The notes under the pieces were generated by a model. That model searched no databases. It worked only from the letters and a program-made list of their open reading frames with translations, and was not told the origin of the DNA. 64,000 nucleotides of DNA from Variovorax paradoxus B4 (GTDB lineage: Bacteria; Pseudomonadota; Gammaproteobacteria; Burkholderiales; Burkholderiaceae_C), in NCBI RefSeq assembly GCF_000463015.1, contig NC_022247.1:1550001-1614000 (forward strand), read 5' to 3'. A program made the translations under genes and the position numbers. This document shows, one piece after another, positions 1 through 64,000 of the stretch (its first letter is position 1; each line of letters begins with the position of its first letter).

Positions 1-327
1 CAGCGCATCTCGATTGCACGCGCGCTGGCCTGCGACCCCAAGGTGCTGATTGCCGACGAGGCCGTGTCGGCGCTCGACGTCTCGGTGCAGGCGCAGATCC
101 TTCGCCTGCTCGACGAAATCCAGCAGCGGCTGAAGATCGGCATTCTCTTCATCACGCACGACCTGCGCGTGGCCAGCCAGATCTGCGACAGCGTGCTGGT
201 CATGAGCCAGGGGGAGATCGTGGAGCGCGGCCCGGTGCGCGACGTGTTCTTCGCCCCCCGCCACGACTACACGCGCAAACTGCTGGCTGCGGCGCCCGGG
301 CGCGACTTTGCCTTTGCGCGCAGCTGA
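1..327 (+). CDS. Peptide-type ABC transporter ATP-binding protein, 3' part
   Basis: The frame is open from base 1, so the 5' part lies outside the window. The visible 108 residues hold the tail of the ABC signature (QRISIARAL), the Walker B segment with catalytic glutamate ([12 protein letters not shown]), the H-loop histidine (FITHDL) and a C-terminal [11 protein letters not shown] stretch like the oligopeptide/dipeptide (Dpp/Opp, ATPase F or D) family tail. It would energise import of peptides or similar solutes at the inner membrane. A 36-bp gap separates it from an M81 gene and an M20 amidohydrolase on the same strand, so the transported substrate may be a small peptide or amide cleaved by these enzymes (inference). 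The permease and binding-protein genes are not visible. Confidence 0.9.
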
Positions 328-363
328 AACCTCTTCGTCCCACGATCAAGAAAAAAGGATTCC

Positions 364-1866
364 ATGAAAGTCTTCATCGCCGGTTTCCAGCACGAAACCA
401 ACACCTTCGCGCCGAGCAAGGCGGACTGGGCCGCGTTCAACGCGGGTTCGAGCTTCCCGCCGTACCGGCGCGGCGCCGCGATCGTCGAGGCCTACGCGGG
501 CAGGAACATTCCCGTCGGCGGCTTCATCGACGCCGCGCGCGAAAAAGGCTGGTCGCTGGTGCCTTCGGCCTGGGCCGGCGCCACGCCCTCGGCCCATGTG
601 ACGGAGGATGCGTTCGAGCGCATCTCGGCCGCCATCACCGAAGACCTGGCCACCGCATTGGCCGACGGCGGCATCGACGCGGTCTATCTCGACCTGCACG
701 GCGCGGCCGTGACCGAGCACCTCGAAGACCCCGAAGGCGAACTGATCGCGCGCATCCGTGTGCTCGTGGGGCCGGACGTGCCGATCGTCGCGAGCCTGGA
801 CCTGCACGGCAACATCACGGGCCGGATGCTGGCCGAGGCCGATGCGCTGGCCACGTACCGCACCTATCCGCACGTCGACATGGCCGACACGGGCCGGCTC
901 GCCGCAAAGCTGCTGGCGCGCCGCATCGCACGCGGCTCGCGCGAGCCGCTGCATGCGCGGCGGCTCGGCTTCCTGCTGCCGCTCAACGTGCAGTCGACCA
1001 TGATCGAGCCGGCCGCGTCGGTGTACCGGCTGCTCGGGGAACTCGACGCGAAGCACGATGCGGTGTTGAGCTTTGCCACCGGCTTCCCGGCCGCCGACAT
1101 CGCCGAGTGCGGCCCGGTCGTGTGGGGCTATGGCGACGACGCCGGCGCGGCGGTGACCACGCTGTACGAGCGCATCGACCGGCCGCGCTCGCAATGGCGG
1201 CTCGACGTGCTGGAGCCGCGCGAGGCGGTAGCGCAAGCCATGGCGCTGGCAGCGGACGCGAGCAAGCCGGTGGTCATCGCGGACACGCAGGACAACCCCG
1301 GCGCGGGCGCCGACAGCAACACCACCGGCATGCTGCATGCGCTGCTGACCGAAGGCGCGGGCAAGCGCTACCCGGGGCAGGTCGCGCTGGGGCTGATGTT
1401 CGATCCCGCAGCGGCCGCGGCGGCGCACGAGGCCGGCGTGGGCGCGCAGATCCGCATCGCGCTCGGCACCTCGGTGCCGACATGGGGCGGCCGGTTCAGC
1501 GATGCGCCCGTGCAAGGCCTCTTCACCGTGCGCGCGCTCAGCGACGGGCAGGTGCACGGCAAGGGGCCGATGTCGCGCGGCGGCGTGGTGTCGCTCGGCC
1601 CGAGCGCCTGCCTGGAGATCGACGGCGTGCGCATTGCCGTGGCCAGCGGAAAGAGCCAGATGCTCGACCGCGAGTTCTTCCGCTACCTGGGCATCGAGCC
1701 CGAGGCCATGAAGGTGCTGGTCAACAAGAGTTCGGTGCACTTTCGCGCCGATTTCGCGCCCATTGCGAGCCACATCCTCGTGGCCAAGGCGCCCGGTCCG
1801 ATGGCCGCCGACCCGGCCGACCTGCCATGGACCCGGCTGCCTGCCACCATGGCGCTGCAGCCCTGA
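364..1866 (+). CDS. M81 family metallopeptidase (MlrC-like)
   Basis: A 500-residue protein of the microcystin-LR-degradation protein MlrC family (M81/DUF1485). The N-terminus carries the family HETNTF motif (H10), followed by LDLHGA near residue 110 and SLDLHGN near 145, and a DNPGAGADSNTT segment near 309, all typical of the two-domain M81 fold. The ATG has a purine-rich ribosome site (AAAAAAGGA) five bases upstream. The family is named for a linear-microcystin peptidase, but most members sit beside peptide ABC transporters and amidohydrolases, as here, and have unknown physiological substrates. A small peptide or amide is the likely substrate (inference). No signal peptide, so cytoplasmic. 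Confidence 0.88.
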   Translation: MKVFIAGFQHETNTFAPSKADWAAFNAGSSFPPYRRGAAIVEAYAGRNIPVGGFIDAAREKGWSLVPSAWAGATPSAHVTEDAFERISAAITEDLATALADGGIDAVYLDLHGAAVTEHLEDPEGELIARIRVLVGPDVPIVASLDLHGNITGRMLAEADALATYRTYPHVDMADTGRLAAKLLARRIARGSREPLHARRLGFLLPLNVQSTMIEPAASVYRLLGELDAKHDAVLSFATGFPAADIAECGPVVWGYGDDAGAAVTTLYERIDRPRSQWRLDVLEPREAVAQAMALAADASKPVVIADTQDNPGAGADSNTTGMLHALLTEGAGKRYPGQVALGLMFDPAAAAAAHEAGVGAQIRIALGTSVPTWGGRFSDAPVQGLFTVRALSDGQVHGKGPMSRGGVVSLGPSACLEIDGVRIAVASGKSQMLDREFFRYLGIEPEAMKVLVNKSSVHFRADFAPIASHILVAKAPGPMAADPADLPWTRLPATMALQP

Positions 1867-1918
1867 GCGAACCGATTCCTCCTGATCCTCATTCATCCAT
1901 CCGGAACACGAGACCACG

Positions 1919-3103
1919 ATGCCGCAAAGCGCCCAGCACTACCTCGAGTACATGAGAAGGCACGCCGGCGAATTCGTCACGGTGCGCCAGCAGATCCACC
2001 AGAACCCCGAACTCGGCTTCGAGGAATTCGGCACCAGCGACCTGGTGGCCGAGCGCCTGGCCGCCTGGGGCTACGAGGTGGAGCGCGGCCTTGGCGTGAC
2101 CGGCCTCGTGGGGCGGCTCAGGCGCGGCAGCGGAACACGCGCCATCGGCATCCGCGCCGACATGGACGCGCTGCCCATCGAGGAGAAAACAGGCCTTGCG
2201 TACCGCAGCGGCCGGCCCGGGATCATGCACGCCTGCGGCCATGACGGGCACACCGCGATGCTGCTCGGCGCCGCCAAGTACCTGGCGCAGCACGGCGAGT
2301 TCTCGGGCACGCTGAACCTCATCTTCCAGCCGGCCGAAGAGGGCATGGGCGGCGCCGTGAAGATGATGGAAGACGGGCTGTTCGAAAAATATCCGTGCGA
2401 TGCGGTCTACGCCATGCACAACTCGCCGGGCCGCCGCCAGGGCGACCTGATGTTCCGCGAAGGCGCGGCCATGGCCTCGTCGGACTACGCCACCGTGACG
2501 CTCACCGGCGTGGGCGGCCACGGCGCCATGCCGCACCGCACGGCCGATCCGATCGTCGCCGCGTCCAGCATCGTGATGGCGCTGCAGACCATCGTCTCGC
2601 GCAACGCCGATCCGCAAGAGATGTCGATCGTCACCGTGGGCGCCATCCACTCGGGCAAAGCCAACAACGTGATCCCCGAGACCGCGGTGCTGGAGATCAG
2701 CGTGCGCTCGCTCGACCGCGAGGTGCGCGAGCTGCTCGAAAAGCGCCTGAAGGCCATCGTCACGGCGCAGGCCGAGAGCTTTGGCGTGAAGGCGCACATC
2801 GACTACCGCAAGGGCTACGCCGTGCTGGTGAACACGCCCGAAGAAACAGAGTTCGCGCGCCGCATCGGCTATGAACTGGTGGGCGCCGCGCACGTCGAGC
2901 CGCAAGGCCCGGCCGTGACCGGCAGCGAAGACTTCGCGTTCATGCTCGAGAAGAAGCCCGGCTGCTACCTGTTCATCGGCAACGGCGCGCCCGGCGAGCA
3001 CGGCGGCTGCATGGTGCACAACCCATGCTACGACTTCAACGACAGCAACCTGCCGATCGGCGCAGCCTACTGGGCGCTGCTGGCCGAGAGCTACCTGCAG
3101 TAG
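1919..3103 (+). CDS. M20 family amidohydrolase (hippurate / IAA-amino-acid hydrolase type)
   Basis: A 394-residue M20D metallo-amidohydrolase. Metal-site motifs are in order: RADMDALP (about 80), HACGHDGHT (about 104), PAEEGMGG (about 139), the dimerisation-domain GGHGAMPH (about 200) and GSEDFAF (about 335). Such enzymes cleave N-acyl amino acids such as hippurate or indoleacetyl-amino acids to a carboxylate and a free amino acid. It begins 52 bp after the M81 gene on the same strand, and with the upstream transporter ATPase suggests an import-and-hydrolyse operon. The ribosome site is weak. It ends 25 bp before the convergent MFS gene. The exact substrate cannot be read from the sequence. 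Confidence 0.92.
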   Translation: MPQSAQHYLEYMRRHAGEFVTVRQQIHQNPELGFEEFGTSDLVAERLAAWGYEVERGLGVTGLVGRLRRGSGTRAIGIRADMDALPIEEKTGLAYRSGRPGIMHACGHDGHTAMLLGAAKYLAQHGEFSGTLNLIFQPAEEGMGGAVKMMEDGLFEKYPCDAVYAMHNSPGRRQGDLMFREGAAMASSDYATVTLTGVGGHGAMPHRTADPIVAASSIVMALQTIVSRNADPQEMSIVTVGAIHSGKANNVIPETAVLEISVRSLDREVRELLEKRLKAIVTAQAESFGVKAHIDYRKGYAVLVNTPEETEFARRIGYELVGAAHVEPQGPAVTGSEDFAFMLEKKPGCYLFIGNGAPGEHGGCMVHNPCYDFNDSNLPIGAAYWALLAESYLQ

Positions 3104-3128
3104 CAGGCACGAAGCGAGGCGGGTTCCC

Positions 3129-4409
3129 TCAGCGCCGGGGGACCGTCACCGCGCCCACGTGCATCGTGCGCCCCGCGCCAAGGCCCGCCATCACCAGCGC
3201 AATGCCCAGCCCGATGAACAGCCATGAGGACGCGCGGAAGCTGCCGGTCCAGCCGTGCAGCAGGCCGGCCACCAGCGGCCCGCATGCGGCCACGACGTAG
3301 CCCACGCCCTGCGCCATGCCGGAGAGGTGCGCCGCCACGTGCGAATCGGGCGAGCGCAGAACCATGAACGTGAGCGCCAGGGCAAAGGTGCCGCCCTGCG
3401 CAATGCCCAGCAGCACGGCCCACAGCCACACGCCGCCGAGCGGCGCGAACAGCATCGCCAGCATGGCAGCCACGGTGACGACGGCCAGCACCACCGCCAG
3501 CCCGCGCTGGTTGCGCAGCCTCACCGCCACCGCGGGAACGACGAGGCAGGTCACCACCTGCGTCATGACCGCCAGCGACACCACGTAGCCGGCGGTTTCG
3601 CCGCCGAGCCCGCGTTCGCGCAGGATGGGCGCGAGCCAGCCCATCACGGTGTAGGCCAGCGCCGATTGCAGGCCCATGAAGAAAGTGACCTGCCAGGCCA
3701 GCCGGTCGCGCCACAGCCCGCGCACGGCAAAGCCCGATTCGCTGGCCACCGGCTTCAGGGGCAGGGCCTGCGGCGCCCAGATCAGCGTGACCAGCAGGGC
3801 AGGCACCGCCCACATCGCAAGCGCATAGGTCCAGCCGCCGCCCAGCGCATGCTCGAGCGGCACCGTGAGGCCCGCCGCGCTGGCCGCGCCACCGCACACC
3901 GCCATGGTGTAGAGACCCATCATCAGCGCCGCCTGTTTGGCGAAGTCGCGCTTCACGAGGCCCGAGAGCAGCACGTTCGACACCGCGATGCCGCTGCCCG
4001 CGATGGCCGAGGCCACGAACAGCAGCGGGATGCTGCCGGTGCCGCGCAGCAGCGTGCCCAGCAGGATGAGCACCATGCAGGCAAGCAGCGTGCGCTCGGT
4101 GCCGAAGCGCCGACCCAGGCCCGGTGCCAGCGGCGCGAACACGCCGAGGCAGGCGATGGGCAGCGTGGTCAGCAGGCTCGCAGCGGTGGCCGAGAGTCCG
4201 GTGGCCGCGATGATCTCCGGCAGCACCACCGACAGGCTGGCGAACACCGGCCGCAGGTTGAAGGCAATCAGCACCACGCTGGCGCCCAGCAGGACACGGC
4301 GGCCCAGGTTGCCTGCAGGCGTGGGGCGAGGCGCGGGCGTGCTGTCGGCCTCGGCGTCGATCAGCAGCTCGTCGGCGGCGCGGGCCGCCCGGAACGCCAC
4401 CGCGCTCAT
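3129..4409 (-). CDS. MFS transporter, CynX/NimT type
   Basis: A 426-residue major facilitator with about 12 hydrophobic helices after a 35-residue polar N-terminus. The segment after the first helix (FNLRPVFASLSVVLPEI) is typical of the CynX/NimT (cyanate/2-nitroimidazole transporter-like) subfamily. Its ATG overlaps the stop of the upstream GntR regulator by the ATGA arrangement, so the two are translationally coupled in one operon. The gene faces the amidohydrolase gene convergently. The neighbouring regulator probably controls it, and its substrate may relate to the peptide/amide genes opposite, but this is inference. Confidence 0.87.
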   Translation of the reverse strand: MSAVAFRAARAADELLIDAEADSTPAPRPTPAGNLGRRVLLGASVVLIAFNLRPVFASLSVVLPEIIAATGLSATAASLLTTLPIACLGVFAPLAPGLGRRFGTERTLLACMVLILLGTLLRGTGSIPLLFVASAIAGSGIAVSNVLLSGLVKRDFAKQAALMMGLYTMAVCGGAASAAGLTVPLEHALGGGWTYALAMWAVPALLVTLIWAPQALPLKPVASESGFAVRGLWRDRLAWQVTFFMGLQSALAYTVMGWLAPILRERGLGGETAGYVVSLAVMTQVVTCLVVPAVAVRLRNQRGLAVVLAVVTVAAMLAMLFAPLGGVWLWAVLLGIAQGGTFALALTFMVLRSPDSHVAAHLSGMAQGVGYVVAACGPLVAGLLHGWTGSFRASSWLFIGLGIALVMAGLGAGRTMHVGAVTVPRR

Positions 4410-5095
4410 CGGACAAGCTCTGCGTCTTGCGCCAGCGCATCGATCATGGGCGACATGAAGGCGCGCACGGCCTCCGCGGCACGGTCGGGGTCGCGGCTTG
4501 CAATGGCCTCCATGATGGCCGTGTGCGCGGCCGTGTCGGGTTCCGGCAGGCTGGTGTCCATCGTGCTCGCGATGGTTTCCTTGATGTAGCCGGCGATGAA
4601 GCGGCAGGTCTCCGCCAGCGCCAGGTTGCCCGAGATGTCGACGATGGCCAGGTGAAAGGCCAGGTCGCGTTCGATGAAGCTCGCGCCGCCGTCGCTCGCG
4701 TCGGGCACGCCGCGTTTCTCGAGCAGGGCTTTCAGGTTGCGCAGGTCCTTGGCGGTGTGGCGCACGGCGGCCAGCCGCGCGGCCTCGACCTCGAGCGCGC
4801 GGCGCACCTCGAACTGGTCGCGCAGGCTTGCGCGTCGCATCTTCTGCAGGCTGGCCGAGGGATCGAAGCCCGAGCGCACATAGGTGCCCGATCCCTGCCG
4901 GACTTCGAGCAGGCCGCGCGAAACCAGCGTCTTCACGGCTTCGCGCACCGTGCCGCGGCTCACGCCCAGCAACTGCGCGAGCTGGGGCTCGATGGGAATG
5001 CGCGATCCCACGGCCCAGCGGCCAGCCGCGATTTCGGCACGGATGCTGTTGGCGGCACTGTCGGCCAGGGAGGTTCGGGGGGCTTGGAGGAGCAT
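4406..5095 (-). CDS. GntR family regulator, FadR/FCD subfamily
   Basis: A 229-residue one-component regulator. Residues about 15-75 form the winged-helix GntR domain (LGVSRGTVREAVKTL, then the wing EVRQGSGTYV). Residues about 95-220 form an all-helical FCD ligand domain with the usual acid- and histidine-containing helices (FHLAIVDISGN, HTAIMEAI) that bind a metal and a small organic acid. It is the first gene of an operon with the MFS transporter (4-bp overlap). Upstream is an unusually AT-rich stretch with a 7-bp inverted repeat (5113-5137) that may be its own operator. Effector unknown. Confidence 0.9.
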   Translation of the reverse strand: MLLQAPRTSLADSAANSIRAEIAAGRWAVGSRIPIEPQLAQLLGVSRGTVREAVKTLVSRGLLEVRQGSGTYVRSGFDPSASLQKMRRASLRDQFEVRRALEVEAARLAAVRHTAKDLRNLKALLEKRGVPDASDGGASFIERDLAFHLAIVDISGNLALAETCRFIAGYIKETIASTMDTSLPEPDTAAHTAIMEAIASRDPDRAAEAVRAFMSPMIDALAQDAELVR

Positions 5096-5112
5096 ATGAA
5101 TAAGAAAGAACT

Positions 5113-5137
5113 AATTCATTGAATCATTGGATGAATT
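5113..5137. promoter_or_regulatory. Inverted repeat upstream of gntR, possible operator
   Basis: Perfect 7-bp arms AATTCAT and ATGAATT are separated by 11 bp, inside an AT-rich island (about 5094-5146) in otherwise G+C-rich DNA. The centre lies about 30 bp upstream of the GntR start codon, where an autoregulatory site would be expected. The arms do not match the classic FadR-type TNGTNNNACNA site, so assignment is tentative. Confidence 0.35.
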
Positions 5138-5216
5138 CTCGCTCGACTTCAATGCCGCAGTCGAAGGCAGGGGGATTGGGGGGCTTGCCGGCCGGCGCAG
5201 CCGCCGGCAGCCGCGT

Positions 5217-7456
5217 TCATCGGCGCGCGCTTTTCGCGACCACGCCCGCGCCGCGCACTTCGAGCTTGCGCTGGTCGATCACCTTGCCGGTGGCGTCGAC
5301 GAGTTCGATCACGTGGCGGCCGGGCCAGGGCAGCCATTGCGCGCTGTTGCCGCGCGCAAAGTGCTTGCCGTCGATGCGCCATTGCACGCCGCGGCCTTCG
5401 GCCTCGAAGCGCACGCGCTGGTGCAGCGGCGGAATGTCGGGGTCCAGCGCGATGATAGTGCCGTCGGCCGGCGCGGTGATGCGCGCGGCTGCGGCGTCCG
5501 CAGATGTACCGGCGCCGGTGTTGTCGAGCGCGAAGAGCGGCTGCTCCGTGCCCTGCAGGAACCATTCGCTGCGCGCCGCTTCGAGCGGATTGCCGTCGGC
5601 GCCGGGACCGAACGCCACGCTGGCCTCGACCAGCCCGGCCGGCGGCCTGGGCGCGCGGCTGGGTTCGCGCGCGTGCAGGAAGCGCATCACCTCGGCCCAC
5701 ACCGGCGCCGCACCGCTGGTGCCGCTCACGTCCCACATCGATGCCCCGCTCGCGTTGCCGACCCACACGCCGACCGTGTAGCGCTGCGACCAGCCCACGG
5801 CCCAGTTGTCGCGCATGTCCTTGCTGGTGCCGGTCTTCACCGCGGTCCAGAAGCGCGTGGAAAGAATGCTGTCGAGCCCGAAGGTGCGCGTGCGTGCGTT
5901 CGCGTCGGACAGGATGTCGCCGACGATGAAGGCCGCGCGCGGATCGAGGATGGGCGCGGCGGCGTTGTCGCCGGCCCTGGCCTTCGCGGTCGAAGCCTGC
6001 GCCGGCGCCCGCGCAGTCAGCGTGGGCAGCCCGTAGCGCCCGCCGTTGGCCAGCGTGCGATAGGCGTTGGCGAGCGACAGCAGCGACACCTCGGCGCTGC
6101 CGAGCGCAAGGCTGTAGCCGTAGTAGTCGCCGCTTTCGCGCAGCGGCAGGCCGGCCGCGCGCAATTGGCGCGCGAAGGATTCGGGCGACACCATCACCAG
6201 CGTGCGCACGGCCGGCACGTTGAGCGAGGCGGCGAGCGCGGTGCGAGCCGACACCGGACCCTTGAACTGGCGGTCGTAGTTCTGCGGAATGTAGAGTCCG
6301 CTCGCGGTGCTGATCTGCGCCGACGAATCGTCGATCAGAGAGGCCGCCGTGAGCCGCCGCTCGGCGATGGCCTGCGCGTAGAGCAGCGGCTTGAGCGTGG
6401 AACCGGGCTGGCGCAGCGCGGTGACCGCATCGACCTCGGCGGCCTGGCTCAGCGGGCCCGACGAACCGACCCAGGCGAGCACCTCGCCGCTCGCGTTGTC
6501 GAGCACCACGAGCGCGCCGCTTCCACGTGGCGGCCGCGCAGCTCCTTCAGGTGGCGCTGCAGCGTGGCCAGCGCAAAGCGCTGCAGCGGCGCGCGCAGCG
6601 TGGTCCGCACGGCGGCCTCCTTGTCGCCGGCCTCGCGCAGGTCTCTGAGCACACGCCGCGCCGCATGCGGCGCAATGCCTTCGTTCGCGTCGAACGCCCG
6701 TCGCTGCACCGCGGCGCTCGTGAACATGTCGAGCGCATCGCAATCGATCTTCTGTCCCGGTTCCATCGCGCGCATGACTTCGCATGCGCGCTGTGCCACC
6801 AGCGCGGGCTTGGCGTTGGGCGCGCGCACCAGCGCGGCGGCCACGCTGGCCTCGCGCGCGTCGAGGCCGCTCGGCGCCTTGCCGAACAGGGTGCGCGAGA
6901 GCGCGTCGATGCCCACGATCTCGCCGCGGAAGGGCACGGTGTTGAGGTAGGCCTCCAGGATCTGGTCCTTGCGCCAGCTGCGCTCCAGCTGCGTGGCCGC
7001 CACGGTCTGGCCGATCTTCTGCGTGAAGGTGCGGCCGCTGTTGGCGCGGCGCAGGTCTTCGTCGAGCAGGCCCGAGAGCTGCATCGTGATGGTCGATGCG
7101 CCGCGGGTGCGGGTGTTCCACAGGTTGCCCCATGCGGCGGACGACACCGCGCGCCAGTCGATGCCGCTGTGTTCGTAGAAGCGCCGGTCTTCGCTCAGCA
7201 CCATGGCCATGCGCAGCGCGGGTGAGACATCGGCCAGCGCCATCCACTGGCCGCGCCGCACGCTGGCATCGGTGCGCACGCGTTGCAGCAGCTCGCCGTT
7301 GCGGTCGAGCACGGCGGTGTCGGAAGAACGGAACTCTCGCTTCACCTCCTCGAAGCTCACGGCACCGGCCAGCGCAGGTGCCGGCTGTGCACAGGCGATG
7401 GCCGTCAGCGTTGCGGCAAGGCAACTGCGGCTGGCGGAGAAGGGCAGGCGGTGCAT
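5217..7456 (-). pseudogene. pbpC: Penicillin-binding protein 1C, interrupted by one frameshift
   Basis: A bifunctional peptidoglycan synthase split over two frames. From 7456 the N-terminal frame gives a signal-like segment (MHRLPFSASRSCLAATL...PALA) and an intact GT51 transglycosylase domain: EDRRFYEHSG, GASTITMQ and KDQILEAYLN. Near 6519-6523 the frame must shift (CACGTGGAA|GCGGCGCGC on the minus strand, one base missing) to continue as GALVVLDNASGEVLAWVG and the full transpeptidase domain with STLK (nucleophile), SLN and KTGTS, then the PBP1C C-terminal domain. The 2240-bp span is one base short of 747 codons, a normal PBP1C length. All catalytic motifs survive, so either the mutation is very recent or it is a sequencing error. 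Start chosen at 7456 because residues further upstream do not look like protein. Confidence 0.85.
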
Positions 7457-7578
7457 GGAAGTCGTGATGGCAGGGGCCGAAATCGGCGGCGTGGCGGCGC
7501 CATTCTCGGCGAAGCGGCCACGGGAATTGCACCTACTTGCAGACGGGCGCGCCGCCGCCTGCGACGGGAAGGACTTGG

Positions 7579-7593
7579 CTGCAAAGTTTGCAG
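7579..7593. promoter_or_regulatory. 15-bp perfect palindrome between pbpC and the repeat lipoprotein
   Basis: CTGCAAA-G-TTTGCAG is a perfect 7-1-7 palindrome in the 272-bp divergent region between pbpC (start 7456) and the lipoprotein gene (start 7729). Position and symmetry fit an operator for a dimeric regulator, but I do not recognise the binding family. Nothing else clear is visible in this intergenic stretch. Confidence 0.3.
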
Positions 7594-7728
7594 CACGTTC
7601 CACATCCGGTAACGAACTTCACACCCCGGCCTCATGGCGGATACGCAGCCGAGACGGAGGTGGCCTTCAATGCAGATGCCGGCTTGCGGAGGCAAGCCGT
7701 CTTTTCCAGAACTCCAAGGAGAGATCAA

Positions 7729-7950
7729 ATGATGATGAAGACATTGGCCATTCTGCTTGCCGCATCGGCCGCTCTGGCCGGCTGCGTCGTTGCACCTTAT
7801 GACCGTCCGGCGCCGCGCCCGCACTATGGCTACGGAGATCGCGACCGCGACCGCGACCGCGACGGTGTGCCCAACCGCTACGACCGGGACCGCGATGGCG
7901 ACGGCGTGCCGAACCGCTACGACCGCAACCCGAACAACCCGTACCGTTGA
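7729..7950 (+). CDS. Small lipoprotein with Asp/Arg-rich thrombospondin-3-like repeats
   Basis: A 73-residue protein. The ATG at 7729 is preceded by AAGGAGA, a strong ribosome site, which is why I prefer it over the longer upstream frame. Residues 1-18 form a lipoprotein signal ending in the lipobox LAGC, so the mature protein should be a lipid-anchored periplasmic or outer-membrane protein. The mature part is almost entirely polar: DRDRDRDRDGVPNRYDRD, then DGDGVPNRYDRNPNNP. The D-x-D-x-DGVPN pattern resembles calcium-binding thrombospondin type-3 repeats. Function unknown; calcium binding is inference. Confidence 0.8.
   Translation: MMMKTLAILLAASAALAGCVVAPYDRPAPRPHYGYGDRDRDRDRDGVPNRYDRDRDGDGVPNRYDRNPNNPYR
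7841..7925 (+). repeat. Tandem GCGACC hexamers and a 26-bp imperfect direct repeat inside the lipoprotein gene
   Basis: Bases 7841-7864 are nearly four copies of GCGACC, encoding alternating Asp-Arg. Then 7861-7886 and 7900-7925 are 26-bp copies with two mismatches, 39 bp apart, each encoding DG-VPNRYDR. Copy number could vary by slippage in multiples of six bases without breaking the frame. Confidence 0.8.
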
Positions 7951-7968
7951 CCCTGGCCGGAGCGCGCC

Positions 7969-8595
7969 TCAGGCGGGCCGGCGCGCGAGCAGTGCCCACG
8001 CGCCCGCCGCGCTCAGCAGCGAGCCGCCCGCAAGATTGAAGCGCCGCTGCGCGCGCGGCGAGGAAAGCAGCTTGCGGGCCGATCCCGCGAACACGGCGTA
8101 GAGCGTGGCATTGAGCGCTGCCATGGCCACGAAGGTGACCCCCAGCACCCACAGCTGGCGCGTCATGTCGGCCGCGGGGCTCAGGAACTGCGGCAGGAAG
8201 GCCACGAAGAACACGATGCCCTTGGGGTTGAGCGCCGTCACCAGGTAGGTGTTGGCGAACAGCCTCCAGCGCGAATCGGGCGCGGCAGGCGCCGCGATTT
8301 CGGTGCCGCCGATGCCCGCGCGCAGGAGCTTGATGCCGAGGTAAAGCAGATACAGCCCGCCCACCCACTTCACCACCGTGAACCAGAATGCCGATGCGGC
8401 CAGCAGCGCGCCGAGGCCGAGCAGCGAAACCACCAGCGCGGTGGAATCGCCGAGCGCCACCGCGGCCACCAGCGGCACGTTCGCGCGCCGGCCGTGCGAC
8501 ATGGAATAGCTGATCACCGTGAGGATGGTCGGCCCCGGAATGATCAGCAGCACGGACGATGCGGCGACGAAGGCAAGCCAGAGTTCGATCGGCAT
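7969..8595 (-). CDS. LysE/RhtB family amino-acid exporter
   Basis: A 208-residue, very hydrophobic protein with about six membrane helices. The N-terminal segment LLIIPGPTILTVISYSMSHGRR is the characteristic LysE/RhtB signature (PGP in helix 1 and the following GRR). Family members export amino acids such as threonine, homoserine or lysine from the cytoplasm. It is the last of a co-directional minus-strand series (mnmH, two GNATs, DUF2277, LysE) with gaps of about 30-40 bp, though a shared function is not obvious. The substrate cannot be predicted from sequence alone. Confidence 0.9.
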   Translation of the reverse strand: MPIELWLAFVAASSVLLIIPGPTILTVISYSMSHGRRANVPLVAAVALGDSTALVVSLLGLGALLAASAFWFTVVKWVGGLYLLYLGIKLLRAGIGGTEIAAPAAPDSRWRLFANTYLVTALNPKGIVFFVAFLPQFLSPAADMTRQLWVLGVTFVAMAALNATLYAVFAGSARKLLSSPRAQRRFNLAGGSLLSAAGAWALLARRPA

Positions 8596-8632
8596 GGGTT
8601 GGTTCTCTCCAATGATGTTGTCGTGATGGGGT

Positions 8633-8902
8633 TCAGGTACCGAAGCGTGCGGCCGACCTGGCCTTCGCGCGTTCGGCCTCGATGGCGCGGTCGCGCGGCT
8701 CGGCAGTGGTGACCAGCGAGCCGATCAGCCGGGCCGCGCTGGCGGCCACTTCGTCGACCGCGCGCTCAAAGGCTTCCTGGTTGGCCTTGGACGGCACGCT
8801 GAAGCCGCTGAGCTTGCGCACGAACTGCAGCGAGGCGGCGCGGATCTCCTGCTCGGTGGCGGGAGGTTCGAAGTTGTAGAGGGTCTTGATGCTTCTGCAC
8901 AC
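8633..8902 (-). CDS. DUF2277 family small protein
   Basis: An 89-residue protein recognised as DUF2277 by the conserved start CRSIKTLYNFEPPAT and by ASLQFVRKLSGFSVPS. The start codon is GTG at 8902 with a GGAG ribosome site about seven bases upstream. Function is unknown for the family. No membrane segment or signal is visible; probably cytoplasmic. It sits 37 bp upstream of the LysE gene on the same strand. Confidence 0.85.
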   Translation of the reverse strand: MCRSIKTLYNFEPPATEQEIRAASLQFVRKLSGFSVPSKANQEAFERAVDEVAASAARLIGSLVTTAEPRDRAIEAERAKARSAARFGT

Positions 8903-8933
8903 GGGAACTCCATTCGGCAGGGGATGCGTCAGT

Positions 8934-9428
8934 TTATCGAAGCAGCGCCATTGCGTGGGCGTCGTGGTAGGTGCCGTCGATCAGGCTGGCGCGGCGCAGG
9001 AGGCCTTCGTGTTCGAAGCCGAATCGCTCGTACAGCGCTTTCGCTTTCGGGTTGTCTGCGCGAACGGAAAGCTCGATGCGAGTCAGTCCGCGCGCCCATG
9101 ACTTGCCGATGGCCGCTTGCAGCAGCTGCGCGCCGAGTCCGTGGCCGCGTGCCTCGGGCAGCAACGCGATGCCAAGCACGCCGATGTGGGCCCTCGAGTG
9201 GCCGAAGACCGGCGATACGTCGCACCAGCCCACGACCTTGCCGCTGCCATCGACCGCCACGAAATGAGGAAAGCCCGCTGCCAGCACGTTGCGGTAGAAG
9301 GCCAGCGATTGTTCCCATGGCGGCGCCTGCGTCAGCGCAAGGTACTTCTGTTCGCGCGCCACGACGTCGAGCGCCTTGTGCAGGCTTTCGAAGTGATGCT
9401 CGTCGGTGGAGACGACGGAATGGCTCAT
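8934..9428 (-). CDS. GNAT family N-acetyltransferase
   Basis: A 164-residue acetyltransferase of the GNAT fold: FVAVDGSGKVVGWCDV (beta strands 2-3), LGIALLPEARGHGLGAQLL (acetyl-CoA pyrophosphate loop, here ARGHGLG), then VRADNPKAKALYERFGFEHEGLLRRASLIDG, as in RimJ/RimL- or SpeG-like enzymes. The ATG at 9428 overlaps the stop of the upstream GNAT (ATGA), which decides the start and indicates translational coupling. An apparent longer frame extending upstream reads through the neighbour and is not real. Substrate unknown: a small amine or a protein N-terminus are both possible. Confidence 0.85.
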   Translation of the reverse strand: MSHSVVSTDEHHFESLHKALDVVAREQKYLALTQAPPWEQSLAFYRNVLAAGFPHFVAVDGSGKVVGWCDVSPVFGHSRAHIGVLGIALLPEARGHGLGAQLLQAAIGKSWARGLTRIELSVRADNPKAKALYERFGFEHEGLLRRASLIDGTYHDAHAMALLR

Positions 9429-9850
9429 TCGATCAGGCCGCGCTCGAAGGCCTGCGCCTGGTTTTCGAAGATCGCCATCGCGGTCTTCATGCGCCTGAAG
9501 CCGAACCTCTCGTAGAAGGGCTCCTTGCCAACCACGGCATAGAGAATGATCTTGCGGTGCCCGCGCGAGAGTTCCACCAGCCGCGAGACGATCTGCTTGC
9601 CAAGGCCCGTGCCCTGGTGGCTGGGGAATACCGCCACGTCGCAGATGTAGGAGCAGTCGAGCCCGTCGGCCATGGCGCGGCCTGCGCCAACGAGGCGGCC
9701 CTCGTCGAACACAAGGCACTTGAACATGCTGTTGCCAAACACGAGCTTCAGGCCGTCGGGCTGCTTGTTGCCGAGCGGCGCGGCCTGGTAGAGCCGCGAG
9801 AGCTCGTCCCAGTCGAGGCCTTCGAGCGAATGGCGCCATTCGAGTGTCAT
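9425..9850 (-). CDS. GNAT family N-acetyltransferase
   Basis: A 141-residue GNAT. Key segments are LVFDEGRLVGAGRAMAD, ICDVAVFPSHQGTGLGKQIV (the Q/R-x-x-G-x-G/A acetyl-CoA loop as QGTGLG) and the final AVVGKEPFYERFGFRRM. It differs from the GNAT that follows and overlaps it by 4 bp, so this is a tandem pair of unlike acetyltransferases made from one message. It starts 34 bp after the mnmH stop. Substrate unknown. Confidence 0.85.
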   Translation of the reverse strand: MTLEWRHSLEGLDWDELSRLYQAAPLGNKQPDGLKLVFGNSMFKCLVFDEGRLVGAGRAMADGLDCSYICDVAVFPSHQGTGLGKQIVSRLVELSRGHRKIILYAVVGKEPFYERFGFRRMKTAMAIFENQAQAFERGLIE

Positions 9851-9884
9851 GCAGCCTGCCTTTCTGTTGCCGTCAATCGGCCCG

Positions 9885-10958
9885 CTATCCCCCGGCGTTC
9901 AGCCGAAGGATGGCCTCCGCCACCGCTTCGATGCCCGCGTCCGTCAGGTCGGGCGCGGCCACCTGCTGGCGCAGCGGCCACTTCTCGAAGTGGCGCGCCT
10001 GCGAGCGTTCATAGTGCGGATCGTAGTGAAGCGCCATCAGTTCGGCAAAGAGCTGCGGCAGGTCGCCCTGCAGCGCCCATTCCTGCCAGCGCTGCACCAC
10101 CGCCTTGCCCTGCATTTCCTTCAGCCTGTCGAGCTGGCCAGCGAGCGCGGCGCGGTCGTCGCCCAGGTAGGCGTAGTCGCGCAGCAGATAGTCGAGCCGC
10201 GCGGCCGCATCCGCCTGGACTTCGATGCAGGCGGCGGCGCGCATGTGCGCGACCAGCGGAATGGGCACCGAGAGCCGGCCGATGCGCGCGCTTTCGCCTT
10301 CCACGTAGAGCGTGCGCGACAGGTCGAGCGCACTGAAGCAGGTGGCGATGCGCGTCTCGAACTGCTTTTGCGACGGCTGCGGTACGCCGGGCAGGGCGCC
10401 CAGCAGCGAACCCTTGTGGCTCGCGCAGTGCTCCAGGTCGAGCACCTGTTCGCCGCGCGCGGCCAGCGCCTGCAGGATCCGCGTCTTGGCGCTGCCGGTG
10501 GCGCCGCAGATCACCTTGAGCCGAAGCTTCGGCACCGTGGCTTCGATCTGCGCCAGCACATGATGGCGAAAGCTCTTGTAGCCGCCGGCGAGCTGCTGCG
10601 CGTCCCAGCCGACCAGGCGCAGCCAGGTCACCATCGAGCCGCTGCGCAGCCCCCCGCGCCAGCAATACACGAGCGGGCGCCAGTTGGCGGGCTGCTCGGC
10701 AAAGCGTTCGCGCAGGTGCCGCGCGAGATTGGCGGCCACCATGGCGCCGCCGACGCGCCGCGCCTCGAAGGCGCCGGTCTGCTTGTAGATGGTGCCGACG
10801 ATGCGGCGCTCTTCGTCGTCGAGCACCGGGCAGTTGATGGCGCCGGGAATGTGGTCGAGCGCGAACTCGGAGGGCGAGCGCGCGTCGATGACGGTGTCGA
10901 ACCGGTGCAGGTCCGCCACGCGCGTGGGCTGGTGGCGCGGGTTGTCGTGCTCACGCAT
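9885..10958 (-). CDS. mnmH: tRNA 2-selenouridine synthase
   Basis: A 357-residue MnmH/SelU (YbbB). It exchanges sulfur for selenium, via a geranylated intermediate, at the wobble 2-thiouridine of Lys, Glu and Gln tRNAs, using selenophosphate. Domain order fits the family: an N-terminal rhodanese domain (IDARSPSEFALDHIPGA, active Cys99 in VYCWRGGLRSG) and then a P-loop (GATGSAKT, residues 152-159) plus the conserved DLEHCASHKGS segment. Start set at 10958 (MREHDNP); a longer frame adds 24 residues without family similarity. No selD is visible here, so selenophosphate supply must come from elsewhere if the enzyme uses selenium. Confidence 0.92.
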   Translation of the reverse strand: MREHDNPRHQPTRVADLHRFDTVIDARSPSEFALDHIPGAINCPVLDDEERRIVGTIYKQTGAFEARRVGGAMVAANLARHLRERFAEQPANWRPLVYCWRGGLRSGSMVTWLRLVGWDAQQLAGGYKSFRHHVLAQIEATVPKLRLKVICGATGSAKTRILQALAARGEQVLDLEHCASHKGSLLGALPGVPQPSQKQFETRIATCFSALDLSRTLYVEGESARIGRLSVPIPLVAHMRAAACIEVQADAAARLDYLLRDYAYLGDDRAALAGQLDRLKEMQGKAVVQRWQEWALQGDLPQLFAELMALHYDPHYERSQARHFEKWPLRQQVAAPDLTDAGIEAVAEAILRLNAGG

Positions 10959-11153
10959 GGGGCTGCCCCAGGTGGCGTCGCGGCCGGCCCTTTGCCAGGC
11001 CGGCACCGGCCACCAGAGCGAACATTGCAATCGATACGGTCATGGCCTGATGCGGTTGGAGGAAAGAGCGGACAACCTTCGATTGTAGAAACCCGGCCAG
11101 AATGCAGGGCAGGGGAGACACTGTCGTCTTCGGCTGCCAATGGCGGAGGTCGC

Positions 11154-11630
11154 ATGATGCGCACATCGGTTCTCTTCATTCCGGTTTTCTTCTTCGGCGC
11201 GGCCGCCGCCATGGGCGCGCAGGCGGCCGACGTGGTGCGCTGCACCGATGCGAGCGGGCGCATCGTCTATACCGACGGCCCTTGCCCCGCCGGCAGCCGG
11301 CTTTCGCGCCAGGTGCCCATCACCGAGCCGCTGACCGTGACCCCACCCGCTTCGGCCGAAGAAGCGCGCCGGCCGGCGTACACACCGCCGCCGCCGCCGC
11401 CCCCGACCAGCAACGCGCCGCAGGGCCCGGCCATCATTCCGCGCAACGTCGACGAGCCGCAGCGCCCGGTGACCGAACCGCCGGTCTATACCTGGGGCCC
11501 GGACCCGTACTACGACGGCGGCCGTCCGATCGTTCGTCCACCACGGCCTCCCCGACCGCAGGACCCAGGTCCGCCGCCAGGCCAGCGGCCTTGCCAGAAC
11601 CTTGCGGGCATCAAGCGCAACAACTGCTGA
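11154..11630 (+). CDS. Exported DUF4124 protein with proline-rich tail
   Basis: A 158-residue protein. The start is ATG at 11154, with GGAGGT just upstream (11145-11150). Residues 1-24 are a signal peptide (ending GAQAAD). Next comes a DUF4124 domain, with paired cysteines in VVRCTDASGRIVYTDGPCPAG, a short beta-rich module found in many betaproteobacterial periplasmic proteins. The rest is low-complexity and proline-rich (a run of seven Pro near residue 80, repeated PP motifs), ending with a further cysteine pair. It sits 13 bp before the RNase H gene on the same strand. Function unknown; a periplasmic or envelope role is inference. Confidence 0.85.
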   Translation: MMRTSVLFIPVFFFGAAAAMGAQAADVVRCTDASGRIVYTDGPCPAGSRLSRQVPITEPLTVTPPASAEEARRPAYTPPPPPPPTSNAPQGPAIIPRNVDEPQRPVTEPPVYTWGPDPYYDGGRPIVRPPRPPRPQDPGPPPGQRPCQNLAGIKRNNC

Positions 11631-11642
11631 GTCGACGCAGCG

Positions 11643-12089
11643 ATGCCACTTCGCCACTGGACCGTGTACTGCGACGGCAGCGCGATGCCGAACCCCGGCC
11701 GCATGGGCGCCGGCGCGGTCATCACCGAGCCCGACGGCACCCGCCACACCCTGTCGCTGGCCAGCCATGCCATTGGCTGCAATAACGAAGCCGAGCTGAG
11801 GGCGCTGACTCTCGCCCTCGAGGAACTGAAGGCAAGAGGCGCGACCGCGGTGCTGGCCTATACCGACAACAGCATCCTCGTCGAGCAACTCGGCACGCCC
11901 GGCGCCAGGCCGATCGCGCGCATGGCCGGCCTGTTCGAAGATGCCCGCGCCTTGCTCGAGTCGTTCGAGGAGGCGAGCCTGCGCTGGGTGCCGCGGCACC
12001 GCAACCACGAGGCCGATGCGCTCGCGCGCGCCTCGCTGGGCGTTGCGCCCAAACCTGCGGCCAGGAAGGCGCCGAGGAAGCGGCGCTAG
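11643..12089 (+). CDS. Ribonuclease HI family protein
   Basis: A 148-residue RNase H-fold protein. Acidic catalytic residues are in place: D11 (YCDGSAMPNPG), a glutamate at 49/51 (NNEAELRAL), D75 (AYTDNS) and D125 with a preceding His (HRNHEADALA). It lacks the basic-protrusion helix of E. coli RnhA, like the shorter bacterial and archaeal type, and ends in a basic tail (KAPRKRR). Family members cleave the RNA strand of RNA-DNA hybrids. A Comamonadaceae cell normally also has a canonical rnhA, so this is probably a second, divergent paralogue (inference). Confidence 0.85.
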   Translation: MPLRHWTVYCDGSAMPNPGRMGAGAVITEPDGTRHTLSLASHAIGCNNEAELRALTLALEELKARGATAVLAYTDNSILVEQLGTPGARPIARMAGLFEDARALLESFEEASLRWVPRHRNHEADALARASLGVAPKPAARKAPRKRR

Positions 12090-12137
12090 GGTGGGGCGCC
12101 GGCCGGGGCTTCGGAGAGAGGCCATATCATCCGCGTC

Positions 12138-12386
12138 ATGACCGAAGCCAATTCTCTTCCGCCTCTTCCCGATCACCTGTCCACCGACCCGCGCAGCCCC
12201 CACCACGTGGCGGCTGTCTTCGAGCACGACATCGGCATCCGCTTCAACGACAAGGAACGCCTCGACGTGGAGGAATACTGCATCAGCGAAGGCTGGATCA
12301 AGGTGCCCGCGGGCAAGACGGTGGACCGCAAGGGCAAGCCGCTGCTGATCAAGCTGAAGGGCAGGGTCGAAGCGTTCTACCGCTAG
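12138..12386 (+). CDS. DUF3297 family protein
   Basis: An 82-residue protein matching DUF3297: LPDHLSTDPRSPHH near the N-terminus, IGIRFNDKERLDVEEYCISEGWI, and a C-terminal GKPLLIKLKGRVEAFY. Family function is unknown; the basic, compact sequence is cytoplasmic and has no membrane segment. It is followed after 7 bp by the potassium transporter gene, so the two may be co-transcribed. Confidence 0.87.
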   Translation: MTEANSLPPLPDHLSTDPRSPHHVAAVFEHDIGIRFNDKERLDVEEYCISEGWIKVPAGKTVDRKGKPLLIKLKGRVEAFYR

Positions 12387-12393
12387 GAAAAGC

Positions 12394-13725
12394 GTGACCA
12401 CGAGGCTCACGCACCCGTCGTCCGTACTGGCGCTTGCGTTTCTCGCGGTCATCGGCACCGGCACGGGGCTGCTGATGCTGCCCGTGTCCCATGCGGCGGG
12501 CGAGGGCGCGCCCTGGCTGGCGGCGCTCTTCACCGCCACCTCGGCCGTGTGCGTGACCGGGCTCGCCGTGGTCGACACCGGAAGCTACTGGTCGGGCTTC
12601 GGGCAGGCCGTCATATTGGGCCTGTTCCAGCTCGGGGGCTTCGGCATGATGACCTCCGCCACGCTGCTCGGGCTGCTCGTCAATCGGCAGATGCGCCTGC
12701 GGTCGAAATTGCTGCTGCAGGCGGAAACCCATTCGCTCGGGCTGGGCGACGTCAGGAGCGTCGCGAAACTGGTCCTGATCGTGACCTTCGCGGTGGAAGC
12801 CGTTGCTGCGCTGCTGCTTGGCGCCCGTTTCGCCCTCGGCTACGGCATGGACTGGCGCGAAGCGCTGTGGCAGGGTGTCTTCCACGCCGTGTCGGCTTTC
12901 AACAATGCCGGGTTTTCCACCTGGAGCGACAGCGTGGTGCGGTTCGTGCACGACGCCTGGGTGCTGGGGCCGCTGATGGTGGCCATCGTGGTCGGCGGGC
13001 TCGGCTTTCCGGTGTTGCACGAGCTCATCGGCCTGCGCCGGCGCCGGCAGGTCCGATCGATACACACGGTCCTCACCTTGTGGGGCACGATCTTCCTGAT
13101 CGTCGCGGGCACGGTGGCGCTGCTGCTGGCCGAGTCCGGCAACAAGGCAACCCTCGGAGCGCTCGACTGGCCCACGCGCGTGCTTGCGGCGGCCTTCACC
13201 TCGGTCTCGGCGCGCACGGCCGGCTTCAATGCCGTCGACATCGGCGGACTCACCGTGGAGTCGCTGAACCTGCACTACCTGCTGATGTTCATCGGCGGCG
13301 GCAGCGCCGGGACCGCCGGCGGCGTCAAGGTGACGACCTTCTTCGTGCTGCTGCTGGTGGTCTGGAACGAGATCCGCGGGCACCAGGACGTCGAGTTCCA
13401 GGGGCGGCGGATTTCCACCGCCGTCCAGCGCCAGGCGCTGGCCATCCTGGTGCTCAGCGCGGGCGCCATCGTGCTGGCCACCTTGACCCTGGTGCCCATG
13501 ACGTCGCTGCCTTACGAGAAGGTGCTGTTCGAGGTCATTTCCGCATTTGCCACCGTCGGGCTGTCGACCGGCATCACCGCCGAATTGCCGCCGGCGGGGC
13601 AGTTCGTCCTGGTCCTGCTGATGTTCGCGGGGCGCGTCGGCATCGTCACCCTGGCCGCCGCCATGGCCGTGAACCACACACGGCGCGGCTACCGTTTTCC
13701 TGAGGAGAAGCCAATTGTTGGGTAG
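12394..13725 (+). CDS. trkH: TrkH/KtrB-type potassium uptake channel subunit
   Basis: A 443-residue membrane protein with the fourfold M1-P-M2 repeat of Trk/Ktr/HKT channels. The four filter regions can be read: AVCVTGLAVVDTG (about 50), FNNAGFSTW (about 169), ARTAGFNAVD (about 272) and FATVGLSTGIT (about 385), each with the filter glycine. It imports K+ with the regulatory TrkA/KtrA partner encoded next. The start is GTG at 12394, seven bases after the DUF3297 stop. The length fits the shorter KtrB-like group rather than E. coli TrkH (483 residues). The downstream partner begins 11 bp before this gene ends. Confidence 0.92.
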   Translation: MTTRLTHPSSVLALAFLAVIGTGTGLLMLPVSHAAGEGAPWLAALFTATSAVCVTGLAVVDTGSYWSGFGQAVILGLFQLGGFGMMTSATLLGLLVNRQMRLRSKLLLQAETHSLGLGDVRSVAKLVLIVTFAVEAVAALLLGARFALGYGMDWREALWQGVFHAVSAFNNAGFSTWSDSVVRFVHDAWVLGPLMVAIVVGGLGFPVLHELIGLRRRRQVRSIHTVLTLWGTIFLIVAGTVALLLAESGNKATLGALDWPTRVLAAAFTSVSARTAGFNAVDIGGLTVESLNLHYLLMFIGGGSAGTAGGVKVTTFFVLLLVVWNEIRGHQDVEFQGRRISTAVQRQALAILVLSAGAIVLATLTLVPMTSLPYEKVLFEVISAFATVGLSTGITAELPPAGQFVLVLLMFAGRVGIVTLAAAMAVNHTRRGYRFPEEKPIVG

Positions 13726-14383
13726 TAGAAACAATGCAGACAGCGTGGTCGTGATCGGCCTGGGCAGGTTCGGCTCCGGCGTGGCGCGCGCACTGGCGGA
13801 ACTGGGGCACGACGTGCTGGCCATCGACACCGACGCCGAGGCGGTGCAGGCGCATGCCGGCGTGCTCGGCCACGTGGTGCAGGCCGACGCCACGGACCTG
13901 GAGTCGCTCAAGCAGCTTGGCGTGAACGAATTCCAGCATGCGGTGGTCAGCATCGGCCAGAACCTCGAGGCCAGCGTGCTGACCATCTTGAACCTGAGCC
14001 AGATGGGCAACAAGGACATCTGGGCCAAGGCCAACAGCCAGCAGCACGGACGCATCGCCGAGCGGGTGGGCGCCCATCACGTGGTGTACCCGGAGGCGGA
14101 CATGGGGCGGCGCGTCGCGCACCTGGTGACGGGCAAGATGATCGATTTCATCGAGTTCGAAGACGGTTTTGCCATTGCCAAGACGCGGGCACCGAGCGAA
14201 ACCCATGGCAAGCCGCTGTCCGGATCGGCAGTGCGAACCCGGCACGGCGTCACGGTGGTGGGCATCAAGCGACGCCACGAGGATTTCATCTACGCCAAGG
14301 AGAACACCGTCGTCAAACCCGGCGACCTCCTGATCGTGGCCGGCCCGACGGAGGCTGTGGAGCGGTTTGCCGCGCGGGTCTGA
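13715..14383 (+). CDS. TrkA/KtrA-type potassium channel regulatory subunit
   Basis: A 222-residue cytoplasmic RCK protein. Residues about 10-130 are a TrkA_N Rossmann domain (VVIGLGRFGSGVARALAELG, then ID as the acidic end of strand 2) that binds NAD(H) or ATP/ADP. Residues about 140-222 are TrkA_C (GVTVVGIKRR, KPGDLLIVAGP). It gates the TrkH subunit encoded just upstream. The start is TTG at 13715, supported by GAGGAG at 13702-13707; it overlaps the trkH end by 11 bp, so the subunits are translationally coupled. A single RCK of this size resembles KtrA rather than the double TrkA of enterobacteria. Confidence 0.92.
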   Translation: MLGSRNNADSVVVIGLGRFGSGVARALAELGHDVLAIDTDAEAVQAHAGVLGHVVQADATDLESLKQLGVNEFQHAVVSIGQNLEASVLTILNLSQMGNKDIWAKANSQQHGRIAERVGAHHVVYPEADMGRRVAHLVTGKMIDFIEFEDGFAIAKTRAPSETHGKPLSGSAVRTRHGVTVVGIKRRHEDFIYAKENTVVKPGDLLIVAGPTEAVERFAARV

Positions 14384-14439
14384 GCGGCCAGTGCGCGCAA
14401 CCGGCCCGGGGCACGCACCCGGCCCGCCCCAAACATGGC

Positions 14440-14562
14440 GATCCGCAAGACCCGCCCCTGATCGAGCCCTACGTCAAGAAGGAGCAGCCGCAGGAGATCG
14501 CGGTGGCCAGCTTCGTCGGCAACATGGGCAAGCTGATCGCATTCAGCGCGCCTGTCGTCTAA
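14440..14562 (+). pseudogene. Possible gene remnant or frameshifted small ORF
   Basis: In the 202 bp between the potassium genes and the macro-domain gene, a stretch ending with TAA at 14560-14562 reads LIEPYVKKEQPQEIAVASF then VGNMGKLIAFSAPVV, which looks like real protein by composition. An ATG at about 14435 (MAIRKTRP) is one base out of frame with it at a CCCC run. Thus it could be a 42-residue gene with a one-base indel, or the 3' end of a lost gene. I do not recognise the family and no good ribosome site precedes it. Confidence 0.3.
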
Positions 14563-14585
14563 TCTGCCCTGAAGGGGGCTGAATC

Positions 14586-15107
14586 ATGCGGAAAGCGCTT
14601 CGTGCCATGCGCGGCGACATCACCACGCTGCAGGTCGATGCCATCGTCAATGCGGCGAATTCATCGCTGCTCGGCGGAGGCGGCGTCGATGGCGCCATCC
14701 ACCGCGCGGCCGGGCCCGAGCTCCTGCACGAGTGCCGGCTGCTGTCGGGCTGCAAGACCGGCGACGCCAAGCTGACCAAGGGCTATAGGCTGCCGGCCCG
14801 ATTCGTCATTCACACCGTCGGGCCGGTCTGGCGCGGCGGCTCGAACGGCGAGCCGGAACTGCTGGCATCGTGCTATCGAAAGTCGATGGAAATCGCCGGG
14901 CAATGCGATGTCCGCACGCTTGCGTTTCCGTCGATCAGCACCGGCATCTACGGCTATCCGATCGAACTCGCGGCGCCCATCGCGGTGGTCTCGGTCCGAT
15001 CGGCGCTGGCAGCGGGTGCGAGCGTGCAGGAGGTCGCGTTCTGCTGCTTCTCGGACGCGGACCTTGCCGTGTACGAGGCGGCGCTTGCGGCGGCGAGGCC
15101 CGCATAG
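14586..15107 (+). CDS. Macro-domain protein (O-acetyl-ADP-ribose deacetylase, YmdB type)
   Basis: A 173-residue single macro domain. The nucleotide-binding motifs are present in order: [19 protein letters not shown] (about 8-26), [19 protein letters not shown] (about 28-46), [12 protein letters not shown] with HTVGPVW, and [11 protein letters not shown] (about 115) for the diphosphate loop. MacroD/YmdB-type proteins bind ADP-ribose and hydrolyse O-acetyl-ADP-ribose or mono-ADP-ribosyl groups; E. coli YmdB also modulates RNase III. The ribosome site is GAAGGGGG a few bases before ATG. Cytoplasmic; no partner ADP-ribosyltransferase is visible nearby. Confidence 0.93.
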
Positions 15108-15153
15108 AACGCAGGCCCTCCCGCGCCTTGCTTCAGAGAGACGGCAATGCCGC

Positions 15154-15798
15154 TCAGCAAAAAACGATGGCCGTCTTGTGCGCGATGCTGAGTCGGGCCG
15201 ACTCATAAAGCAGCAGCCACGACTCGATCTCTCGATACAGACCTTCCTCGTCTTCGCCGCTCGCGCCGAGGCGGGCCGCTTCGGCGTCCGAGAGTTGACC
15301 GTTCGAGAGCGCGATGCCGAGTGCAGGTGCCACCAGCACCAGTTCTTCAAGCAGTCTGTACGAAGAACCAAGCATGCCGCCGGGCAAATCGGTCTCGTCT
15401 TCCTCGGCAAACAGCACTTCCTCGAAGTCGACGGGCAGGTAGAAGCCTTCCGCGTCGGAGTGGCAGAGCAGGTGGCTGTCGAACCCGCTGGCCACGTCTT
15501 CGAGCGTCGCGTCCTCGGTGGGGTCGGTGCCCTCCGGCAAGGGCGCGGCCATCCACCCGGGTGATCTCACGCGATGCGCGTAGGCGCGGCGAAGGTGGTG
15601 GATGAACGAGTACGGCAGGCCGTCGAGCTGTGCGCGAGACTCGATCGGTGGCAACTCGCGAGGCTCGACGTGCGGCGGCAGGCCCGCTTCGGCGAGCTTG
15701 CGGTTTGCCGCAGCGAAACCCTCATTGAGCCATTCGGCACCCTCGGGATCGTTTGCGAGCAGATCGGCGAGCATGCCGACACCAATTGACAGGCCCAT
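15154..15798 (-). CDS. Conserved hypothetical protein
   Basis: A 214-residue soluble, acidic protein that I do not recognise as a named family. It starts MGLSIGVGMLADLLANDPEG and contains a long Glu/Asp-rich middle (LPEGTDPTEDATLEDV, FEEVLFAEEDETDLPGG), with a helical C-terminus rich in Leu and Glu. No signal peptide, membrane segment, or catalytic motif stands out. It lies 39 bp upstream of the alpha-2-macroglobulin stop on the same strand... in transcript order it follows the macroglobulin gene, so it could be the distal gene of that transcript. Codon bias is normal, supporting a real gene. Confidence 0.7.
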   Translation of the reverse strand: MGLSIGVGMLADLLANDPEGAEWLNEGFAAANRKLAEAGLPPHVEPRELPPIESRAQLDGLPYSFIHHLRRAYAHRVRSPGWMAAPLPEGTDPTEDATLEDVASGFDSHLLCHSDAEGFYLPVDFEEVLFAEEDETDLPGGMLGSSYRLLEELVLVAPALGIALSNGQLSDAEAARLGASGEDEEGLYREIESWLLLYESARLSIAHKTAIVFC

Positions 15799-15837
15799 GG
15801 GGTCCTCCTCGTTTCAATGACCGGTTCGACCAGGCGG

Positions 15838-18800
15838 CTACTTCGCAGCCTCCACCTTCACGCGCGCATTCGGTGTCTCGCCGAACATCTCGGGCGCGTA
15901 CATCGCCTCGACACGGCTCGGCGGCAGCGCGAAGTCGCCCACGTTGTTGAGGCGCACGGTGTATTCGATCTTCACGACGCCCTTGGGCAGGTACTCGTAG
16001 TAGCTGCGGAAGGCCTCGAAGCTGCGTTCCTCGAAGGCGAGCCAGCCGGCGCCCGACTTCCTCTCGCCCTGCGTGGCGATCTGCGAGTCGCGGCCGAGGC
16101 CGGTGCCGAGGATGGTGGCGCCGCCCGGAATCGGGTCGCTGACCACGACCCAGGTCATGTCGGTGCTGGCGTTCACCTCGATGGCCACGCGCAGCACGTC
16201 GCCGCGCGTGTACTTGCCCGCGGTGGCCTGCTCGACCGGCGTGATGGTCTTCTTGATGGCATAGCCGGCGGCAAACGGCGCCTTCAGCTGCACCGCGGCA
16301 ATCGACTGCATCGTGAGCCAGGGCTTGCCGCTGCCCTGCTGCGTGACCAGCAGCGTGTCGCGCACCGGCGCGCCGGCAGGTGAAGCGGCCCAGGGCAGGA
16401 ACATGGTGTTGTTCTTCAGGTTGCCCGGCGACGCGGGTGCGCCGAAGAAGGTGCTCTGGTTGGGCGCGCCGGCCGCGTCGGTGGTCTTCACGCGCTCGAC
16501 GTTGCGCCAGTCGACCTGCGCCTTGACGGCGCCGAGCGTGGCGGCCGTGACGCCGGCCACCGGCGTGCTCTCGAACACCTTCGAGAACTTTTCGAGTGCG
16601 AGCCCGCCCCACAGGTTGGCGGTGGTGGTGTGCCAGGCGCCGTTCTGCTGGCGGCCGATGAAGCCGTTGGCGAGCTTGCCGATGTCGTCCTTCCAGGCCG
16701 GGTCGTCCATCACGCTGAGCAGCAGGCGCGCGGTGTTGACGTCGCCGTTGGTCATGAGCCACCACCAGTAGTCGTCCTGCTCGGTGCTGAAGACGAGCTT
16801 GGTGCCCTGGTACGACAGGCGCGCCTTGAGCACGTTGCTGGCTTCGTCCAGGCGCTGCTGGCGCTGCGGCACGTCCTGCACGCGCTTGAGGATGTTGAGC
16901 CAGTCGATCACGGCGCTGGTGGGCCACTGGTTCGGCGCAATGGTGATGCTGCCGAGCATGCTGCCCTTGGCCGTGCCGTAGCGCGACAGGGCCTCGAGCG
17001 CGGCGAGCTTGCGCACGTCCAGGTCCTTGCGCGGGCTCCAGAATTCGCGCTGGATGCGGCCTTCGACAAAGGCGATGAGGCCCGACTCCATCGGCGCGCG
17101 CGCCGCGTCGGGCAGCGCGAAGGCGGGGTTCAGCGCCGCCGCCTCGTGCGTGGCCGCCAGCAGGTACGAGGTGAGGATGTCGCTGCCGCGGTTGGACTCG
17201 CCGTCGCGCGGCGGAAAGTAGCTGGCCAGGCCGTCGCTGTCGAGGTACGTCGGCAGCTGGGCCAGCACGCTTTGCCACATCTTCGCGTCGCGCAGGCCGA
17301 CCGATTTGCTGGTCTTCTGTTCGAGGCAGACGAACGGGTAGTTGGCGAACCAGTCGCGCACGCCCGGCAGGCCTTCGGCCAGCTTGGGTTGCAATGCGAG
17401 CTTCAGGCCGCCGCGGCCGGGCAGGGCGTCCGCAGGCGGTGCCACGTCGATGGTGAAGGGGCCGTCGAGCTGCACCAGGGTGGCCTGCTGCACCGTGAGC
17501 GGCACCGACGGGATGATGCGCTGGCGCACCTTGAGCGCATCGCGTGCGCCGCCAATGGTGTCCTTGGCCTCGATCTCCCACAGGATGGCTTCGGCGCGCG
17601 TCTGCGCGAGCTGCGCGGGCGCGGTCACGGTCCATGCGACTTCGCGTGCTTCGCCGGCCGGGATGTCCACCGTCTGCGGCTCGAGCGTGAGCAGCGTGGC
17701 GCGCGGCGTGGCCTCGACCTTCATCGGTTTTTGCGTGGTGTTGCGCAGCGTGATCTGGGCGCGGAACTGGTCGTCCTCGCGCACCAGCGGCGGCAGGCCA
17801 CTGATGATCTGCAGGTCCTGCGTGGCCTGGATGCTGGCCTGGCCGGTGCCGAACAGGCTGGTGCCCGAATCGGCCACGGCCACGATCCTGAAGGTGGTGA
17901 GCGCATCGTTGAGCGGCACCGTCACCACGGCCTGGCCGTTGGCGTCGAGCACCACCTTCGGGTTCCACAGCAGCAGGGTATCGAGCAGCTCGCGGGTCTG
18001 GCCCTTGCCGCCGCCGCCGCCCGCGGGCACGGCCTTGCGCCCGTAGTGGCGCCGGCCGACGATTTCCATCTGCGCGGTGGAGGTGCTCACGCCCCAGCTG
18101 CGCCGCTGCAGCATGGCGTTGAGCAGGTTCCAGCTGTCGTTGGGCATCAGCTCCAGCAGCGCCTGGTCGACCGCGGCCAGGGCCACTTCGGCGCCGGCCG
18201 CCGGCTTGCCGTCGGGCAGCTTGGCGGAGATGGTGATCTGCGCCTTGCTGCGCACCGGATAGCTGGGCTTGTCGCTCGTGACGGTCACGTCGATCTGGTG
18301 CGCGCGCGTGCCGACGCGGATCTCGGCCATGCCGAGGCGGTAGGCGGGCTTGCTCAGGTCGACCATCGCGGTGGGCGCGACGTATTCCTTGCCTTCGTAC
18401 CAGAAGGCGGTCCACCACTCGCGCGGTGCCTTGAAGCCCCAGGTGAAGAAGCTGTACCACGGCACCTCGCGCAGCCGCCCGCGCAGCGCGAGCACGCTCA
18501 CGTAGGCGTTCGGTCCCCATTCGGGCCTGACCTGCAGGCTCACGGTCGGGTCCTTGCCGTCGAGCTGCACCACGCGGGTCTCGATGATGCCTTCGCGTTC
18601 CACCGACACCAGCGCGGTGGCAAAGCGGAACGGGCTGCGCACCTGGAACTTGGCGACCTCGCCGGGCTGGTAGCTCTTCTTCTCGGGCAGCACGTCGATG
18701 CGGTCGTTGTCCTCGCCGCCGAACCAGAGTTCGCCCTGTTTGGTCACGTAGACCGAGCTGGCGGCGCGGCTGTCGCGGCCCTCGCTGTCGGTGGCGCTGG

Positions 18801-21800
18801 CCACCAGCTCGACCTCGCCGGCTTCCTTGAGTTCGGATTCGCACAGCAGCAGCCCGCGCGCATCGCTCTTGCCGCTGCAGACGGTGCCTATGTCCTTGGT
18901 CTCGGTCTTGTTGTCGTAGGTGTAGAAGCCGCCCACCATGCGCTTGCGGCTGGTGGTGGTGATGCGCGCCACGGCGCGCACGTTGAGGGTGACGCCGGCC
19001 TGGGGCTTGCCCGAGAGGTCGAGCGCGAGTGCCTGGTACTTGAGCTTCTGGCTGGTCGAGACCCAGCCTTCGGTCTTGATGCCGGCGATCACCGACGCGG
19101 GCCACAGCGTCTGCGTGCTGCGGATGGTCTGCACTTCGCCGTTCGGGTCGGCATAGGTGGCCTCCAGCAGCAGCTCGCGCGCGGCTTTCACCTTGGGCAC
19201 CTTGTCGATCGTGACCTTGCCGGCGCCGTCCTTGTTGAGCGTGAGCGGCAGCTTGTCGGCGATCACGCGGGTGTCGTTGGCGCTGTTGATGTCTTCTTCG
19301 CCGCCTGCAGTGTCGGCGGCGGGCGCGGCGGGCGCCTGCGAACCTTCGGGCTGCACGCGCGGCGGATTGAAGCTGAAGGCCTCGTGGTCGGCAAAGCTCA
19401 GGCTCTTGCCGCGCACCATGGCCGACACGCGCACCGGCAGGTTGGCGGCGCCGCCGCCGGCCACGTAGTTGATCTGCACGTCGGCCGGCACCGAGGCCAC
19501 GCTCACCAGCGGCTTCTTGTCGGCGGGTGCGATGCGGCCTTCGAGCACGGGCAGGCGGAATTCCTCGACGCGGAACTGGCCGGTGGAGAAGCTGCGGTTG
19601 TAGCCGTCGTCGCCTTCGCTTTCTTCTTCGGAGCCGCCGCTGCTGGCGTCCTTGCCCTTGCCGCTGCGCAGCATCACTTCGTACAGGCCGAGCTTGGCGG
19701 CCGGCGGTATGGCAAAGGTGTTCTCCGCGCTCAGGCCGCCGGTCGGGGTCTTGCGCCAGGCCAGCGGCTGCGTGAAGCGCTGGCCGCTGCCGGTGTGGGT
19801 GACGACCAGCGTGTCGGGCCGGTTCTCGGGCAGGCCGAACCCCTTGCTGGTCTGGGTGCGGATCAGGTGCTTCATCGACACCGTTTCGCCGGCGCGCAGC
19901 AAGGTGCGGTCGAAGATGGTGTGGGCCACGCGGTCGGGCTCGGGCTGCAGGCTGGTGGGCACGTTGAAGCGCCAGGGCTCGATGCCGCGCTGCCAGTCGC
20001 TCCAGGTGAAGGCCAGGTCTTCAATGCCCTTGTCGTCCTTGGCGCGCGCGCTGACGAACCAGGCACCCGCGTTGTATTCGTCCGGGCCGTTGCAGTTGGG
20101 CGCGTCGGGCGCAACGCCTGTCAGCGTGACGATGCCGTTGGCGTCGGTGGTGCCCGATGCGACGGCAACGCCGCGGCAATCGGACACCCGCACCTCGGCG
20201 TTCGGCACCACCTTGCCCTTGTCGAGCGTGGTGACCCAGGCCATCGAGTTCTCGCGGCCGAGCTTGAAGTGCACGGCAAGGTTGGTGGCCAGCGCGGTGG
20301 TGCGCACGTACATCGTGCGGCTGGCGCCGTAGCGCTCGTCGAGCAGCGCGTCGCCGAGCTTTTGCGAAGCGATCTCGAGCACGTGGAAGCCCGGCGTCAG
20401 CGGAATGCCGATGACTTCGAACGGGCGCGGATCGCCGCTCTCGGCCTTGGGCATGTCGAGCGCCTTCACGCCGGGCTGGCCCGCGAGCAGGGACAGCATG
20501 CGGCTTTGCACGCGGGTGCGTTCGCTGGTTTCGATGACGGCGGGCAGCGCGCCCTTGATGTCCTTGCGCGCCTGTTCGCGGCTCACGGTGTATTCGTCGT
20601 AGCGGCGCACCTTGCGGAACCACGCGATGATTTCGGCGTCGGTCTTCGGGTTCATGTCGCTGACCTTGCCGGGCGTCAGCGCCTGCACCATGAGCGCAGG
20701 TTCCACCCGCCGCACGGTCACCGGCATCATGGCCGGCGTGCCGGGTTCGGCCAGCCGCTCGACCACGCCGAAAGGTGAGGCGGCGAACTTGGCCAGCGGC
20801 GGCATCGCGCCGGTGGCCACCTTCAGCGGGAAGCTGTCGGGCGAAGCCAGCGGCCGGCCCGAGGCGTCTTCGAATTTGGCGGGCAGCTCGATGGTGAACT
20901 TGGTGTCTTCGGCGAACGGCGGGCCGAAGCTCGCGGCACTGACGACGTCGTCTTCGCTGGGCGTGCCGCCGTCGTTTTCGAGCGTGGCGGCGATCGACTT
21001 GCCGCCGCCCTTGAGCTGGATCTGCGAGGCCATCTTGCGCGTGACCGGCGCGTTGAACTGCAGCTGCATCGGCCGCAGCGGCAGGCAGGCGGCCTGCGCG
21101 TTCTCGCGCTCGCAGCTGAAAGACACGGCGAACGGCTCGCGCACCTGGAAGTTCAGGCGGCGCTCCACGTTGTTGGCCACGCCCGACGGGGTGGCCACGC
21201 CCTTGCCGTAGACGATCTGCACCTTGCTGCCCGGCGTGAGCGTGCGGTTGCATTGCAGTGCGATGAAGCGCAGCGGGTCCTTGGCGGCTTCCTTCTCGCG
21301 GCCGAAGGCTTTGAGGAGCCCGGTGCGCTGCTCGCCTTCGAGCAACCGCACGGGAATGCGCTCGCCGATGCCGTCGGCCGCGCACCAGACGTTCTGGCGC
21401 ACGCTCTCCACGGTGGCCGCGCCGTTGAGCTCGAGCACGAACATCTGCTGCTCGTCGATCCGGCCATAGCTGCCCGGCATGAAGTTGCGCACGAATGGTC
21501 CGCCGCTATTGAATTGATAGCGATCCGGCCCGGTCAGCTCGCCGCCCGAACCGGACTTGAAGCCGGGAATCCGCGTGACGGTGCAGCGCACGCCGGGCGG
21601 CAGGTCGTTCTCGAAATCCCAGACCCAGGCCTTCGCGTCGGTCCAGCGGCCGGTGCCCTTGCCGGCCTGCGCGTCGGTGCAGCTCACGGCAAGCGGCGCG
21701 GGCGCTTTCGGGTCGCCGAAATTGACCGCGGGCTGGTCGAACTTGGCGACCACCTGGCGCACGCGCGCCACTTCGCCCTGCGGCGTCAGGCTGATGATCT

Positions 21801-21870
21801 GGAGGGCAAGGGCCGGGCCGGCGAACAAGGCGCTGCCGGCCAGAAGCAGCGCTGGAATGGTTCTTTTCAA
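15838..21870 (-). CDS. Bacterial alpha-2-macroglobulin family protein
   Basis: A giant periplasmic protein of about 2010 residues. The signal peptide (KRTIPALLLAGSALFAGPALA) ends in an AxA site and has no lipobox cysteine, unlike the lipid-anchored E. coli YfhM. It contains successive macroglobulin-type beta domains, a bait-like low-complexity acidic/glycine insert near residue 750 (KGKDASSGGSEEESEGDD), and near residue 1515 the thioester motif CLEQ, followed by the alpha-helical thioester and C-terminal receptor-like domains. The protein should trap attacking proteases covalently. Start set to TTG at 21870 because GGAG lies six bases upstream; GTG at 21882 is the alternative but would lack a properly spaced site. 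pbpC, its usual neighbour, lies 8.4 kb further along the same strand. Confidence 0.9.
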   Translation of the reverse strand: MKRTIPALLLAGSALFAGPALALQIISLTPQGEVARVRQVVAKFDQPAVNFGDPKAPAPLAVSCTDAQAGKGTGRWTDAKAWVWDFENDLPPGVRCTVTRIPGFKSGSGGELTGPDRYQFNSGGPFVRNFMPGSYGRIDEQQMFVLELNGAATVESVRQNVWCAADGIGERIPVRLLEGEQRTGLLKAFGREKEAAKDPLRFIALQCNRTLTPGSKVQIVYGKGVATPSGVANNVERRLNFQVREPFAVSFSCERENAQAACLPLRPMQLQFNAPVTRKMASQIQLKGGGKSIAATLENDGGTPSEDDVVSAASFGPPFAEDTKFTIELPAKFEDASGRPLASPDSFPLKVATGAMPPLAKFAASPFGVVERLAEPGTPAMMPVTVRRVEPALMVQALTPGKVSDMNPKTDAEIIAWFRKVRRYDEYTVSREQARKDIKGALPAVIETSERTRVQSRMLSLLAGQPGVKALDMPKAESGDPRPFEVIGIPLTPGFHVLEIASQKLGDALLDERYGASRTMYVRTTALATNLAVHFKLGRENSMAWVTTLDKGKVVPNAEVRVSDCRGVAVASGTTDANGIVTLTGVAPDAPNCNGPDEYNAGAWFVSARAKDDKGIEDLAFTWSDWQRGIEPWRFNVPTSLQPEPDRVAHTIFDRTLLRAGETVSMKHLIRTQTSKGFGLPENRPDTLVVTHTGSGQRFTQPLAWRKTPTGGLSAENTFAIPPAAKLGLYEVMLRSGKGKDASSGGSEEESEGDDGYNRSFSTGQFRVEEFRLPVLEGRIAPADKKPLVSVASVPADVQINYVAGGGAANLPVRVSAMVRGKSLSFADHEAFSFNPPRVQPEGSQAPAAPAADTAGGEEDINSANDTRVIADKLPLTLNKDGAGKVTIDKVPKVKAARELLLEATYADPNGEVQTIRSTQTLWPASVIAGIKTEGWVSTSQKLKYQALALDLSGKPQAGVTLNVRAVARITTTSRKRMVGGFYTYDNKTETKDIGTVCSGKSDARGLLLCESELKEAGEVELVASATDSEGRDSRAASSVYVTKQGELWFGGEDNDRIDVLPEKKSYQPGEVAKFQVRSPFRFATALVSVEREGIIETRVVQLDGKDPTVSLQVRPEWGPNAYVSVLALRGRLREVPWYSFFTWGFKAPREWWTAFWYEGKEYVAPTAMVDLSKPAYRLGMAEIRVGTRAHQIDVTVTSDKPSYPVRSKAQITISAKLPDGKPAAGAEVALAAVDQALLELMPNDSWNLLNAMLQRRSWGVSTSTAQMEIVGRRHYGRKAVPAGGGGGKGQTRELLDTLLLWNPKVVLDANGQAVVTVPLNDALTTFRIVAVADSGTSLFGTGQASIQATQDLQIISGLPPLVREDDQFRAQITLRNTTQKPMKVEATPRATLLTLEPQTVDIPAGEAREVAWTVTAPAQLAQTRAEAILWEIEAKDTIGGARDALKVRQRIIPSVPLTVQQATLVQLDGPFTIDVAPPADALPGRGGLKLALQPKLAEGLPGVRDWFANYPFVCLEQKTSKSVGLRDAKMWQSVLAQLPTYLDSDGLASYFPPRDGESNRGSDILTSYLLAATHEAAALNPAFALPDAARAPMESGLIAFVEGRIQREFWSPRKDLDVRKLAALEALSRYGTAKGSMLGSITIAPNQWPTSAVIDWLNILKRVQDVPQRQQRLDEASNVLKARLSYQGTKLVFSTEQDDYWWWLMTNGDVNTARLLLSVMDDPAWKDDIGKLANGFIGRQQNGAWHTTTANLWGGLALEKFSKVFESTPVAGVTAATLGAVKAQVDWRNVERVKTTDAAGAPNQSTFFGAPASPGNLKNNTMFLPWAASPAGAPVRDTLLVTQQGSGKPWLTMQSIAAVQLKAPFAAGYAIKKTITPVEQATAGKYTRGDVLRVAIEVNASTDMTWVVVSDPIPGGATILGTGLGRDSQIATQGERKSGAGWLAFEERSFEAFRSYYEYLPKGVVKIEYTVRLNNVGDFALPPSRVEAMYAPEMFGETPNARVKVEAAK

Positions 21871-22021
21871 TTTTTTCTCCACCTGGAAGCAGCGCGCAGC
21901 GTAGCCGATTTGAAAGGCGCTCCGGCAGTGCCAGGAGTCATATGCCTCGGCCGCTCTTCATACAATCGGCACTGTCGTGCGTGCGCCGCGCAGACCGCCA
22001 CCAAGACCTCGCCGCCGACCG

Positions 22022-23164
22022 ATGAAACGCTACTGGGAAATAGACGCCTTGCGCGGGCTGATGCTCGTGCTGATGACCGTCACCCATCTGCCGACCCGCC
22101 TGACCGACCCGCTGGGCCAGCCCTTCGGTTTCGTTTCGGCCGCGGAAGGCTTCGTGCTGCTGTCGGCCTTCGTGGCCGGGCTGGTCTACAGCCGCATCGG
22201 CTACGTGCGCGGCGTCGACCCGATGCGCCAGGCCTTCTGGCGGCGCGTGCTCAAGGTGTACCTGTGCCAGGCGGCGATCCTGCTGTTCCTGTTCACGGTC
22301 ATTGCCGCGCTTGGGTTGCACGTCGACCAGCCCGCGGTGAAGAACCTGGTGTCCTACTACCTGGCCGAGCCGCGCGACGGGTTTCTCTTCGGGCTGCTGC
22401 TGATCTACGAGCCCGCGCTGCTCGACATCCTGCCGATGTACATCTTCTTCATGCTGATGAGCCCCTGGGTGCTGGCCTTTGCCATGCGCCACGGCTGGAC
22501 GCCGGTGATGGGCGCCAGCGTCGCCTTGTGGGCACTGGCGCAATTCGGCCTCAGCGAATGGATCTACGGGCTGGCGGTGCACTACCTCGGCCTGCCGGTT
22601 CCGTTCCACGAAATGGGCGCCTTCAACAGCTACGCCTGGCAGTTCCTGTGGTTTGCGGGCCTGTGCCTCGGTGCCAGCCGCAACCTGCCCGATGCGCGGC
22701 CGCTGCGCTTTCCGGCCTGGCTGTGGGTGCCCGCGCTGGCCATTTCGGTCTACGGCTTCTGGTGGCGCCACCACGGCATCAACGGCCAGGCACCGTTCGG
22801 CGGCGACGTGGAACTGAACCTGCTGTTCGACAAGTGGCAGCTCGGGCCGCTGCGCCTCGTGAACCTGGTGGCGCTGGGCATCCTGGCGGTGCGCTTCGGG
22901 CCGGGGCTCATGCGCAGGATTCCGCGCCTGCACTGGCTCGAGGCGATGGGCGCGGCCTCGCTGCCGGTGTTCTGCGCGCACCTGGTGGCGGTGCTGCTGG
23001 TGCTGGCCTTCTACGGCGACAGCCAGACCGCCCGGCCCTGGTGGGGCGACGGCCTGCTGCTGCTCGCGGTGTTCGCCGGCATGTATGCCGTGGCGCGCTT
23101 CACGCGCGGGGCCGACCTGCCGCCGCCGGCCGAAGACGTGCCGACGGAGACCGCGCGGGCCTGA
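22022..23164 (+). CDS. opgC: OpgC-family membrane acyltransferase
   Basis: A 380-residue integral membrane protein with about ten helices. The start (KRYWEIDALRGLMLVLMTVTHLP) and the following FGFVSAAEGFVLLSAFVAGLVYSRIG are characteristic of the OpgC protein group. OpgC in E. coli and relatives transfers succinyl groups to osmoregulated periplasmic glucans. Start set at ATG 22022; the upstream in-frame residues are Arg/Pro-rich and unlike protein. TACAAT at 21961-21966 could be its -10 box. A cyclic glucan synthase, the potential source of the glucan substrate, is encoded 18 kb downstream. The family also includes members of uncharacterised specificity. Confidence 0.82.
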   Translation: MKRYWEIDALRGLMLVLMTVTHLPTRLTDPLGQPFGFVSAAEGFVLLSAFVAGLVYSRIGYVRGVDPMRQAFWRRVLKVYLCQAAILLFLFTVIAALGLHVDQPAVKNLVSYYLAEPRDGFLFGLLLIYEPALLDILPMYIFFMLMSPWVLAFAMRHGWTPVMGASVALWALAQFGLSEWIYGLAVHYLGLPVPFHEMGAFNSYAWQFLWFAGLCLGASRNLPDARPLRFPAWLWVPALAISVYGFWWRHHGINGQAPFGGDVELNLLFDKWQLGPLRLVNLVALGILAVRFGPGLMRRIPRLHWLEAMGAASLPVFCAHLVAVLLVLAFYGDSQTARPWWGDGLLLLAVFAGMYAVARFTRGADLPPPAEDVPTETARA

Positions 23165-23171
23165 GGGCGAG

Positions 23172-23895
23172 TCAAAGATAACTGGCGATGATCGACTGCC
23201 AGAGCCGGTAGCCCTCGTCGGTCATGTGCAGCCTGTCGCTCCTGAACAGTTCCGGCCGGGCCCGGCCGTCGGCACCGAGCATCGGCGTGAAGACGTCGAT
23301 GTATTCGCTGTCGGGCAGCCGGTTGAGGTAGGCCGAGATCACGTTGTTGGTTTCGCGGATCTGCGACATCAGGTGCTCGCGCGAGGGGCTCGGCTTGATC
23401 GAGATGAAGCTGATGCGCGTGTTGGGCAACTCGGCGCGCACCGCGTTGGCAAAGCGCGCAAAGCTCTCGAGCACCTGCAGCGGCGTGCGGCCTTCGGCCA
23501 GGTCGTTGTCGCCGGCGTACACCAGCACCTGCCGCGGCCTGTAGCGCACCACCAGGTCGCGCGCGAACAGGCTGCAGTCGGCCAGGGTCGAGCCGCCGAA
23601 GCCGCGATTGACGATGCCGGGCACCTGGCGGAAATCCTGCCCGAGGTTCTTCCACATGCGCACGGTGGAACTGCCCACGAACACCACGCCGCCGGGAGCC
23701 GGGAACTGCTGCTGGTCGGCCCGGAAGAAGGCGGCAAGCTCGTCGTGCCCAGCGCGCCTTGGCGGCGAGGTATTCGGAGGAAGCGTCTGCGGCGGCGGAG
23801 CCGTCCGCCTCGTAGGGGAAGGCGGCCGAAGCGGTCTGGGCATGCGAGGCAAGCGCTGCCGTCAGCAGTGCGGCCGCGAGCAGCGCGGATTTCAT
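23172..23895 (-). pseudogene. SGNH/GDSL-family hydrolase, interrupted by one frameshift
   Basis: From 23895 one frame gives a signal peptide (MKSALLAAALLTAALASHAQ) and about 45 residues up to AAKARW. An extra G in the GGG at 23748-23750 then breaks the frame; removing it gives ARW-HDELAAFFRADQQQ. The catalytic domain continues as FVGSSTVRMW (Ser of the GDS-like block I), NRGFGGSTLAD (Gly block II), YAGDNDLAEG (Asn block III) and a C-terminal SDRLHMTDEGYRLW (Asp/His block V). The 724-bp span equals 240 codons plus stop plus one base. Substrate is probably an acyl or acetyl ester in the periplasm. It follows the anti-sigma gene by 28 bp and may belong to the ECF operon. ATG at 23904 is an alternative start. 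Confidence 0.82.
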
Positions 23896-23923
23896 CGAAG
23901 ACATCGGGAAGACGGGAAGCAGG

Positions 23924-24676
23924 TCAGATGGTTTTCTCAATGAGGGCGCCCTTGAACACGATCGGGCCCTTCGGACCGCTGCCGGGTGGCACGCCGCCCT
24001 TGGCTTCCAACGTAACGGCCAGGGTCGGCACGGCGTGGACATCGGATTCTGACGCAGCCAGCCGCAGCGCCGGCGCATTGTCGAGCACGCCGAGCGAGCG
24101 CGGCGCGCCGCCCGGCGGCAGGGCCCAGAGCTGCAGCGACTTGTCGGCGTCTTCGCTGTAGCTGCCCACGCGCTGCAGCACCAGCTGCCGCTTCCTGGGG
24201 TCGAAGGTCACGAGCATCGAGGCGGTGGCCTTGTCGTCGGACAGCACCGCCACGTACTGGATCGCCGGCGCGTTCTGCAGCTGATCGCGCAGGTTCAGCC
24301 CGACCACCACCGCCATGACGGTGGCAAGCGCACCGGCCGCGGCGGCGCCGCGCCAGAGCGCGAGGCTGCGCAGCCAGCCGCCAGGTGCCGGGGAGGCGTT
24401 GGGGGCCGCACCGCGCTGCCGCCCGATGGCGTGCTGCGCCTGCTCGGCGTCGACCATGTTGCGGATGCGGGTCCAGACCGCGGCGTCGGGGACGACCGGG
24501 CTTTGCAGCTCGGTCATGCTCGCGAGCCGGCCCTGCCACACCAGCGCCGCGGCGCGCACCGGCGCCTGTTCGCGCGCCAGGGTTTCGAAGCGCCGGCGGG
24601 CGCCGCCGCGCAAGGTGCCGAGCGCATGGCTCGCGGCCAGCAGCTCGAGCAGTTCGGGGTGGGCGAGAAGGTTCAT
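23924..24676 (-). CDS. Anti-sigma factor, RskA type
   Basis: A 250-residue protein downstream of an ECF sigma gene (25-bp gap). The N-terminal helical part (LLELLAASHALGTLRGGARRRFETLA) is the sigma-binding domain of RskA/anti-sigma-K-like proteins, without a zinc-binding Cys/His cluster. One transmembrane helix follows (about 110-130, AAAAGALATVMAVVVGLNL). The periplasmic C-terminal domain reads LQLWALPPGGAPRSLGVL and ends in FKGALIEKTI, typical of the RskA domain. It should hold the sigma factor at the inner membrane and release it after regulated proteolysis. The inducing signal is not known. Confidence 0.9.
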   Translation of the reverse strand: MNLLAHPELLELLAASHALGTLRGGARRRFETLAREQAPVRAAALVWQGRLASMTELQSPVVPDAAVWTRIRNMVDAEQAQHAIGRQRGAAPNASPAPGGWLRSLALWRGAAAAGALATVMAVVVGLNLRDQLQNAPAIQYVAVLSDDKATASMLVTFDPRKRQLVLQRVGSYSEDADKSLQLWALPPGGAPRSLGVLDNAPALRLAASESDVHAVPTLAVTLEAKGGVPPGSGPKGPIVFKGALIEKTI

Positions 24677-24701
24677 GGAAAACTTGCCTTTGTCATCGCT
24701 G

Positions 24702-25295
24702 CTAGGCGAAGCGTCCCATGCACAGGCGCAGTTTTTCGAGCCCGCGCCGGATCCAGGTCTTGACCGTGCCCAGCGGCAGCTTCAGCTGCTCGGCCAGTTC
24801 GCCGTGGCTCAGCTCGCGCAGGTAGGCCAGGCTCACGACCTCGCGCTGGCGGGCCTCGAGCTGGCTCAGGCACTGGTGCAGCGCCCAGGCCTGCTCGCTG
24901 GCGTCGGCCGTGTCGGCCGGGCTGGGTGCATCGGATTCGATCGTCTCGGCCATCAGCTCGTCGAACTCCTGGGTGAGCTGGGCGCGATCGGCGGTGCGGC
25001 GGCGCAGCAGGTCGAGCGAGCGGCTGCGCACGATCAGCCCCAGCCAGGCGAGCGGCGGGCTCAGCGTGCCGCGGTAGTCGCCGGCCGCGCGCCAGACCGT
25101 CATGAACGATTCCTGCAGCACGTCCTCGGCCCACTCGCGCTGCCGCACGACACGCATCGCCAGGCCCATGAGCCTGGGCGCCGTCCGGTCGTAGAGCAGG
25201 CGCAGCGCGACCTCGTCGCGGCGCCCGATGCGATCGATCAGCGAGATCAGTTCGGCGTCGGGGCTGGGTGCTGTCATGCGCGGATTGTGGGGCAT
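24702..25295 (-). CDS. ECF-type RNA polymerase sigma factor (SigK-like)
   Basis: A 197-residue sigma-70 family ECF factor. Region 2 covers LLYDRTAPRLMGLAMRVV, WAEDVLQESFMTVW and the -10-recognition segment. Region 4 near the C-terminus is LSHGELAEQLKLPLGTVKTWIRRG, the helix-turn-helix that reads the -35 element. The partner anti-sigma factor follows directly. ATG at 25295 and ATG at 25277 (MTAPSPDAEL) are both possible; the predicted promoter at 25313-25341 would leave only about 11 nt of leader before 25295, so 25277 may be the true start. An identical promoter core faces the other way toward the DUF3455 gene, implying that this sigma controls both itself and that lipoprotein. Confidence 0.93.
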   Translation of the reverse strand: MPHNPRMTAPSPDAELISLIDRIGRRDEVALRLLYDRTAPRLMGLAMRVVRQREWAEDVLQESFMTVWRAAGDYRGTLSPPLAWLGLIVRSRSLDLLRRRTADRAQLTQEFDELMAETIESDAPSPADTADASEQAWALHQCLSQLEARQREVVSLAYLRELSHGELAEQLKLPLGTVKTWIRRGLEKLRLCMGRFA

Positions 25296-25312
25296 TGGCC
25301 TGCATGGAAAAG

Positions 25313-25341
25313 GTACGGCGGCGCGGCGTTGACGGATTCAC
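25313..25341 (-). promoter_or_regulatory. Predicted ECF promoter of the sigma/anti-sigma operon
   Basis: Read on the minus strand: GTGAATCC, 15 bp, CCGTAC (then CTT). The -35-like box is at 25341-25334 and the -10-like box at 25318-25313, placing a start about seven bases downstream, just ahead of the sigma gene. The core boxes and spacing are identical to those of the divergent promoter at 25352-25380, while the spacers differ, which is what selection on a sigma-recognition site predicts. Confidence 0.65.
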
Positions 25342-25351
25342 TTCGGCCGCC

Positions 25352-25380
25352 GTGAATCCATTCGGCCACGGCTGCCGTAC
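25352..25380 (+). promoter_or_regulatory. Predicted ECF promoter of the DUF3455 gene
   Basis: GTGAATCC at 25352-25359, a 15-bp spacer, and CCGTAC at 25375-25380, followed by AGG. This is the exact core found in the opposite orientation 10 bp away in front of the ECF sigma gene. It would give the DUF3455 message a leader of about 90 nt. Prediction only; no transcript data. Confidence 0.65.
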
Positions 25381-25478
25381 AGGCCTGCGAGACCGTCGAA
25401 AACGCACGACACCAAGGACGGACTCGCGCTCCATTCATTCATCATCGATCCGAAGAAATTCGGGCAAAGGAACCGTCC

Positions 25479-26024
25479 ATGACCATCCGCATCCTGACCG
25501 CGCTCGCCACAGCCGCTGGCCTTGCCGCCTGTTCCGGCATGGGGGTCAAGCCCCCGATGTATTCCCAGGCCAGCCTGCCCGACGCGGTGAAAGTGCCGGC
25601 CGGCCACGCCGTGGCCATGGAGACCGTGGGCACCGGCGAGATCACTTACGAATGCAGGGCCAAGGCCAACATGCCCGGCCAGCACGAATGGGTCTTCGTC
25701 GGCCCCGACGCCAGGCTGACGGACCGCAGCGGCAAGCAGGTGGGCAGGTACTACGGTCCACCCGCCACCTGGGAGAGCATGGATGGCTCCAAGGTCACGG
25801 CCACGCAGGTGGCGGTGGCGCCCAACGGCGGCGGCAACATCCCGCACCAGCTGGTAAGGGCGAACCCGGCCATGGGCACGGGGGCCATGCAGGGTGTGAG
25901 CTACATCCAGCGCGTCTCCACGCAGGGTGGCGTGGCGCCGGCCGCGGCCTGCGACGCCTCGGCCATGGGCCGGAAGCAGGTCGTGAAGTACCAGGCCGAC
26001 TACATCTTCTACCGCGCCATCTGA
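25479..26024 (+). CDS. DUF3455 domain lipoprotein
   Basis: A 181-residue protein. The signal peptide ends in a lipobox-like LAAC (Cys about 18), so it is probably a lipoprotein of the cell envelope. The mature part matches DUF3455: PAGHAVAMETVGTGEITYECRAK, HEWVFVGPDARLTDRSGKQVGRYYGPPATWE, and the C-terminal GRKQVVKYQADYIFYRA. Four cysteines could form disulfides. AAAGGA stands about 11 bases before ATG. It is divergent from the ECF sigma operon behind a matching promoter, and is the best candidate effector of that regulon here. Molecular function of the family is unknown. Confidence 0.85.
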   Translation: MTIRILTALATAAGLAACSGMGVKPPMYSQASLPDAVKVPAGHAVAMETVGTGEITYECRAKANMPGQHEWVFVGPDARLTDRSGKQVGRYYGPPATWESMDGSKVTATQVAVAPNGGGNIPHQLVRANPAMGTGAMQGVSYIQRVSTQGGVAPAAACDASAMGRKQVVKYQADYIFYRAI

Positions 26025-26122
26025 GCGCCCCGACCCCCCGTTTCCCGCACGCAGGAAACATTCGGCAACGTATACTGCCCCGCAAAATCGGAGCGGGGCG
26101 CACCAGGGTGCGGGGGCGGGGA

Positions 26123-26659
26123 ATGAAGCAAATTGCGATCGTTGTCGCGCTCTGCGTGGGCGCGTGGTACTTTTTCATCGGCGGGCGCAAGCTCGACGAG
26201 GCCATGGTGCGCAAGTACTACGAGAAAGAGGCGCACGCCGTCTATTCGCGCGATACCGAGCTGCTGTGCAAGCAGCTCAGCAAGAAGGCCGTGATCCAGA
26301 GCAAGACGATCATGATGGGCCGCACGCAGGAGACCACCAGCGACCGCGAGCAGGCCTGCGAAGGCATCCGCAAGTCTTTCAAGATGTTCGAGTCGGTGGG
26401 TGAGCGCATGGGCGGCATCCTCACCATCGAATACGAGTACCACATCGACAGCATCGACGTGGCGAGCGACCGCAGGAGCGCCACCGTCGAGGGCACCAGC
26501 GTGCTGAAGATGGGCGAGGCGGCCATGCAGTTCAAGAGCAGCTTCACGCAGCGGCTGGAGCGCGAACTGGGCCAGATGCGGCTCGTGCGCGGCGACGACG
26601 TCACGGTGGTGCGTCTGGGCGGGCGCGGCGCCATGAGCCAGAGCGACTTCTTCAAGTAA
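26123..26659 (+). CDS. Hypothetical membrane-anchored protein
   Basis: A 178-residue protein with a single N-terminal hydrophobic segment (IAIVVALCVGAWYFFIGG) acting as a signal anchor and a polar, charged remainder, predicted to face the periplasm. The remainder (LDEAMVRKYYEKEAHAVYSRD, then alternating strand-like segments ending MSQSDFFK) resembles a small cystatin/NTF2-like alpha+beta fold, but I cannot name a family. ATG at 26123 follows GGGGCGGGGA, a plausible ribosome site. It lies 15 bp upstream of the next membrane-protein gene on the same strand, so they are probably co-transcribed. Confidence 0.75.
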   Translation: MKQIAIVVALCVGAWYFFIGGRKLDEAMVRKYYEKEAHAVYSRDTELLCKQLSKKAVIQSKTIMMGRTQETTSDREQACEGIRKSFKMFESVGERMGGILTIEYEYHIDSIDVASDRRSATVEGTSVLKMGEAAMQFKSSFTQRLERELGQMRLVRGDDVTVVRLGGRGAMSQSDFFK

Positions 26660-26674
26660 GCAGGCGCCGCCATC

Positions 26675-27985
26675 ATGCTCATCAAGGAATCGCTCCCGCC
26701 CCCGCCGCCTTTCTGGCACCGCCTCAACAGCTTCTTCGCGTTTCCGTTCCAGCTGCGGCCGCTCATGTACGGCCTGGTGCTCGCGTTCTGCAGCCTGCTG
26801 TTCGAGGCCATTCCTTTTCTGCATCCCGGCCTGTCGCTGATCGTGATCGAACTGGGCATCGTGCTGGCGGCCAGCCGCTACGGCTTCAAGGTCACGGCGC
26901 TCGGTTCGCGTGGCATCTGGCGCTCGGCCGATTTTCCGCGCGAGCTGAATGAAGACTGGGTCAACCTGCCGTGGAAGCTGTTTGCCATTTCGCTGGTGCA
27001 GGGCGCGCTGATCGGCTGGCTCGCGTGGTTCGAGCCGGTGCTGGGCACGGTGGCGCTGTTCGTGGTGTCGTTCACCTTTCCGGCCGCGATGATCGTGCTG
27101 GTGCAGTCGGGCAGCTTCTTCCAGGCCATGAACCCCGGCCACGTGATGGATGCGATGCGCATCATCGGCTGGCCCTATGCGCTGCTGTGCTTCTTCCTGT
27201 TCCTGCTGAGCGCGGGCGCGCAGATTGCCATCGGCATGCTGCTGCCGATGATCGACGGCCTCATCATGCTGCCGATCGCCAATTTCGCGTTCATCTACTT
27301 CGGCTGGGTGATGTCGAGCCTGCTGGGCTACGTGATGTACCAGCACCACGACGCCTTCGGCATCGACCTGCTGCCCGGCGGCGGCGTGGACGACGGCGCG
27401 CCGGTGGACCGCCGCACGCCCGAGCAGATCGCCGCGCAGCGCACCGATGCCGAGGTGGCGCAACTGGTGACCGACGGCGACGTGGCCGGCGCACTTGGCA
27501 TCGCCTACGAGGCGCAGCGCGTGGCGGCGGCCGACGATCTGGCGGCGCAGCGCCGCTACCACCGCGTGCTGCTGCTCGCCCCCGAGAAGGCGTCCACGCT
27601 GCTCGACCATGCGCGCCGCTTCATTCCGCTGCTGCTGCGGCGCGACCTCGCGTCCGAGGCGCTCAAGGTCTTCAAGGCCTGCCGCGAAAAGGACAAGACC
27701 TTCGCGCTTGACGACGCCCCCACGGTCATGACGCTGGCCAAGGCCGAATGGCGCAACGGCGATGCGCATGCCGCGCTCGCGCTGCTGTCGGGTTTCGACC
27801 GGCGCTTTCGCGGCCATGCGGCCATTCCGCAAGCCTACGAACTGGCAGCCCGGGTGCTGGTGCAGGGGCTCGGCCGCGCCGACATGGCACAGCCGATCCT
27901 GACCACGCTCGAATCGCGCTTTCCCGACAGCGAGCAGACGCAGGAAGTGCGCTGGCTGCTGCGGCCCACGCCCACGGCTTCCTGA
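26675..27985 (+). CDS. Multispanning membrane protein with helical-repeat C-terminal domain
   Basis: A 436-residue protein with two halves. Residues about 25-235 form about six membrane helices, with segments like GIWRSADFPRELNEDWVNLP and FPAAMIVLVQSGSFFQAMNPGHV, recalling DUF4013/BPSS1780-type betaproteobacterial membrane proteins. Residues about 250-430 are soluble and helical, with TPR-like repeats (AALGIAYEAQRVAAADDLAAQ, YHRVLLLAPEKASTLLDHARRF). It begins 15 bp after the preceding gene. Function unknown. Nothing links it to the ECF regulon other than position. Confidence 0.75.
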   Translation: MLIKESLPPPPPFWHRLNSFFAFPFQLRPLMYGLVLAFCSLLFEAIPFLHPGLSLIVIELGIVLAASRYGFKVTALGSRGIWRSADFPRELNEDWVNLPWKLFAISLVQGALIGWLAWFEPVLGTVALFVVSFTFPAAMIVLVQSGSFFQAMNPGHVMDAMRIIGWPYALLCFFLFLLSAGAQIAIGMLLPMIDGLIMLPIANFAFIYFGWVMSSLLGYVMYQHHDAFGIDLLPGGGVDDGAPVDRRTPEQIAAQRTDAEVAQLVTDGDVAGALGIAYEAQRVAAADDLAAQRRYHRVLLLAPEKASTLLDHARRFIPLLLRRDLASEALKVFKACREKDKTFALDDAPTVMTLAKAEWRNGDAHAALALLSGFDRRFRGHAAIPQAYELAARVLVQGLGRADMAQPILTTLESRFPDSEQTQEVRWLLRPTPTAS

Positions 27986-28003
27986 GCTCCAGTTGCGGCC
28001 AGC

Positions 28004-29482
28004 CTAGGCGCGCTCGAGGGCGCGCGTCACCATGTCGTTGGGGGCGAGCCGCAGCAGGTGCGGCAGCCAGCCGACGGCCATGTCGCGCTCACCGGCATGC
28101 AGCAGGCCGTTGGCGCAGACCGACAGCGTGTCGGCCAGTTCCGGATGGTCGGGCGCGATCTTCAGCAGCACGCGGCACAGCTTGTCGGCGTCCTGGAACT
28201 GGCGCGCGCGCGTGAAGCGGCGCGCCAGGCGGGCCATGTCGTCGGGCTTCAGGCGCGCGCCCGGCTTGGCCTGGTCGAGGTAGGCGGTGTAGCTGGCGTG
28301 CTGCAGGGCCAGGGTGTCGGGGTCGGTGGCCGGCAGCCGGAAGATGCGGCGCGCGGCCTGGTGGAAATCCTCGCCCGCGGGCTGCAGCCGCGCGGTGTTG
28401 AACCAGGCGCGCAGCGTGTCGGTGTCGCCGGGGCGCAATGCGGCGGCGGCACGCCATTCGGCCGTGGCCGCCTCGAACTTCAAGGCGGCGCCCAGCCGGC
28501 GCGCCGCGGCCACGTGGCGCCCGAACTCGCCGTCGTCGCCCGATTGCTCCGATGCGACGGCCTCCGGCGTCTTCACGCGGTGCAGTGCCATGGCCCCGGC
28601 CATCAGCGCGGCGCCCGTCAAGAGGCCGCCCAGGTGCGCCATGTAGGCGATGCCCTGGCCGCCCACCGCGTGCTGCAGCAGCTCGTTGGCAATCCAGGCC
28701 GGCAGCAGCAGCAGGGCCGGCGCCGTGACGTAGTTGAAATAGAAAAAGAGCTGATAGAAGAACCGGATGCGCCGCAGCCGGTACATCACCGCGTACATGC
28801 CCATCAGTGCCGAGATCGCGCCCGAGGCGCCTACCCCGTGGTTGACCTGGTCGGCATAGGCCCAGCCAGCCAGCGCGGAGGCGCCGACTGCGCCCAGCAG
28901 GTAGAAGGCCAGGTAGGTGCCGCGGCCCAGTGCCAGCTCGACCGAGAAGCCGAACAGGAAGAGGAACAGCATGTTGCCCAGCAGGTGGCCGGTGCTGCCG
29001 TGCAGGAAGGCCGCGGTGACCCAGGTCCAGGGCTTGGACGCGGCGCCGTTGGCGTAGTCCTGCGCCCAGCGCGTGGTGAAGGGCGCGGGCCGCATCGTCT
29101 CGTACTGTTGGCGGTCGCGCTTCCATTCGGCGTAGCGCGGGTTCGCGGGCGTGATGACCTCGTCGGCCTGCAGCTTCTGCAGGAACTTCCTGTCGTTCTG
29201 CAGACCGTCCAGCAGCTGCGGATGGGCTTCCTCGTGCGGCAGCATGCGCCGCGCCATCTTGCCGCGCTGGGGGTCCGTCTTTTCGAGCCACTCCACGAAG
29301 GGCGGCAGCTCCAGCTCGGGCAGCACGCTGTTCACGTAGTAGTGGGCCGCGCGCTCCTCGGCCTTTTCCTCGCTGCGCTGCGGTCCCCAGAACACGATCA
29401 TGTTCACGAGGATCAGCAGCACCGTCATCCACGGTGGATTGCGCCAGCTCGGTTTGTTCTCGAGCGGGATGGCGTAGAACAA
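28004..29482 (-). CDS. Rhomboid-family intramembrane serine protease with C-terminal repeat domain
   Basis: A 492-residue protein. After a first membrane helix (WMTVLLILVNMIVFW) comes a soluble loop of about 120 residues, unusually long. Then HGSTGHLLGNMLFLFLFG (about 160-177) supplies the HxxxN element, GASGAISALMGMYAVMY (about 217) carries the nucleophile serine in GASG, and AHLGG (about 283) carries the catalytic histidine. Residues about 310-490 form a soluble helical-repeat (TPR-like) domain. It should cleave membrane-embedded substrates in the inner membrane. It follows argH by 15 bp on the same strand. Confidence 0.9.
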   Translation of the reverse strand: MFYAIPLENKPSWRNPPWMTVLLILVNMIVFWGPQRSEEKAEERAAHYYVNSVLPELELPPFVEWLEKTDPQRGKMARRMLPHEEAHPQLLDGLQNDRKFLQKLQADEVITPANPRYAEWKRDRQQYETMRPAPFTTRWAQDYANGAASKPWTWVTAAFLHGSTGHLLGNMLFLFLFGFSVELALGRGTYLAFYLLGAVGASALAGWAYADQVNHGVGASGAISALMGMYAVMYRLRRIRFFYQLFFYFNYVTAPALLLLPAWIANELLQHAVGGQGIAYMAHLGGLLTGAALMAGAMALHRVKTPEAVASEQSGDDGEFGRHVAAARRLGAALKFEAATAEWRAAAALRPGDTDTLRAWFNTARLQPAGEDFHQAARRIFRLPATDPDTLALQHASYTAYLDQAKPGARLKPDDMARLARRFTRARQFQDADKLCRVLLKIAPDHPELADTLSVCANGLLHAGERDMAVGWLPHLLRLAPNDMVTRALERA

Positions 29483-29497
29483 GCGGGGCCTTGGGCG

Positions 29498-30895
<1,398 letters not shown>

Positions 30896-30944
30896 GGGAG
30901 CCGTGGTAGAGGCAATAATGGGTCGGTTACCCGATGTATCTGTG

Positions 30945-32018
30945 ATGCGCAATCCGGCGATTTTATCGGCCACCTCCACCCCCACGCCTGCGGCCCCGCC
31001 GGAAAGAGGGCGTTTGCCCGCGCGCGGCAGCCCGGGGCTGTTCGACGCCTGCCAGATCGGGGTGGTCCTGCGCGCGGTGCTGTTCGTGGAGGCGCTGGTG
31101 GCGACCGCCACGCTGTTCGTGTCGTCCTCCCCCGGGGAATGGCTGGTGCAGACCGCCACCGTCACGGGCGGCGCGCTGCCTGCCACGCTGCTGTGGCTGG
31201 TGGCGGCCTGCGGGCTCAAGAAGCCGCTCGGGCGCCTGCCGCGCCAGGCGCAGTACGCGGCCGGTGCCGCGCTGGGCGCCATTTCCTCGCTCTATGGCTG
31301 CGGCCTGCTGAGGCTCACCGGCGTCCTGGGCGCGGCGCCGTGGCTCGCCAGTGCCGTGGCGGGCGCCTTCATCGCGGGCATGGTCATGGCGGCGATGGTG
31401 CTGCGCGCGCGCGGCCAGACGCCGGCCGCCATGACAGCCCGGCTGGAGGAGCTGCAGTCGCGCATCCGCCCCCACTTCTTGTTCAACACGCTCAACAGCG
31501 CCATTGCCCTGGTGCGCGAGGAGCCCGCCAAGGCCGAGACCATGCTCGAAGACCTGGCCGAACTGTTCCGCCAGGCGCTGGCCGACCCCGGCGAATCCGG
31601 CACGCTGGCCGACGAGATTGCGCTCGCCGAGCGCTACCTGGCCATCGAGCAGGTGCGCTTTGGCGACCGGCTGCGCATCCGCTGGGACCTCGACGCCGCA
31701 GCCAGCAGCGCGCGGCTGCCGCCACTGCTGCTGCAGCCGCTGGTCGAAAATGCCATCAAGCACGGCGTGGAGCCCAGTCCCGAGGGCGCCAAGCTGCGCA
31801 TCCGCACCGAGCGCCGCGGCAGCGTGGTGGTGATCGAGGTGGTCAACAGCCTGCCGCCGCTGCGCTGGGCCGACGAGCCCCTGCCGCGCGGCCATGGCAT
31901 TGCGCTGGCCAACGTGCGTGACCGGCTGAGGCTGCTGCACGACATGCAGATGCAGTTCAGCGCCGGCATGGACCAGAAGAACTATCGCGTGCGCATTGCC
32001 ATCCCCGCCGAATCATGA
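30945..32018 (+). CDS. algZ: LytS/AlgZ-type sensor histidine kinase
   Basis: A 357-residue membrane kinase. After [19 protein letters not shown] come about four helices, then the His_kinase domain with the phosphoacceptor in [17 protein letters not shown] (His near 176), and an ATP-binding domain ([29 protein letters not shown]). It pairs with the LytTR regulator that follows with a 4-bp overlap, as AlgZ/FimS with AlgR in Pseudomonas. Start uncertain: ATG at 30945 is used; ATG at 30894 would overlap the argH start codon. In Pseudomonas this pair controls alginate and twitching motility; its targets here are unknown. Confidence 0.9.
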
Positions 32019-32761
32019 CTCTCAAGACCCTGATCGTTGACGACGAAGCCCTGGCCCGCTCGCGCCTGCGGACGCTGCTGCGCGATTGCCGGTCGCCCGC
32101 CGCCGAAGTGGTGGCCGAGGCCGCCCAGGGCGCCGAGGCGCAGCAGCATCTGGCGAACCTGGCACTCGACCTTGTGCTGCTCGACGTCCACATGCCCGGC
32201 ATCGACGGCATCGAGGTGGCGCGCGCCCTGCGGGGCCGGGCCGATGCGCCGGCCGTGGTGTTCGTTACCGCCCATGCGGCCCATGCCGTGACGGCCTTCG
32301 ACCTCGACGCGGTCGACTACCTGACCAAGCCGGTGCGCGCCGAGCGCCTTCAGCAGGCGTTGCAGAAGGCCGAGCGCTTTCTGAAGGAACGGCGTGCGCT
32401 GCAGGCCGACGCGCTGCAGGAAAGCGTGCTCATCCAGGACCGCGGCCGCGCCGAGCGGGTGCCGCTGTCGGAGGTGCTCTACCTGAAGTCCGAGTACAAG
32501 TACCTCACGGTGCGCACCGCCACGCGCAGCCACATCCTGGACGGTTCGCTGAACGAATTCGAGGAGCGCTATCCCACGCGCTTCCTGCGGGTGCACCGCA
32601 ATGCGCTGGTGGCACGCTCGGCCATCCGCGCACTCGAGAAGTACGACGACGGGGAAGACGCCGAAGGCTGGGCCCTGCGGCTCGACGCGATCCCCGAACC
32701 CGTCGCGGTGTCGCGGCGGCAACTCGCCGCAGTGCGCGAAGTTTTGAAGGAAGCGCGATGA
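32015..32761 (+). CDS. algR: LytTR response regulator (AlgR type)
   Basis: A 248-residue two-domain regulator. The receiver domain has the acidic pocket (IVDDEALARSRLR), the phosphorylation site in LVLLDVHMPGIDG (Asp about 58), and the switch residues in VFVTAHAAHAV and YLTKPV. Residues about 145-245 are a LytTR DNA-binding domain (VPLSEVLYLKSEYKYLTV, RFLRVHRNALVARSAI). The ATG overlaps the algZ stop (ATGA), and its own stop overlaps the next ATG in the same way, so three genes are translationally coupled. Confidence 0.94.
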   Translation: MTLKTLIVDDEALARSRLRTLLRDCRSPAAEVVAEAAQGAEAQQHLANLALDLVLLDVHMPGIDGIEVARALRGRADAPAVVFVTAHAAHAVTAFDLDAVDYLTKPVRAERLQQALQKAERFLKERRALQADALQESVLIQDRGRAERVPLSEVLYLKSEYKYLTVRTATRSHILDGSLNEFEERYPTRFLRVHRNALVARSAIRALEKYDDGEDAEGWALRLDAIPEPVAVSRRQLAAVREVLKEAR

Positions 32762-34026
32762 CCGACGACAAGAAAACGGCCGGCGAGGCACCGGCGGCGC
32801 AGCCACCCCCATCGCCACCGCTGCCGGCGCCGCCGGCGGAGCCCCCGGCCGAGGTGCCGCCGGAACCCGTGCTGGAGTCCCCGCCCGAAGCCGTGCCGCC
32901 GGAGCTGCGGCCGGAACCCGAGCGCCTGCTGCTGCAGATGCCGGTCGACGTGCGCAGCGCCTCGCTGGTGGTGCTCGCCGTGCTGGCCAGCGTCTTCGCG
33001 CTGCGATGGGGCCAGGCCGTGTTCATCCCGCTGATGCTGAGCCTGCTGCTGACCTACGCGCTGTCGCCGCTGGTCGACCGGCTGCACCGCTTGCGGCTGC
33101 CGCGCTGGATCGGCGCGGCGCTGATCCTCGTCGGCCTTTTCGGCGGCCTGGGCTGGACCGGCTACTCGCTTTCGGGCAATGCCACGCAACTGGCCGAATC
33201 GCTGCCCGTCGCGGCCCAGAAGTTGGGGCAGGCCATGCGCCGGAGCAAGAGCGCCAGCGCCACGCCGCTCGAAAGCGTGCAGCAGGCGGCAGCGCAACTC
33301 GAGAAGGCGGCCGAGGAAAACTCCGCGCGCGTCGCGGCCCGCAAGGGCGTTGCGCGCGTCGTCATCGAGCGGCCATCCTTCAATGTGCGCGACTACCTGC
33401 TGAGCGGCACCGTCGGCCTGCTCGAGGCGATCGGGCAGCTCACGCTGGTCGCCTTCCTGACGTACTTCGCGCTGTGCTCCGGCGACACCTTCCGGCGCAA
33501 GCTGATCAAGATCACCGGGTCGAGCCTGCAGAAGAAAAAGGTCACCGTGCATGTACTCGACGACATCACCCGCAACATCGAGCGCTACCTGCTGGTGCAG
33601 ATACTGATCAGCGCGCTGGTGGGCGTGACGACGGGCTTCGCTTTCTGGGCCATCGGGGTCGAGAACGCCGCCGTGTGGGGAATCATCGCGGGCGTGACCA
33701 ACCTCATCCCCTACGTCGGCTCGGTGATCGTGATGGTGGCCGCGGGGCTGGTGGCCTTCCTGCAGTTCAACAGCCTGGAGATGGGCATCCTGGTCGGCGG
33801 CGTGTCGCTCGCCATCCACACGCTGGTCGGCAACCTGCTGATGCCGTGGCTCACCAGCCGCACCAGCCGCATGAACCCGGTGGCCGTGTTCGTGGGCGTG
33901 ATCTTCTGGGGCTGGCTCTGGGGCGTGTGGGGGCTGCTGCTGGGTATTCCCATCACCATGGTGATCAAGTCGATCTGCGACCGGGTCGAAGATCTGCAGC
34001 CGATCGGGGAGCTGCTGGGGGAGTAG
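32758..34026 (+). CDS. AI-2E family (TqsA/PerM-like) transporter
   Basis: A 422-residue membrane protein. The first 65 residues are proline/glutamate-rich and presumably disordered in the cytoplasm (PPSPPLPAPPAEPPAEVPPE). Then come about eight helices typical of the AI-2E transporter family, with FIPLMLSLLLTYALSPLVDRL at the start and the family segments GVTNLIPYVGSVI and LLGIPITMVIKSICD. Members export autoinducer-2 or act as Na+/H+ antiporters; the substrate is uncertain. It shares a 4-bp overlap with algR and is the last gene of the algZ operon. Confidence 0.9.
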   Translation: MTDDKKTAGEAPAAQPPPSPPLPAPPAEPPAEVPPEPVLESPPEAVPPELRPEPERLLLQMPVDVRSASLVVLAVLASVFALRWGQAVFIPLMLSLLLTYALSPLVDRLHRLRLPRWIGAALILVGLFGGLGWTGYSLSGNATQLAESLPVAAQKLGQAMRRSKSASATPLESVQQAAAQLEKAAEENSARVAARKGVARVVIERPSFNVRDYLLSGTVGLLEAIGQLTLVAFLTYFALCSGDTFRRKLIKITGSSLQKKKVTVHVLDDITRNIERYLLVQILISALVGVTTGFAFWAIGVENAAVWGIIAGVTNLIPYVGSVIVMVAAGLVAFLQFNSLEMGILVGGVSLAIHTLVGNLLMPWLTSRTSRMNPVAVFVGVIFWGWLWGVWGLLLGIPITMVIKSICDRVEDLQPIGELLGE

Positions 34027-34052
34027 CCGGCGCGGAAATTCCGGTGCACTAC

Positions 34053-34078
34053 ATTATTGGGAATTCATTCTCAATAAT
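34053..34078. promoter_or_regulatory. 26-bp palindrome just before the acyltransferase/porin operon, Fur-like
   Basis: Arms ATTATTGGGAAT and ATTCTCAATAAT (12 bp, one mismatch) flank a 2-bp centre and end three bases before the ATG at 34082. The core TTGGGAAT/ATTCTCAA resembles the TGAGAAT half-sites of Fur boxes, although the classic centre is 1 bp. It stands out as AT-rich within G+C-rich DNA. A bound repressor would block initiation. The regulator assignment is inference. Confidence 0.5.
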
Positions 34079-34081
34079 TCC

Positions 34082-35245
34082 ATGCCCGAAATCCCTCCTC
34101 CGCCGGCCCGCTCCCGGCTGCTTTCCATCGATGCGCTGCGCGGCCTCGTGATCCTGTTCATGCTGCTGGACCACGTGCGCGAGACCTTCTACCTGCACCA
34201 CCAGGTGCCGGACCCGATGGTCGCGGCAGAGACGCCGCCCGAGCTCTTCTTCAGCCGCCTGCTGGCCCACCTGTGCGCGCCGGTGTTCGTGTTCCTGACC
34301 GGGCTGTCGGCCTTTCTCTATGCCTCGAAGCAGCCCGACGGCCGCGCGGCCGCTTCCTCCTTCCTGTGGAAGCGGGGCCTGTTCCTTGTGCTGCTGGAGG
34401 TCACGGTCGTCAACTTCGCATGGACCTTCCAGTTCCCGCCGGCCAAGGTGTTCCTGCAGGTGATCTGGGTGATCGGCCTGTCGATGCTGGCGCTGGCGGC
34501 GCTGGTGTGGCTGCCGCGCAAGGTGCTCATCGTGCTGGGCATCGTGCTGGTCGCCGGGCACAACCTGCTCGACGGCCTGCACTTTCCCGCGGGCCATGTG
34601 CTGCACGTGCCGTGGGCCGTCCTGCACGACCGGGGCTGGATCGAACTGTCCGGCGCACTGAAGCTGCGCACCTCCTATCCGCTGCTTCCCTGGATCGGCG
34701 TGATCGCGCTGGGCTATGCCGCCGGGCCGTGGTTCCTGGCCGGCGCCGATGCGGCGCAGCGCCAGCGGCGGCTGCTGGCATGGGGCGCGGGGCTGCTTGC
34801 GGGCTTCGTGCTGCTGCGGCTGCTCGATGTGTATGGCGACAAGCCCTGGACGGCCGGCGACACCGCCCTGGCCAGCTGGATGGGCTTTTTCAACATCACC
34901 AAGTACCCGCCGTCCCTGCTGTTCATTGCGCTGACGCTCGGCGTCGGCCTGCTGCTGCTGCGCGCGTTCGAACGCCGGCAGGGCGCGGCGTGGCTGGCGC
35001 CGCTGGCCGTGTTCGGCGCCGCGCCCATGTTCTTCTATGTGCTGCACCTGTATGTGCTCAAGTTCCTCTACCTTGGCGCCGAAGCGGCCTGGGGCCGGAA
35101 CCAGGGCACGCTCTTCGGCTTCGATGCGATGTGGATGGTGTGGGCGGCGGCCGCCGTGCTGGCCTTCGCGCTGTACCCCGCCGTGCGCGCCTTTGCGGCC
35201 CTGAAGGAGCGCCGCCGCGACATCGCCTGGCTCAAGTACCTGTGA
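34082..35245 (+). CDS. DUF1624/heparan-alpha-glucosaminide N-acetyltransferase-like membrane protein
   Basis: A 387-residue protein with about ten membrane helices. SRLLSIDALRGLVILFMLLDHVRE and the following LCAPVFVFLTGLSAFLYAS are typical of the DUF1624/HGSNAT catalytic family, membrane acyltransferases that move an acyl group across the bilayer onto a sugar. The acceptor cannot be predicted. A palindrome (34053-34078) abuts its start, and the next gene, an outer-membrane porin, overlaps its stop by four bases. The pair thus looks like one regulated operon. Confidence 0.82.
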   Translation: MPEIPPPPARSRLLSIDALRGLVILFMLLDHVRETFYLHHQVPDPMVAAETPPELFFSRLLAHLCAPVFVFLTGLSAFLYASKQPDGRAAASSFLWKRGLFLVLLEVTVVNFAWTFQFPPAKVFLQVIWVIGLSMLALAALVWLPRKVLIVLGIVLVAGHNLLDGLHFPAGHVLHVPWAVLHDRGWIELSGALKLRTSYPLLPWIGVIALGYAAGPWFLAGADAAQRQRRLLAWGAGLLAGFVLLRLLDVYGDKPWTAGDTALASWMGFFNITKYPPSLLFIALTLGVGLLLLRAFERRQGAAWLAPLAVFGAAPMFFYVLHLYVLKFLYLGAEAAWGRNQGTLFGFDAMWMVWAAAAVLAFALYPAVRAFAALKERRRDIAWLKYL

Positions 35246-36615
35246 AATCCCTCGCACGCCGATATCCGGCCGCGGGCCGGTTCTGCAGCGCAGCCTTCGC
35301 CGTGCTGAGCACCGCCGCCATGGCGGTCGAAGGCGACGCGCAGCAGGCGAACGCCGGCGGCTTCGTCCAGGACACGCGCTGGCGCGTGCTCAACCGCAGC
35401 GTCTACGAAAGCCGGCACTACCTCGACGGCGACCGCAGCAACGGCGGCCGCAACGCCGCATTGCCCCGCAGGCAGCGCAGCGACTACGCGCAGGAATGGG
35501 GCTACGGCCTCATGGGCTCGGTCGAGTCGGGCTTCACGCGCGGCCCGGTCGGGTTCGGCGCCGATGCGCACGCCTACTTTGCGCAGAACCTCGACGGCGA
35601 CGACTTCCGAGTCGGCAAGATCCGCATGCTGCCGGTGGACCGCCAGGGCTACGCCCAGGACGGCATCGCGCGCGGCGGCGCGGCATTCAAGGCGCGCGTC
35701 TCTTCCACCGTTCTCAAGGTGGGCGAGCAACGCACCAAGACGCCGATCTTCAGTTCCTCCGACACGCGCCTGCTGCCCGAGGCCATGCGCGGCTGGCTGC
35801 TCACCAGCAACGAGTTCGACCGGCTCACGCTGCAGGCCGGCCGTTTCACCGGCTCGACCGACCGCAATGCACGCGGCACCGGCAACCCGCTGGTCGTCAA
35901 CTACCTCGACCCGAAGTCGCCGCGCGGCGATGCCTTCGACTTCGCCGGCGTCACGTGGAAGGCGGCGCCCTCGCTTTCGCTCACGGGCTACTTCGGACGC
36001 CTGAAGGACACCTGGCGCACCGGCTACCTGGGCGCCACTTACGCGGTGCAGCTCGAAGCGAAGCGTGCCCTTGGCTTCGACCTGCAGCTCTATCACAGCA
36101 GAGACACCGGCCGGGCTCTCGCGGGCCCGATCGACAACACCACCGCGAGCCTCGTGACCACCTACAGCCACGGCCCCCACCGCATGGGCGTGGGCTGGCA
36201 GAAGGTGGACGGCGACACGCCGTTCGACTACGTGACGCGCGGCGCCATCTGGCTCGGCAATGCCGCGCAGCTGTCCGACTTCAATGCGCCGCACGAGCAA
36301 TCGTGGCAGCTGCGCTACGAAGTCGATGCCGCAAGCTGGGGCGCGCCGGGACTCGCGATGGGCGCCGCCTACATCCGCGGCAGCGGCATCGATGGCAGCC
36401 GCGTGCCCGCTCGCGGCGGCTATGCCTGGCTGGGCTACGGCAAGGACGGCAGGCACCGGGAGCGCGACCTGTGGCTGCGCTACACGGTGCGGGCGGGATC
36501 GGCCAAGGGGCTGGCCTTGCTGCTGCGCTATGGCGAGCACCGCAGCAACAAGGCGCAGGCTGAACTCGACACCCGCCAGATTCGCGTGGCTGTGGAATAT
36601 CCGATCGGCGGTTGA
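35242..36615 (+). CDS. OprD-family outer-membrane porin
   Basis: A 457-residue porin. The start is GTG at 35242, overlapping the stop of the acyltransferase gene as GTGA. A signal peptide (FCSAAFAVLSTAAMAVEG) precedes an 18-strand type beta barrel: FVQDTRWRVLNRSVYESRHYLD, then many alternating aromatic/polar strands with RTKTPIFSSSDTRLLPEAMRG, the OprD-typical sequence near residue 170, and ending IRVAVEYPIG, a terminal strand. OprD porins admit basic amino acids, aromatic or carboxylic substrates. The length is close to the family norm. Substrate unknown. Confidence 0.9.
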   Translation: MKSLARRYPAAGRFCSAAFAVLSTAAMAVEGDAQQANAGGFVQDTRWRVLNRSVYESRHYLDGDRSNGGRNAALPRRQRSDYAQEWGYGLMGSVESGFTRGPVGFGADAHAYFAQNLDGDDFRVGKIRMLPVDRQGYAQDGIARGGAAFKARVSSTVLKVGEQRTKTPIFSSSDTRLLPEAMRGWLLTSNEFDRLTLQAGRFTGSTDRNARGTGNPLVVNYLDPKSPRGDAFDFAGVTWKAAPSLSLTGYFGRLKDTWRTGYLGATYAVQLEAKRALGFDLQLYHSRDTGRALAGPIDNTTASLVTTYSHGPHRMGVGWQKVDGDTPFDYVTRGAIWLGNAAQLSDFNAPHEQSWQLRYEVDAASWGAPGLAMGAAYIRGSGIDGSRVPARGGYAWLGYGKDGRHRERDLWLRYTVRAGSAKGLALLLRYGEHRSNKAQAELDTRQIRVAVEYPIGG

Positions 36616-36668
36616 CGGGGCGGGCGATCCGGTGGGATGGCGGCACGCTCGCGCGACGAAGAGTGAAG

Positions 36669-37922
36669 CTACCGAACACGCCGGATGCGCTCCAGCCGGC
36701 CGAAGCGCACGATCATCCACGGCCCCAGCAGCGCGCCGAGCCCGACCGAACTCCACGCCGCCACCCAGCTGTACGTGCTGCCGAGGCCGAAGCGCGTCTG
36801 CCCCCAGTCCAGCGCAAGGCCGAACACCCACGGACTGAGCGCGCCCGCACCGAAGCCCATCACCGAGCGCACCGAGTACGCCACGCCCAGCCGGTGCGGC
36901 GCCACCACGTCGGCCAGCGCGGTCGAATAGACGGAAGAGTCCGCGATCGCGAGCAGGTTGTAGATGGCGGCCATTACGGCCAGCAGCCACAGCGGCCAGG
37001 TCCACATCCAGCCGAACGCGAAGGACATGCACAGGCTCATGAGCGTGGCGGCCATCATGATCCGCGCGCGGCCGAAGCGGTCGGACGCGGCACCGCCCCC
37101 GATGCTGCCGAACACGCTCACCAGATGCGCGAACGCCGCCAGCGCAATGCCCGCGCCCTGCCACGGCGCGGCGCCGCCGGCAGAGGCAACCAGGTAGGCC
37201 GGCAGCCAGGCCCACAAGGCCATCAGCTCCCAGCAGTGAAAGGCGTAGGCCCAGTTGCCGGCCATGGCGGGCCTGTCGCGCACCGTCTCGGCCAGCGCAT
37301 GCCAGGTGCCTTCGCGTGCCGTTCCCGTGCCGGCGGGCGGCGCGGGCGGCCGCATCCGCCGCAGTGCCGGCACCGTCAGCAGCGCACCCGCGAACGTGCA
37401 GCCCGCCGCCACCAGCAGGCCGAGCCTCCAGTGCCGTGCGTGGCTGAATGCCGCCACCACCGCCAGCGACAAGGCGTAGCCCATCGATGCCGCGCCAAGG
37501 AAGAGCCCCATCGCCCGGCCGCGCACGGCGGGTTCGGCATTGCGCGCGAGCAACTGCAGGCCCGGCGTGTACGAGGCGCCCGCGCACAGCCCGGCCAGGC
37601 CGTAGAGCAGCAGCGCCGAAAGATGGTCGTGCGCGAAGACGGCGAAAGCCAGCGCCGAGCATGCGCTGATCGCGCTGCCGATGAAGAAGACGCGGTGCGG
37701 GCCGTAGCGGTCGGCCAACAGGCCCACGGCGAACAGCGAGCTCATGTAGCCGACGTGCCATGCACTCTGGACCGAGCCGGCCTGCGCGGCCGTCATGTGC
37801 CAGTCGGCCATCATGAAAGGCAGCACGCCGGAATAGGCGGTGACGACCATGGCCTGCAGCAGCCGGCTCGTGCACAGCAGCGCGAGCCATCCGCGCGCGG
37901 GCGCCGGTTCAGCGCAGCGCAC
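36669..37922 (-). CDS. MFS transporter
   Basis: A 417-residue major facilitator with 12 helices (LLCTSRLLQAMVVTAYSGVLPFMMADW first). The motif-A-like loop is VGLLADRYGPHRVFF. I chose GTG at 37922 because no ATG lies between the family start and the end of the GNAT gene, and this start overlaps the GNAT stop by 14 bp; longer frames run back through the GNAT gene and look non-coding. Its operon partner GNAT plus exporter recalls antibiotic or herbicide resistance pairs (inactivate and export), an inference. It faces the OprD gene convergently. Confidence 0.85.
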   Translation of the reverse strand: MRCAEPAPARGWLALLCTSRLLQAMVVTAYSGVLPFMMADWHMTAAQAGSVQSAWHVGYMSSLFAVGLLADRYGPHRVFFIGSAISACSALAFAVFAHDHLSALLLYGLAGLCAGASYTPGLQLLARNAEPAVRGRAMGLFLGAASMGYALSLAVVAAFSHARHWRLGLLVAAGCTFAGALLTVPALRRMRPPAPPAGTGTAREGTWHALAETVRDRPAMAGNWAYAFHCWELMALWAWLPAYLVASAGGAAPWQGAGIALAAFAHLVSVFGSIGGGAASDRFGRARIMMAATLMSLCMSFAFGWMWTWPLWLLAVMAAIYNLLAIADSSVYSTALADVVAPHRLGVAYSVRSVMGFGAGALSPWVFGLALDWGQTRFGLGSTYSWVAAWSSVGLGALLGPWMIVRFGRLERIRRVR

Positions 37923-38442
37923 GTTGCATGAGCACGGTGTCGACCCACTGGCCGAACTTGAAGCCGACGTTGCGCAGCACGCCCACTGTCTCGAAGCCCT
38001 GGCCCTGGTGCACACGCTGCGAGCCGGCATTGGCGCTGTTGCCGATCACCGCCACCATCTGCGTGAAGCCGCCGTCGGTGCAGCGCCGGATCACGTCCTG
38101 GAGCAGTGCCTTGCCGATGCCGTGGCCCTGCAGGCCCTGCGCGACATAGATCGAATCTTCCACCGTGTGGCGGTAGGCGGAGCGGCTGCGGTAGGGGCTC
38201 GCATAGGCATAGCCGGCCACCTCGCCGTCCTTCACCGCGACGAGATAGGGGAGGCCGCGCGCAAGCACCTCGGCGCGGCGCGCCTGCATCTCGTCGACGC
38301 CGGGCACTTCTTCCTCGAAGGAGCACAGGTCGTGCAGCACGTAGTGGCTGTAGATGGCCTGTATCGAGGACATGTGGTGCGCCCCGGCGTCGAGGATGTC
38401 GACGGAGGCGAAAGCTTGGGTGGCTTGGATGGGCGAAGGCAT
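37909..38442 (-). CDS. GNAT N-acetyltransferase, phosphinothricin acetyltransferase-like
   Basis: A 177-residue GNAT of the phosphinothricin acetyltransferase-like group. Motifs include IYSHYVLHDLCSFEEEVP (substrate-side N-terminus), VAGYAYASPYRSRSAYRHTVEDSIYV, GLQGHGIGKALL (acetyl-CoA loop) and a final GNSANAGSQRVHQGQGFETVGVL. Pat/Bar-type enzymes acetylate glutamine analogues such as phosphinothricin or methionine sulfone. It is the first gene of an operon with an MFS transporter and is divergent from a LysR regulator, 49 bp away. Confidence 0.87.
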   Translation of the reverse strand: MPSPIQATQAFASVDILDAGAHHMSSIQAIYSHYVLHDLCSFEEEVPGVDEMQARRAEVLARGLPYLVAVKDGEVAGYAYASPYRSRSAYRHTVEDSIYVAQGLQGHGIGKALLQDVIRRCTDGGFTQMVAVIGNSANAGSQRVHQGQGFETVGVLRNVGFKFGQWVDTVLMQRALR

Positions 38443-38490
38443 GGTCCGGATCTTGACGCTGCACGATCAATAAGTGAAGCTTCGCCAACC

Positions 38491-38503
38491 TATGCAAGGC
38501 ATA
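38491..38503. promoter_or_regulatory. T-N11-A palindrome, candidate LysR operator
   Basis: TATGC-AAG-GCATA has the T-N11-A form and dyad symmetry of LysR sites. It lies between the divergent GNAT gene and the LysR gene, 49 bp from the GNAT start. It overlaps one possible LysR start (ATG at 38492), so a regulatory role would favour the TTG at 38513. Confidence 0.4.
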
Positions 38504-39433
38504 AGAAATACTTTGGAAAAGACACTCAACCTCGACCAGCTCAGATCTTTCGGGCTGGTGATCGAAACCGGCAGCTTCTCGGCCGCGGCCGACCGGCTCG
38601 GCCTCACCCAGCCCGCGGTGAGCCTGCAGGTCCGCCAGCTGGAGCGCAGGCTCGCGGTGCGCCTGGTCGAGCGCGTGGGCAAGCGCGCCAAGGCCACGCC
38701 GGCCGGCGCGGAGCTGCTGCGGCACAGCCACCACATCGAGACTGCGGTGGAGAACGCCATCGACGCGCTGGCGGACCATGCGAGCGGCATCACGGGCCGG
38801 GTCCGGCTGGGCACCGGCGCCACCGCCTGCCTGTATTTCCTGCCGGCCGTGCTGCGCAGCCTGCGCGAACAGTTTCCGGCGCTCGGCATCGTGGTCAGCA
38901 CGGGCAATACCGACGACCACGTCCGCAAGGTGGAAGAGAACAGCAGCGATCTTGCGCTGGTGACGCTGCCGGCCGCAGGCCGATCACTGAGTGTCGTGCC
39001 GGTGCTCGACGACGAGTTCGTCGCCATCGGCCGCAGCGATCTCGCGCCGCTGAAGGCGCGCGTGGCGCCCGCCGACCTGGCCGCGCTGCCGCTGGTGCTG
39101 TTCGAGCCCGCGGCCAACACGCGCAAGCTGGTCGACCGGTGGTTCGCGGCCGAAGGCCTGCAGCCGCAGCCCGTCATGGAACTGGGCAGCGTCGAGGCCA
39201 TGAAGGAAATGGTGGCCGCGGGGCTGGGCTACGGCATCGTGCCGCGCATGGCGATGGTGGGCCGCGGCGCGCACCCCGGCTTGAAGATCAGCCGCCTGAA
39301 CCCCCGCATGCACCGCACGCTGGCCGTGGTGGTCCGGCGCGACAAGCCGGTCAACAAGGCCCTGCGCGTGGTGCTCGATGCGATCCTTGCGGCAGGCGCA
39401 CAGACCGGCCGCGCTACTGCTCGGCCGAAGTAG
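38492..39433 (+). CDS. LysR family transcriptional regulator
   Basis: A 313-residue LysR regulator. Residues about 10-68 form the winged helix (LNLDQLRSFGLVIETGSFSAAADRLGLTQPAVSLQVRQLERRL), followed by the periplasmic-binding-fold effector domain (GRVRLGTGATACLYFLPAVL, LALVTLPAAG, GLGYGIVPRMAM). Start uncertain: GTG 38474, ATG 38492 and TTG 38513 are in frame. ATG 38492 is chosen; TTG 38513 is favoured if the overlapping palindrome is an operator. Divergent from GNAT/MFS, which it probably controls. Its end overlaps the convergent MFS gene by 20 bp. Confidence 0.9.
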   Translation: MQGIRNTLEKTLNLDQLRSFGLVIETGSFSAAADRLGLTQPAVSLQVRQLERRLAVRLVERVGKRAKATPAGAELLRHSHHIETAVENAIDALADHASGITGRVRLGTGATACLYFLPAVLRSLREQFPALGIVVSTGNTDDHVRKVEENSSDLALVTLPAAGRSLSVVPVLDDEFVAIGRSDLAPLKARVAPADLAALPLVLFEPAANTRKLVDRWFAAEGLQPQPVMELGSVEAMKEMVAAGLGYGIVPRMAMVGRGAHPGLKISRLNPRMHRTLAVVVRRDKPVNKALRVVLDAILAAGAQTGRATARPK

Positions 39434-40652
39434 CCAGCGCGGCACCGCCGCGCGCCCGGCCCAGCGTGCCGACGATGAGCGCGGCAATCAGCACCAGCAC
39501 GCCGCTGAGCACCATCGCGCTGGAGATGCCGTGGTTGTCGACCGTCACGCCGCCGATCAGCGCGCCCGAGGCGATCGCCACCTGGAAGCCGCTCACGAGC
39601 AAGGCCTGGCCGGCTTCGGGGGCGTCGGGCACGGCCTCCATCATCCAGCCGGTGAGCGCCACCGGAATCAGGCCGAAGGCCACGCCCCAGATCACGACCA
39701 CCACCGCGCCGGCGACCATGCCGCTGCCGATCAGGGTCGACAGCAGCAGTGCGGTTGCGAGCATCAGCGCCGCCAGCAGGGTGGTGCCGCGCACGCTGCG
39801 CGCCACCAGGCTGCCGCCGAGGAAGGTGCCGACGAAGCCCACCGCGCCGTAGACCAGCAGCAGCGTCGAGACCGAGTTGGGCGCGAGGCCGAACACCTGC
39901 TGCAGCAGCGGCTTCAGATAGGTGTAGGCCGCAAAGTGGCCGGCGATGAAGAACAGCACCGCGAGCAGGCCGACCTGCGCCATGCGGCGCGTGAGCGGCG
40001 TGAGCAGGTCGCGCGCGCCGATGGCGCGCACCGGCGGTATGGCGGGCAGCAGCCACAGCTGCACCAGCAGCACCGCGGCCGCGAGCGCGCCGGTCACCGC
40101 GAACGAGGCGCGCCAGCCGAACAGCGTGCCCAGGAACGAGCCGGCGGGCACACCAAGCACGGTGGCGGCGGACACGCCCGCCAGCACCAGCGACATGGCC
40201 CGCGCCTTGGAGGCGTCCGGCACCAGCTGCGTGGCGGCGGCCGGCGCAAAGGTCCAGAAGCCGCCCACGCACAGGCCGAGCATCAGGCGTGCGACCAGCA
40301 TCGTCGCGAAATTGGGCGCAAAGGCGGCGAGCAGGTTCGAGGCGATCAGCAAGGTGGTGAGCGCGATCAGCACGGTGCGCCGGTCGAGCCGGCCCGAGGC
40401 CACGATCAGCGCGGGGCCGGCAAAGGCCGCCAGCACGCCGGGCATGGTGATCATCAGGCCGGCCGTGCCGTCGGACACGTTCAGGCCGCGGGCGATGTCG
40501 GTCAGGAGACCGATGGGCATGAACTCGGTCGAGACCATGGCAAAGGTGCCGACGGCGATCGAGCCGACCGCAAGCCAGGCGGAGCGGGCGGTCTTGGCGG
40601 GTTCGGGCGCCAGATCGTCGATGCAGGGGTTGCTGCTGGGTGAATTCATCAT
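39414..40652 (-). CDS. MFS transporter, DHA1 (AraJ/Bcr-type)
   Basis: A 412-residue transporter with 12 helices. VGTFAMVSTEFMPIGLLTDIARGLNVSDGTAGLMITMPGVLA is typical of the sugar-efflux/AraJ-like DHA1 branch, and motif A is ALIVASGRLDRRTVLI. Start set at ATG 40652 (ATGATG), the first of two; an upstream frame extension lacks hydrophobic or family sequence. It exports small drugs or sugars in the known family; the substrate here is unknown. It overlaps the LysR gene tail-to-tail by 20 bp. Confidence 0.88.
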   Translation of the reverse strand: MMNSPSSNPCIDDLAPEPAKTARSAWLAVGSIAVGTFAMVSTEFMPIGLLTDIARGLNVSDGTAGLMITMPGVLAAFAGPALIVASGRLDRRTVLIALTTLLIASNLLAAFAPNFATMLVARLMLGLCVGGFWTFAPAAATQLVPDASKARAMSLVLAGVSAATVLGVPAGSFLGTLFGWRASFAVTGALAAAVLLVQLWLLPAIPPVRAIGARDLLTPLTRRMAQVGLLAVLFFIAGHFAAYTYLKPLLQQVFGLAPNSVSTLLLVYGAVGFVGTFLGGSLVARSVRGTTLLAALMLATALLLSTLIGSGMVAGAVVVVIWGVAFGLIPVALTGWMMEAVPDAPEAGQALLVSGFQVAIASGALIGGVTVDNHGISSAMVLSGVLVLIAALIVGTLGRARGGAALATSAEQ

Positions 40653-40820
40653 GGGAAGGGTCCTGGACCGCGTCGGCAAGCGCGCATACCGACACGTTGT
40701 TGCGAAAGGCTGCCCAGTGTCGGAGCGGACAGGGCCGCCACCAAGGGGCCTGCCGGCAGTAGTCAGTTTCCCTGCGGCGAACAATCGACCCTTTTGCCGT
40801 TCGCCGCCTTCTCGAGTCCG

Positions 40821-41361
40821 CTAGATGTGCGGTGCGTGAGACTCCAGCACCCGCCCATCGGCGATGAACGAGTCGCCCACCAGCACGCGAAAGACCGCAC
40901 CTGCGGGAAACCGCGCCGCTGCGGTTTCCGGCGACAGAAGCTCGATGTCGAGCGCATGCGGCTTTCCCCTTGCGAGCATTTCTCCCTGCGGCACGAACCA
41001 GCGCGCGGAGAAGCCTTCGTTGTCGACCACCAGCGCGCAGCGGTATTCGCCCGGGGCAAGCGGCACGTCGTGCGAAGGCAGTGCCGGCGGGCGCAGCGTG
41101 AGCTCGGCCAGGAAGTGGGGCGTGAACGCGCGCGCCGCATCGAAGGTCGCGGGCTCGGCCGGCGGCGCGCGCCGCGGCAGCTTGCCGATGAGCCAGGCAA
41201 TGACGTTGCCGATGATCGGCACCCACAGCACGCATCAGCAGCGTGCCGATGTCGCGCGTGGTCGTGCCGCGCTCCGCGTAGTGCCGCACGAGCGCGCCCC
41301 CGACCGCCAGGCACAGCAGGATGATGACGATGAGCTTGCGGCGGGACTGGATGGTGGTCAT
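40821..41361 (-). pseudogene. Small two-helix membrane protein, interrupted by one frameshift
   Basis: From 41361 one frame gives MTTIQSRRKLIVIILLCLAV (membrane helix 1) and RGTTTRDIGTLLM. At 41229-41234 the frame must shift (drop one base after ATG: GTLLM-VLWVPIIGNVIAW) to continue into a second helix and a 120-residue soluble beta-rich domain (APGEYRCALVVDNEGFSARWFV, GAVFRVLVGDSFIADG). The junction falls inside an otherwise intact second helix, supporting one original protein. The span of 541 bp is 179 codons plus stop plus one base. I do not recognise the family. It lies 30 bp downstream of the cyclic glucan synthase stop on the same strand. Confidence 0.75.
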
Positions 41362-41390
41362 GGATATGCAGGTGGAATCGGCCCGCGACC

Positions 41391-44300
41391 TTAACTCACG
41401 CGCAGCACCGCATCGGCCGACAGCGCCTGCCAGTCGATCCATTCGCCGATGGCCGCATGGTGCGTGGGCGTTGCGGCGGCATCGGGCGTTCCCCATTGCA
41501 GCGTCAGGCTGCGTTGTTCGAGCCGCAGCGCAATCTCGAACCCCGGCCAGTGCGCAGGCACGCGCGGCGTCAGAGAGAGCATGCGGCCCTTCACGCACAG
41601 GCCCAGCAGCGTTTCGATTGCGGCGCGGTGCAGCCAAGCGGCCGAGCCGGTGTACCAGCTCCAGCCGCCGCGCCCGACGTACGGCGCGGCGCTGTAGATG
41701 TCGCCGGCCATCACGTAGGGCTCCAGCTCGTAGGCGGGCCCGCGCTCCGGATGCACCGCGCGGTGCGCCGGGCTCAGGCCCTCGAAGCTTTGCCATGCCG
41801 CTTCGTGGTCGCCCTGCAGCGCCTGTGCCATCAGCGCCCACACGGCGCCGTGCGAATACTGCCCGCCGTTCTCGCGCACGCCGCGCGGGTAGGCCTGGAT
41901 GTAGCCGGGATTGTTGGCCGAGTGGGCAAACGGCGGCGTCAACAGGCGCAGCAGGCCGGCCGGCTCGTCGTGCAGATGCTCCTTGACGGCGGCCATCGCC
42001 GGGCCGGTGTGGGCGTCGTCCGATGCGCCCGAGAGCACCGACCACGCTTGCGCGATCAGGTCGATGCGGCACTCGTCGTTGGCCGACGAACCGAGCGGCG
42101 CGCCGTTGTCGAAGAAGGCGCGGCGGAACCAGGCGCCGTCCCAGCCGGCATCGTGCAGCGCGGCGATCCAGCCGCGCCGGGCCTCGGTCCAGCGCGCGGC
42201 CCGATCGTGCTCGCCGCGGGCTTGCGCAATCGGCGCGAAATGCTCGACCACGCTGCACAGGAACCATGCAAGCCAGATCGATTCGCCGCGGCCTTCATGG
42301 CCGACCCGGTTCATGCCGTCGTTCCAGTCGCCGGTGCCCATCAGCGGCAGGCCGTGCACGCCGGTCTCCAGGCTGCGGTCGATGGCCAGCGCACCGTGCT
42401 CGAACACGGTGGCCGTGCGGCCGCTGTGCTGCGGCGCGTAGTAGGCGTCCTCGGCGCCCTCGGGAATCGCGGGGCCTTCGATGAACGGGGCCGCGTGGTC
42501 GAGCAGCGCCGCATCGCCGGTCACCTCGACGTAGTGCGCCGTCGCAAAGGGCAGCCACAGCAGGTCGTCCGAAAAATGCGTGCGCACGCCGGCGCCGCCA
42601 GGCATGTGCCACCAATGCTGCACGTCGCCTTCGGGAAACTGCCGCGCCGCATTGACCAGGATCTGCTCGCGCAGCCGCGATGGATCGGTGAGCGCGAAGG
42701 CCATCGCGTCCTGCAGCTGGTCGCGAAAGCCGAAGGCGCCCCCGGCCTGGTAGAAGCCGGCCTTCGACCAGAGGCGGCAGGCCAGCGTCTGGTAGATGAG
42801 CCAGCGGTTGACCATGGCGTCGAACAGCGGATCGGGCGTGCGCACCTGCAGGCGGCCCAGCAGCTCGTCCCAGAAGCCGCGCACCTGCGCCAGGGCTTCG
42901 GGCACGTCGCGCTGGCGCCAGCGGCGAGCGAGAGCGAGCGCCGCGTCGGCGTCGTCGGCGTGGCCCAGCACGAAGCTGAAGCTGGCGGTCTCGCCGGCCG
43001 CCACCACGAATTCGCCGCCGATGGCCGCGCAGGCATCGAGCCCGCTGCCGGCGCGCCGCGCCAGCGTGTCGGGCACTTCGACGATGCCGTGTCCGTCGAA
43101 GAACTCGTTGCGGTCGCAGGTCCACTGCGTGGCGCCCGGCAAACCCGCCAGCAGCAGGAAGGCCGTGCTGCCGCCGAAGCCCACGCTCGATTCGCGCTGC
43201 TGGCCGAACACTGCGGGCTGGTCTTCCGGTTTCCAGCAGTGGATGGTGCGCCGTTCGCCGCGCGCGGCGCCGAGTTGCCACTCGGCCATGCCGAGCGCGC
43301 GCAGGCGTCGCGGGTCGGAGCCCCGGTTGTGCACACGCACGTGCACCAGCTTGACGGCATCGCCGCGGTCCGCGAAGAAGGTGGTCTCGAGCGCCAGTTC
43401 CCGTTGCCGGCATTCGAAGACCGTGTAGCCCTGGCCATGCCGCACGCGGTGGCGCACCTCGTCCCCATCCCCCGCACCCTGGCCGGCCGGCGTGAGCGGC
43501 AGCAGGGCGCGCGAGGCGAGGTCTTGCAGCAGGTAGTGTTCGAAGGCCGGGTCCTGCACCGGGTCGTTCGACCATGGTGTGACCTGGTGCATGCGGCTGT
43601 TGCCGGCCCAGGTGAAGCCGGTACCCCATTCGGACACCTGGAAGCCGAATTGGGCGTTGGCGATCACGTTGATCCAGGGGCGTGGGGTGCGGTGGCCGGC
43701 ATCGACCTCGAAGCGGAACTCGCCGCTTTCGGCATCGAAGCTTCCCGCGGGTGGCTCCGCGGAAGGTGCCGCCGTGAGCCGTGCCAACAAGGCGGCACGC
43801 GGGGACGCCGCCGGGGCCTCGGCGTCCGTGCTGGCGTCGACCCGTGCTTCGTGCAGCGCCGCCACCTGCATTTCGAGGGAGCGTCCGTCGGCGGTGAACA
43901 CCACGCGTGCCAGCCTCGAGAGCGCGGCCCTCTCCGAGGACGCCACCTCGTGGTCGCGCAGCAGGTAGAAGCCCGCCGTGTCGTCGCGCGGAAAACTGTT
44001 CTGGGTCTGGTGCGCAACGCGCAGGCGCAGGGCCTCGATCTCGCGCTGCAGCGGCATCAGGTAGGAGTTCGGCTCGCTGTTGAGCACCACCAGGTCGCAG
44101 GCCACGCCGCCAAAGCCCCACCACGGCTGGGCGCGCAGCAGCGTGTTGACGAGCCCCATGCCGTTCATCGAATGGATCGCGACCAGCACGATGGGCTTGT
44201 CGCCCGAGATGCCGAAGCGCCAGATCTGCCGCAGATCGACGGGGCCGCGGTCCTTCATCACGCGCGGCGTGGTGTAGGTGAGGATGGTCGTCAGGTCTTG

Positions 44301-47300
44301 CAGCGCGAAGGTCTGCGCGGGCGCAATGCTCAGATCGCGCAGCCGCACCTGCGCCAGCGTGGCGGCCATGCGCGTGGCGCGCTCGACGTGCATCGGCTCC
44401 AGGTAGCGGTCGATGCTGGGCATCAGTGCCTCGATGCTTTCGTCGGCCGCGGTGGCGAAGCTCAGGCGCGCGGTGGCGCCCGGTGCGATCGACAGGCGCA
44501 CGCGCAGGCATGCGATGGGATCGAGGCCGTTCACCGGCTTGCCGTCGGCGGCCAGCGGCTGCGGGTCGAGCGCGGGGTTCGCGAGCGAGCGGTTGCGGCC
44601 GATGAAGGCGCGCCGGTCGGTCATGCAGTCGATGGAAAGCACATGGGCATCGACCGAGGCGAGGAAGTGCGCGGCGGCCACCACCGGGTCGCCATGCAGC
44701 CGCGGCTTGCGCGTCAGCAGCAGCGCGCGCCATGCGGGTTCCCAGCGCGATTCGACGAACAGGTTGGCGAAGGCCGGATGCGCCTCGTCGGCCTTGGGAT
44801 TCGACAGCACCGGCTCGAAGTAGGAGAAGAGTTCGAGCGTGCGGGTCTTCTTGCCGGCGTTGTGCAGCGTGATGTTGCGCAGCTCGGTGTCGTCTTCGGG
44901 GCTGATCAGCGCCGTGGTGCGCACCTGCAGGCCGTCGCCGGCCGCATCGAACTGCACCTGCTCGGCGAGGAAACGGGTGCGGTAGCTCCAGCCGGCGCCG
45001 GGTGCGGGCAGGGCGGTGAGCGAGACGAGTTCGTGCTGGTCTCCATCCTTTTCGATATTGCGCAGGTAGAAGAAAGTGCCGTGGCTGTCGCGCAGGGGGT
45101 CGTCGCGCCAGCGGGTCACGTTGAACGCGTGCCAGCGGCTGACGCCCGAGCCGTTGGCGCGCAGGGCCACCGTGTAGCGCCCATTCGACAGCAGGTGCGT
45201 GGGCTGGAAGCCGGGCCCCGTCGGGTCCACCGCGCGGGGCTGGAACAGCGGCGCCAGTTCGGTCTGGCTGGGCTCGGGCGGTGTGCGCGGGTCGGCGCTG
45301 CCGATGATCTGCCGCGGCGTGCGTTCGTGCAGCAGCGACTCGTGCGCCTGCACCAGCGCGGCACTGCCGAACCAGCGGCGCGGGGCTTCGGCGCGCAGCG
45401 CGTGGCACAACGCCACCAGCGACATGCCCTGGTGGTGCGCCATGAAGTTGCGCACCACGGTGAAGTCCTGGCCATTGGCCTGGCGCGAGGTGGTGAAATC
45501 CACTGCGTCGTGAAAGCCGAATTCGCCGCGCGCGCCGAGTGATTCGAGCAGTTCCAGGTTGACGACCGCCGCGGCCGGCGCAAGCACCGCGGCCATGGCG
45601 CTCGCATAGGGCGCCACCACGCGGTCGGTGGGAGGCGTGCGGCGCAGCGCGAGACGTGGCACGCCGAAGGGCGAGTACTGGTAGGCCAGCGAATGGTCCT
45701 GCGCGAAGTAGGCCGACTCCGAAATGCCCCACGGCAGGTCCAGCGAACGGCCGAAGGCCTGCTGCTCGGCGATGGCCGCGGTGTTGGCCACCTGCAGCAG
45801 GCTGTCGGCGGGCTCGGACATCACGAGCGCGGGCATCAGGTACTCGAACATCGAGCCGGACCACGACTTGAGGCCGGGCCGGGAACCCACCAGCAGGAAC
45901 GGCCGGCCCAGGGCCATCCAGTGGCGCCGGGGCACGTCGCCCTTGGCAATGGCCAGAAAACTCAGCAAACGCGACTCGGAGGCCAGCAGGTCGTAGTAGC
46001 TCGCGTCGAGCACGTTCTCCTCGACGCGCAGGCCGATGTGGAACAGGTGCCGCTTGGGGTCGTAGAGGCCGCTGAAATCCATGCCCGCGTGCAGCGCATC
46101 ACAGCGTTGCGCCAGCGCCTGCAGCGCGGGTTCCTCGTGGCTCTGGCAGCCTTGCGCGGCGAAGGCGCGGCAGGCCTGGGCCACGGCCACCAGGTGGCCC
46201 GCGAAGTTGCCGCTGTCCACGCTGGACACGTAGGCCGGCGGCAGCAGCTGCAGCGTCTGCGTGTGGTACCAGTTGAAGAGATGACCCTGGTGCTTCTGCA
46301 TGCGGTCCACGGTGTCGAGCGTGGCCGTGATGCGCGCGAGCAGCGCCTCGGTGTCGAGCCAGCCGAACTCGCGCGCGCAGCACGTGGCCAGCAGGTACAT
46401 GCCGATGTTGGTGGGCGAGGTGCGGTGGGCGATGATCGGCTGCGGCTCGAGCTGCAGGTTGTCGGGTGGCAGGTGGTTGTCTTGCGGGCCGACCACGTGC
46501 TCGAAGAAGCGCCAGGTGTCGTGCGCCAGTTTCTCCAGGTAGCCGCGTTGTTCGGCGCTCAACGGATCGGCCACCTGCGCGTCGACGCGGCTGCTCCACC
46601 AGGCCGCGAACGGCGCCAGCGCCCAGGCCGCGAACAGCAGCGGTCCGGCCACCGGATAGGCGCTCCAGCGCGCCGCCACCACGGCCAGTGCCAGGCAAAG
46701 CATGCTGCTGAGGGCCGCATTGCGCAGGAAGGGCGGCAGCTGCTGGCTGGACTGGGCCTGGGCCTGCGCCGTCGTGGTCCATTGGAGCAGGTGCCTGCGG
46801 CTGACCGTCAGCCGCCATGTCGCCAGGAACATCGCGTCGAGCAGCAGGCGCGTCTGCGCCGCCAGCTGCACGAACTGCCAGGCCGCGCCCGCCATGGCCC
46901 GCAGCAGCTCGACCGCGCCGACGTCGAAGAAGTGGCGCAGCTCGATGGCGCGGCGTGTCGGCACCAGCCCGGCCAGGGCGCCGAGCAGCGGTCCGAGCGT
47001 GAGCGCCGAGGCGACCGCGGCCAGCGCCCATCCGAGCGGCATGGCCTGCGTGAAGATCACGAGCACCAGCAGCGCGAAGGAGGCGGGCACCACCAGCGAG
47101 CGGCGCAGGTTGTCGCCCATCTTCCAGAGCCCGAGCGCGTCGATGCCGAAGTGCCTGGCGCGCCACAGCAGCGGCAACAGCTGCCAGTCGCCGCGCACCC
47201 AGCGGTGCACGCGCGATGCGGCCACGCCGGAGTGGTGCGGGTGGTCCTCGATCAGTACCACGTCGCTCACCATCGCGCAGCGCGCGACCGTGCCCTCGAG

Positions 47301-49580
47301 CAGGTCATGGCTCAGCACCGCGCCTTCGGGCAGGCGCCTGTCGAGCGCGGCATGCACTGCGCGCACGTTCAGCAGGCCCTTGCCGGTGAAGGAGCCGCTG
47401 CCGAACACGTCCTGGTAGATGTCGGACGCGCCGCTGCCGTAGGGGTCGAGCCCGCACTGCCCGGCAAACATCCAGTGGAAGAACGAGCGCTCGCTGCGCA
47501 TCGGGAACGGCGTCACGATGCGCGGCTGGAGGATGCCGAAGCCCGCCGCCACGCGCCGGCTGTCCGCATCGATCTCGGGCGCATTGAGCGGGTGGGCGGC
47601 AATCGACACCAGGTCGCGCAGCGCGCCCGGCGGCAGGCCCGTGTCGCTGTCGAGGGTCAGCACATAGGGCGTTCGTCCCGGGGCCAGCTGCTGGCCCGGC
47701 GCGAGCGGCAGAAAGCCGCTGGCGTCGCCGGTTGCCAGCAGGCGCATCAGCATTTCGAGCTTGCCGCGCTTGCGCTCCCAGCCCATCCAGCGTTCTTCGG
47801 TACCGCTCCAGCTGCGCGGCCGGTGCAGCAGCAGGAAGCGCGAGGCCGCGCCGGCGGGCGCCGGATATTTCGCGTTGAGCGCGGCGACGCGCGCAATGGC
47901 ATCGTCGAGCAGCGGTGCGTCTTCCGGCAGCGAGGCTTGGGGCGCGTCGGCCCAGTCGGTCAGCAGGGCGAACTGGGCGTACGCCTCGCGGTTGGCGAGC
48001 CAATGCAGTTCGAGCCGGTGGGCGAGCTGCGCAGTGTTCGCGGGCGAGCTCAGCAGCGTAGGAATGACGACCAGCGCGCGGTGCCGCTCGGGAATGCCGG
48101 TCGCGAAGTCGAGGCGCGGCAACGCCTGCACCCGCACCGATTCGGCCATGACGCGCTGCGCCAGGGCGATCAGCGCCTCCGAGAGCGGCCATGCGAGCAG
48201 CGCCATCGCTGCGACCGTGGTCCAGTCGCGGGGGGACGGCAGACCGTGCGCCACGGCCGCAAGCAGCCACACGGTGCCCAGGACGATGACGAGTACGTAG
48301 ACAGGCAGGCGCCAGCCGCCGCGGCTGCGCAGCGGCCGGACCCTTGCCGGGCGGCCGGCACGGCCCGCCGCCGCGTCGGATTGCAGCGCGGCGATCAGCG
48401 CGCCGCGCCCCTGGCCGAACAGGTAGTAGCCGGCGGTGCTGTCGGCGCGATCGGTGTCGGCGCCTGCATCGTCGGCCGGCGCGGCGGCCGCGAGCCGCAC
48501 CACGGCCTGCGCCACCTCCCGCTCGGACCGGCCGCTGTCGCGCGCGACCCGCTCCATCGCATGCGTGATCTGCTGGCGCGTGAGCTCGCTTTCGTCCGCA
48601 AAGCTCGGCAGCTCGCGCAGCACCCGCAGCGAACGGCTGACGGGTTCGATCAGGTCGCTCCACTCGACCTGGCCGACCATGCGCAGCGTGGTGATGATGT
48701 TGCCGACGGTGAGGTTGGCCGCAGCCTGCGCGTTCTGCGCCTCGCCGATCAGCGCCGGCCCGTTGGGGCAGTGCTGTTCGATCCAGCGCACCAGTGCCGG
48801 CATGTTCTCGCCATGCTCCACCGGCAGGCGCTGCCAGAGCTGCGTGAGGTAGGCGTCCTGCAGGTTGTGGCTTTGCAATGCGCGATACAGCGTGTCGAGG
48901 TCTTGTGTCGACAGATGCGGCGCCGCGTCCCAGACCGCGTGCGCTATTTCGCGCGCGACCTTGTTCTCCGCAATGCTCTCGGCCACGCGGCGCAGGTTTT
49001 CAAGCAGCACCACGCGCAGGGTGGTGGGCAGCGCCCAGAGCTCGCCGAGCGTGAGCTCGTCGATGTCCTGGTAGGCGTTGAGAAAGGCGGTGAACAGCGT
49101 CTCGTTGAGCACGCTGTCGGTATGGGCCACGTAGGCCCAAGCGATGCCGTAGACGCGCGGCAGGCCCGCGAGCGGCGGCGTGGCGAGCTTGGGCAGGCGC
49201 GCGTAGTAGCTGCGCGGCACGCCGTCGTGGATCTGCTGGAGTTGCGCTTCCACCAGATGGAAGTTGTCGAGCAGCCATTCGGCCGCGGGCGACACATAGC
49301 GCCCGCTCTGCGAGATCAGCGCGATGTAGTCGAAAGCGTTGCGCAGCGATTCGAGGTTCTCGTCCACGCGCGGGAAGAAGGGCGCTCCCTCGCGCGCGCG
49401 GCGGGGGTCGACTTCGACGATCTGGGCCCGGGCCAGGCTGTGGCCGTGCTGCTCGAAGCGCTGGGCTCCGAACAACTCGGCGCGGATCGGCAGCGCCACC
49501 GGATCGTGGGGCGCAAGGAGCAGCGTGCGCGCGTACGCGCTGAGATCTGCGAGCCGATCAACGACAAAGGCGGCGCTCAT
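41391..49580 (-). CDS. ndvB: Cyclic beta-1,2-glucan synthase (NdvB/ChvB)
   Basis: A giant inner-membrane protein of 2729 residues (ChvB has about 2830). An N-terminal helical region is followed by membrane helices near 425-480, then a GT84 glycosyltransferase domain with the nucleotide-sugar DSD in LTLDSDTGLPPG (about 643) and the RVHRWVRGDW motif. More helices (about 840-1020), a glycoamylase-like segment and a GH94-type phosphorylase domain follow, containing TGDWNDGMNRVG near 2417. It makes cyclic glucan from UDP-glucose and adjusts ring length with the GH94 domain; these glucans act in osmoadaptation and host contact. No NdvA/ChvA exporter is visible nearby. An OpgC-like acyltransferase lies 18 kb upstream. 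Confidence 0.95.
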   Translation of the reverse strand: MSAAFVVDRLADLSAYARTLLLAPHDPVALPIRAELFGAQRFEQHGHSLARAQIVEVDPRRAREGAPFFPRVDENLESLRNAFDYIALISQSGRYVSPAAEWLLDNFHLVEAQLQQIHDGVPRSYYARLPKLATPPLAGLPRVYGIAWAYVAHTDSVLNETLFTAFLNAYQDIDELTLGELWALPTTLRVVLLENLRRVAESIAENKVAREIAHAVWDAAPHLSTQDLDTLYRALQSHNLQDAYLTQLWQRLPVEHGENMPALVRWIEQHCPNGPALIGEAQNAQAAANLTVGNIITTLRMVGQVEWSDLIEPVSRSLRVLRELPSFADESELTRQQITHAMERVARDSGRSEREVAQAVVRLAAAAPADDAGADTDRADSTAGYYLFGQGRGALIAALQSDAAAGRAGRPARVRPLRSRGGWRLPVYVLVIVLGTVWLLAAVAHGLPSPRDWTTVAAMALLAWPLSEALIALAQRVMAESVRVQALPRLDFATGIPERHRALVVIPTLLSSPANTAQLAHRLELHWLANREAYAQFALLTDWADAPQASLPEDAPLLDDAIARVAALNAKYPAPAGAASRFLLLHRPRSWSGTEERWMGWERKRGKLEMLMRLLATGDASGFLPLAPGQQLAPGRTPYVLTLDSDTGLPPGALRDLVSIAAHPLNAPEIDADSRRVAAGFGILQPRIVTPFPMRSERSFFHWMFAGQCGLDPYGSGASDIYQDVFGSGSFTGKGLLNVRAVHAALDRRLPEGAVLSHDLLEGTVARCAMVSDVVLIEDHPHHSGVAASRVHRWVRGDWQLLPLLWRARHFGIDALGLWKMGDNLRRSLVVPASFALLVLVIFTQAMPLGWALAAVASALTLGPLLGALAGLVPTRRAIELRHFFDVGAVELLRAMAGAAWQFVQLAAQTRLLLDAMFLATWRLTVSRRHLLQWTTTAQAQAQSSQQLPPFLRNAALSSMLCLALAVVAARWSAYPVAGPLLFAAWALAPFAAWWSSRVDAQVADPLSAEQRGYLEKLAHDTWRFFEHVVGPQDNHLPPDNLQLEPQPIIAHRTSPTNIGMYLLATCCAREFGWLDTEALLARITATLDTVDRMQKHQGHLFNWYHTQTLQLLPPAYVSSVDSGNFAGHLVAVAQACRAFAAQGCQSHEEPALQALAQRCDALHAGMDFSGLYDPKRHLFHIGLRVEENVLDASYYDLLASESRLLSFLAIAKGDVPRRHWMALGRPFLLVGSRPGLKSWSGSMFEYLMPALVMSEPADSLLQVANTAAIAEQQAFGRSLDLPWGISESAYFAQDHSLAYQYSPFGVPRLALRRTPPTDRVVAPYASAMAAVLAPAAAVVNLELLESLGARGEFGFHDAVDFTTSRQANGQDFTVVRNFMAHHQGMSLVALCHALRAEAPRRWFGSAALVQAHESLLHERTPRQIIGSADPRTPPEPSQTELAPLFQPRAVDPTGPGFQPTHLLSNGRYTVALRANGSGVSRWHAFNVTRWRDDPLRDSHGTFFYLRNIEKDGDQHELVSLTALPAPGAGWSYRTRFLAEQVQFDAAGDGLQVRTTALISPEDDTELRNITLHNAGKKTRTLELFSYFEPVLSNPKADEAHPAFANLFVESRWEPAWRALLLTRKPRLHGDPVVAAAHFLASVDAHVLSIDCMTDRRAFIGRNRSLANPALDPQPLAADGKPVNGLDPIACLRVRLSIAPGATARLSFATAADESIEALMPSIDRYLEPMHVERATRMAATLAQVRLRDLSIAPAQTFALQDLTTILTYTTPRVMKDRGPVDLRQIWRFGISGDKPIVLVAIHSMNGMGLVNTLLRAQPWWGFGGVACDLVVLNSEPNSYLMPLQREIEALRLRVAHQTQNSFPRDDTAGFYLLRDHEVASSERAALSRLARVVFTADGRSLEMQVAALHEARVDASTDAEAPAASPRAALLARLTAAPSAEPPAGSFDAESGEFRFEVDAGHRTPRPWINVIANAQFGFQVSEWGTGFTWAGNSRMHQVTPWSNDPVQDPAFEHYLLQDLASRALLPLTPAGQGAGDGDEVRHRVRHGQGYTVFECRQRELALETTFFADRGDAVKLVHVRVHNRGSDPRRLRALGMAEWQLGAARGERRTIHCWKPEDQPAVFGQQRESSVGFGGSTAFLLLAGLPGATQWTCDRNEFFDGHGIVEVPDTLARRAGSGLDACAAIGGEFVVAAGETASFSFVLGHADDADAALALARRWRQRDVPEALAQVRGFWDELLGRLQVRTPDPLFDAMVNRWLIYQTLACRLWSKAGFYQAGGAFGFRDQLQDAMAFALTDPSRLREQILVNAARQFPEGDVQHWWHMPGGAGVRTHFSDDLLWLPFATAHYVEVTGDAALLDHAAPFIEGPAIPEGAEDAYYAPQHSGRTATVFEHGALAIDRSLETGVHGLPLMGTGDWNDGMNRVGHEGRGESIWLAWFLCSVVEHFAPIAQARGEHDRAARWTEARRGWIAALHDAGWDGAWFRRAFFDNGAPLGSSANDECRIDLIAQAWSVLSGASDDAHTGPAMAAVKEHLHDEPAGLLRLLTPPFAHSANNPGYIQAYPRGVRENGGQYSHGAVWALMAQALQGDHEAAWQSFEGLSPAHRAVHPERGPAYELEPYVMAGDIYSAAPYVGRGGWSWYTGSAAWLHRAAIETLLGLCVKGRMLSLTPRVPAHWPGFEIALRLEQRSLTLQWGTPDAAATPTHHAAIGEWIDWQALSADAVLRVS

Positions 49581-49623
49581 CGCGCCGCCTTTGTCTGGAA
49601 TCCGAGGGGGGTGCTGCCTGTTT

Positions 49624-49639
49624 GCCCCCTCTCGGGGGG
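49624..49639. other. C5-TCTC-G6 hairpin between two minus-strand genes
   Basis: CCCCC-TCTC-GGGGGG at 49625-49639 can form a 5-bp G/C hairpin in the 94-bp gap between the small membrane-protein gene and the glucan synthase start. Similar C5/G5 hairpins are common in Comamonadaceae intergenic DNA (recollection, not checked). Without a T-tract it is not a clear terminator. Confidence 0.35.
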
Positions 49640-49674
49640 AATTGCAGCCCGGGTCGGTTCAGGGTCGGCCACCC

Positions 49675-49893
49675 TCAAGCGACGGCGAACAGCCCGATAC
49701 CGAAAGCGACCGCAATGCAGGCCATCGTGACGATCCGGCCCGCAACGAGCGCGCGCATCCGCTGCATGTGGCTCCGCATCGAGAACCATCGCCCGTGGGC
49801 GCGTGCGCAATGGCGCATGTGGGAGGCCAGGGCTTCGAAATCGTTATTGACGAAATCGATCTGTGAATGGGTCAGTGACTGCGGGGTGGACAT
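49675..49893 (-). CDS. Small hypothetical membrane protein
   Basis: A 72-residue protein with a polar N-terminus (STPQSLTHSQIDFVNNDFEALASHMRHCARAHGRWF) and one C-terminal membrane helix (IVTMACIAVAFGIGLFAV). The ATG at 49893 follows GGAG by about ten bases. Codon use is less extreme than its neighbours. No family recognised. It lies upstream of the glucan synthase gene on the same strand, 94 bp away. Confidence 0.6.
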   Translation of the reverse strand: MSTPQSLTHSQIDFVNNDFEALASHMRHCARAHGRWFSMRSHMQRMRALVAGRIVTMACIAVAFGIGLFAVA

Positions 49894-50020
49894 TGCAACG
49901 GGCTCCTGAATACGACTCGAGCTGCCGCGCGATTGCGAGAGATAGCGAGAAACTTTGAACGTCCTCGACCCTACTCTCTTAATTGACCTTACGGATTGCT
50001 ATTGCGCGATTTCTTGCGTA

Positions 50021-50047
50021 GGAAAGGGCGCACAAAGCGCCCTTTCC
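50021..50047. terminator. 11-bp perfect hairpin downstream of ppc
   Basis: GGAAAGGGCGC-ACAAA-GCGCCCTTTCC is a perfect 11-bp stem with a 5-base loop, 28 bp past the ppc stop. On the plus strand it is followed after CGGC by five Ts, while on the minus strand (the ppc direction) no T-tract follows the stem. It is probably a ppc terminator of hairpin type; the strand assignment is not fully settled. Confidence 0.6.
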
Positions 50048-50074
50048 CGGCTTTTTCGATCGATCCGGAGCCGC

Positions 50075-52918
50075 TCAGCCGGTGTTGCGCAAACCGGCAG
50101 CAACCCCATTGATCGAAATGTGGATGCCGCGCTGCAGCCGCTCGCCGCCTTCGCCCGCGCGGAAGCGGCGCATCAGCTCGACCTGCAGGTGGTGCAGCGG
50201 ATCGATGTACGGAAAGCGGTGGCGCACCGAGCGCTGCATCTCGGCGTTGCCCTCGAGCCGTTGCTTGGCGCCGGTGATGAGGGTGAGCGCGTCGGAGGTG
50301 CGGTGCCACTCGGCGTCGATCATCGAAAACACCTTCTGGCGCAGCTTGCGGTCGGTCACGAGTTCGGCGTAGCGCGAAGCCAGCGCGAGGTCGCTCTTGG
50401 CGAGCACCATGTCCATGTTGGACAGCAGGGTGCGAAAGAACGGCCACTGCGCATACATGCGGCGCAGCAGCGCCACGCGTTCCTTTCGCGCGGCCGGCGT
50501 GCCGGCCGAGGCCAGGAACTGCTCTACGCCCGAACCGAAGCCGAACCAGCCGGGGATGGTGAGCCGGCATTGGCCCCAGCTGAAGCTCCATGGCACGGCG
50601 CGCAGGTCGTCGATCTTGTGGCTCGGGTTGCGCGAGGCGGGACGCGAGCCGATGTTGAGTTCGGCAATCTCGCGGATCGGGGTGGATCCGAAGAAATAGT
50701 CGCCGAAGCCGGGCGTTTCGTAGACCAGCTTGCGGTAGGCCGACATGCTCGCGGTCGACAGTTCCCCCGCCGCCGAAAGGAATGTGGCGGGAGCCGACTT
50801 GGCTTGCGGCAGCAGCGTGGCCTCGAGGGTGGCGGCCACCAGCGTCTCGAGGTTGCGCCGGCCGATCTCGCGGTTGGCGTATTTCGAACCGATCACCTCG
50901 CCCTGTTCGGTGAGGCGGATCTGGCCGCGCACCGTGCCGGGTGGCTGCGCGAGGATGGCCTGGTAGCTCGGGCCGCCGCCGCGCCCCACCGTGCCGCCGC
51001 GGCCATGGAACATCCGAAGCCGGATCGGATTGGCCTTTTTCTTGTTGAGCTCGTCGAACAGCGCGACCAGCGCGATGCCCGCGCGGTAGAGCTCCCAGTT
51101 GCTCGTGAAGATGCCGCCGTCCTTGTTGCTGTCGCTGTAGCCGAGCATCACGTCCTGCTCGGCGCCCGAGCGCTCGACGAGCGCCTGGATGTTCGGCAGC
51201 GCATAGAAGGCGCGCACGATGGGGGCGGCATTGCGCAGGTCTTCGATGGTTTCGAACAGCGGCACCACGATCAGGTCGCAGGTGGCCTTGCCGTCCATCG
51301 CGCCGCGCAGCAGGCCCACTTCCTTTTGCAGCAGCAGGGCCTCGAGCAGGTCGCTCACCGTCTCGGTGTGGCTGATGATGTAGTGGCGGATGGCTGCCGC
51401 ACCGTAGCGCGCACGTGCGGTGCGTGCGGCCGCGAAGATCGCGAGCTCGCTCTTCGCCAGCGGCGAGTATTCGGCATCGGGCACGCGCAGCGGACGCGCG
51501 TCGTCGAGCAGCCTGAGCAGCAGCGTCTGTTTGGCCTCCTCGGCCAGCGAGGCGTAGGCGGGCTCGATGCGCGCGGTGGCCAGCAGCTCGGCGATCACGG
51601 CCTCGTGCTTGTCGGAGCTCTGGCGCAGATCGACCGTGGCCAGGTGGAAGCCGAACACCTCGACGGCGCGAATCAGCGGCCGCAGGCGGGGCGCCGCCAG
51701 CACGCTGCCGTGCTTCTCGGCGAGCGACTCTTCCACGGTATGCAGGTCGGCCAGGAATTCCTCGGCCCTGGCGTAGGGGTTTTGCGGCGGCACGGCGTGG
51801 CGCGCGGCTTCGCCGCCGGTGAGTTCGCGCAGCGTGGCGGCAAGGCGCGCATACACGCCGGTGAGTGCGCGGCGGTAGGGCTCGTCCTTGCGGTGTTCGC
51901 TGGTGTCGGGCGAGCGCTCGGCCAGCGCCTGCATCTCGACCGACACATCCACCAGCGTGGCGGACAGCGAGAGCTCGCCGCCGAGGTAGTGCACTTCGGT
52001 GAGGTAGTGGCGCAGCGCCAGCTCGGCCTGGCGGCGCAAGGCGTAATCGAGCGTTTCGGCCGTCACGTTGGGGTTGCCGTCGCGGTCGCCGCCGATCCAC
52101 TGGCCCATGCGCAGGAAGGGCGCCACGGAAGGCACGGTGCCGCCCTGGGCCAGCGCCTTTTCGAGATCGGCGTAGACGCGCGGAATCTCGCGCAGGAACG
52201 TGGCTTCGTAGTAGCTCAGTGCGTTCTCGATCTCGTCGGCCACGGTGAGCTTGGAGAAGCGCAGGAGGCGCGTCTGCCAGATCTGCGTGACGCGGATGCG
52301 CATCTGCGTTTCGTTCTCGGCAAACTCGATCGGCGTGAGCGCGTCCTTGGCTGCGGCGTAGGCGCTCTGGCGCAGCTTGATCTCGTCGCGCGTGGTGAGC
52401 AACTGCGCAATGGCGCGCTCGGCGTCGAGGATGCTCTTGCGCTGCACTTCGGTCGGGTGCGCGGTCAGCACGGGTGACACATAGCTGCGCGCCAGCGAAG
52501 CCACCACCTCGTCGGGCTTGACGCCGGCCTTGCGGATGCGCGCGAGTGCGGTCTGCAGATCGCCGTCGGCGCTTTCGCCGGCGCGCTCGGCCTCGGTGCG
52601 CCGGCGGATCAGGTGCCGGTCTTCTGCCAGGTTGGCCAGGTGGCTGAAATAGGTGAAGGCGCGGATCACGCGCACCGTCTCGGCCGCGCTCAGGCCCTTG
52701 AGCAGGTTCTTGAGCGCGCGGTCGGCGGCGTGGTCCGCATCGCGGCGGAAAGCCACCGACAGCGTGCGGATCTTCTCGACCAGCGCATAACTTTCCTCGC
52801 CCTCCTGTTCGCGGATCACGTCGCCGAGGATGCGGCCCAGAAGCCGGATGTCGTCGATCAGCGGCTGGTCTTCGGCTTGCCGGCGCTTGGACGGCGCAGG
52901 AGTCTTGCTGGCTTTCAT
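50075..52918 (-). CDS. ppc: Phosphoenolpyruvate carboxylase
   Basis: A 947-residue enzyme that carboxylates phosphoenolpyruvate to oxaloacetate with bicarbonate, replenishing the TCA cycle. The catalytic motifs are intact: HPTEVQRKS near 154 (catalytic His), [10 protein letters not shown] near 596 and [15 protein letters not shown] near 640; the C-terminus ends RNTG, as usual. The N-terminal region includes the Ser-phosphorylation-free bacterial type. Start ATG 52918 ([13 protein letters not shown]). It is divergent from hemC, which begins 82 bp away, so their promoters overlap; the pairing ppc/hemC is common in betaproteobacteria (recollection). Confidence 0.97.
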
Positions 52919-52961
52919 TTCGATGTTTTTCCTGGTCTAGAAAGGATGCGCCGCCTGCGTT

Positions 52962-52984
52962 GTTGCGGCGCAACATGCTAGCAT
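52962..52984. promoter_or_regulatory. Adjacent palindromes in the ppc/hemC divergent region
   Basis: GTTGC-GGC-GCAAC at 52962-52974 directly abuts the perfect palindrome ATGCTAGCAT at 52975-52984, about 20-40 bp before the hemC ATG. Together they fill much of the 82-bp gap between ppc and hemC. They could form an operator or a cruciform; I do not recognise a regulator. Confidence 0.3.
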
Positions 52985-53000
52985 TCCGGAGGTCTTCAAC

Positions 53001-53927
53001 ATGTACTTTTTGGGAGCGGTCTTGAGCAATATCGTGATCGCCACGCGCGAAAGCCGGCTGGCCCTGTGGCAGGCCGAACACGTGCAAGCGCTGCTGCAGG
53101 AACGAGGCCACGCGGTCAGCCTGCTGGGCATGACCACGCGGGGCGACCAGATCCTGGACAAGTCGCTCAGCAAGGTGGGCGGCAAGGGCCTCTTCGTGAA
53201 GGAACTCGAACTCGCCCTCGAGGAAGGCCGCGCCGACATCGCGGTGCATTCGCTCAAGGACGTGCCGATGGACTTGCCCGACGGTTTCGTGCTGGCCTGC
53301 GTGCTGGAGCGCGAAGATCCGCGCGATGCGCTGGTGTCGCCGCGCCATGCCTCGCTCGACGAACTGCCGCAGGGCGCCGTCGTCGGCACCTCCAGCCTGC
53401 GGCGCGTGGTGCTGCTGCGCGCCCTGCGGCCCGACCTGCGCATCGAGCCGCTGCGCGGCAACCTGGACACCCGCCTGCGCAAGCTCGACGAAGGCCAGTA
53501 CGACGCCATCGTGCTCGCGGCGGCCGGGCTCAAGCGGCTGGGGCTCGAGCACCGCATCCGGGTCGCGTTCGATCCCGACACCATGCTGCCGGCCGCGGGG
53601 CAGGGCGCACTCGGCATCGAGGTGCGGGCCGACCGCACGGACCTGATCGCGCTGCTGGCCACGCTGTCGCATCCGCGCGATTGGCTGGCCACCGCCGCCG
53701 AGCGCGCGGTGAGCCGGTCGATGGGCGGCAGCTGTTCCATGCCGTTGGCAGCCCATGCACGCTGGCAAGCCGACGGTGCGCTGCGCATCGATGCGGCATG
53801 GGGCGACCCCGAGGGCAATGCCGCGCTGGTGCGGGTTCATGCGCAAGCCCCGGCCGCCGACTTTGCGCAGGCCGGCGCGCTCGGCGAACGCGCCGCCGCG
53901 TTGCTGCGCGACGCCGGCGCGCACTGA
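53001..53927 (+). CDS. hemC: Hydroxymethylbilane synthase (porphobilinogen deaminase)
   Basis: A 308-residue enzyme that joins four porphobilinogens into hydroxymethylbilane. It has the substrate-binding start [18 protein letters not shown], the catalytic Asp in [11 protein letters not shown] (about 85), the cofactor-loop Arg residues ([33 protein letters not shown]) and the dipyrromethane-binding Cys in [12 protein letters not shown] (about 245). The ATG at 53001 follows GGAGG by eight bases, which decides the start, though a TTG at 53022 with GGAG six bases upstream is also possible. First gene of the hemCDXY operon. Confidence 0.97.
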
Positions 53928-53951
53928 AGATTTCCGAAAGAAAGAACAACG

Positions 53952-54725
53952 ATGGCTGCCAAGCCCGTCATCGTCACGCGGCCGGCGCGCGAGGCCGCGC
54001 AATGGGCGGACGAATTCCGAGCCGCCGGGCTGGATGCCGCGGTGCTGCCGCTGATCGTCATCGAGCCCGCCGCCGACGCGCAACCGCTGCGCGCGGCCTG
54101 GCGGCGGCTCCCTGACTATGCGGCGCTGATGTTCGTGAGCGCCACCGCGGTCGAGCACTTCTTCCTTCATGCGGAAAAAGGACAACGCGCGATCGGCCCG
54201 CGCTTCTGGGCCACGGGGCCCGGCACGGCGCGCGCGCTCCTGCGCGCCGGCGTGCCGGAGGACGCCATCGACGCCCCCGCTTCCGACGCCGACCGCTTCG
54301 ATTCCGAGGCCCTGTGGGAGCGCGTGAGGGGACAGGTCGCCCGGGGCGTGCGCGTGCTGATCGTGCGTGGCGGCGATGCGGCCGGCCACCCGAGCGGACG
54401 CGACTGGCTCGCCAACGAGATCGATGCCGCGCAGGGTCTGCGCGACACCGTGGTCGCCTATCGGCGCCTGGCGCCATCTTTCGACGGCACGGCGCGTGCG
54501 CTGGCACTCGACGGCGCTGCGGGGCGCGCGATCTGGCTGTTCAGCAGCTCGGAGGCGATTGCCAACCTGCGCGATGCGATGCCTGGCACCGACTGGCATG
54601 CGGCCAGCGCGGTGGCAACCCATCCTCGCATCGGCGAAGCCGCGCGGGCCGCGGGATTCGGTTCGGTGCGCGTGTGCTCGCCTCTGCGAGAAGCCTTGGT
54701 CGCGTCGATAGAATCCCTCACATGA
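53952..54725 (+). CDS. hemD: Uroporphyrinogen-III synthase
   Basis: A 257-residue two-lobed enzyme that cyclises hydroxymethylbilane to uroporphyrinogen III, inverting ring D. The N-terminal VIVTRPAREAAQWADEFRAAG, the AAWRRLPDYAALMFVSATAVEHFF segment, the internal RVLIVRGGDAAGH and the C-terminal hinge (ASAVATHPRIGEAARAAGFGSVRV) fit the HEM4 fold, which is poorly conserved in sequence. It begins 24 bp after hemC and overlaps the next gene by four bases. Confidence 0.93.
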   Translation: MAAKPVIVTRPAREAAQWADEFRAAGLDAAVLPLIVIEPAADAQPLRAAWRRLPDYAALMFVSATAVEHFFLHAEKGQRAIGPRFWATGPGTARALLRAGVPEDAIDAPASDADRFDSEALWERVRGQVARGVRVLIVRGGDAAGHPSGRDWLANEIDAAQGLRDTVVAYRRLAPSFDGTARALALDGAAGRAIWLFSSSEAIANLRDAMPGTDWHAASAVATHPRIGEAARAAGFGSVRVCSPLREALVASIESLT

Positions 54726-55816
54726 GTGCCGCGTCCCCGTCCGACGACTTCTCCCCTCCATCTGCCGCCGCGCCGGTGCCCGCCACGCTGGCGAGCGCGC
54801 AGCAGTCGCCCGAGTCGCAGGCCGCCGCCGCAACGATGCTCTCGCGCATCGGCTTCGGCCTGCTGGCCATCGTGGCCCTGGCGGCCCTGGTGATGGCCAT
54901 TTCGCTTTGGCAGAAGGTCAGCGGCATGCAGGAGCAGTTGGCGCGCCAGAGTGCCGATGCGCTGGCCCAATCGCTCGAGGCGCGCACGCTCGCCCGGCAG
55001 GCCATGGATACGGTGCGGGATACCGCGGCCCGCGCTGCCCTGACCGAAACCCGCGTCGCCGAAGTCGCGCTTCAGCGGTCGCAGCTTGAAGAGCTGATGC
55101 AAAGCCTCTCGCGCTCGCGCGACGAGAACCTGGTGGTCGACATCGAATCGGCCGTGCGCCTGGCCCTGCAGCAGACGCAGGTCACGGGCAGCGTGGAGCC
55201 CTTGCTGGCAGCCCTCAAATCCGGCGACCTGCGCATCGCCCGCGCCGCGCAGCCCAGGCTGGCGCCACTGCAGCGCGCCATGCAGCGCGACGCCGACCGC
55301 CTGCGCAGCAGTGCGAGCGCCGACAGCGGAGAGGCGCTGCAAAAGCTCGACGAGCTGATGCGCAGCGTGGACGACCTGCCGCCGCTCAATGCCGTGGCCA
55401 CGCGTGGCTCGGGGCTCAACGCATGGCAGCCCGAACCCATTCCGGCCGACGCGGCCTGGTGGGAGAGGGTGCTGCTGACGGTGCGCGCCGAAGCGCGATC
55501 GCTGGTGCGGGTCGGGCGCATCGAGCGTCCCGAGGCGGTGCTGCTGGCGCCCGACCAGACCTATTTCCTGCGCGAGAACCTCAAGCTCAAGCTGCTCAAT
55601 GCGCGGCTCTCGCTGCTGTCGCGGCAGATGGACGCCGCGCGCAGCGAACTCGCAACGGTTGCCGCATCGCTGAACCGCTATTTCGATCCCGCATCGCGGC
55701 GCACGCAGGCCGCCGCCACGCTGTTGCAGCAACTGCAGGCGCTGGTGAAAACCTCCGAAGCTCCGCGCATCGACGACACCCTGTCCGCGCTGGCCACTGC
55801 GGCGGCGGGGCGTTGA
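54722..55816 (+). CDS. hemX: HemX-family membrane protein
   Basis: A 364-residue protein with a short proline-rich cytoplasmic start, one membrane helix (IGFGLLAIVALAALVMAISLW, about 40-62), and a long helical, coiled-coil-like periplasmic domain (LARQSADALAQSLEARTLARQAMDTVR...). It matches HemX, often annotated as uroporphyrinogen-III C-methyltransferase but without a visible methyltransferase motif, so a structural role in tetrapyrrole synthesis is more likely. The ATG overlaps the hemD stop (ATGA), coupling translation. Confidence 0.9.
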   Translation: MSAASPSDDFSPPSAAAPVPATLASAQQSPESQAAAATMLSRIGFGLLAIVALAALVMAISLWQKVSGMQEQLARQSADALAQSLEARTLARQAMDTVRDTAARAALTETRVAEVALQRSQLEELMQSLSRSRDENLVVDIESAVRLALQQTQVTGSVEPLLAALKSGDLRIARAAQPRLAPLQRAMQRDADRLRSSASADSGEALQKLDELMRSVDDLPPLNAVATRGSGLNAWQPEPIPADAAWWERVLLTVRAEARSLVRVGRIERPEAVLLAPDQTYFLRENLKLKLLNARLSLLSRQMDAARSELATVAASLNRYFDPASRRTQAAATLLQQLQALVKTSEAPRIDDTLSALATAAAGR

Positions 55817-55817
55817 C

Positions 55818-57101
55818 ATGCGGGCGGCTCTCTGGCTTCTCGCGCTGTTCGCCGTTGCGGCGGCGGTGGCGCTGTTCGCGGGCAACAACCAGGGCACGAT
55901 CACCGTGTTCTGGCCGCCCTGGCGCGTCGATCTGTCGCTGAACCTGGTGCTGGTCATCCTGCTGGCCGCGTTCGTGCTGCTCCATCTTGCGTTGCGTGGC
56001 CTGGCGGCGTTGTTCTCGCTTCCGACCCAGGCGCGCCAATGGCGGCTGCAGCAAAAGGAACGCATGCTGCATTCGGCCTTGCTCGACGCCATGGTGCAGT
56101 TGCTGTCGGGGCGCTTCTCGCGTGCGCGCAAGGCCGCGCAAGCTGCGCTGGTGCAGGAGAAAACGCTGGCCGCGCTCGACGCGAGCCTGCCGCAGGCCCA
56201 GCAGGTTCGCGTACTGTCGCACCTGCTGGCCGCCGAGAGCGCGCAGGCCCTGCAGGACCGGCCCGCGCGCGATGCGCACCTGCAGCAGGCGCTCAACGAA
56301 AGCGCCGACCGCAACATGCTGGCCAGTCCCGAAACGCGCGAGGGCGTGCAACTGCGTGCAGCCCGCTGGGCGCTCGAAGACCACGATCCTGCGGGGGCCC
56401 TGATCCGGCTCGGGGAGCTTCCTCAAGGCGTGCAGCGGCGAACACTCGCGCTGCGCATCCGCCTGAAGGCGGCCCGCCAGGACGGACGCACGCTCGAAGC
56501 GCTGGAGACAGCGCGCCTGCTCGCCAAGCACCGGGCGTTTTCCGATGCCGCGGCGCAGAGCATCGTGCGCGGCCTGGCCACCGAACTGCTGTCCGGGGCG
56601 CATGACCCGGCGCAGCTGCTTCGCGCCTGGTCCGAGCTCGACTCCGCCGAGCGCGAAATGCCCGAGGTCGCGATTCACGCCGCCCAACGCATGGTGGCGC
56701 TGCGCGGCGACCTGTCACTGGCGCGCGGCTGGCTGCTGCCGGCCTGGGAGCGCATGGTGTCGCAGCCCCGGGGCCTGGGCGATACGCTGCGCGTCAAGAT
56801 GGCCCGCGCGCTCGAGGCGGGGCTCGATTCGGTGGATGCCGATTGGCTGGCCCGCATCGAAACGGCGCAACGCAACAACCCGCGCGACCCGAACCTGCAG
56901 TACCTCGCGGGCATGGCCTGCATGAAGCGCCAGCTCTGGGGCAAGGCTCAGCAGCTGCTGATGCAGGCCGGCCTGGGCCTGCAGGACACGGAGCTCTACC
57001 GGCGTGCCTGGCTCGCGCTGGCCGAACTGGCCGAAACCCGCGGCGACGCCGAGCAGGCAGCCGAGGCGTGGAAGCGCGCGGCGCAGACCGAGAAGGTCTG
57101 A
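55818..57101 (+). CDS. hemY: HemY-family protein (heme biosynthesis, TPR)
   Basis: A 427-residue protein. It has two N-terminal membrane helices (AALWLLALFAVAAAVALFAGN and LNLVLVILLAAFVLLHLAL) and a TPR-like repeat region, as in the betaproteobacterial HemY of unknown biochemical role; it is not protoporphyrinogen oxidase despite the shared name. The ATG is two bases after the hemX stop. It ends the operon and is followed by the terminator at 57163-57185. Confidence 0.92.
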   Translation: MRAALWLLALFAVAAAVALFAGNNQGTITVFWPPWRVDLSLNLVLVILLAAFVLLHLALRGLAALFSLPTQARQWRLQQKERMLHSALLDAMVQLLSGRFSRARKAAQAALVQEKTLAALDASLPQAQQVRVLSHLLAAESAQALQDRPARDAHLQQALNESADRNMLASPETREGVQLRAARWALEDHDPAGALIRLGELPQGVQRRTLALRIRLKAARQDGRTLEALETARLLAKHRAFSDAAAQSIVRGLATELLSGAHDPAQLLRAWSELDSAEREMPEVAIHAAQRMVALRGDLSLARGWLLPAWERMVSQPRGLGDTLRVKMARALEAGLDSVDADWLARIETAQRNNPRDPNLQYLAGMACMKRQLWGKAQQLLMQAGLGLQDTELYRRAWLALAELAETRGDAEQAAEAWKRAAQTEKV

Positions 57102-57162
57102 GCGGCATCGGCCGGGCGGCATTGCGGCAGGCGTCTACCGCTTCTCTGCAGTCCCAATAAAA

Positions 57163-57185
57163 AACGGCGCCGATGTAGCGCCGTT
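57163..57185. terminator. Bidirectional rho-independent terminator between hemY and rne
   Basis: AACGGCGC-CGATGTA-GCGCCGTT forms an 8-bp stem with a 7-base loop between two converging genes. On the minus strand the stem is followed by TTTTATT, a T-tract suited to ending rne (stop about 35 bp away). On the plus strand it is followed by CTTCATTGTT, weaker but able to end hemY. Confidence 0.8.
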
Positions 57186-57218
57186 CTTCATTGTTCCCGG
57201 GCCTGGGCCCGAGTTTCT

Positions 57219-60200
57219 TCAGTTCACGCCTTGCGCGTCGGACGGCGCCTTTTCGAAAGGCAGCGTCATCGCACCGAGTTCGCGGCGGGTTTCAACCAGC
57301 ACCAGCGGACCGTCGTCGAGCACGATCGCGGGCGGGCGTTCGCGCGGCACGTGCACCGGCTTCGGCTCGGCCGCGATCGCTGCGCGGGCTTGCGCAATGC
57401 GCTCGGCATCCGAGTTCACCCATTGCAGGCCCGAGTTCTCGGCGATTTGCGCGAGTTCGCTCAGAGGCAGCTCGAAGTGCTGCACCTTCGGCAGTGCACG
57501 GCCGTCGGCCGCGGCCGCGGGCTTGCTGCTGCTCTCGGCGGCGACAGGTGCCACCGCGACTGCAGCGACCGTGGCGGCGGGCGTTGCGGGGGCTGCTGCG
57601 GCAGGACGATCGAAGTAGCTCCGCGGTGCCGGTTCGCGTGCTTCTTCTTCGGGCACTGCGGCGCGTTCGGCCGTTGCCAGCGGCTGCTGCCGTGCCGGTG
57701 TTTCGCTGGCCTCGGCATTGTCGGCCGATGCGCCGGCCACGCTGGCTTCGCCGTCGTCGCGCGGACCGCGCTCGCGGCGGTCGCGGCCGTAGCGGTCGCG
57801 CGAACGGCCGCGGCGCTCTTCGCCTTCGCGGCGCGGTGCCTGCTGCTCGCCGGTGCCGGTCTCGCCTTCGTTGGCCGGCGCCATCTCGGCCGACTCGGTG
57901 ATGCGGATGTCCGCCTCGTCGAGGTTTGCCGGTGCTTCGCCGTTGCTGAAACGCGGCTGGCCTTCGCTGCGGCGCTCGCGGCGGCCGTCGTTGCGGTCGC
58001 CTCGCGGAGCGCGTTCTTCACGGCCACCGCGCGGTGCGCGTTCGGCTTGCGCGCCGTCCTGCGCGGCAACGTTGTCGCCGCCGGATGCTTCACGCGGAGC
58101 ATCGGTGCCATTGCGCGGTTCGCTGCGCTCACCGCGCTCAGCCCGCTCGCCACGTTCACCGCGTTCCCGGCGTTCGCCGCGGGCGCGGGGCGCGCGCTCC
58201 GCCGGCGCATTGCCCTCATCGCCGGCCGGTGCACCCGATACCAGTTGCTGCGCTTCGAGGCTGCCGTCGATCAGCTCGGCCGGTGCCGGCCGTGCCTCAC
58301 GGCCTTCGCCTTCGCGGCGCTCGCCACGGCCACCGCGGCGCTGTTCGCCTTCGCGCGGGCCGCGTGCTTCACGGGGTTCGCGAGGTTCGCGGACCTCGCG
58401 CGGCTCGCGTTGTTCACGCTGCTCGCGCGGCTGGGCGGCTTCGCTGCGGATCTCGCTGCTGCGTCCTTCACGGCGTTCGCCACCGCGGCCGCCGCGGCGT
58501 TCGCCGTCGCGGCCACCGGAGCGGCTGCCGTTTTCACCGCGGCCTTCGCCGCCGCGGCCACCGCGGCGCTGCTCGCCATCGCGGGCGCCGCGCGCTTCGC
58601 CGTCGCGGCCCGGGCGGCCGCCATCACGGCGCGCGGGCTTCGGAGGCTCGATCGGAATCACGGCCGGCGCGGGAGCCGGTGCCGGCGTGCCGCCGAACCA
58701 GCTCTTGATGCGGGCGAAGAAGCCGGTCTCGGCCGGTGCCGGTGCGCTCGCGACAGGCGGCGCAACCGGTGCCGGAGCAACGGCCGCAGGCGCGCGCACC
58801 GCTTCGGGCTTGGGCGGCACCACGGGCGCGGGCGCATCGGGCAGCACGCCCTTGATGACCGGCGTCTGCTTGTTGGTGGGCTCCTGCGAGCGGCGCGTGA
58901 CCGAGGTGGGGTCCTCGATCTCGTCGGCCATCTTGTAGCTGGCTTCGATATGGTCGAGGCGCGGATCGTCGTGCTTCAGGCGTTCGAGCTTGTAGTTCGG
59001 CGTTTCGAGCGTCTTGTTGGGCACCATCAGCACGGTGACGCGCTGCTTGAGTTCGATCTTGGCGATCTCGGGGCGCTTTTCGTTCAGCAGGAACGAGGCC
59101 ACTTCGACCGGCACCTGGACGTGCACGGCGGCCGTGTTGTCCTTCAGGCACTCTTCCTGAATGATGCGCAGGATCTGCAGCGCGCTCGATTCGGTGTCGC
59201 GGATGTGGCCCGAGCCGCCGCAGCGCGGGCAGGGGATCGACGAGCCTTCGCTGAGCGCCGGCTTCAGGCGCTGGCGGCTCATTTCCATCAGGCCGAACTT
59301 GCTGATCGAGCCGAACTGCACGCGGGCGCGGTCTTGCCGCAGCGCGTCGCGCAGGCGGCTTTCGACTTCGCGGCGGTTCTTCGACTCGTCCATGTCGATG
59401 AAGTCGATGACGATCAGGCCGCCCAGGTCGCGCAGGCGCATCTGGCGGGCCACTTCGTCGGCGGCTTCGAGGTTGGTGCGCGTGGCGGTTTCCTCGATGT
59501 CGCCGCCCTTGATGGCGCGGGCCGAGTTCACGTCGACCGAGACCAGCGCCTCGGTGTGGTCGATCACGATGGCGCCGCCCGAGGGCAGCTGCACGGTGCG
59601 GGCGTAGGCCGATTCGATCTGGTGCTCGATCTGGAAGCGGCTGAACAGCGCGGCGTCGTCGCGGTAGCGCTTCACGCGGGCGGCATGCTCTGGCATGACG
59701 TGCGCCATGAACTGCTGCGCCTGCTCGTAGATGTCGTCGGTGTCGATCAGGATGTCGCCGATGTCGTGATTGAAGTAATCACGGATCGCGCGGATGACGA
59801 GAGACGATTCCTGGTAGATCAGGAAGGCGCCCTTGCCGCCCTTGGCCGCGCCGTCGATGGCCGTCCAGAGCTTGAGCAGGTAGTTCAGGTCCCACTGGAG
59901 TTCGGGCGCCGAGCGGCCGATGCCGGCGGTGCGCGCGATGATGCTCATGCCCTTCGGGTACTCGAGCTGGTCCATCGCCTCCTTGAGTTCGGCGCGGTCG
60001 TCGCCCTCGATGCGCCGGCTCACGCCGCCGCCGCGCGGATTGTTGGGCATCAGCACCACATAGCGGCCGGCCAGCGAGATGAAGGTGGTGAGGGCCGCGC
60101 CCTTGTTGCCGCGTTCTTCCTTCTCGACCTGGACGACCAGTTCCTGGCCTTCCTTGATGACGTCCTGGATGCGCGCCTGGTTGGCGGAAACGCCTTCGGC

Positions 60201-60434
60201 GAAGTATTGCTTGGAGATTTCCTTGAACGGCAGGAAGCCGTGGCGGTCTTCGCCGTAGTCGACGAAACAGGCTTCGAGCGAGGGCTCGACGCGCGTCACG
60301 ACGGCTTTGTAGATGTTGCCCTTGCGCTGTTCGCGCCCTTCGATCTCGATTTCGTAGTCGAGGAGCTTTTGCCCGTCGACGATGGCCAGGCGGCGTTCTT
60401 CGGCCTGCGTGGCATTGATCAGCATCCGCTTCAT
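57219..60434 (-). CDS. rne: Ribonuclease E
   Basis: A 1071-residue endoribonuclease and RNA-degradosome core. The catalytic half starts [21 protein letters not shown] and carries the S1 RNA-binding domain (about 35-120), DNase I-like domain aspartates near 297 and 343 ([32 protein letters not shown]), and the zinc-link Cys pair CPRCGGSGH near 405. The C-terminal half (about 560-1071) is low complexity: Ala/Pro linkers and long [10 protein letters not shown]/DRxRR runs, then a conserved tail. Such a scaffold is unstructured and recruits partners and RNA. A 559-bp upstream region could hold an autoregulatory 5' leader, as in E. coli (inference). AAGGA precedes the ATG. Confidence 0.97.
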
Positions 60435-60993
60435 GATGCGTTGTCCTTATATGTATCGTTCTACAGGCCCATGACGGGCCAACGATGCACGGACGACGCC
60501 CGCGAAACGAGGGGAATTGCCGCTTGGCCCCGGATGCTGCCACTGCCGCGCCAGGCGCGAGCAGGCTTCTCGAGCGTCAGCTCAAGAAGACAGCCGGGGT
60601 GGGGGCGCGTGGATGGGCGCGAGCCAGATTCGGTGTTGAGCAGCTATCTTATTGATAGCTGGTTGCGCAATGGTGGCGCGCGGTGTGGATGATTCAATGC
60701 CTGAGGCCGCTGGCAGAAGCCAGGTGGGCCAGCGCAGGCACATTTGAATCAGCAGCATCAACACAAGGGACTCGCTTCGATCCGCCGGCAGCTTGGAAGC
60801 TGCAGGCTGGGTATTCCGTATCGGTGTTTCGTGGGTGTCGGCTTGACTTGGGCGCCACGCCTGCCACTTTGCGCAATTGCGCGGGGTTTGCAGGCTCGGC
60901 GCCAAAGCGGCATCGACCTCACAGCGTTGTCCTGGGTGTTTGACTGCAGTGATCTAAACTTCTGTCTAATCAAGCACTTACACGACCGCGCTG
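60435..60993. other. 559-bp intergenic region between rne and rluC
   Basis: No gene is visible here. It holds the divergent promoters and probably the long rne leader. Readable features: a GGCCC-ATGAC-GGGCC hairpin at 60465-60479 close to the rne start; CAGCTATC-TTATT-GATAGCTG at 60641-60661; and, toward rluC, TTGACT at 60940-60945 with TCTAAT at 60965-60970 (19-bp spacing, slightly long for a sigma-70 promoter). Base composition is lower in G+C than the coding flanks. Confidence 0.5.
60641..60661. repeat. 8-bp inverted repeat in the rne/rluC gap
   Basis: CAGCTATC and GATAGCTG flank a TTATT loop. On the minus strand this would be a hairpin in the rne leader about 207-227 bases before the start codon. 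Similar AGCTATC/GATAGCT sequences occur between genes in Comamonadaceae genomes (recollection, unchecked), so it may be a family repeat rather than an RNase E control element. Confidence 0.45.
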
Positions 60994-62091
60994 GTGAAAA
61001 ACATTATAGGTGCGAAGCAAAGCCCTGCGGCAGCTCCAAATCCCGCAGTCCAAAAAGCCGCGGCCGATGCCGGAGCGCCGCATGCGGCCATCAAGTTCAT
61101 CACTGTCGATGCGGAATCCGCGGGCCAGCGGCTCGACAACTTCCTGTTTCGCCATCTGAAGGGCGTCCCCAAGACGCATGTCTACCGGATCATCCGGTCG
61201 GGCGAGGTGCGCATCAACAAGGGGCGGGCGCAGGCCGAGACCCGCATCGAGGCCGGCGACGTGGTGCGGCTGCCGCCGGTACGGATATCGCCGCGCGCGG
61301 AAGAGGGGGCCACGCCGCCCGCGCCGGCGCGTGAATTCCCGGTGCTGCTGGAGGACGACGCGGTGCTTGCCATCGACAAGCCGGCCGGCGTGGCGGTGCA
61401 TGGCGGCAGCGGCGTGAGCTTTGGCGTGATCGAGCAGCTGCGAACGGCGCGCCCGGGCGCCAAGTTCCTGGAGCTGGTGCACCGGCTCGACCGCGAGACC
61501 TCGGGCATCCTGCTGGTGGCCAAGAAGCGCAGCGCGCTCGTGGCGCTGCAAGACCAGTTCCGCGAGCGCGAGACCGGCAAGACCTATCTCGCGCTGGTCG
61601 AGGGCGCCTGGCCCGCCAACAAGAAGGTGCTCGATGCGCCGCTTGCCAAGTACCTGCTGCCGGGCGACGGCGCGGGCGCCGGCGAGCGCCGCGTGCGGGT
61701 GGTCGCCAAGGACCATCCCGACGCCATGCGGGCCGTGACGCTGGTGCGCGTGCTGGCGCGGCTCACGCTCCCCGGCGACGCCACGCCGCTGTCGCTGCTG
61801 GCGGTCACCATCAAGACCGGACGCACCCATCAGATCCGCGTGCACCTTGCATCGGCCGGCCACGCCATCGCGGGCGACGACAAGTACGGCGACTTCGATC
61901 GCCAGCGCGTGTTGCAAAAACTCGGCCTCAGGCGCATGTTTCTGCATGCCTGGCGATTGCAGTTCAACCACCCCGCCACGGGTGAGCGCGTGGCGCTGCA
62001 AGCCGGCCTGCCGCCCGAACTGCACGCATTGATGCCACCCCAGGCGATCGAAGCGCTCGCCCAACATCCCACTCCCACGGCCAATGACTGA
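60994..62091 (+). CDS. rluC: Ribosomal large subunit pseudouridine synthase (RluC/RluD type)
   Basis: A 365-residue RluA-family enzyme. The S4 RNA-binding domain (GQRLDNFLFRHLKGVPKTHVYRIIRSGEVRIN, about 45-80) is followed by the catalytic domain, with the active Asp in VHRLDRETSGILLVAKK (about 164) and the C-terminal RTHQIRVHLAS and KYGD. In E. coli RluC modifies U955, U2504 and U2580 of 23S rRNA. The start is GTG at 60994. Its divergence from rne reproduces the E. coli rne/rluC arrangement. It overlaps the next gene by 8 bp. Confidence 0.93.
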   Translation: MKNIIGAKQSPAAAPNPAVQKAAADAGAPHAAIKFITVDAESAGQRLDNFLFRHLKGVPKTHVYRIIRSGEVRINKGRAQAETRIEAGDVVRLPPVRISPRAEEGATPPAPAREFPVLLEDDAVLAIDKPAGVAVHGGSGVSFGVIEQLRTARPGAKFLELVHRLDRETSGILLVAKKRSALVALQDQFRERETGKTYLALVEGAWPANKKVLDAPLAKYLLPGDGAGAGERRVRVVAKDHPDAMRAVTLVRVLARLTLPGDATPLSLLAVTIKTGRTHQIRVHLASAGHAIAGDDKYGDFDRQRVLQKLGLRRMFLHAWRLQFNHPATGERVALQAGLPPELHALMPPQAIEALAQHPTPTAND

Positions 62092-62755
62092 TTCCTCCAG
62101 ACCCCTGCGCTTCGACCTGATCGCCTTCGATTGGGACGGCACCCTCTACGACTCCACGCGGCTCATCGTGCGCTGCATTCAGGCGGCCGTGATCGACGTC
62201 GGCGGCGCCAAGCCGAGCGAGAACGACGCCGCATGGGTGATCGGCCTGGGCCTGGCCGAGGCCCTGGCGCGCGCCGCGCCCGATGTGCCGAAGGAAAAAT
62301 ACGCCGAGCTCGGCGCGCGCTACCGCCATCACTACCTGCAGCACCAGGACGACCTCGTGCTGTTCGACGGCGTGCTGCAGATGATCGACGCCCTGCGCGC
62401 GCGCGGCCACAAGCTCGCCGTGGCCACGGGCAAGTCGCGCCGCGGATTGAACGAGGCGCTGAAGTCGGTCGCGCTGCGCGACCGCTTCGACGCCTCGCGC
62501 ACCGCCGACGAAACCTTCGGCAAGCCGCACCCGCGCATGCTGCTGGAGCTCATGGAGGAGCTCGAGGTTGCGCCCGAACGCACCCTGATGATCGGCGACA
62601 CCACGCACGACCTGCAGCTGGCGCTCAATGCCGGCTGCGCGAGCGTGGGCGTGAGCTATGGCGCGCACGAGCCCGAGAGCTTCGACGAGCTGAAGCCGCT
62701 GTTCGTCGCCCACACGGTGGCCAGCCTGGAGACATGGCTTCTGGACAACGCCTGA
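62084..62755 (+). CDS. HAD-family hydrolase (phosphoglycolate phosphatase-like)
   Basis: A 223-residue HAD-IA phosphatase. Motif I is FDWDGTLYDST (DxD), motif II LAVATGKSRRG, and motifs III/IV GKPHPRMLLELMEEL with MIGDTTHDLQLALNAG. A four-helix cap domain lies between I and II. It dephosphorylates small phosphometabolites; adjacency to rluC is common in proteobacteria. It starts 8 bp inside rluC, a coupled arrangement. Confidence 0.9.
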   Translation: MTDSSRPLRFDLIAFDWDGTLYDSTRLIVRCIQAAVIDVGGAKPSENDAAWVIGLGLAEALARAAPDVPKEKYAELGARYRHHYLQHQDDLVLFDGVLQMIDALRARGHKLAVATGKSRRGLNEALKSVALRDRFDASRTADETFGKPHPRMLLELMEELEVAPERTLMIGDTTHDLQLALNAGCASVGVSYGAHEPESFDELKPLFVAHTVASLETWLLDNA

Positions 62756-62765
62756 AAATCGCGCC

Positions 62766-63137
62766 ATGAGCGATGAACAGTGCATTCCCCTGTGCAATGC
62801 GGCGGACCTGGTCGAAGGCAGCCAGGCCGTCCCTTTCGATGTGGTCTACGGCGGAGAAACCTGCCGGGCCTTTGCGGTGCGCTTCGAAGGGCAGCCGCAT
62901 GCCTACCTCAATCGATGCAGCCACGTGGCGATGGAGCTGGATTTCCAGCCCGACCGCTTCTTCGACGACAGCGGCCAATGGCTTCTCTGCGCCACCCACG
63001 GCGCGGTCTACCGGCCGGACACCGGCGAATGCGCCGGCGGCCCGTGCCGCGGCGGGCTCGTGAAGATCGCCCTCAGCGAACGTGACGGCGTGGTGCACTG
63101 GCATACTGCCTGGAACCTCCATCCCCTGATTTTTTGA
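62766..63137 (+). CDS. Rieske [2Fe-2S] protein
   Basis: A 123-residue stand-alone Rieske protein. Ligands are C51-x-H53 (NRCSHVAMELD) and C75-x2-H78 (LLCATHGAVY), with the usual proline-glycine-rich turn after (PDTGECAGGPCRGGL). It has no signal peptide or anchor, so it acts in the cytoplasm, as ferredoxin-like component or cluster sensor. It sits between the HAD phosphatase and sppA in one gene string, with 10-bp and 2-bp gaps. Function unknown. Confidence 0.9.
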   Translation: MSDEQCIPLCNAADLVEGSQAVPFDVVYGGETCRAFAVRFEGQPHAYLNRCSHVAMELDFQPDRFFDDSGQWLLCATHGAVYRPDTGECAGGPCRGGLVKIALSERDGVVHWHTAWNLHPLIF

Positions 63138-63139
63138 CA

Positions 63140-64000
63140 ATGACCGACCCGAACCGCACGGAACCCGAAGGTTTTGATCCTTTTGAGCCGGCCACTCCCA
63201 TTGCGTCCTCGCAGGGCGCGCCGAGAAACATGGCCAAAGATCCCACGCAGCGTCCCGGATGGGAGCGCGCAACGCTCGAGAAGCTCGCCTTTGCTTCGCT
63301 GAACGAGCAGAAGGCGGCGCGCCGCTGGAAGACCTTCACGCGTCTTTCGTGGCTCGCCTTCTTCATCTTCCTGGTCTGGCTTGCGATGTCGCGCAGTGCG
63401 CCGAGCGCGGCCAAGACCACGGCCCACACGGCGGTGGTCGAAATCAAGGGCGAGATCGCCAATGGCGGCGACGCCAGTGCGGAATTCGTGGTGGCGGCCA
63501 TGAAGACCGCGTTCGAGGACGAGGGTGCCAAGGGCATCGTGCTGCTCATCAATTCGCCCGGCGGAAGCCCCGTGCAGGCGGGCATCATCAGCGACGAGAT
63601 CAAGCGCCTGAAGGCCAAGCACAAGAAGCCGATCTACGCGGTGGTCGAGGAAACCTGCGCCTCGGCCGCGTACTACATTGCCGCCGCCACCGACAAGATC
63701 TTCGTCGACAAGGCCAGCATCGTCGGCAGCATCGGGGTGCTGATGGACGGCTTCGGCTTTACCGGCGTGATGGAAAAGGTCGGCGTCGAGCGCCGGCTGC
63801 TGACGGCCGGCGAGAACAAGGGCTTCCTCGATCCGTTCAGCCCGATGAGCGACGCGCAGCGCGCGCATGCCCAGGCCATGCTGAACCAGATCCACACGCA
63901 GTTCATCAACGTGGTGAAGAGCGGGCGCGGCGACCGGCTCAAGCTCGACACCCCGGGGCTTTTCAGCGGGCTTTTCTGGAGCGGCGAGCAGGCGGTTGAA
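63140..64000 (+). CDS. sppA: Signal peptide peptidase SppA-type S49 protease, 5' part
   Basis: 287 codons are visible and the gene continues beyond the window. After a cytoplasmic start (TDPNRTEPEGFDPFEP) a membrane helix lies near 68-88 (WLAFFIFLVWLAM). The S49 domain follows: VVEIKGEIANGG, LLINSPGGSPVQAG, the nucleophile Ser175 in CASAAYYIAAATDK, and the general-base Lys227 in AGENKGFLDPF. It cleaves leftover signal peptides in the inner membrane. It starts 2 bp after the Rieske stop. The apparent ORF starting at 63259 is an antiframe shadow. Confidence 0.93.
   Translation, partial: MTDPNRTEPEGFDPFEPATPIASSQGAPRNMAKDPTQRPGWERATLEKLAFASLNEQKAARRWKTFTRLSWLAFFIFLVWLAMSRSAPSAAKTTAHTAVVEIKGEIANGGDASAEFVVAAMKTAFEDEGAKGIVLLINSPGGSPVQAGIISDEIKRLKAKHKKPIYAVVEETCASAAYYIAAATDKIFVDKASIVGSIGVLMDGFGFTGVMEKVGVERRLLTAGENKGFLDPFSPMSDAQRAHAQAMLNQIHTQFINVVKSGRGDRLKLDTPGLFSGLFWSGEQAVE

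Follow-up and report, generated by a model that had tools for sequence, protein, structure and literature searches.

Within the window, by which we mean the whole 64,000-nucleotide stretch of Variovorax paradoxus B4 DNA that was analysed, a gene for an ECF sigma factor and a gene for a DUF3455 lipoprotein are oriented away from each other, with two predicted promoters lying back to back between them. The features of the locus are as follows.

23172..23852, minus strand: GDSL-type hydrolase (Pfam Lipase_GDSL_2), on the same strand as and 3' of rskA; a candidate operon member by position
23924..24676, minus strand: RskA-type anti-sigma factor (Pfam RskA_C), presumed to be co-transcribed with the sigma gene
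24702..25295, minus strand: SigK-like ECF sigma factor (Pfam Sigma70_r2, r4 and r4_2) with cysteines C142 and C192
25313..25341, minus strand: predicted ECF promoter facing the sigma gene; GTGAATCC at 25334-25341, CCGTAC at 25313-25318, core TGAATCC-N16-CGTA
25352..25380, plus strand: predicted ECF promoter facing the DUF3455 gene; GTGAATCC at 25352-25359, CCGTAC at 25375-25380, core TGAATCC-N16-CGTA
25479..26024, plus strand: DUF3455 lipoprotein (Pfam DUF3455, PF11937) with a lipobox-like C18; predicted beta barrel

The sigma factor matches the Pfam r2 and r4_2 domains with 54.1 and 56.3 bits, respectively, both above the cut-offs, and its score against TIGR02937 (98.5 bits versus a cut-off of 42.9) places it among the ECF sigma factors of the sigma-70 family. 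Its best NCBIfam match is SigK (NF007228), at 130.5 bits versus a curated cut-off of 226, and because this cut-off was missed the protein is referred to here as SigK-like. The best match in the PDB is 4nqw, SigK of M. tuberculosis, followed by SigE of 2q1z, a protein from R. sphaeroides (PMC7406223). C142 and C192 have aligned counterparts among the cysteines of 4nqw, with a separation of 50 residues in either protein, and both positions are conserved in at least 90% of the sigma factors from 36 class A and 25 class C loci (see below). The product of the adjoining gene matches RskA_C with 78.9 bits (cut-off 29.4), which was its sole Pfam match; a ChrR-type cupin domain was absent from the Pfam search results. 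Against the equivalog NF052375 this protein scored 65.3 bits, below the cut-off of 100.

The lipoprotein covers the complete DUF3455 profile (positions 1–157 of 157) with 117 bits against a gathering cut-off of 25, and two of its cysteines, C59 and C158, are invariant in an alignment of 47 sequences. A structure model suggests a likeness, with moderate scores, to the barrels of dirigent proteins, allene oxide cyclases and Diels-Alderases. Downstream (3') of the gene there is a small ORF (26123-26659, plus strand) whose start resembles a membrane anchor and which has no match in Pfam; a similar small ORF lies directly next in several sigma loci devoid of DUF3455, behind a CGTATACTG-like element.

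Predicted twin promoters and their conserved core

The initial annotation of this region described identical boxes occurring once on each strand, 10 bp apart and with differing spacers. A scan of the window confirmed this: GTGAATCC-N15-CCGTAC is present in two exact divergent copies with unlike spacers and 10 bp between them. The orientation given there, with one copy facing the sigma/RskA operon and the other the DUF3455 lipoprotein gene, agrees with the gene coordinates and Pfam assignments. The scan of the whole genome (7,148,516 bp) that the same annotation suggested returned exactly these two positions of the window and nothing else. Matches averaged 0.00 in 100 dinucleotide shuffles of the window. 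A search of 25200-25560 for sigma-70-type promoters and terminators found none, and a comparison with plasmids returned 8 records with partial matches, none of which reached 80% query coverage.

In order to define the constant part of the motif, we compared 46 upstream regions and then 118 non-redundant DUF3455 loci; the part retained throughout is TGAATCC-N16-CGTA. The longer boxes first proposed are exact in the window, but across relatives their flanking letters vary, namely the leading G as well as the first and the last C of CCGTAC. Within the core, the first T of the -35 element is present in 68% of sigma-facing sites, and the third base is A in 81–85%, otherwise mostly C. The columns of the boxes are partly fixed by the search pattern, and the independent evidence comes from the spacing scans and from the columns left free. 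In the free flank and spacer columns of the divergent-locus sites the commonest base accounts for 35–77%, with the exception of the base following the sigma-facing -35 element, which is G in 31/31 sites. The first C of CGTA, which the DUF-facing pattern left free, is C in all 34 of 34.

The genome contains the core three times versus ~0.5 expected under a Markov model of order 2 built from the window. The third occurrence (C2:785557) has, under the filter applied, no coding-like ORF start within 300 bp downstream; it was considered as a regulon member and rejected, being treated as a chance match. The relaxed pattern YGMATCC-N16-CGTA yielded 12 genomic sites versus one for a reversed-pattern control. 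Three of the 12 belong to the sigma, DUF3455 and fasciclin genes; the remaining nine are the chance match just described and eight sites overlapping long ORFs with high third-position GC, a weak measure, since ORFs overlapping the sigma and fasciclin sites are flagged by it as well. A further reversed-pattern control is possibly composition-biased, and therefore no enrichment factor is claimed from it. Relaxed versions do occur within coding-like sequence, as they would if a short motif merely recurred by chance in intergenic DNA rich in GC, but the full motif is expected ~0.02 times per genome and was found twice, both times at promoter positions of one locus, and it is conserved at fixed spacing in relatives; the likelihood of coincidence is practically negligible.

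The regulon appears larger than the two divergent units proposed initially, for an unlinked gene carries the same type of site. The genome's single fasciclin gene (C2:572406-572975, minus strand), which lies outside the window, is preceded by CGAATCC-N16-CGTA at C2:573059-573085, departing from the core only in the first base of the -35 element. Based on this match, the fasciclin gene is predicted to be the third member of the regulon. A table of fasciclin loci was compiled from relatives, comprising 107 loci from 83 of the 92 genomes with a match and omitting distant rows, fragments and some further paralogs. Among full-length orthologs (at least 78% identity), NG[AC]ATCC-N16-CGTA was found upstream of 42/46 in sigma-bearing genomes and 4/4 in sigma-less ones, with a spacing of 16 only and no match on the opposite strand; the four orthologs lacking a site include one (in G273) with only 92 bp of upstream sequence on its contig. 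Of the 57 other fasciclin loci, 25 have the site (19/41 in sigma-bearing and 6/16 in sigma-less genomes), and a single match is on the opposite strand.

Arrangements of the site among relatives

For a broader comparison, 138 DUF3455 loci were collected from the best matches of each search (30, 28 more, and the best 80 of 383), and 118 remained after removal of 20 that shared their last 120 upstream bases. In class A (36 loci, 20 of them from the same genus and 16 from elsewhere) the DUF3455 gene is divergent from the sigma gene, as in the window. TG[AC]ATCC-N16-CGTA precedes DUF3455 in 34/36 of these loci, the sigma-facing site is present in 31/36 and both are present in 29/36. The spacing is 16 in all 34 DUF-facing and 31 sigma-facing matches, and scans of spacings 8–25 for DUF-facing TGAATCC and 10–23 for sigma-facing sites found no match at any other. 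Conservation of the boxes in relatives, proposed as a check in the initial annotation, largely holds: the DUF-facing site was found in 18/20 same-genus and 16/16 other loci, and the sigma-facing site in 19/20 and 12/16, respectively. In a minority, nevertheless, an outcome that this annotation named as refuting is seen, both genes being kept and a site missing. Within the genus these are two DUF-facing sites (L088 and L090, although the sigma gene adjoins DUF3455) and one sigma-facing site (L089); the sigma-facing site is also unmatched, next to a sigma gene, in L033, L039, L123 and L161.

The class A loci also bear on a different reading of the pair, in which GGATTCAC-N10-GTGAATCC would be the single operator of a dimeric regulator serving both genes and CCGTAC would be incidental. 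In the window the two -35 copies do constitute a perfect inverted repeat of 8 bp around a 10 bp loop. However, among the 29 loci that have both sites the -35 boxes lie between 8 and 48 bp apart, a variation that suits two promoters better than one symmetric operator, and on this ground the palindromic operator was rejected. CGTA, moreover, is constant at 16 bp in class A, and single sites exist in loci without an adjacent sigma gene. We regard the operator as highly improbable.

Class B (48 of the 118) comprises loci whose fetched flank contains no related sigma gene; this flank extended upstream for less than 2 kb in 22/48 and for at least 3 kb in 26/48. The site is present on the coding strand in 33/48 and on the opposite strand in 0/48, and those with exact TGAATCC have a spacing of 16 (24 sites) or 17 (6 sites). 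In class C (25 of the 118) DUF3455 is followed on the same strand by a gene for a distant sigma factor, sigma', ~32–42% identical (L019, L020, L021, L029, L032, L034 and others), in most cases with a match to rskA' behind it; L259-L266, L268-L273 and L276-L278 also belong here. The element upstream of DUF3455 in this class has another form, TGCATCC-N16-NGTAG, found in 22/25 loci, with G or T before GTAG in 20, and never on the other strand.

In nine further loci the sigma gene is further away. In all nine, the 250 bp next to DUF3455 are free of a site; a forward site lies in another part of the interval from the sigma gene to DUF3455 in 9/9 and a reverse site in 7/9. In one of them, L132, a gene for a Ferritin_2 protein (Pfam; L132:1865-2458) lies between the sigma gene and DUF3455, occupying the divergent position with the sites in front of it, and a gene for a DUF3034 protein then follows. 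Similar ferritin-like proteins, some with a Tat-like signal, are encoded in L041, L122, L125 and L152, the intervening gene being found in Hydrogenophaga- and Rhodoferax-like loci. In genome G209, the position opposite the sigma gene is taken by a DUF4331 protein (L210:1239-2735, minus strand) instead of DUF3455, and the locus has both sites.

Sixteen further sites were recovered from relatives (L213-L228). Five precede fasciclin genes, two face sigma genes, and those in L219 and L224 are within an oxidoreductase-like ORF that is followed by a second one. Seven (L213, L216, L217, L218, L220, L223 and L227) have no clear target at the site; these either count against a simple regulon or are due to chance.

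Sites, target genes and the adjacent sigma factor

To ascertain how closely the sites follow the genes, we considered Variovorax sigma loci, taking the best 30 of 69 matches. All 30 have the sigma-facing site; the DUF-facing site occurs in 10/11 with an adjacent DUF3455 gene and in 0/19 without one. In the lone exception (L234, from G230) the DUF3455 gene is broken into two fragments and the -35 element is altered. A separately fetched locus (L209, from G228) retains the DUF-facing site and is missing DUF3455. The initial proposal that the boxes are promoters recognised by the sigma factor is hence supported by the genome scan, by conservation 5' of both genes and by a presence or absence that tracks the gene.

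Some sites persist in genomes devoid of a close sigma homolog, a genome being counted as sigma-bearing if it had a sigma match at E 1e-40 or better. In three sigma-less Variovorax genomes (G224, G232 and G267) the fasciclin site is kept and the DUF-facing -35 element is degenerate; in three others (G239, G292 and G294) the DUF-facing site is intact and the fasciclin -35 element is degenerate. G229 retains the fasciclin site and gave no match to DUF3455, the DUF3455 gene of G288 is devoid of a site, and in G212 and G218, which have no close sigma factor, a fasciclin paralog is preceded by an exact TGAATCC site. The persisting sites may reflect recent loss of the sigma factor, or some sites may be read by a second ECF sigma factor.

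The latter thought can be extended to a reading in which another ECF sigma factor, for example of the RpoE-ChrR (ECF11) type, recognises some or all of the sites and the adjacent one is not the sole or main driver. It would account for the fasciclin sites that persist in sigma-less genomes and the DUF-facing sites in G239, G292 and G294, and a fasciclin gene of Azospirillum has been stated to be under RpoE-ChrR control (PMC10949492). Against it, every one of the 30 best-matching sigma loci has the sigma-facing site, and each of the six genomes G224, G232, G267, G239, G292 and G294 has one degenerate -35 element, as expected after loss of the reader. In addition, the sigma homologs in these six genomes are just 29–31% identical, and G229 has no sigma homolog at E 1e-14. 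We consider such a reader unlikely, though far less so than the operator discussed above.

The reading that we favour, with a probability of about 0.86, is that the two sites are back-to-back promoters for the adjacent SigK-like sigma factor which, upon release by RskA, would drive sigma-rskA, DUF3455 and the unlinked fasciclin gene. The membrane RskA-type anti-sigma factor would hold the sigma factor and then release it; the freed protein, together with RNA polymerase, would transcribe sigma-rskA leftward, resulting in positive autoregulation, and the DUF3455 lipoprotein gene rightward. The same holoenzyme would also read the unlinked promoter before the genome's only fasciclin gene, each promoter being composed of a -35 element TGAATCC, a 16 bp spacer and a -10 element CGTA. 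What the analysis shows is the sites themselves, their constant spacing and conservation, the way they track the neighbouring genes, and the third site; binding by this particular sigma factor and gating by RskA are inferred. By analogy with SigK, the shared cysteine pair points to a putative redox-related trigger.

Relation to known systems and significance

CCATCC is a promoter word of SigK. An ECF11 consensus contains TGATCC and CGTA, which are related to the core described here. This relation and the second-best PDB match, SigE of 2q1z, link the system to the RpoE-ChrR singlet-oxygen response; it differs in its anti-sigma factor, which has RskA_C only and no ChrR-type cupin. The resemblance to SigK-RskA/MPT83-MPT70 of mycobacteria and Yersinia enterocolitica is based on the adjacent RskA_C gene, the aligned cysteines C142/C192 and a predicted fasciclin lipoprotein target, and extends to the small size of the regulon and the predicted inclusion of the sigma factor's own operon. 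An RskA-type neighbour, the cysteine pair and a fasciclin gene under the same promoter, as judged from the site match, are features of the SigK-RskA type (ECF18/ECF19). In contrast to that system, the adjacent divergent target is here DUF3455, the fasciclin gene is unlinked and the NCBIfam SigK cut-off is missed. In Y. enterocolitica a minimal mpt83-sigK-rskA cassette has a SigK site upstream of mpt83, and equivalents of SigK cysteines 133/183 are reported for 94% of ECF18, 56% of ECF19 and <2% of other families (PMC7509140). The small SigK regulon has been listed as including mpb70 and mpb83, MPB70 having been shown to resemble fasciclin domains (PMC10540498). An ECF18 factor of Pseudomonas syringae, orthologous to P. 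putida RpoT, is likewise encoded with its anti-sigma factor in a predicted operon; the neighbours given in the description of that locus include a cysB homolog and nhaA, with no DUF3455 or fasciclin gene named there (PMC3597554).

The kind of system is therefore already known. Searches of open PMC papers turned up no description of DUF3455 as a target, of the promoter within this group or of the second motif version, and these three elements are apparently new. DUF3455, a domain of unknown function, becomes tied to a predicted envelope stress regulon, and the known pairing of sigma factor and fasciclin gains a new group and, within it, an additional target. For beta-proteobacteria, the site itself provides a precise and testable recognition sequence of a SigK-like sigma factor. 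A study of Delftia acidovorans on soybean roots reported two DUF3455 genes to be 20-fold higher at day 7 than at day 2 (PMC7725335); genes of this kind may therefore have a part in colonising roots, and we infer for them a putative control by an ECF sigma factor.

More tentatively, and with some doubt on our part, SigK-like redox modules of Comamonadaceae and their relatives might have DUF3455 as a core output. In this view the DUF3455 product, a small lipoprotein with a predicted barrel, might act in the envelope by binding a compound that is oxidised or lipophilic, and could feed back on RskA. At least two such modules would have split into promoter dialects over the same target family, TGAATCC-N16-CGTA with the divergent sigma factor and TGCATCC-N16-(G/T)GTAG with the downstream sigma', sigma factor and promoter having co-diverged. 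Two versions of a motif before one target family, each beside its own sigma factor, offer a natural case for studying change in ECF specificity and, if the proposal is true, the split between the dialects would constitute a natural pair of orthogonal ECF switches.
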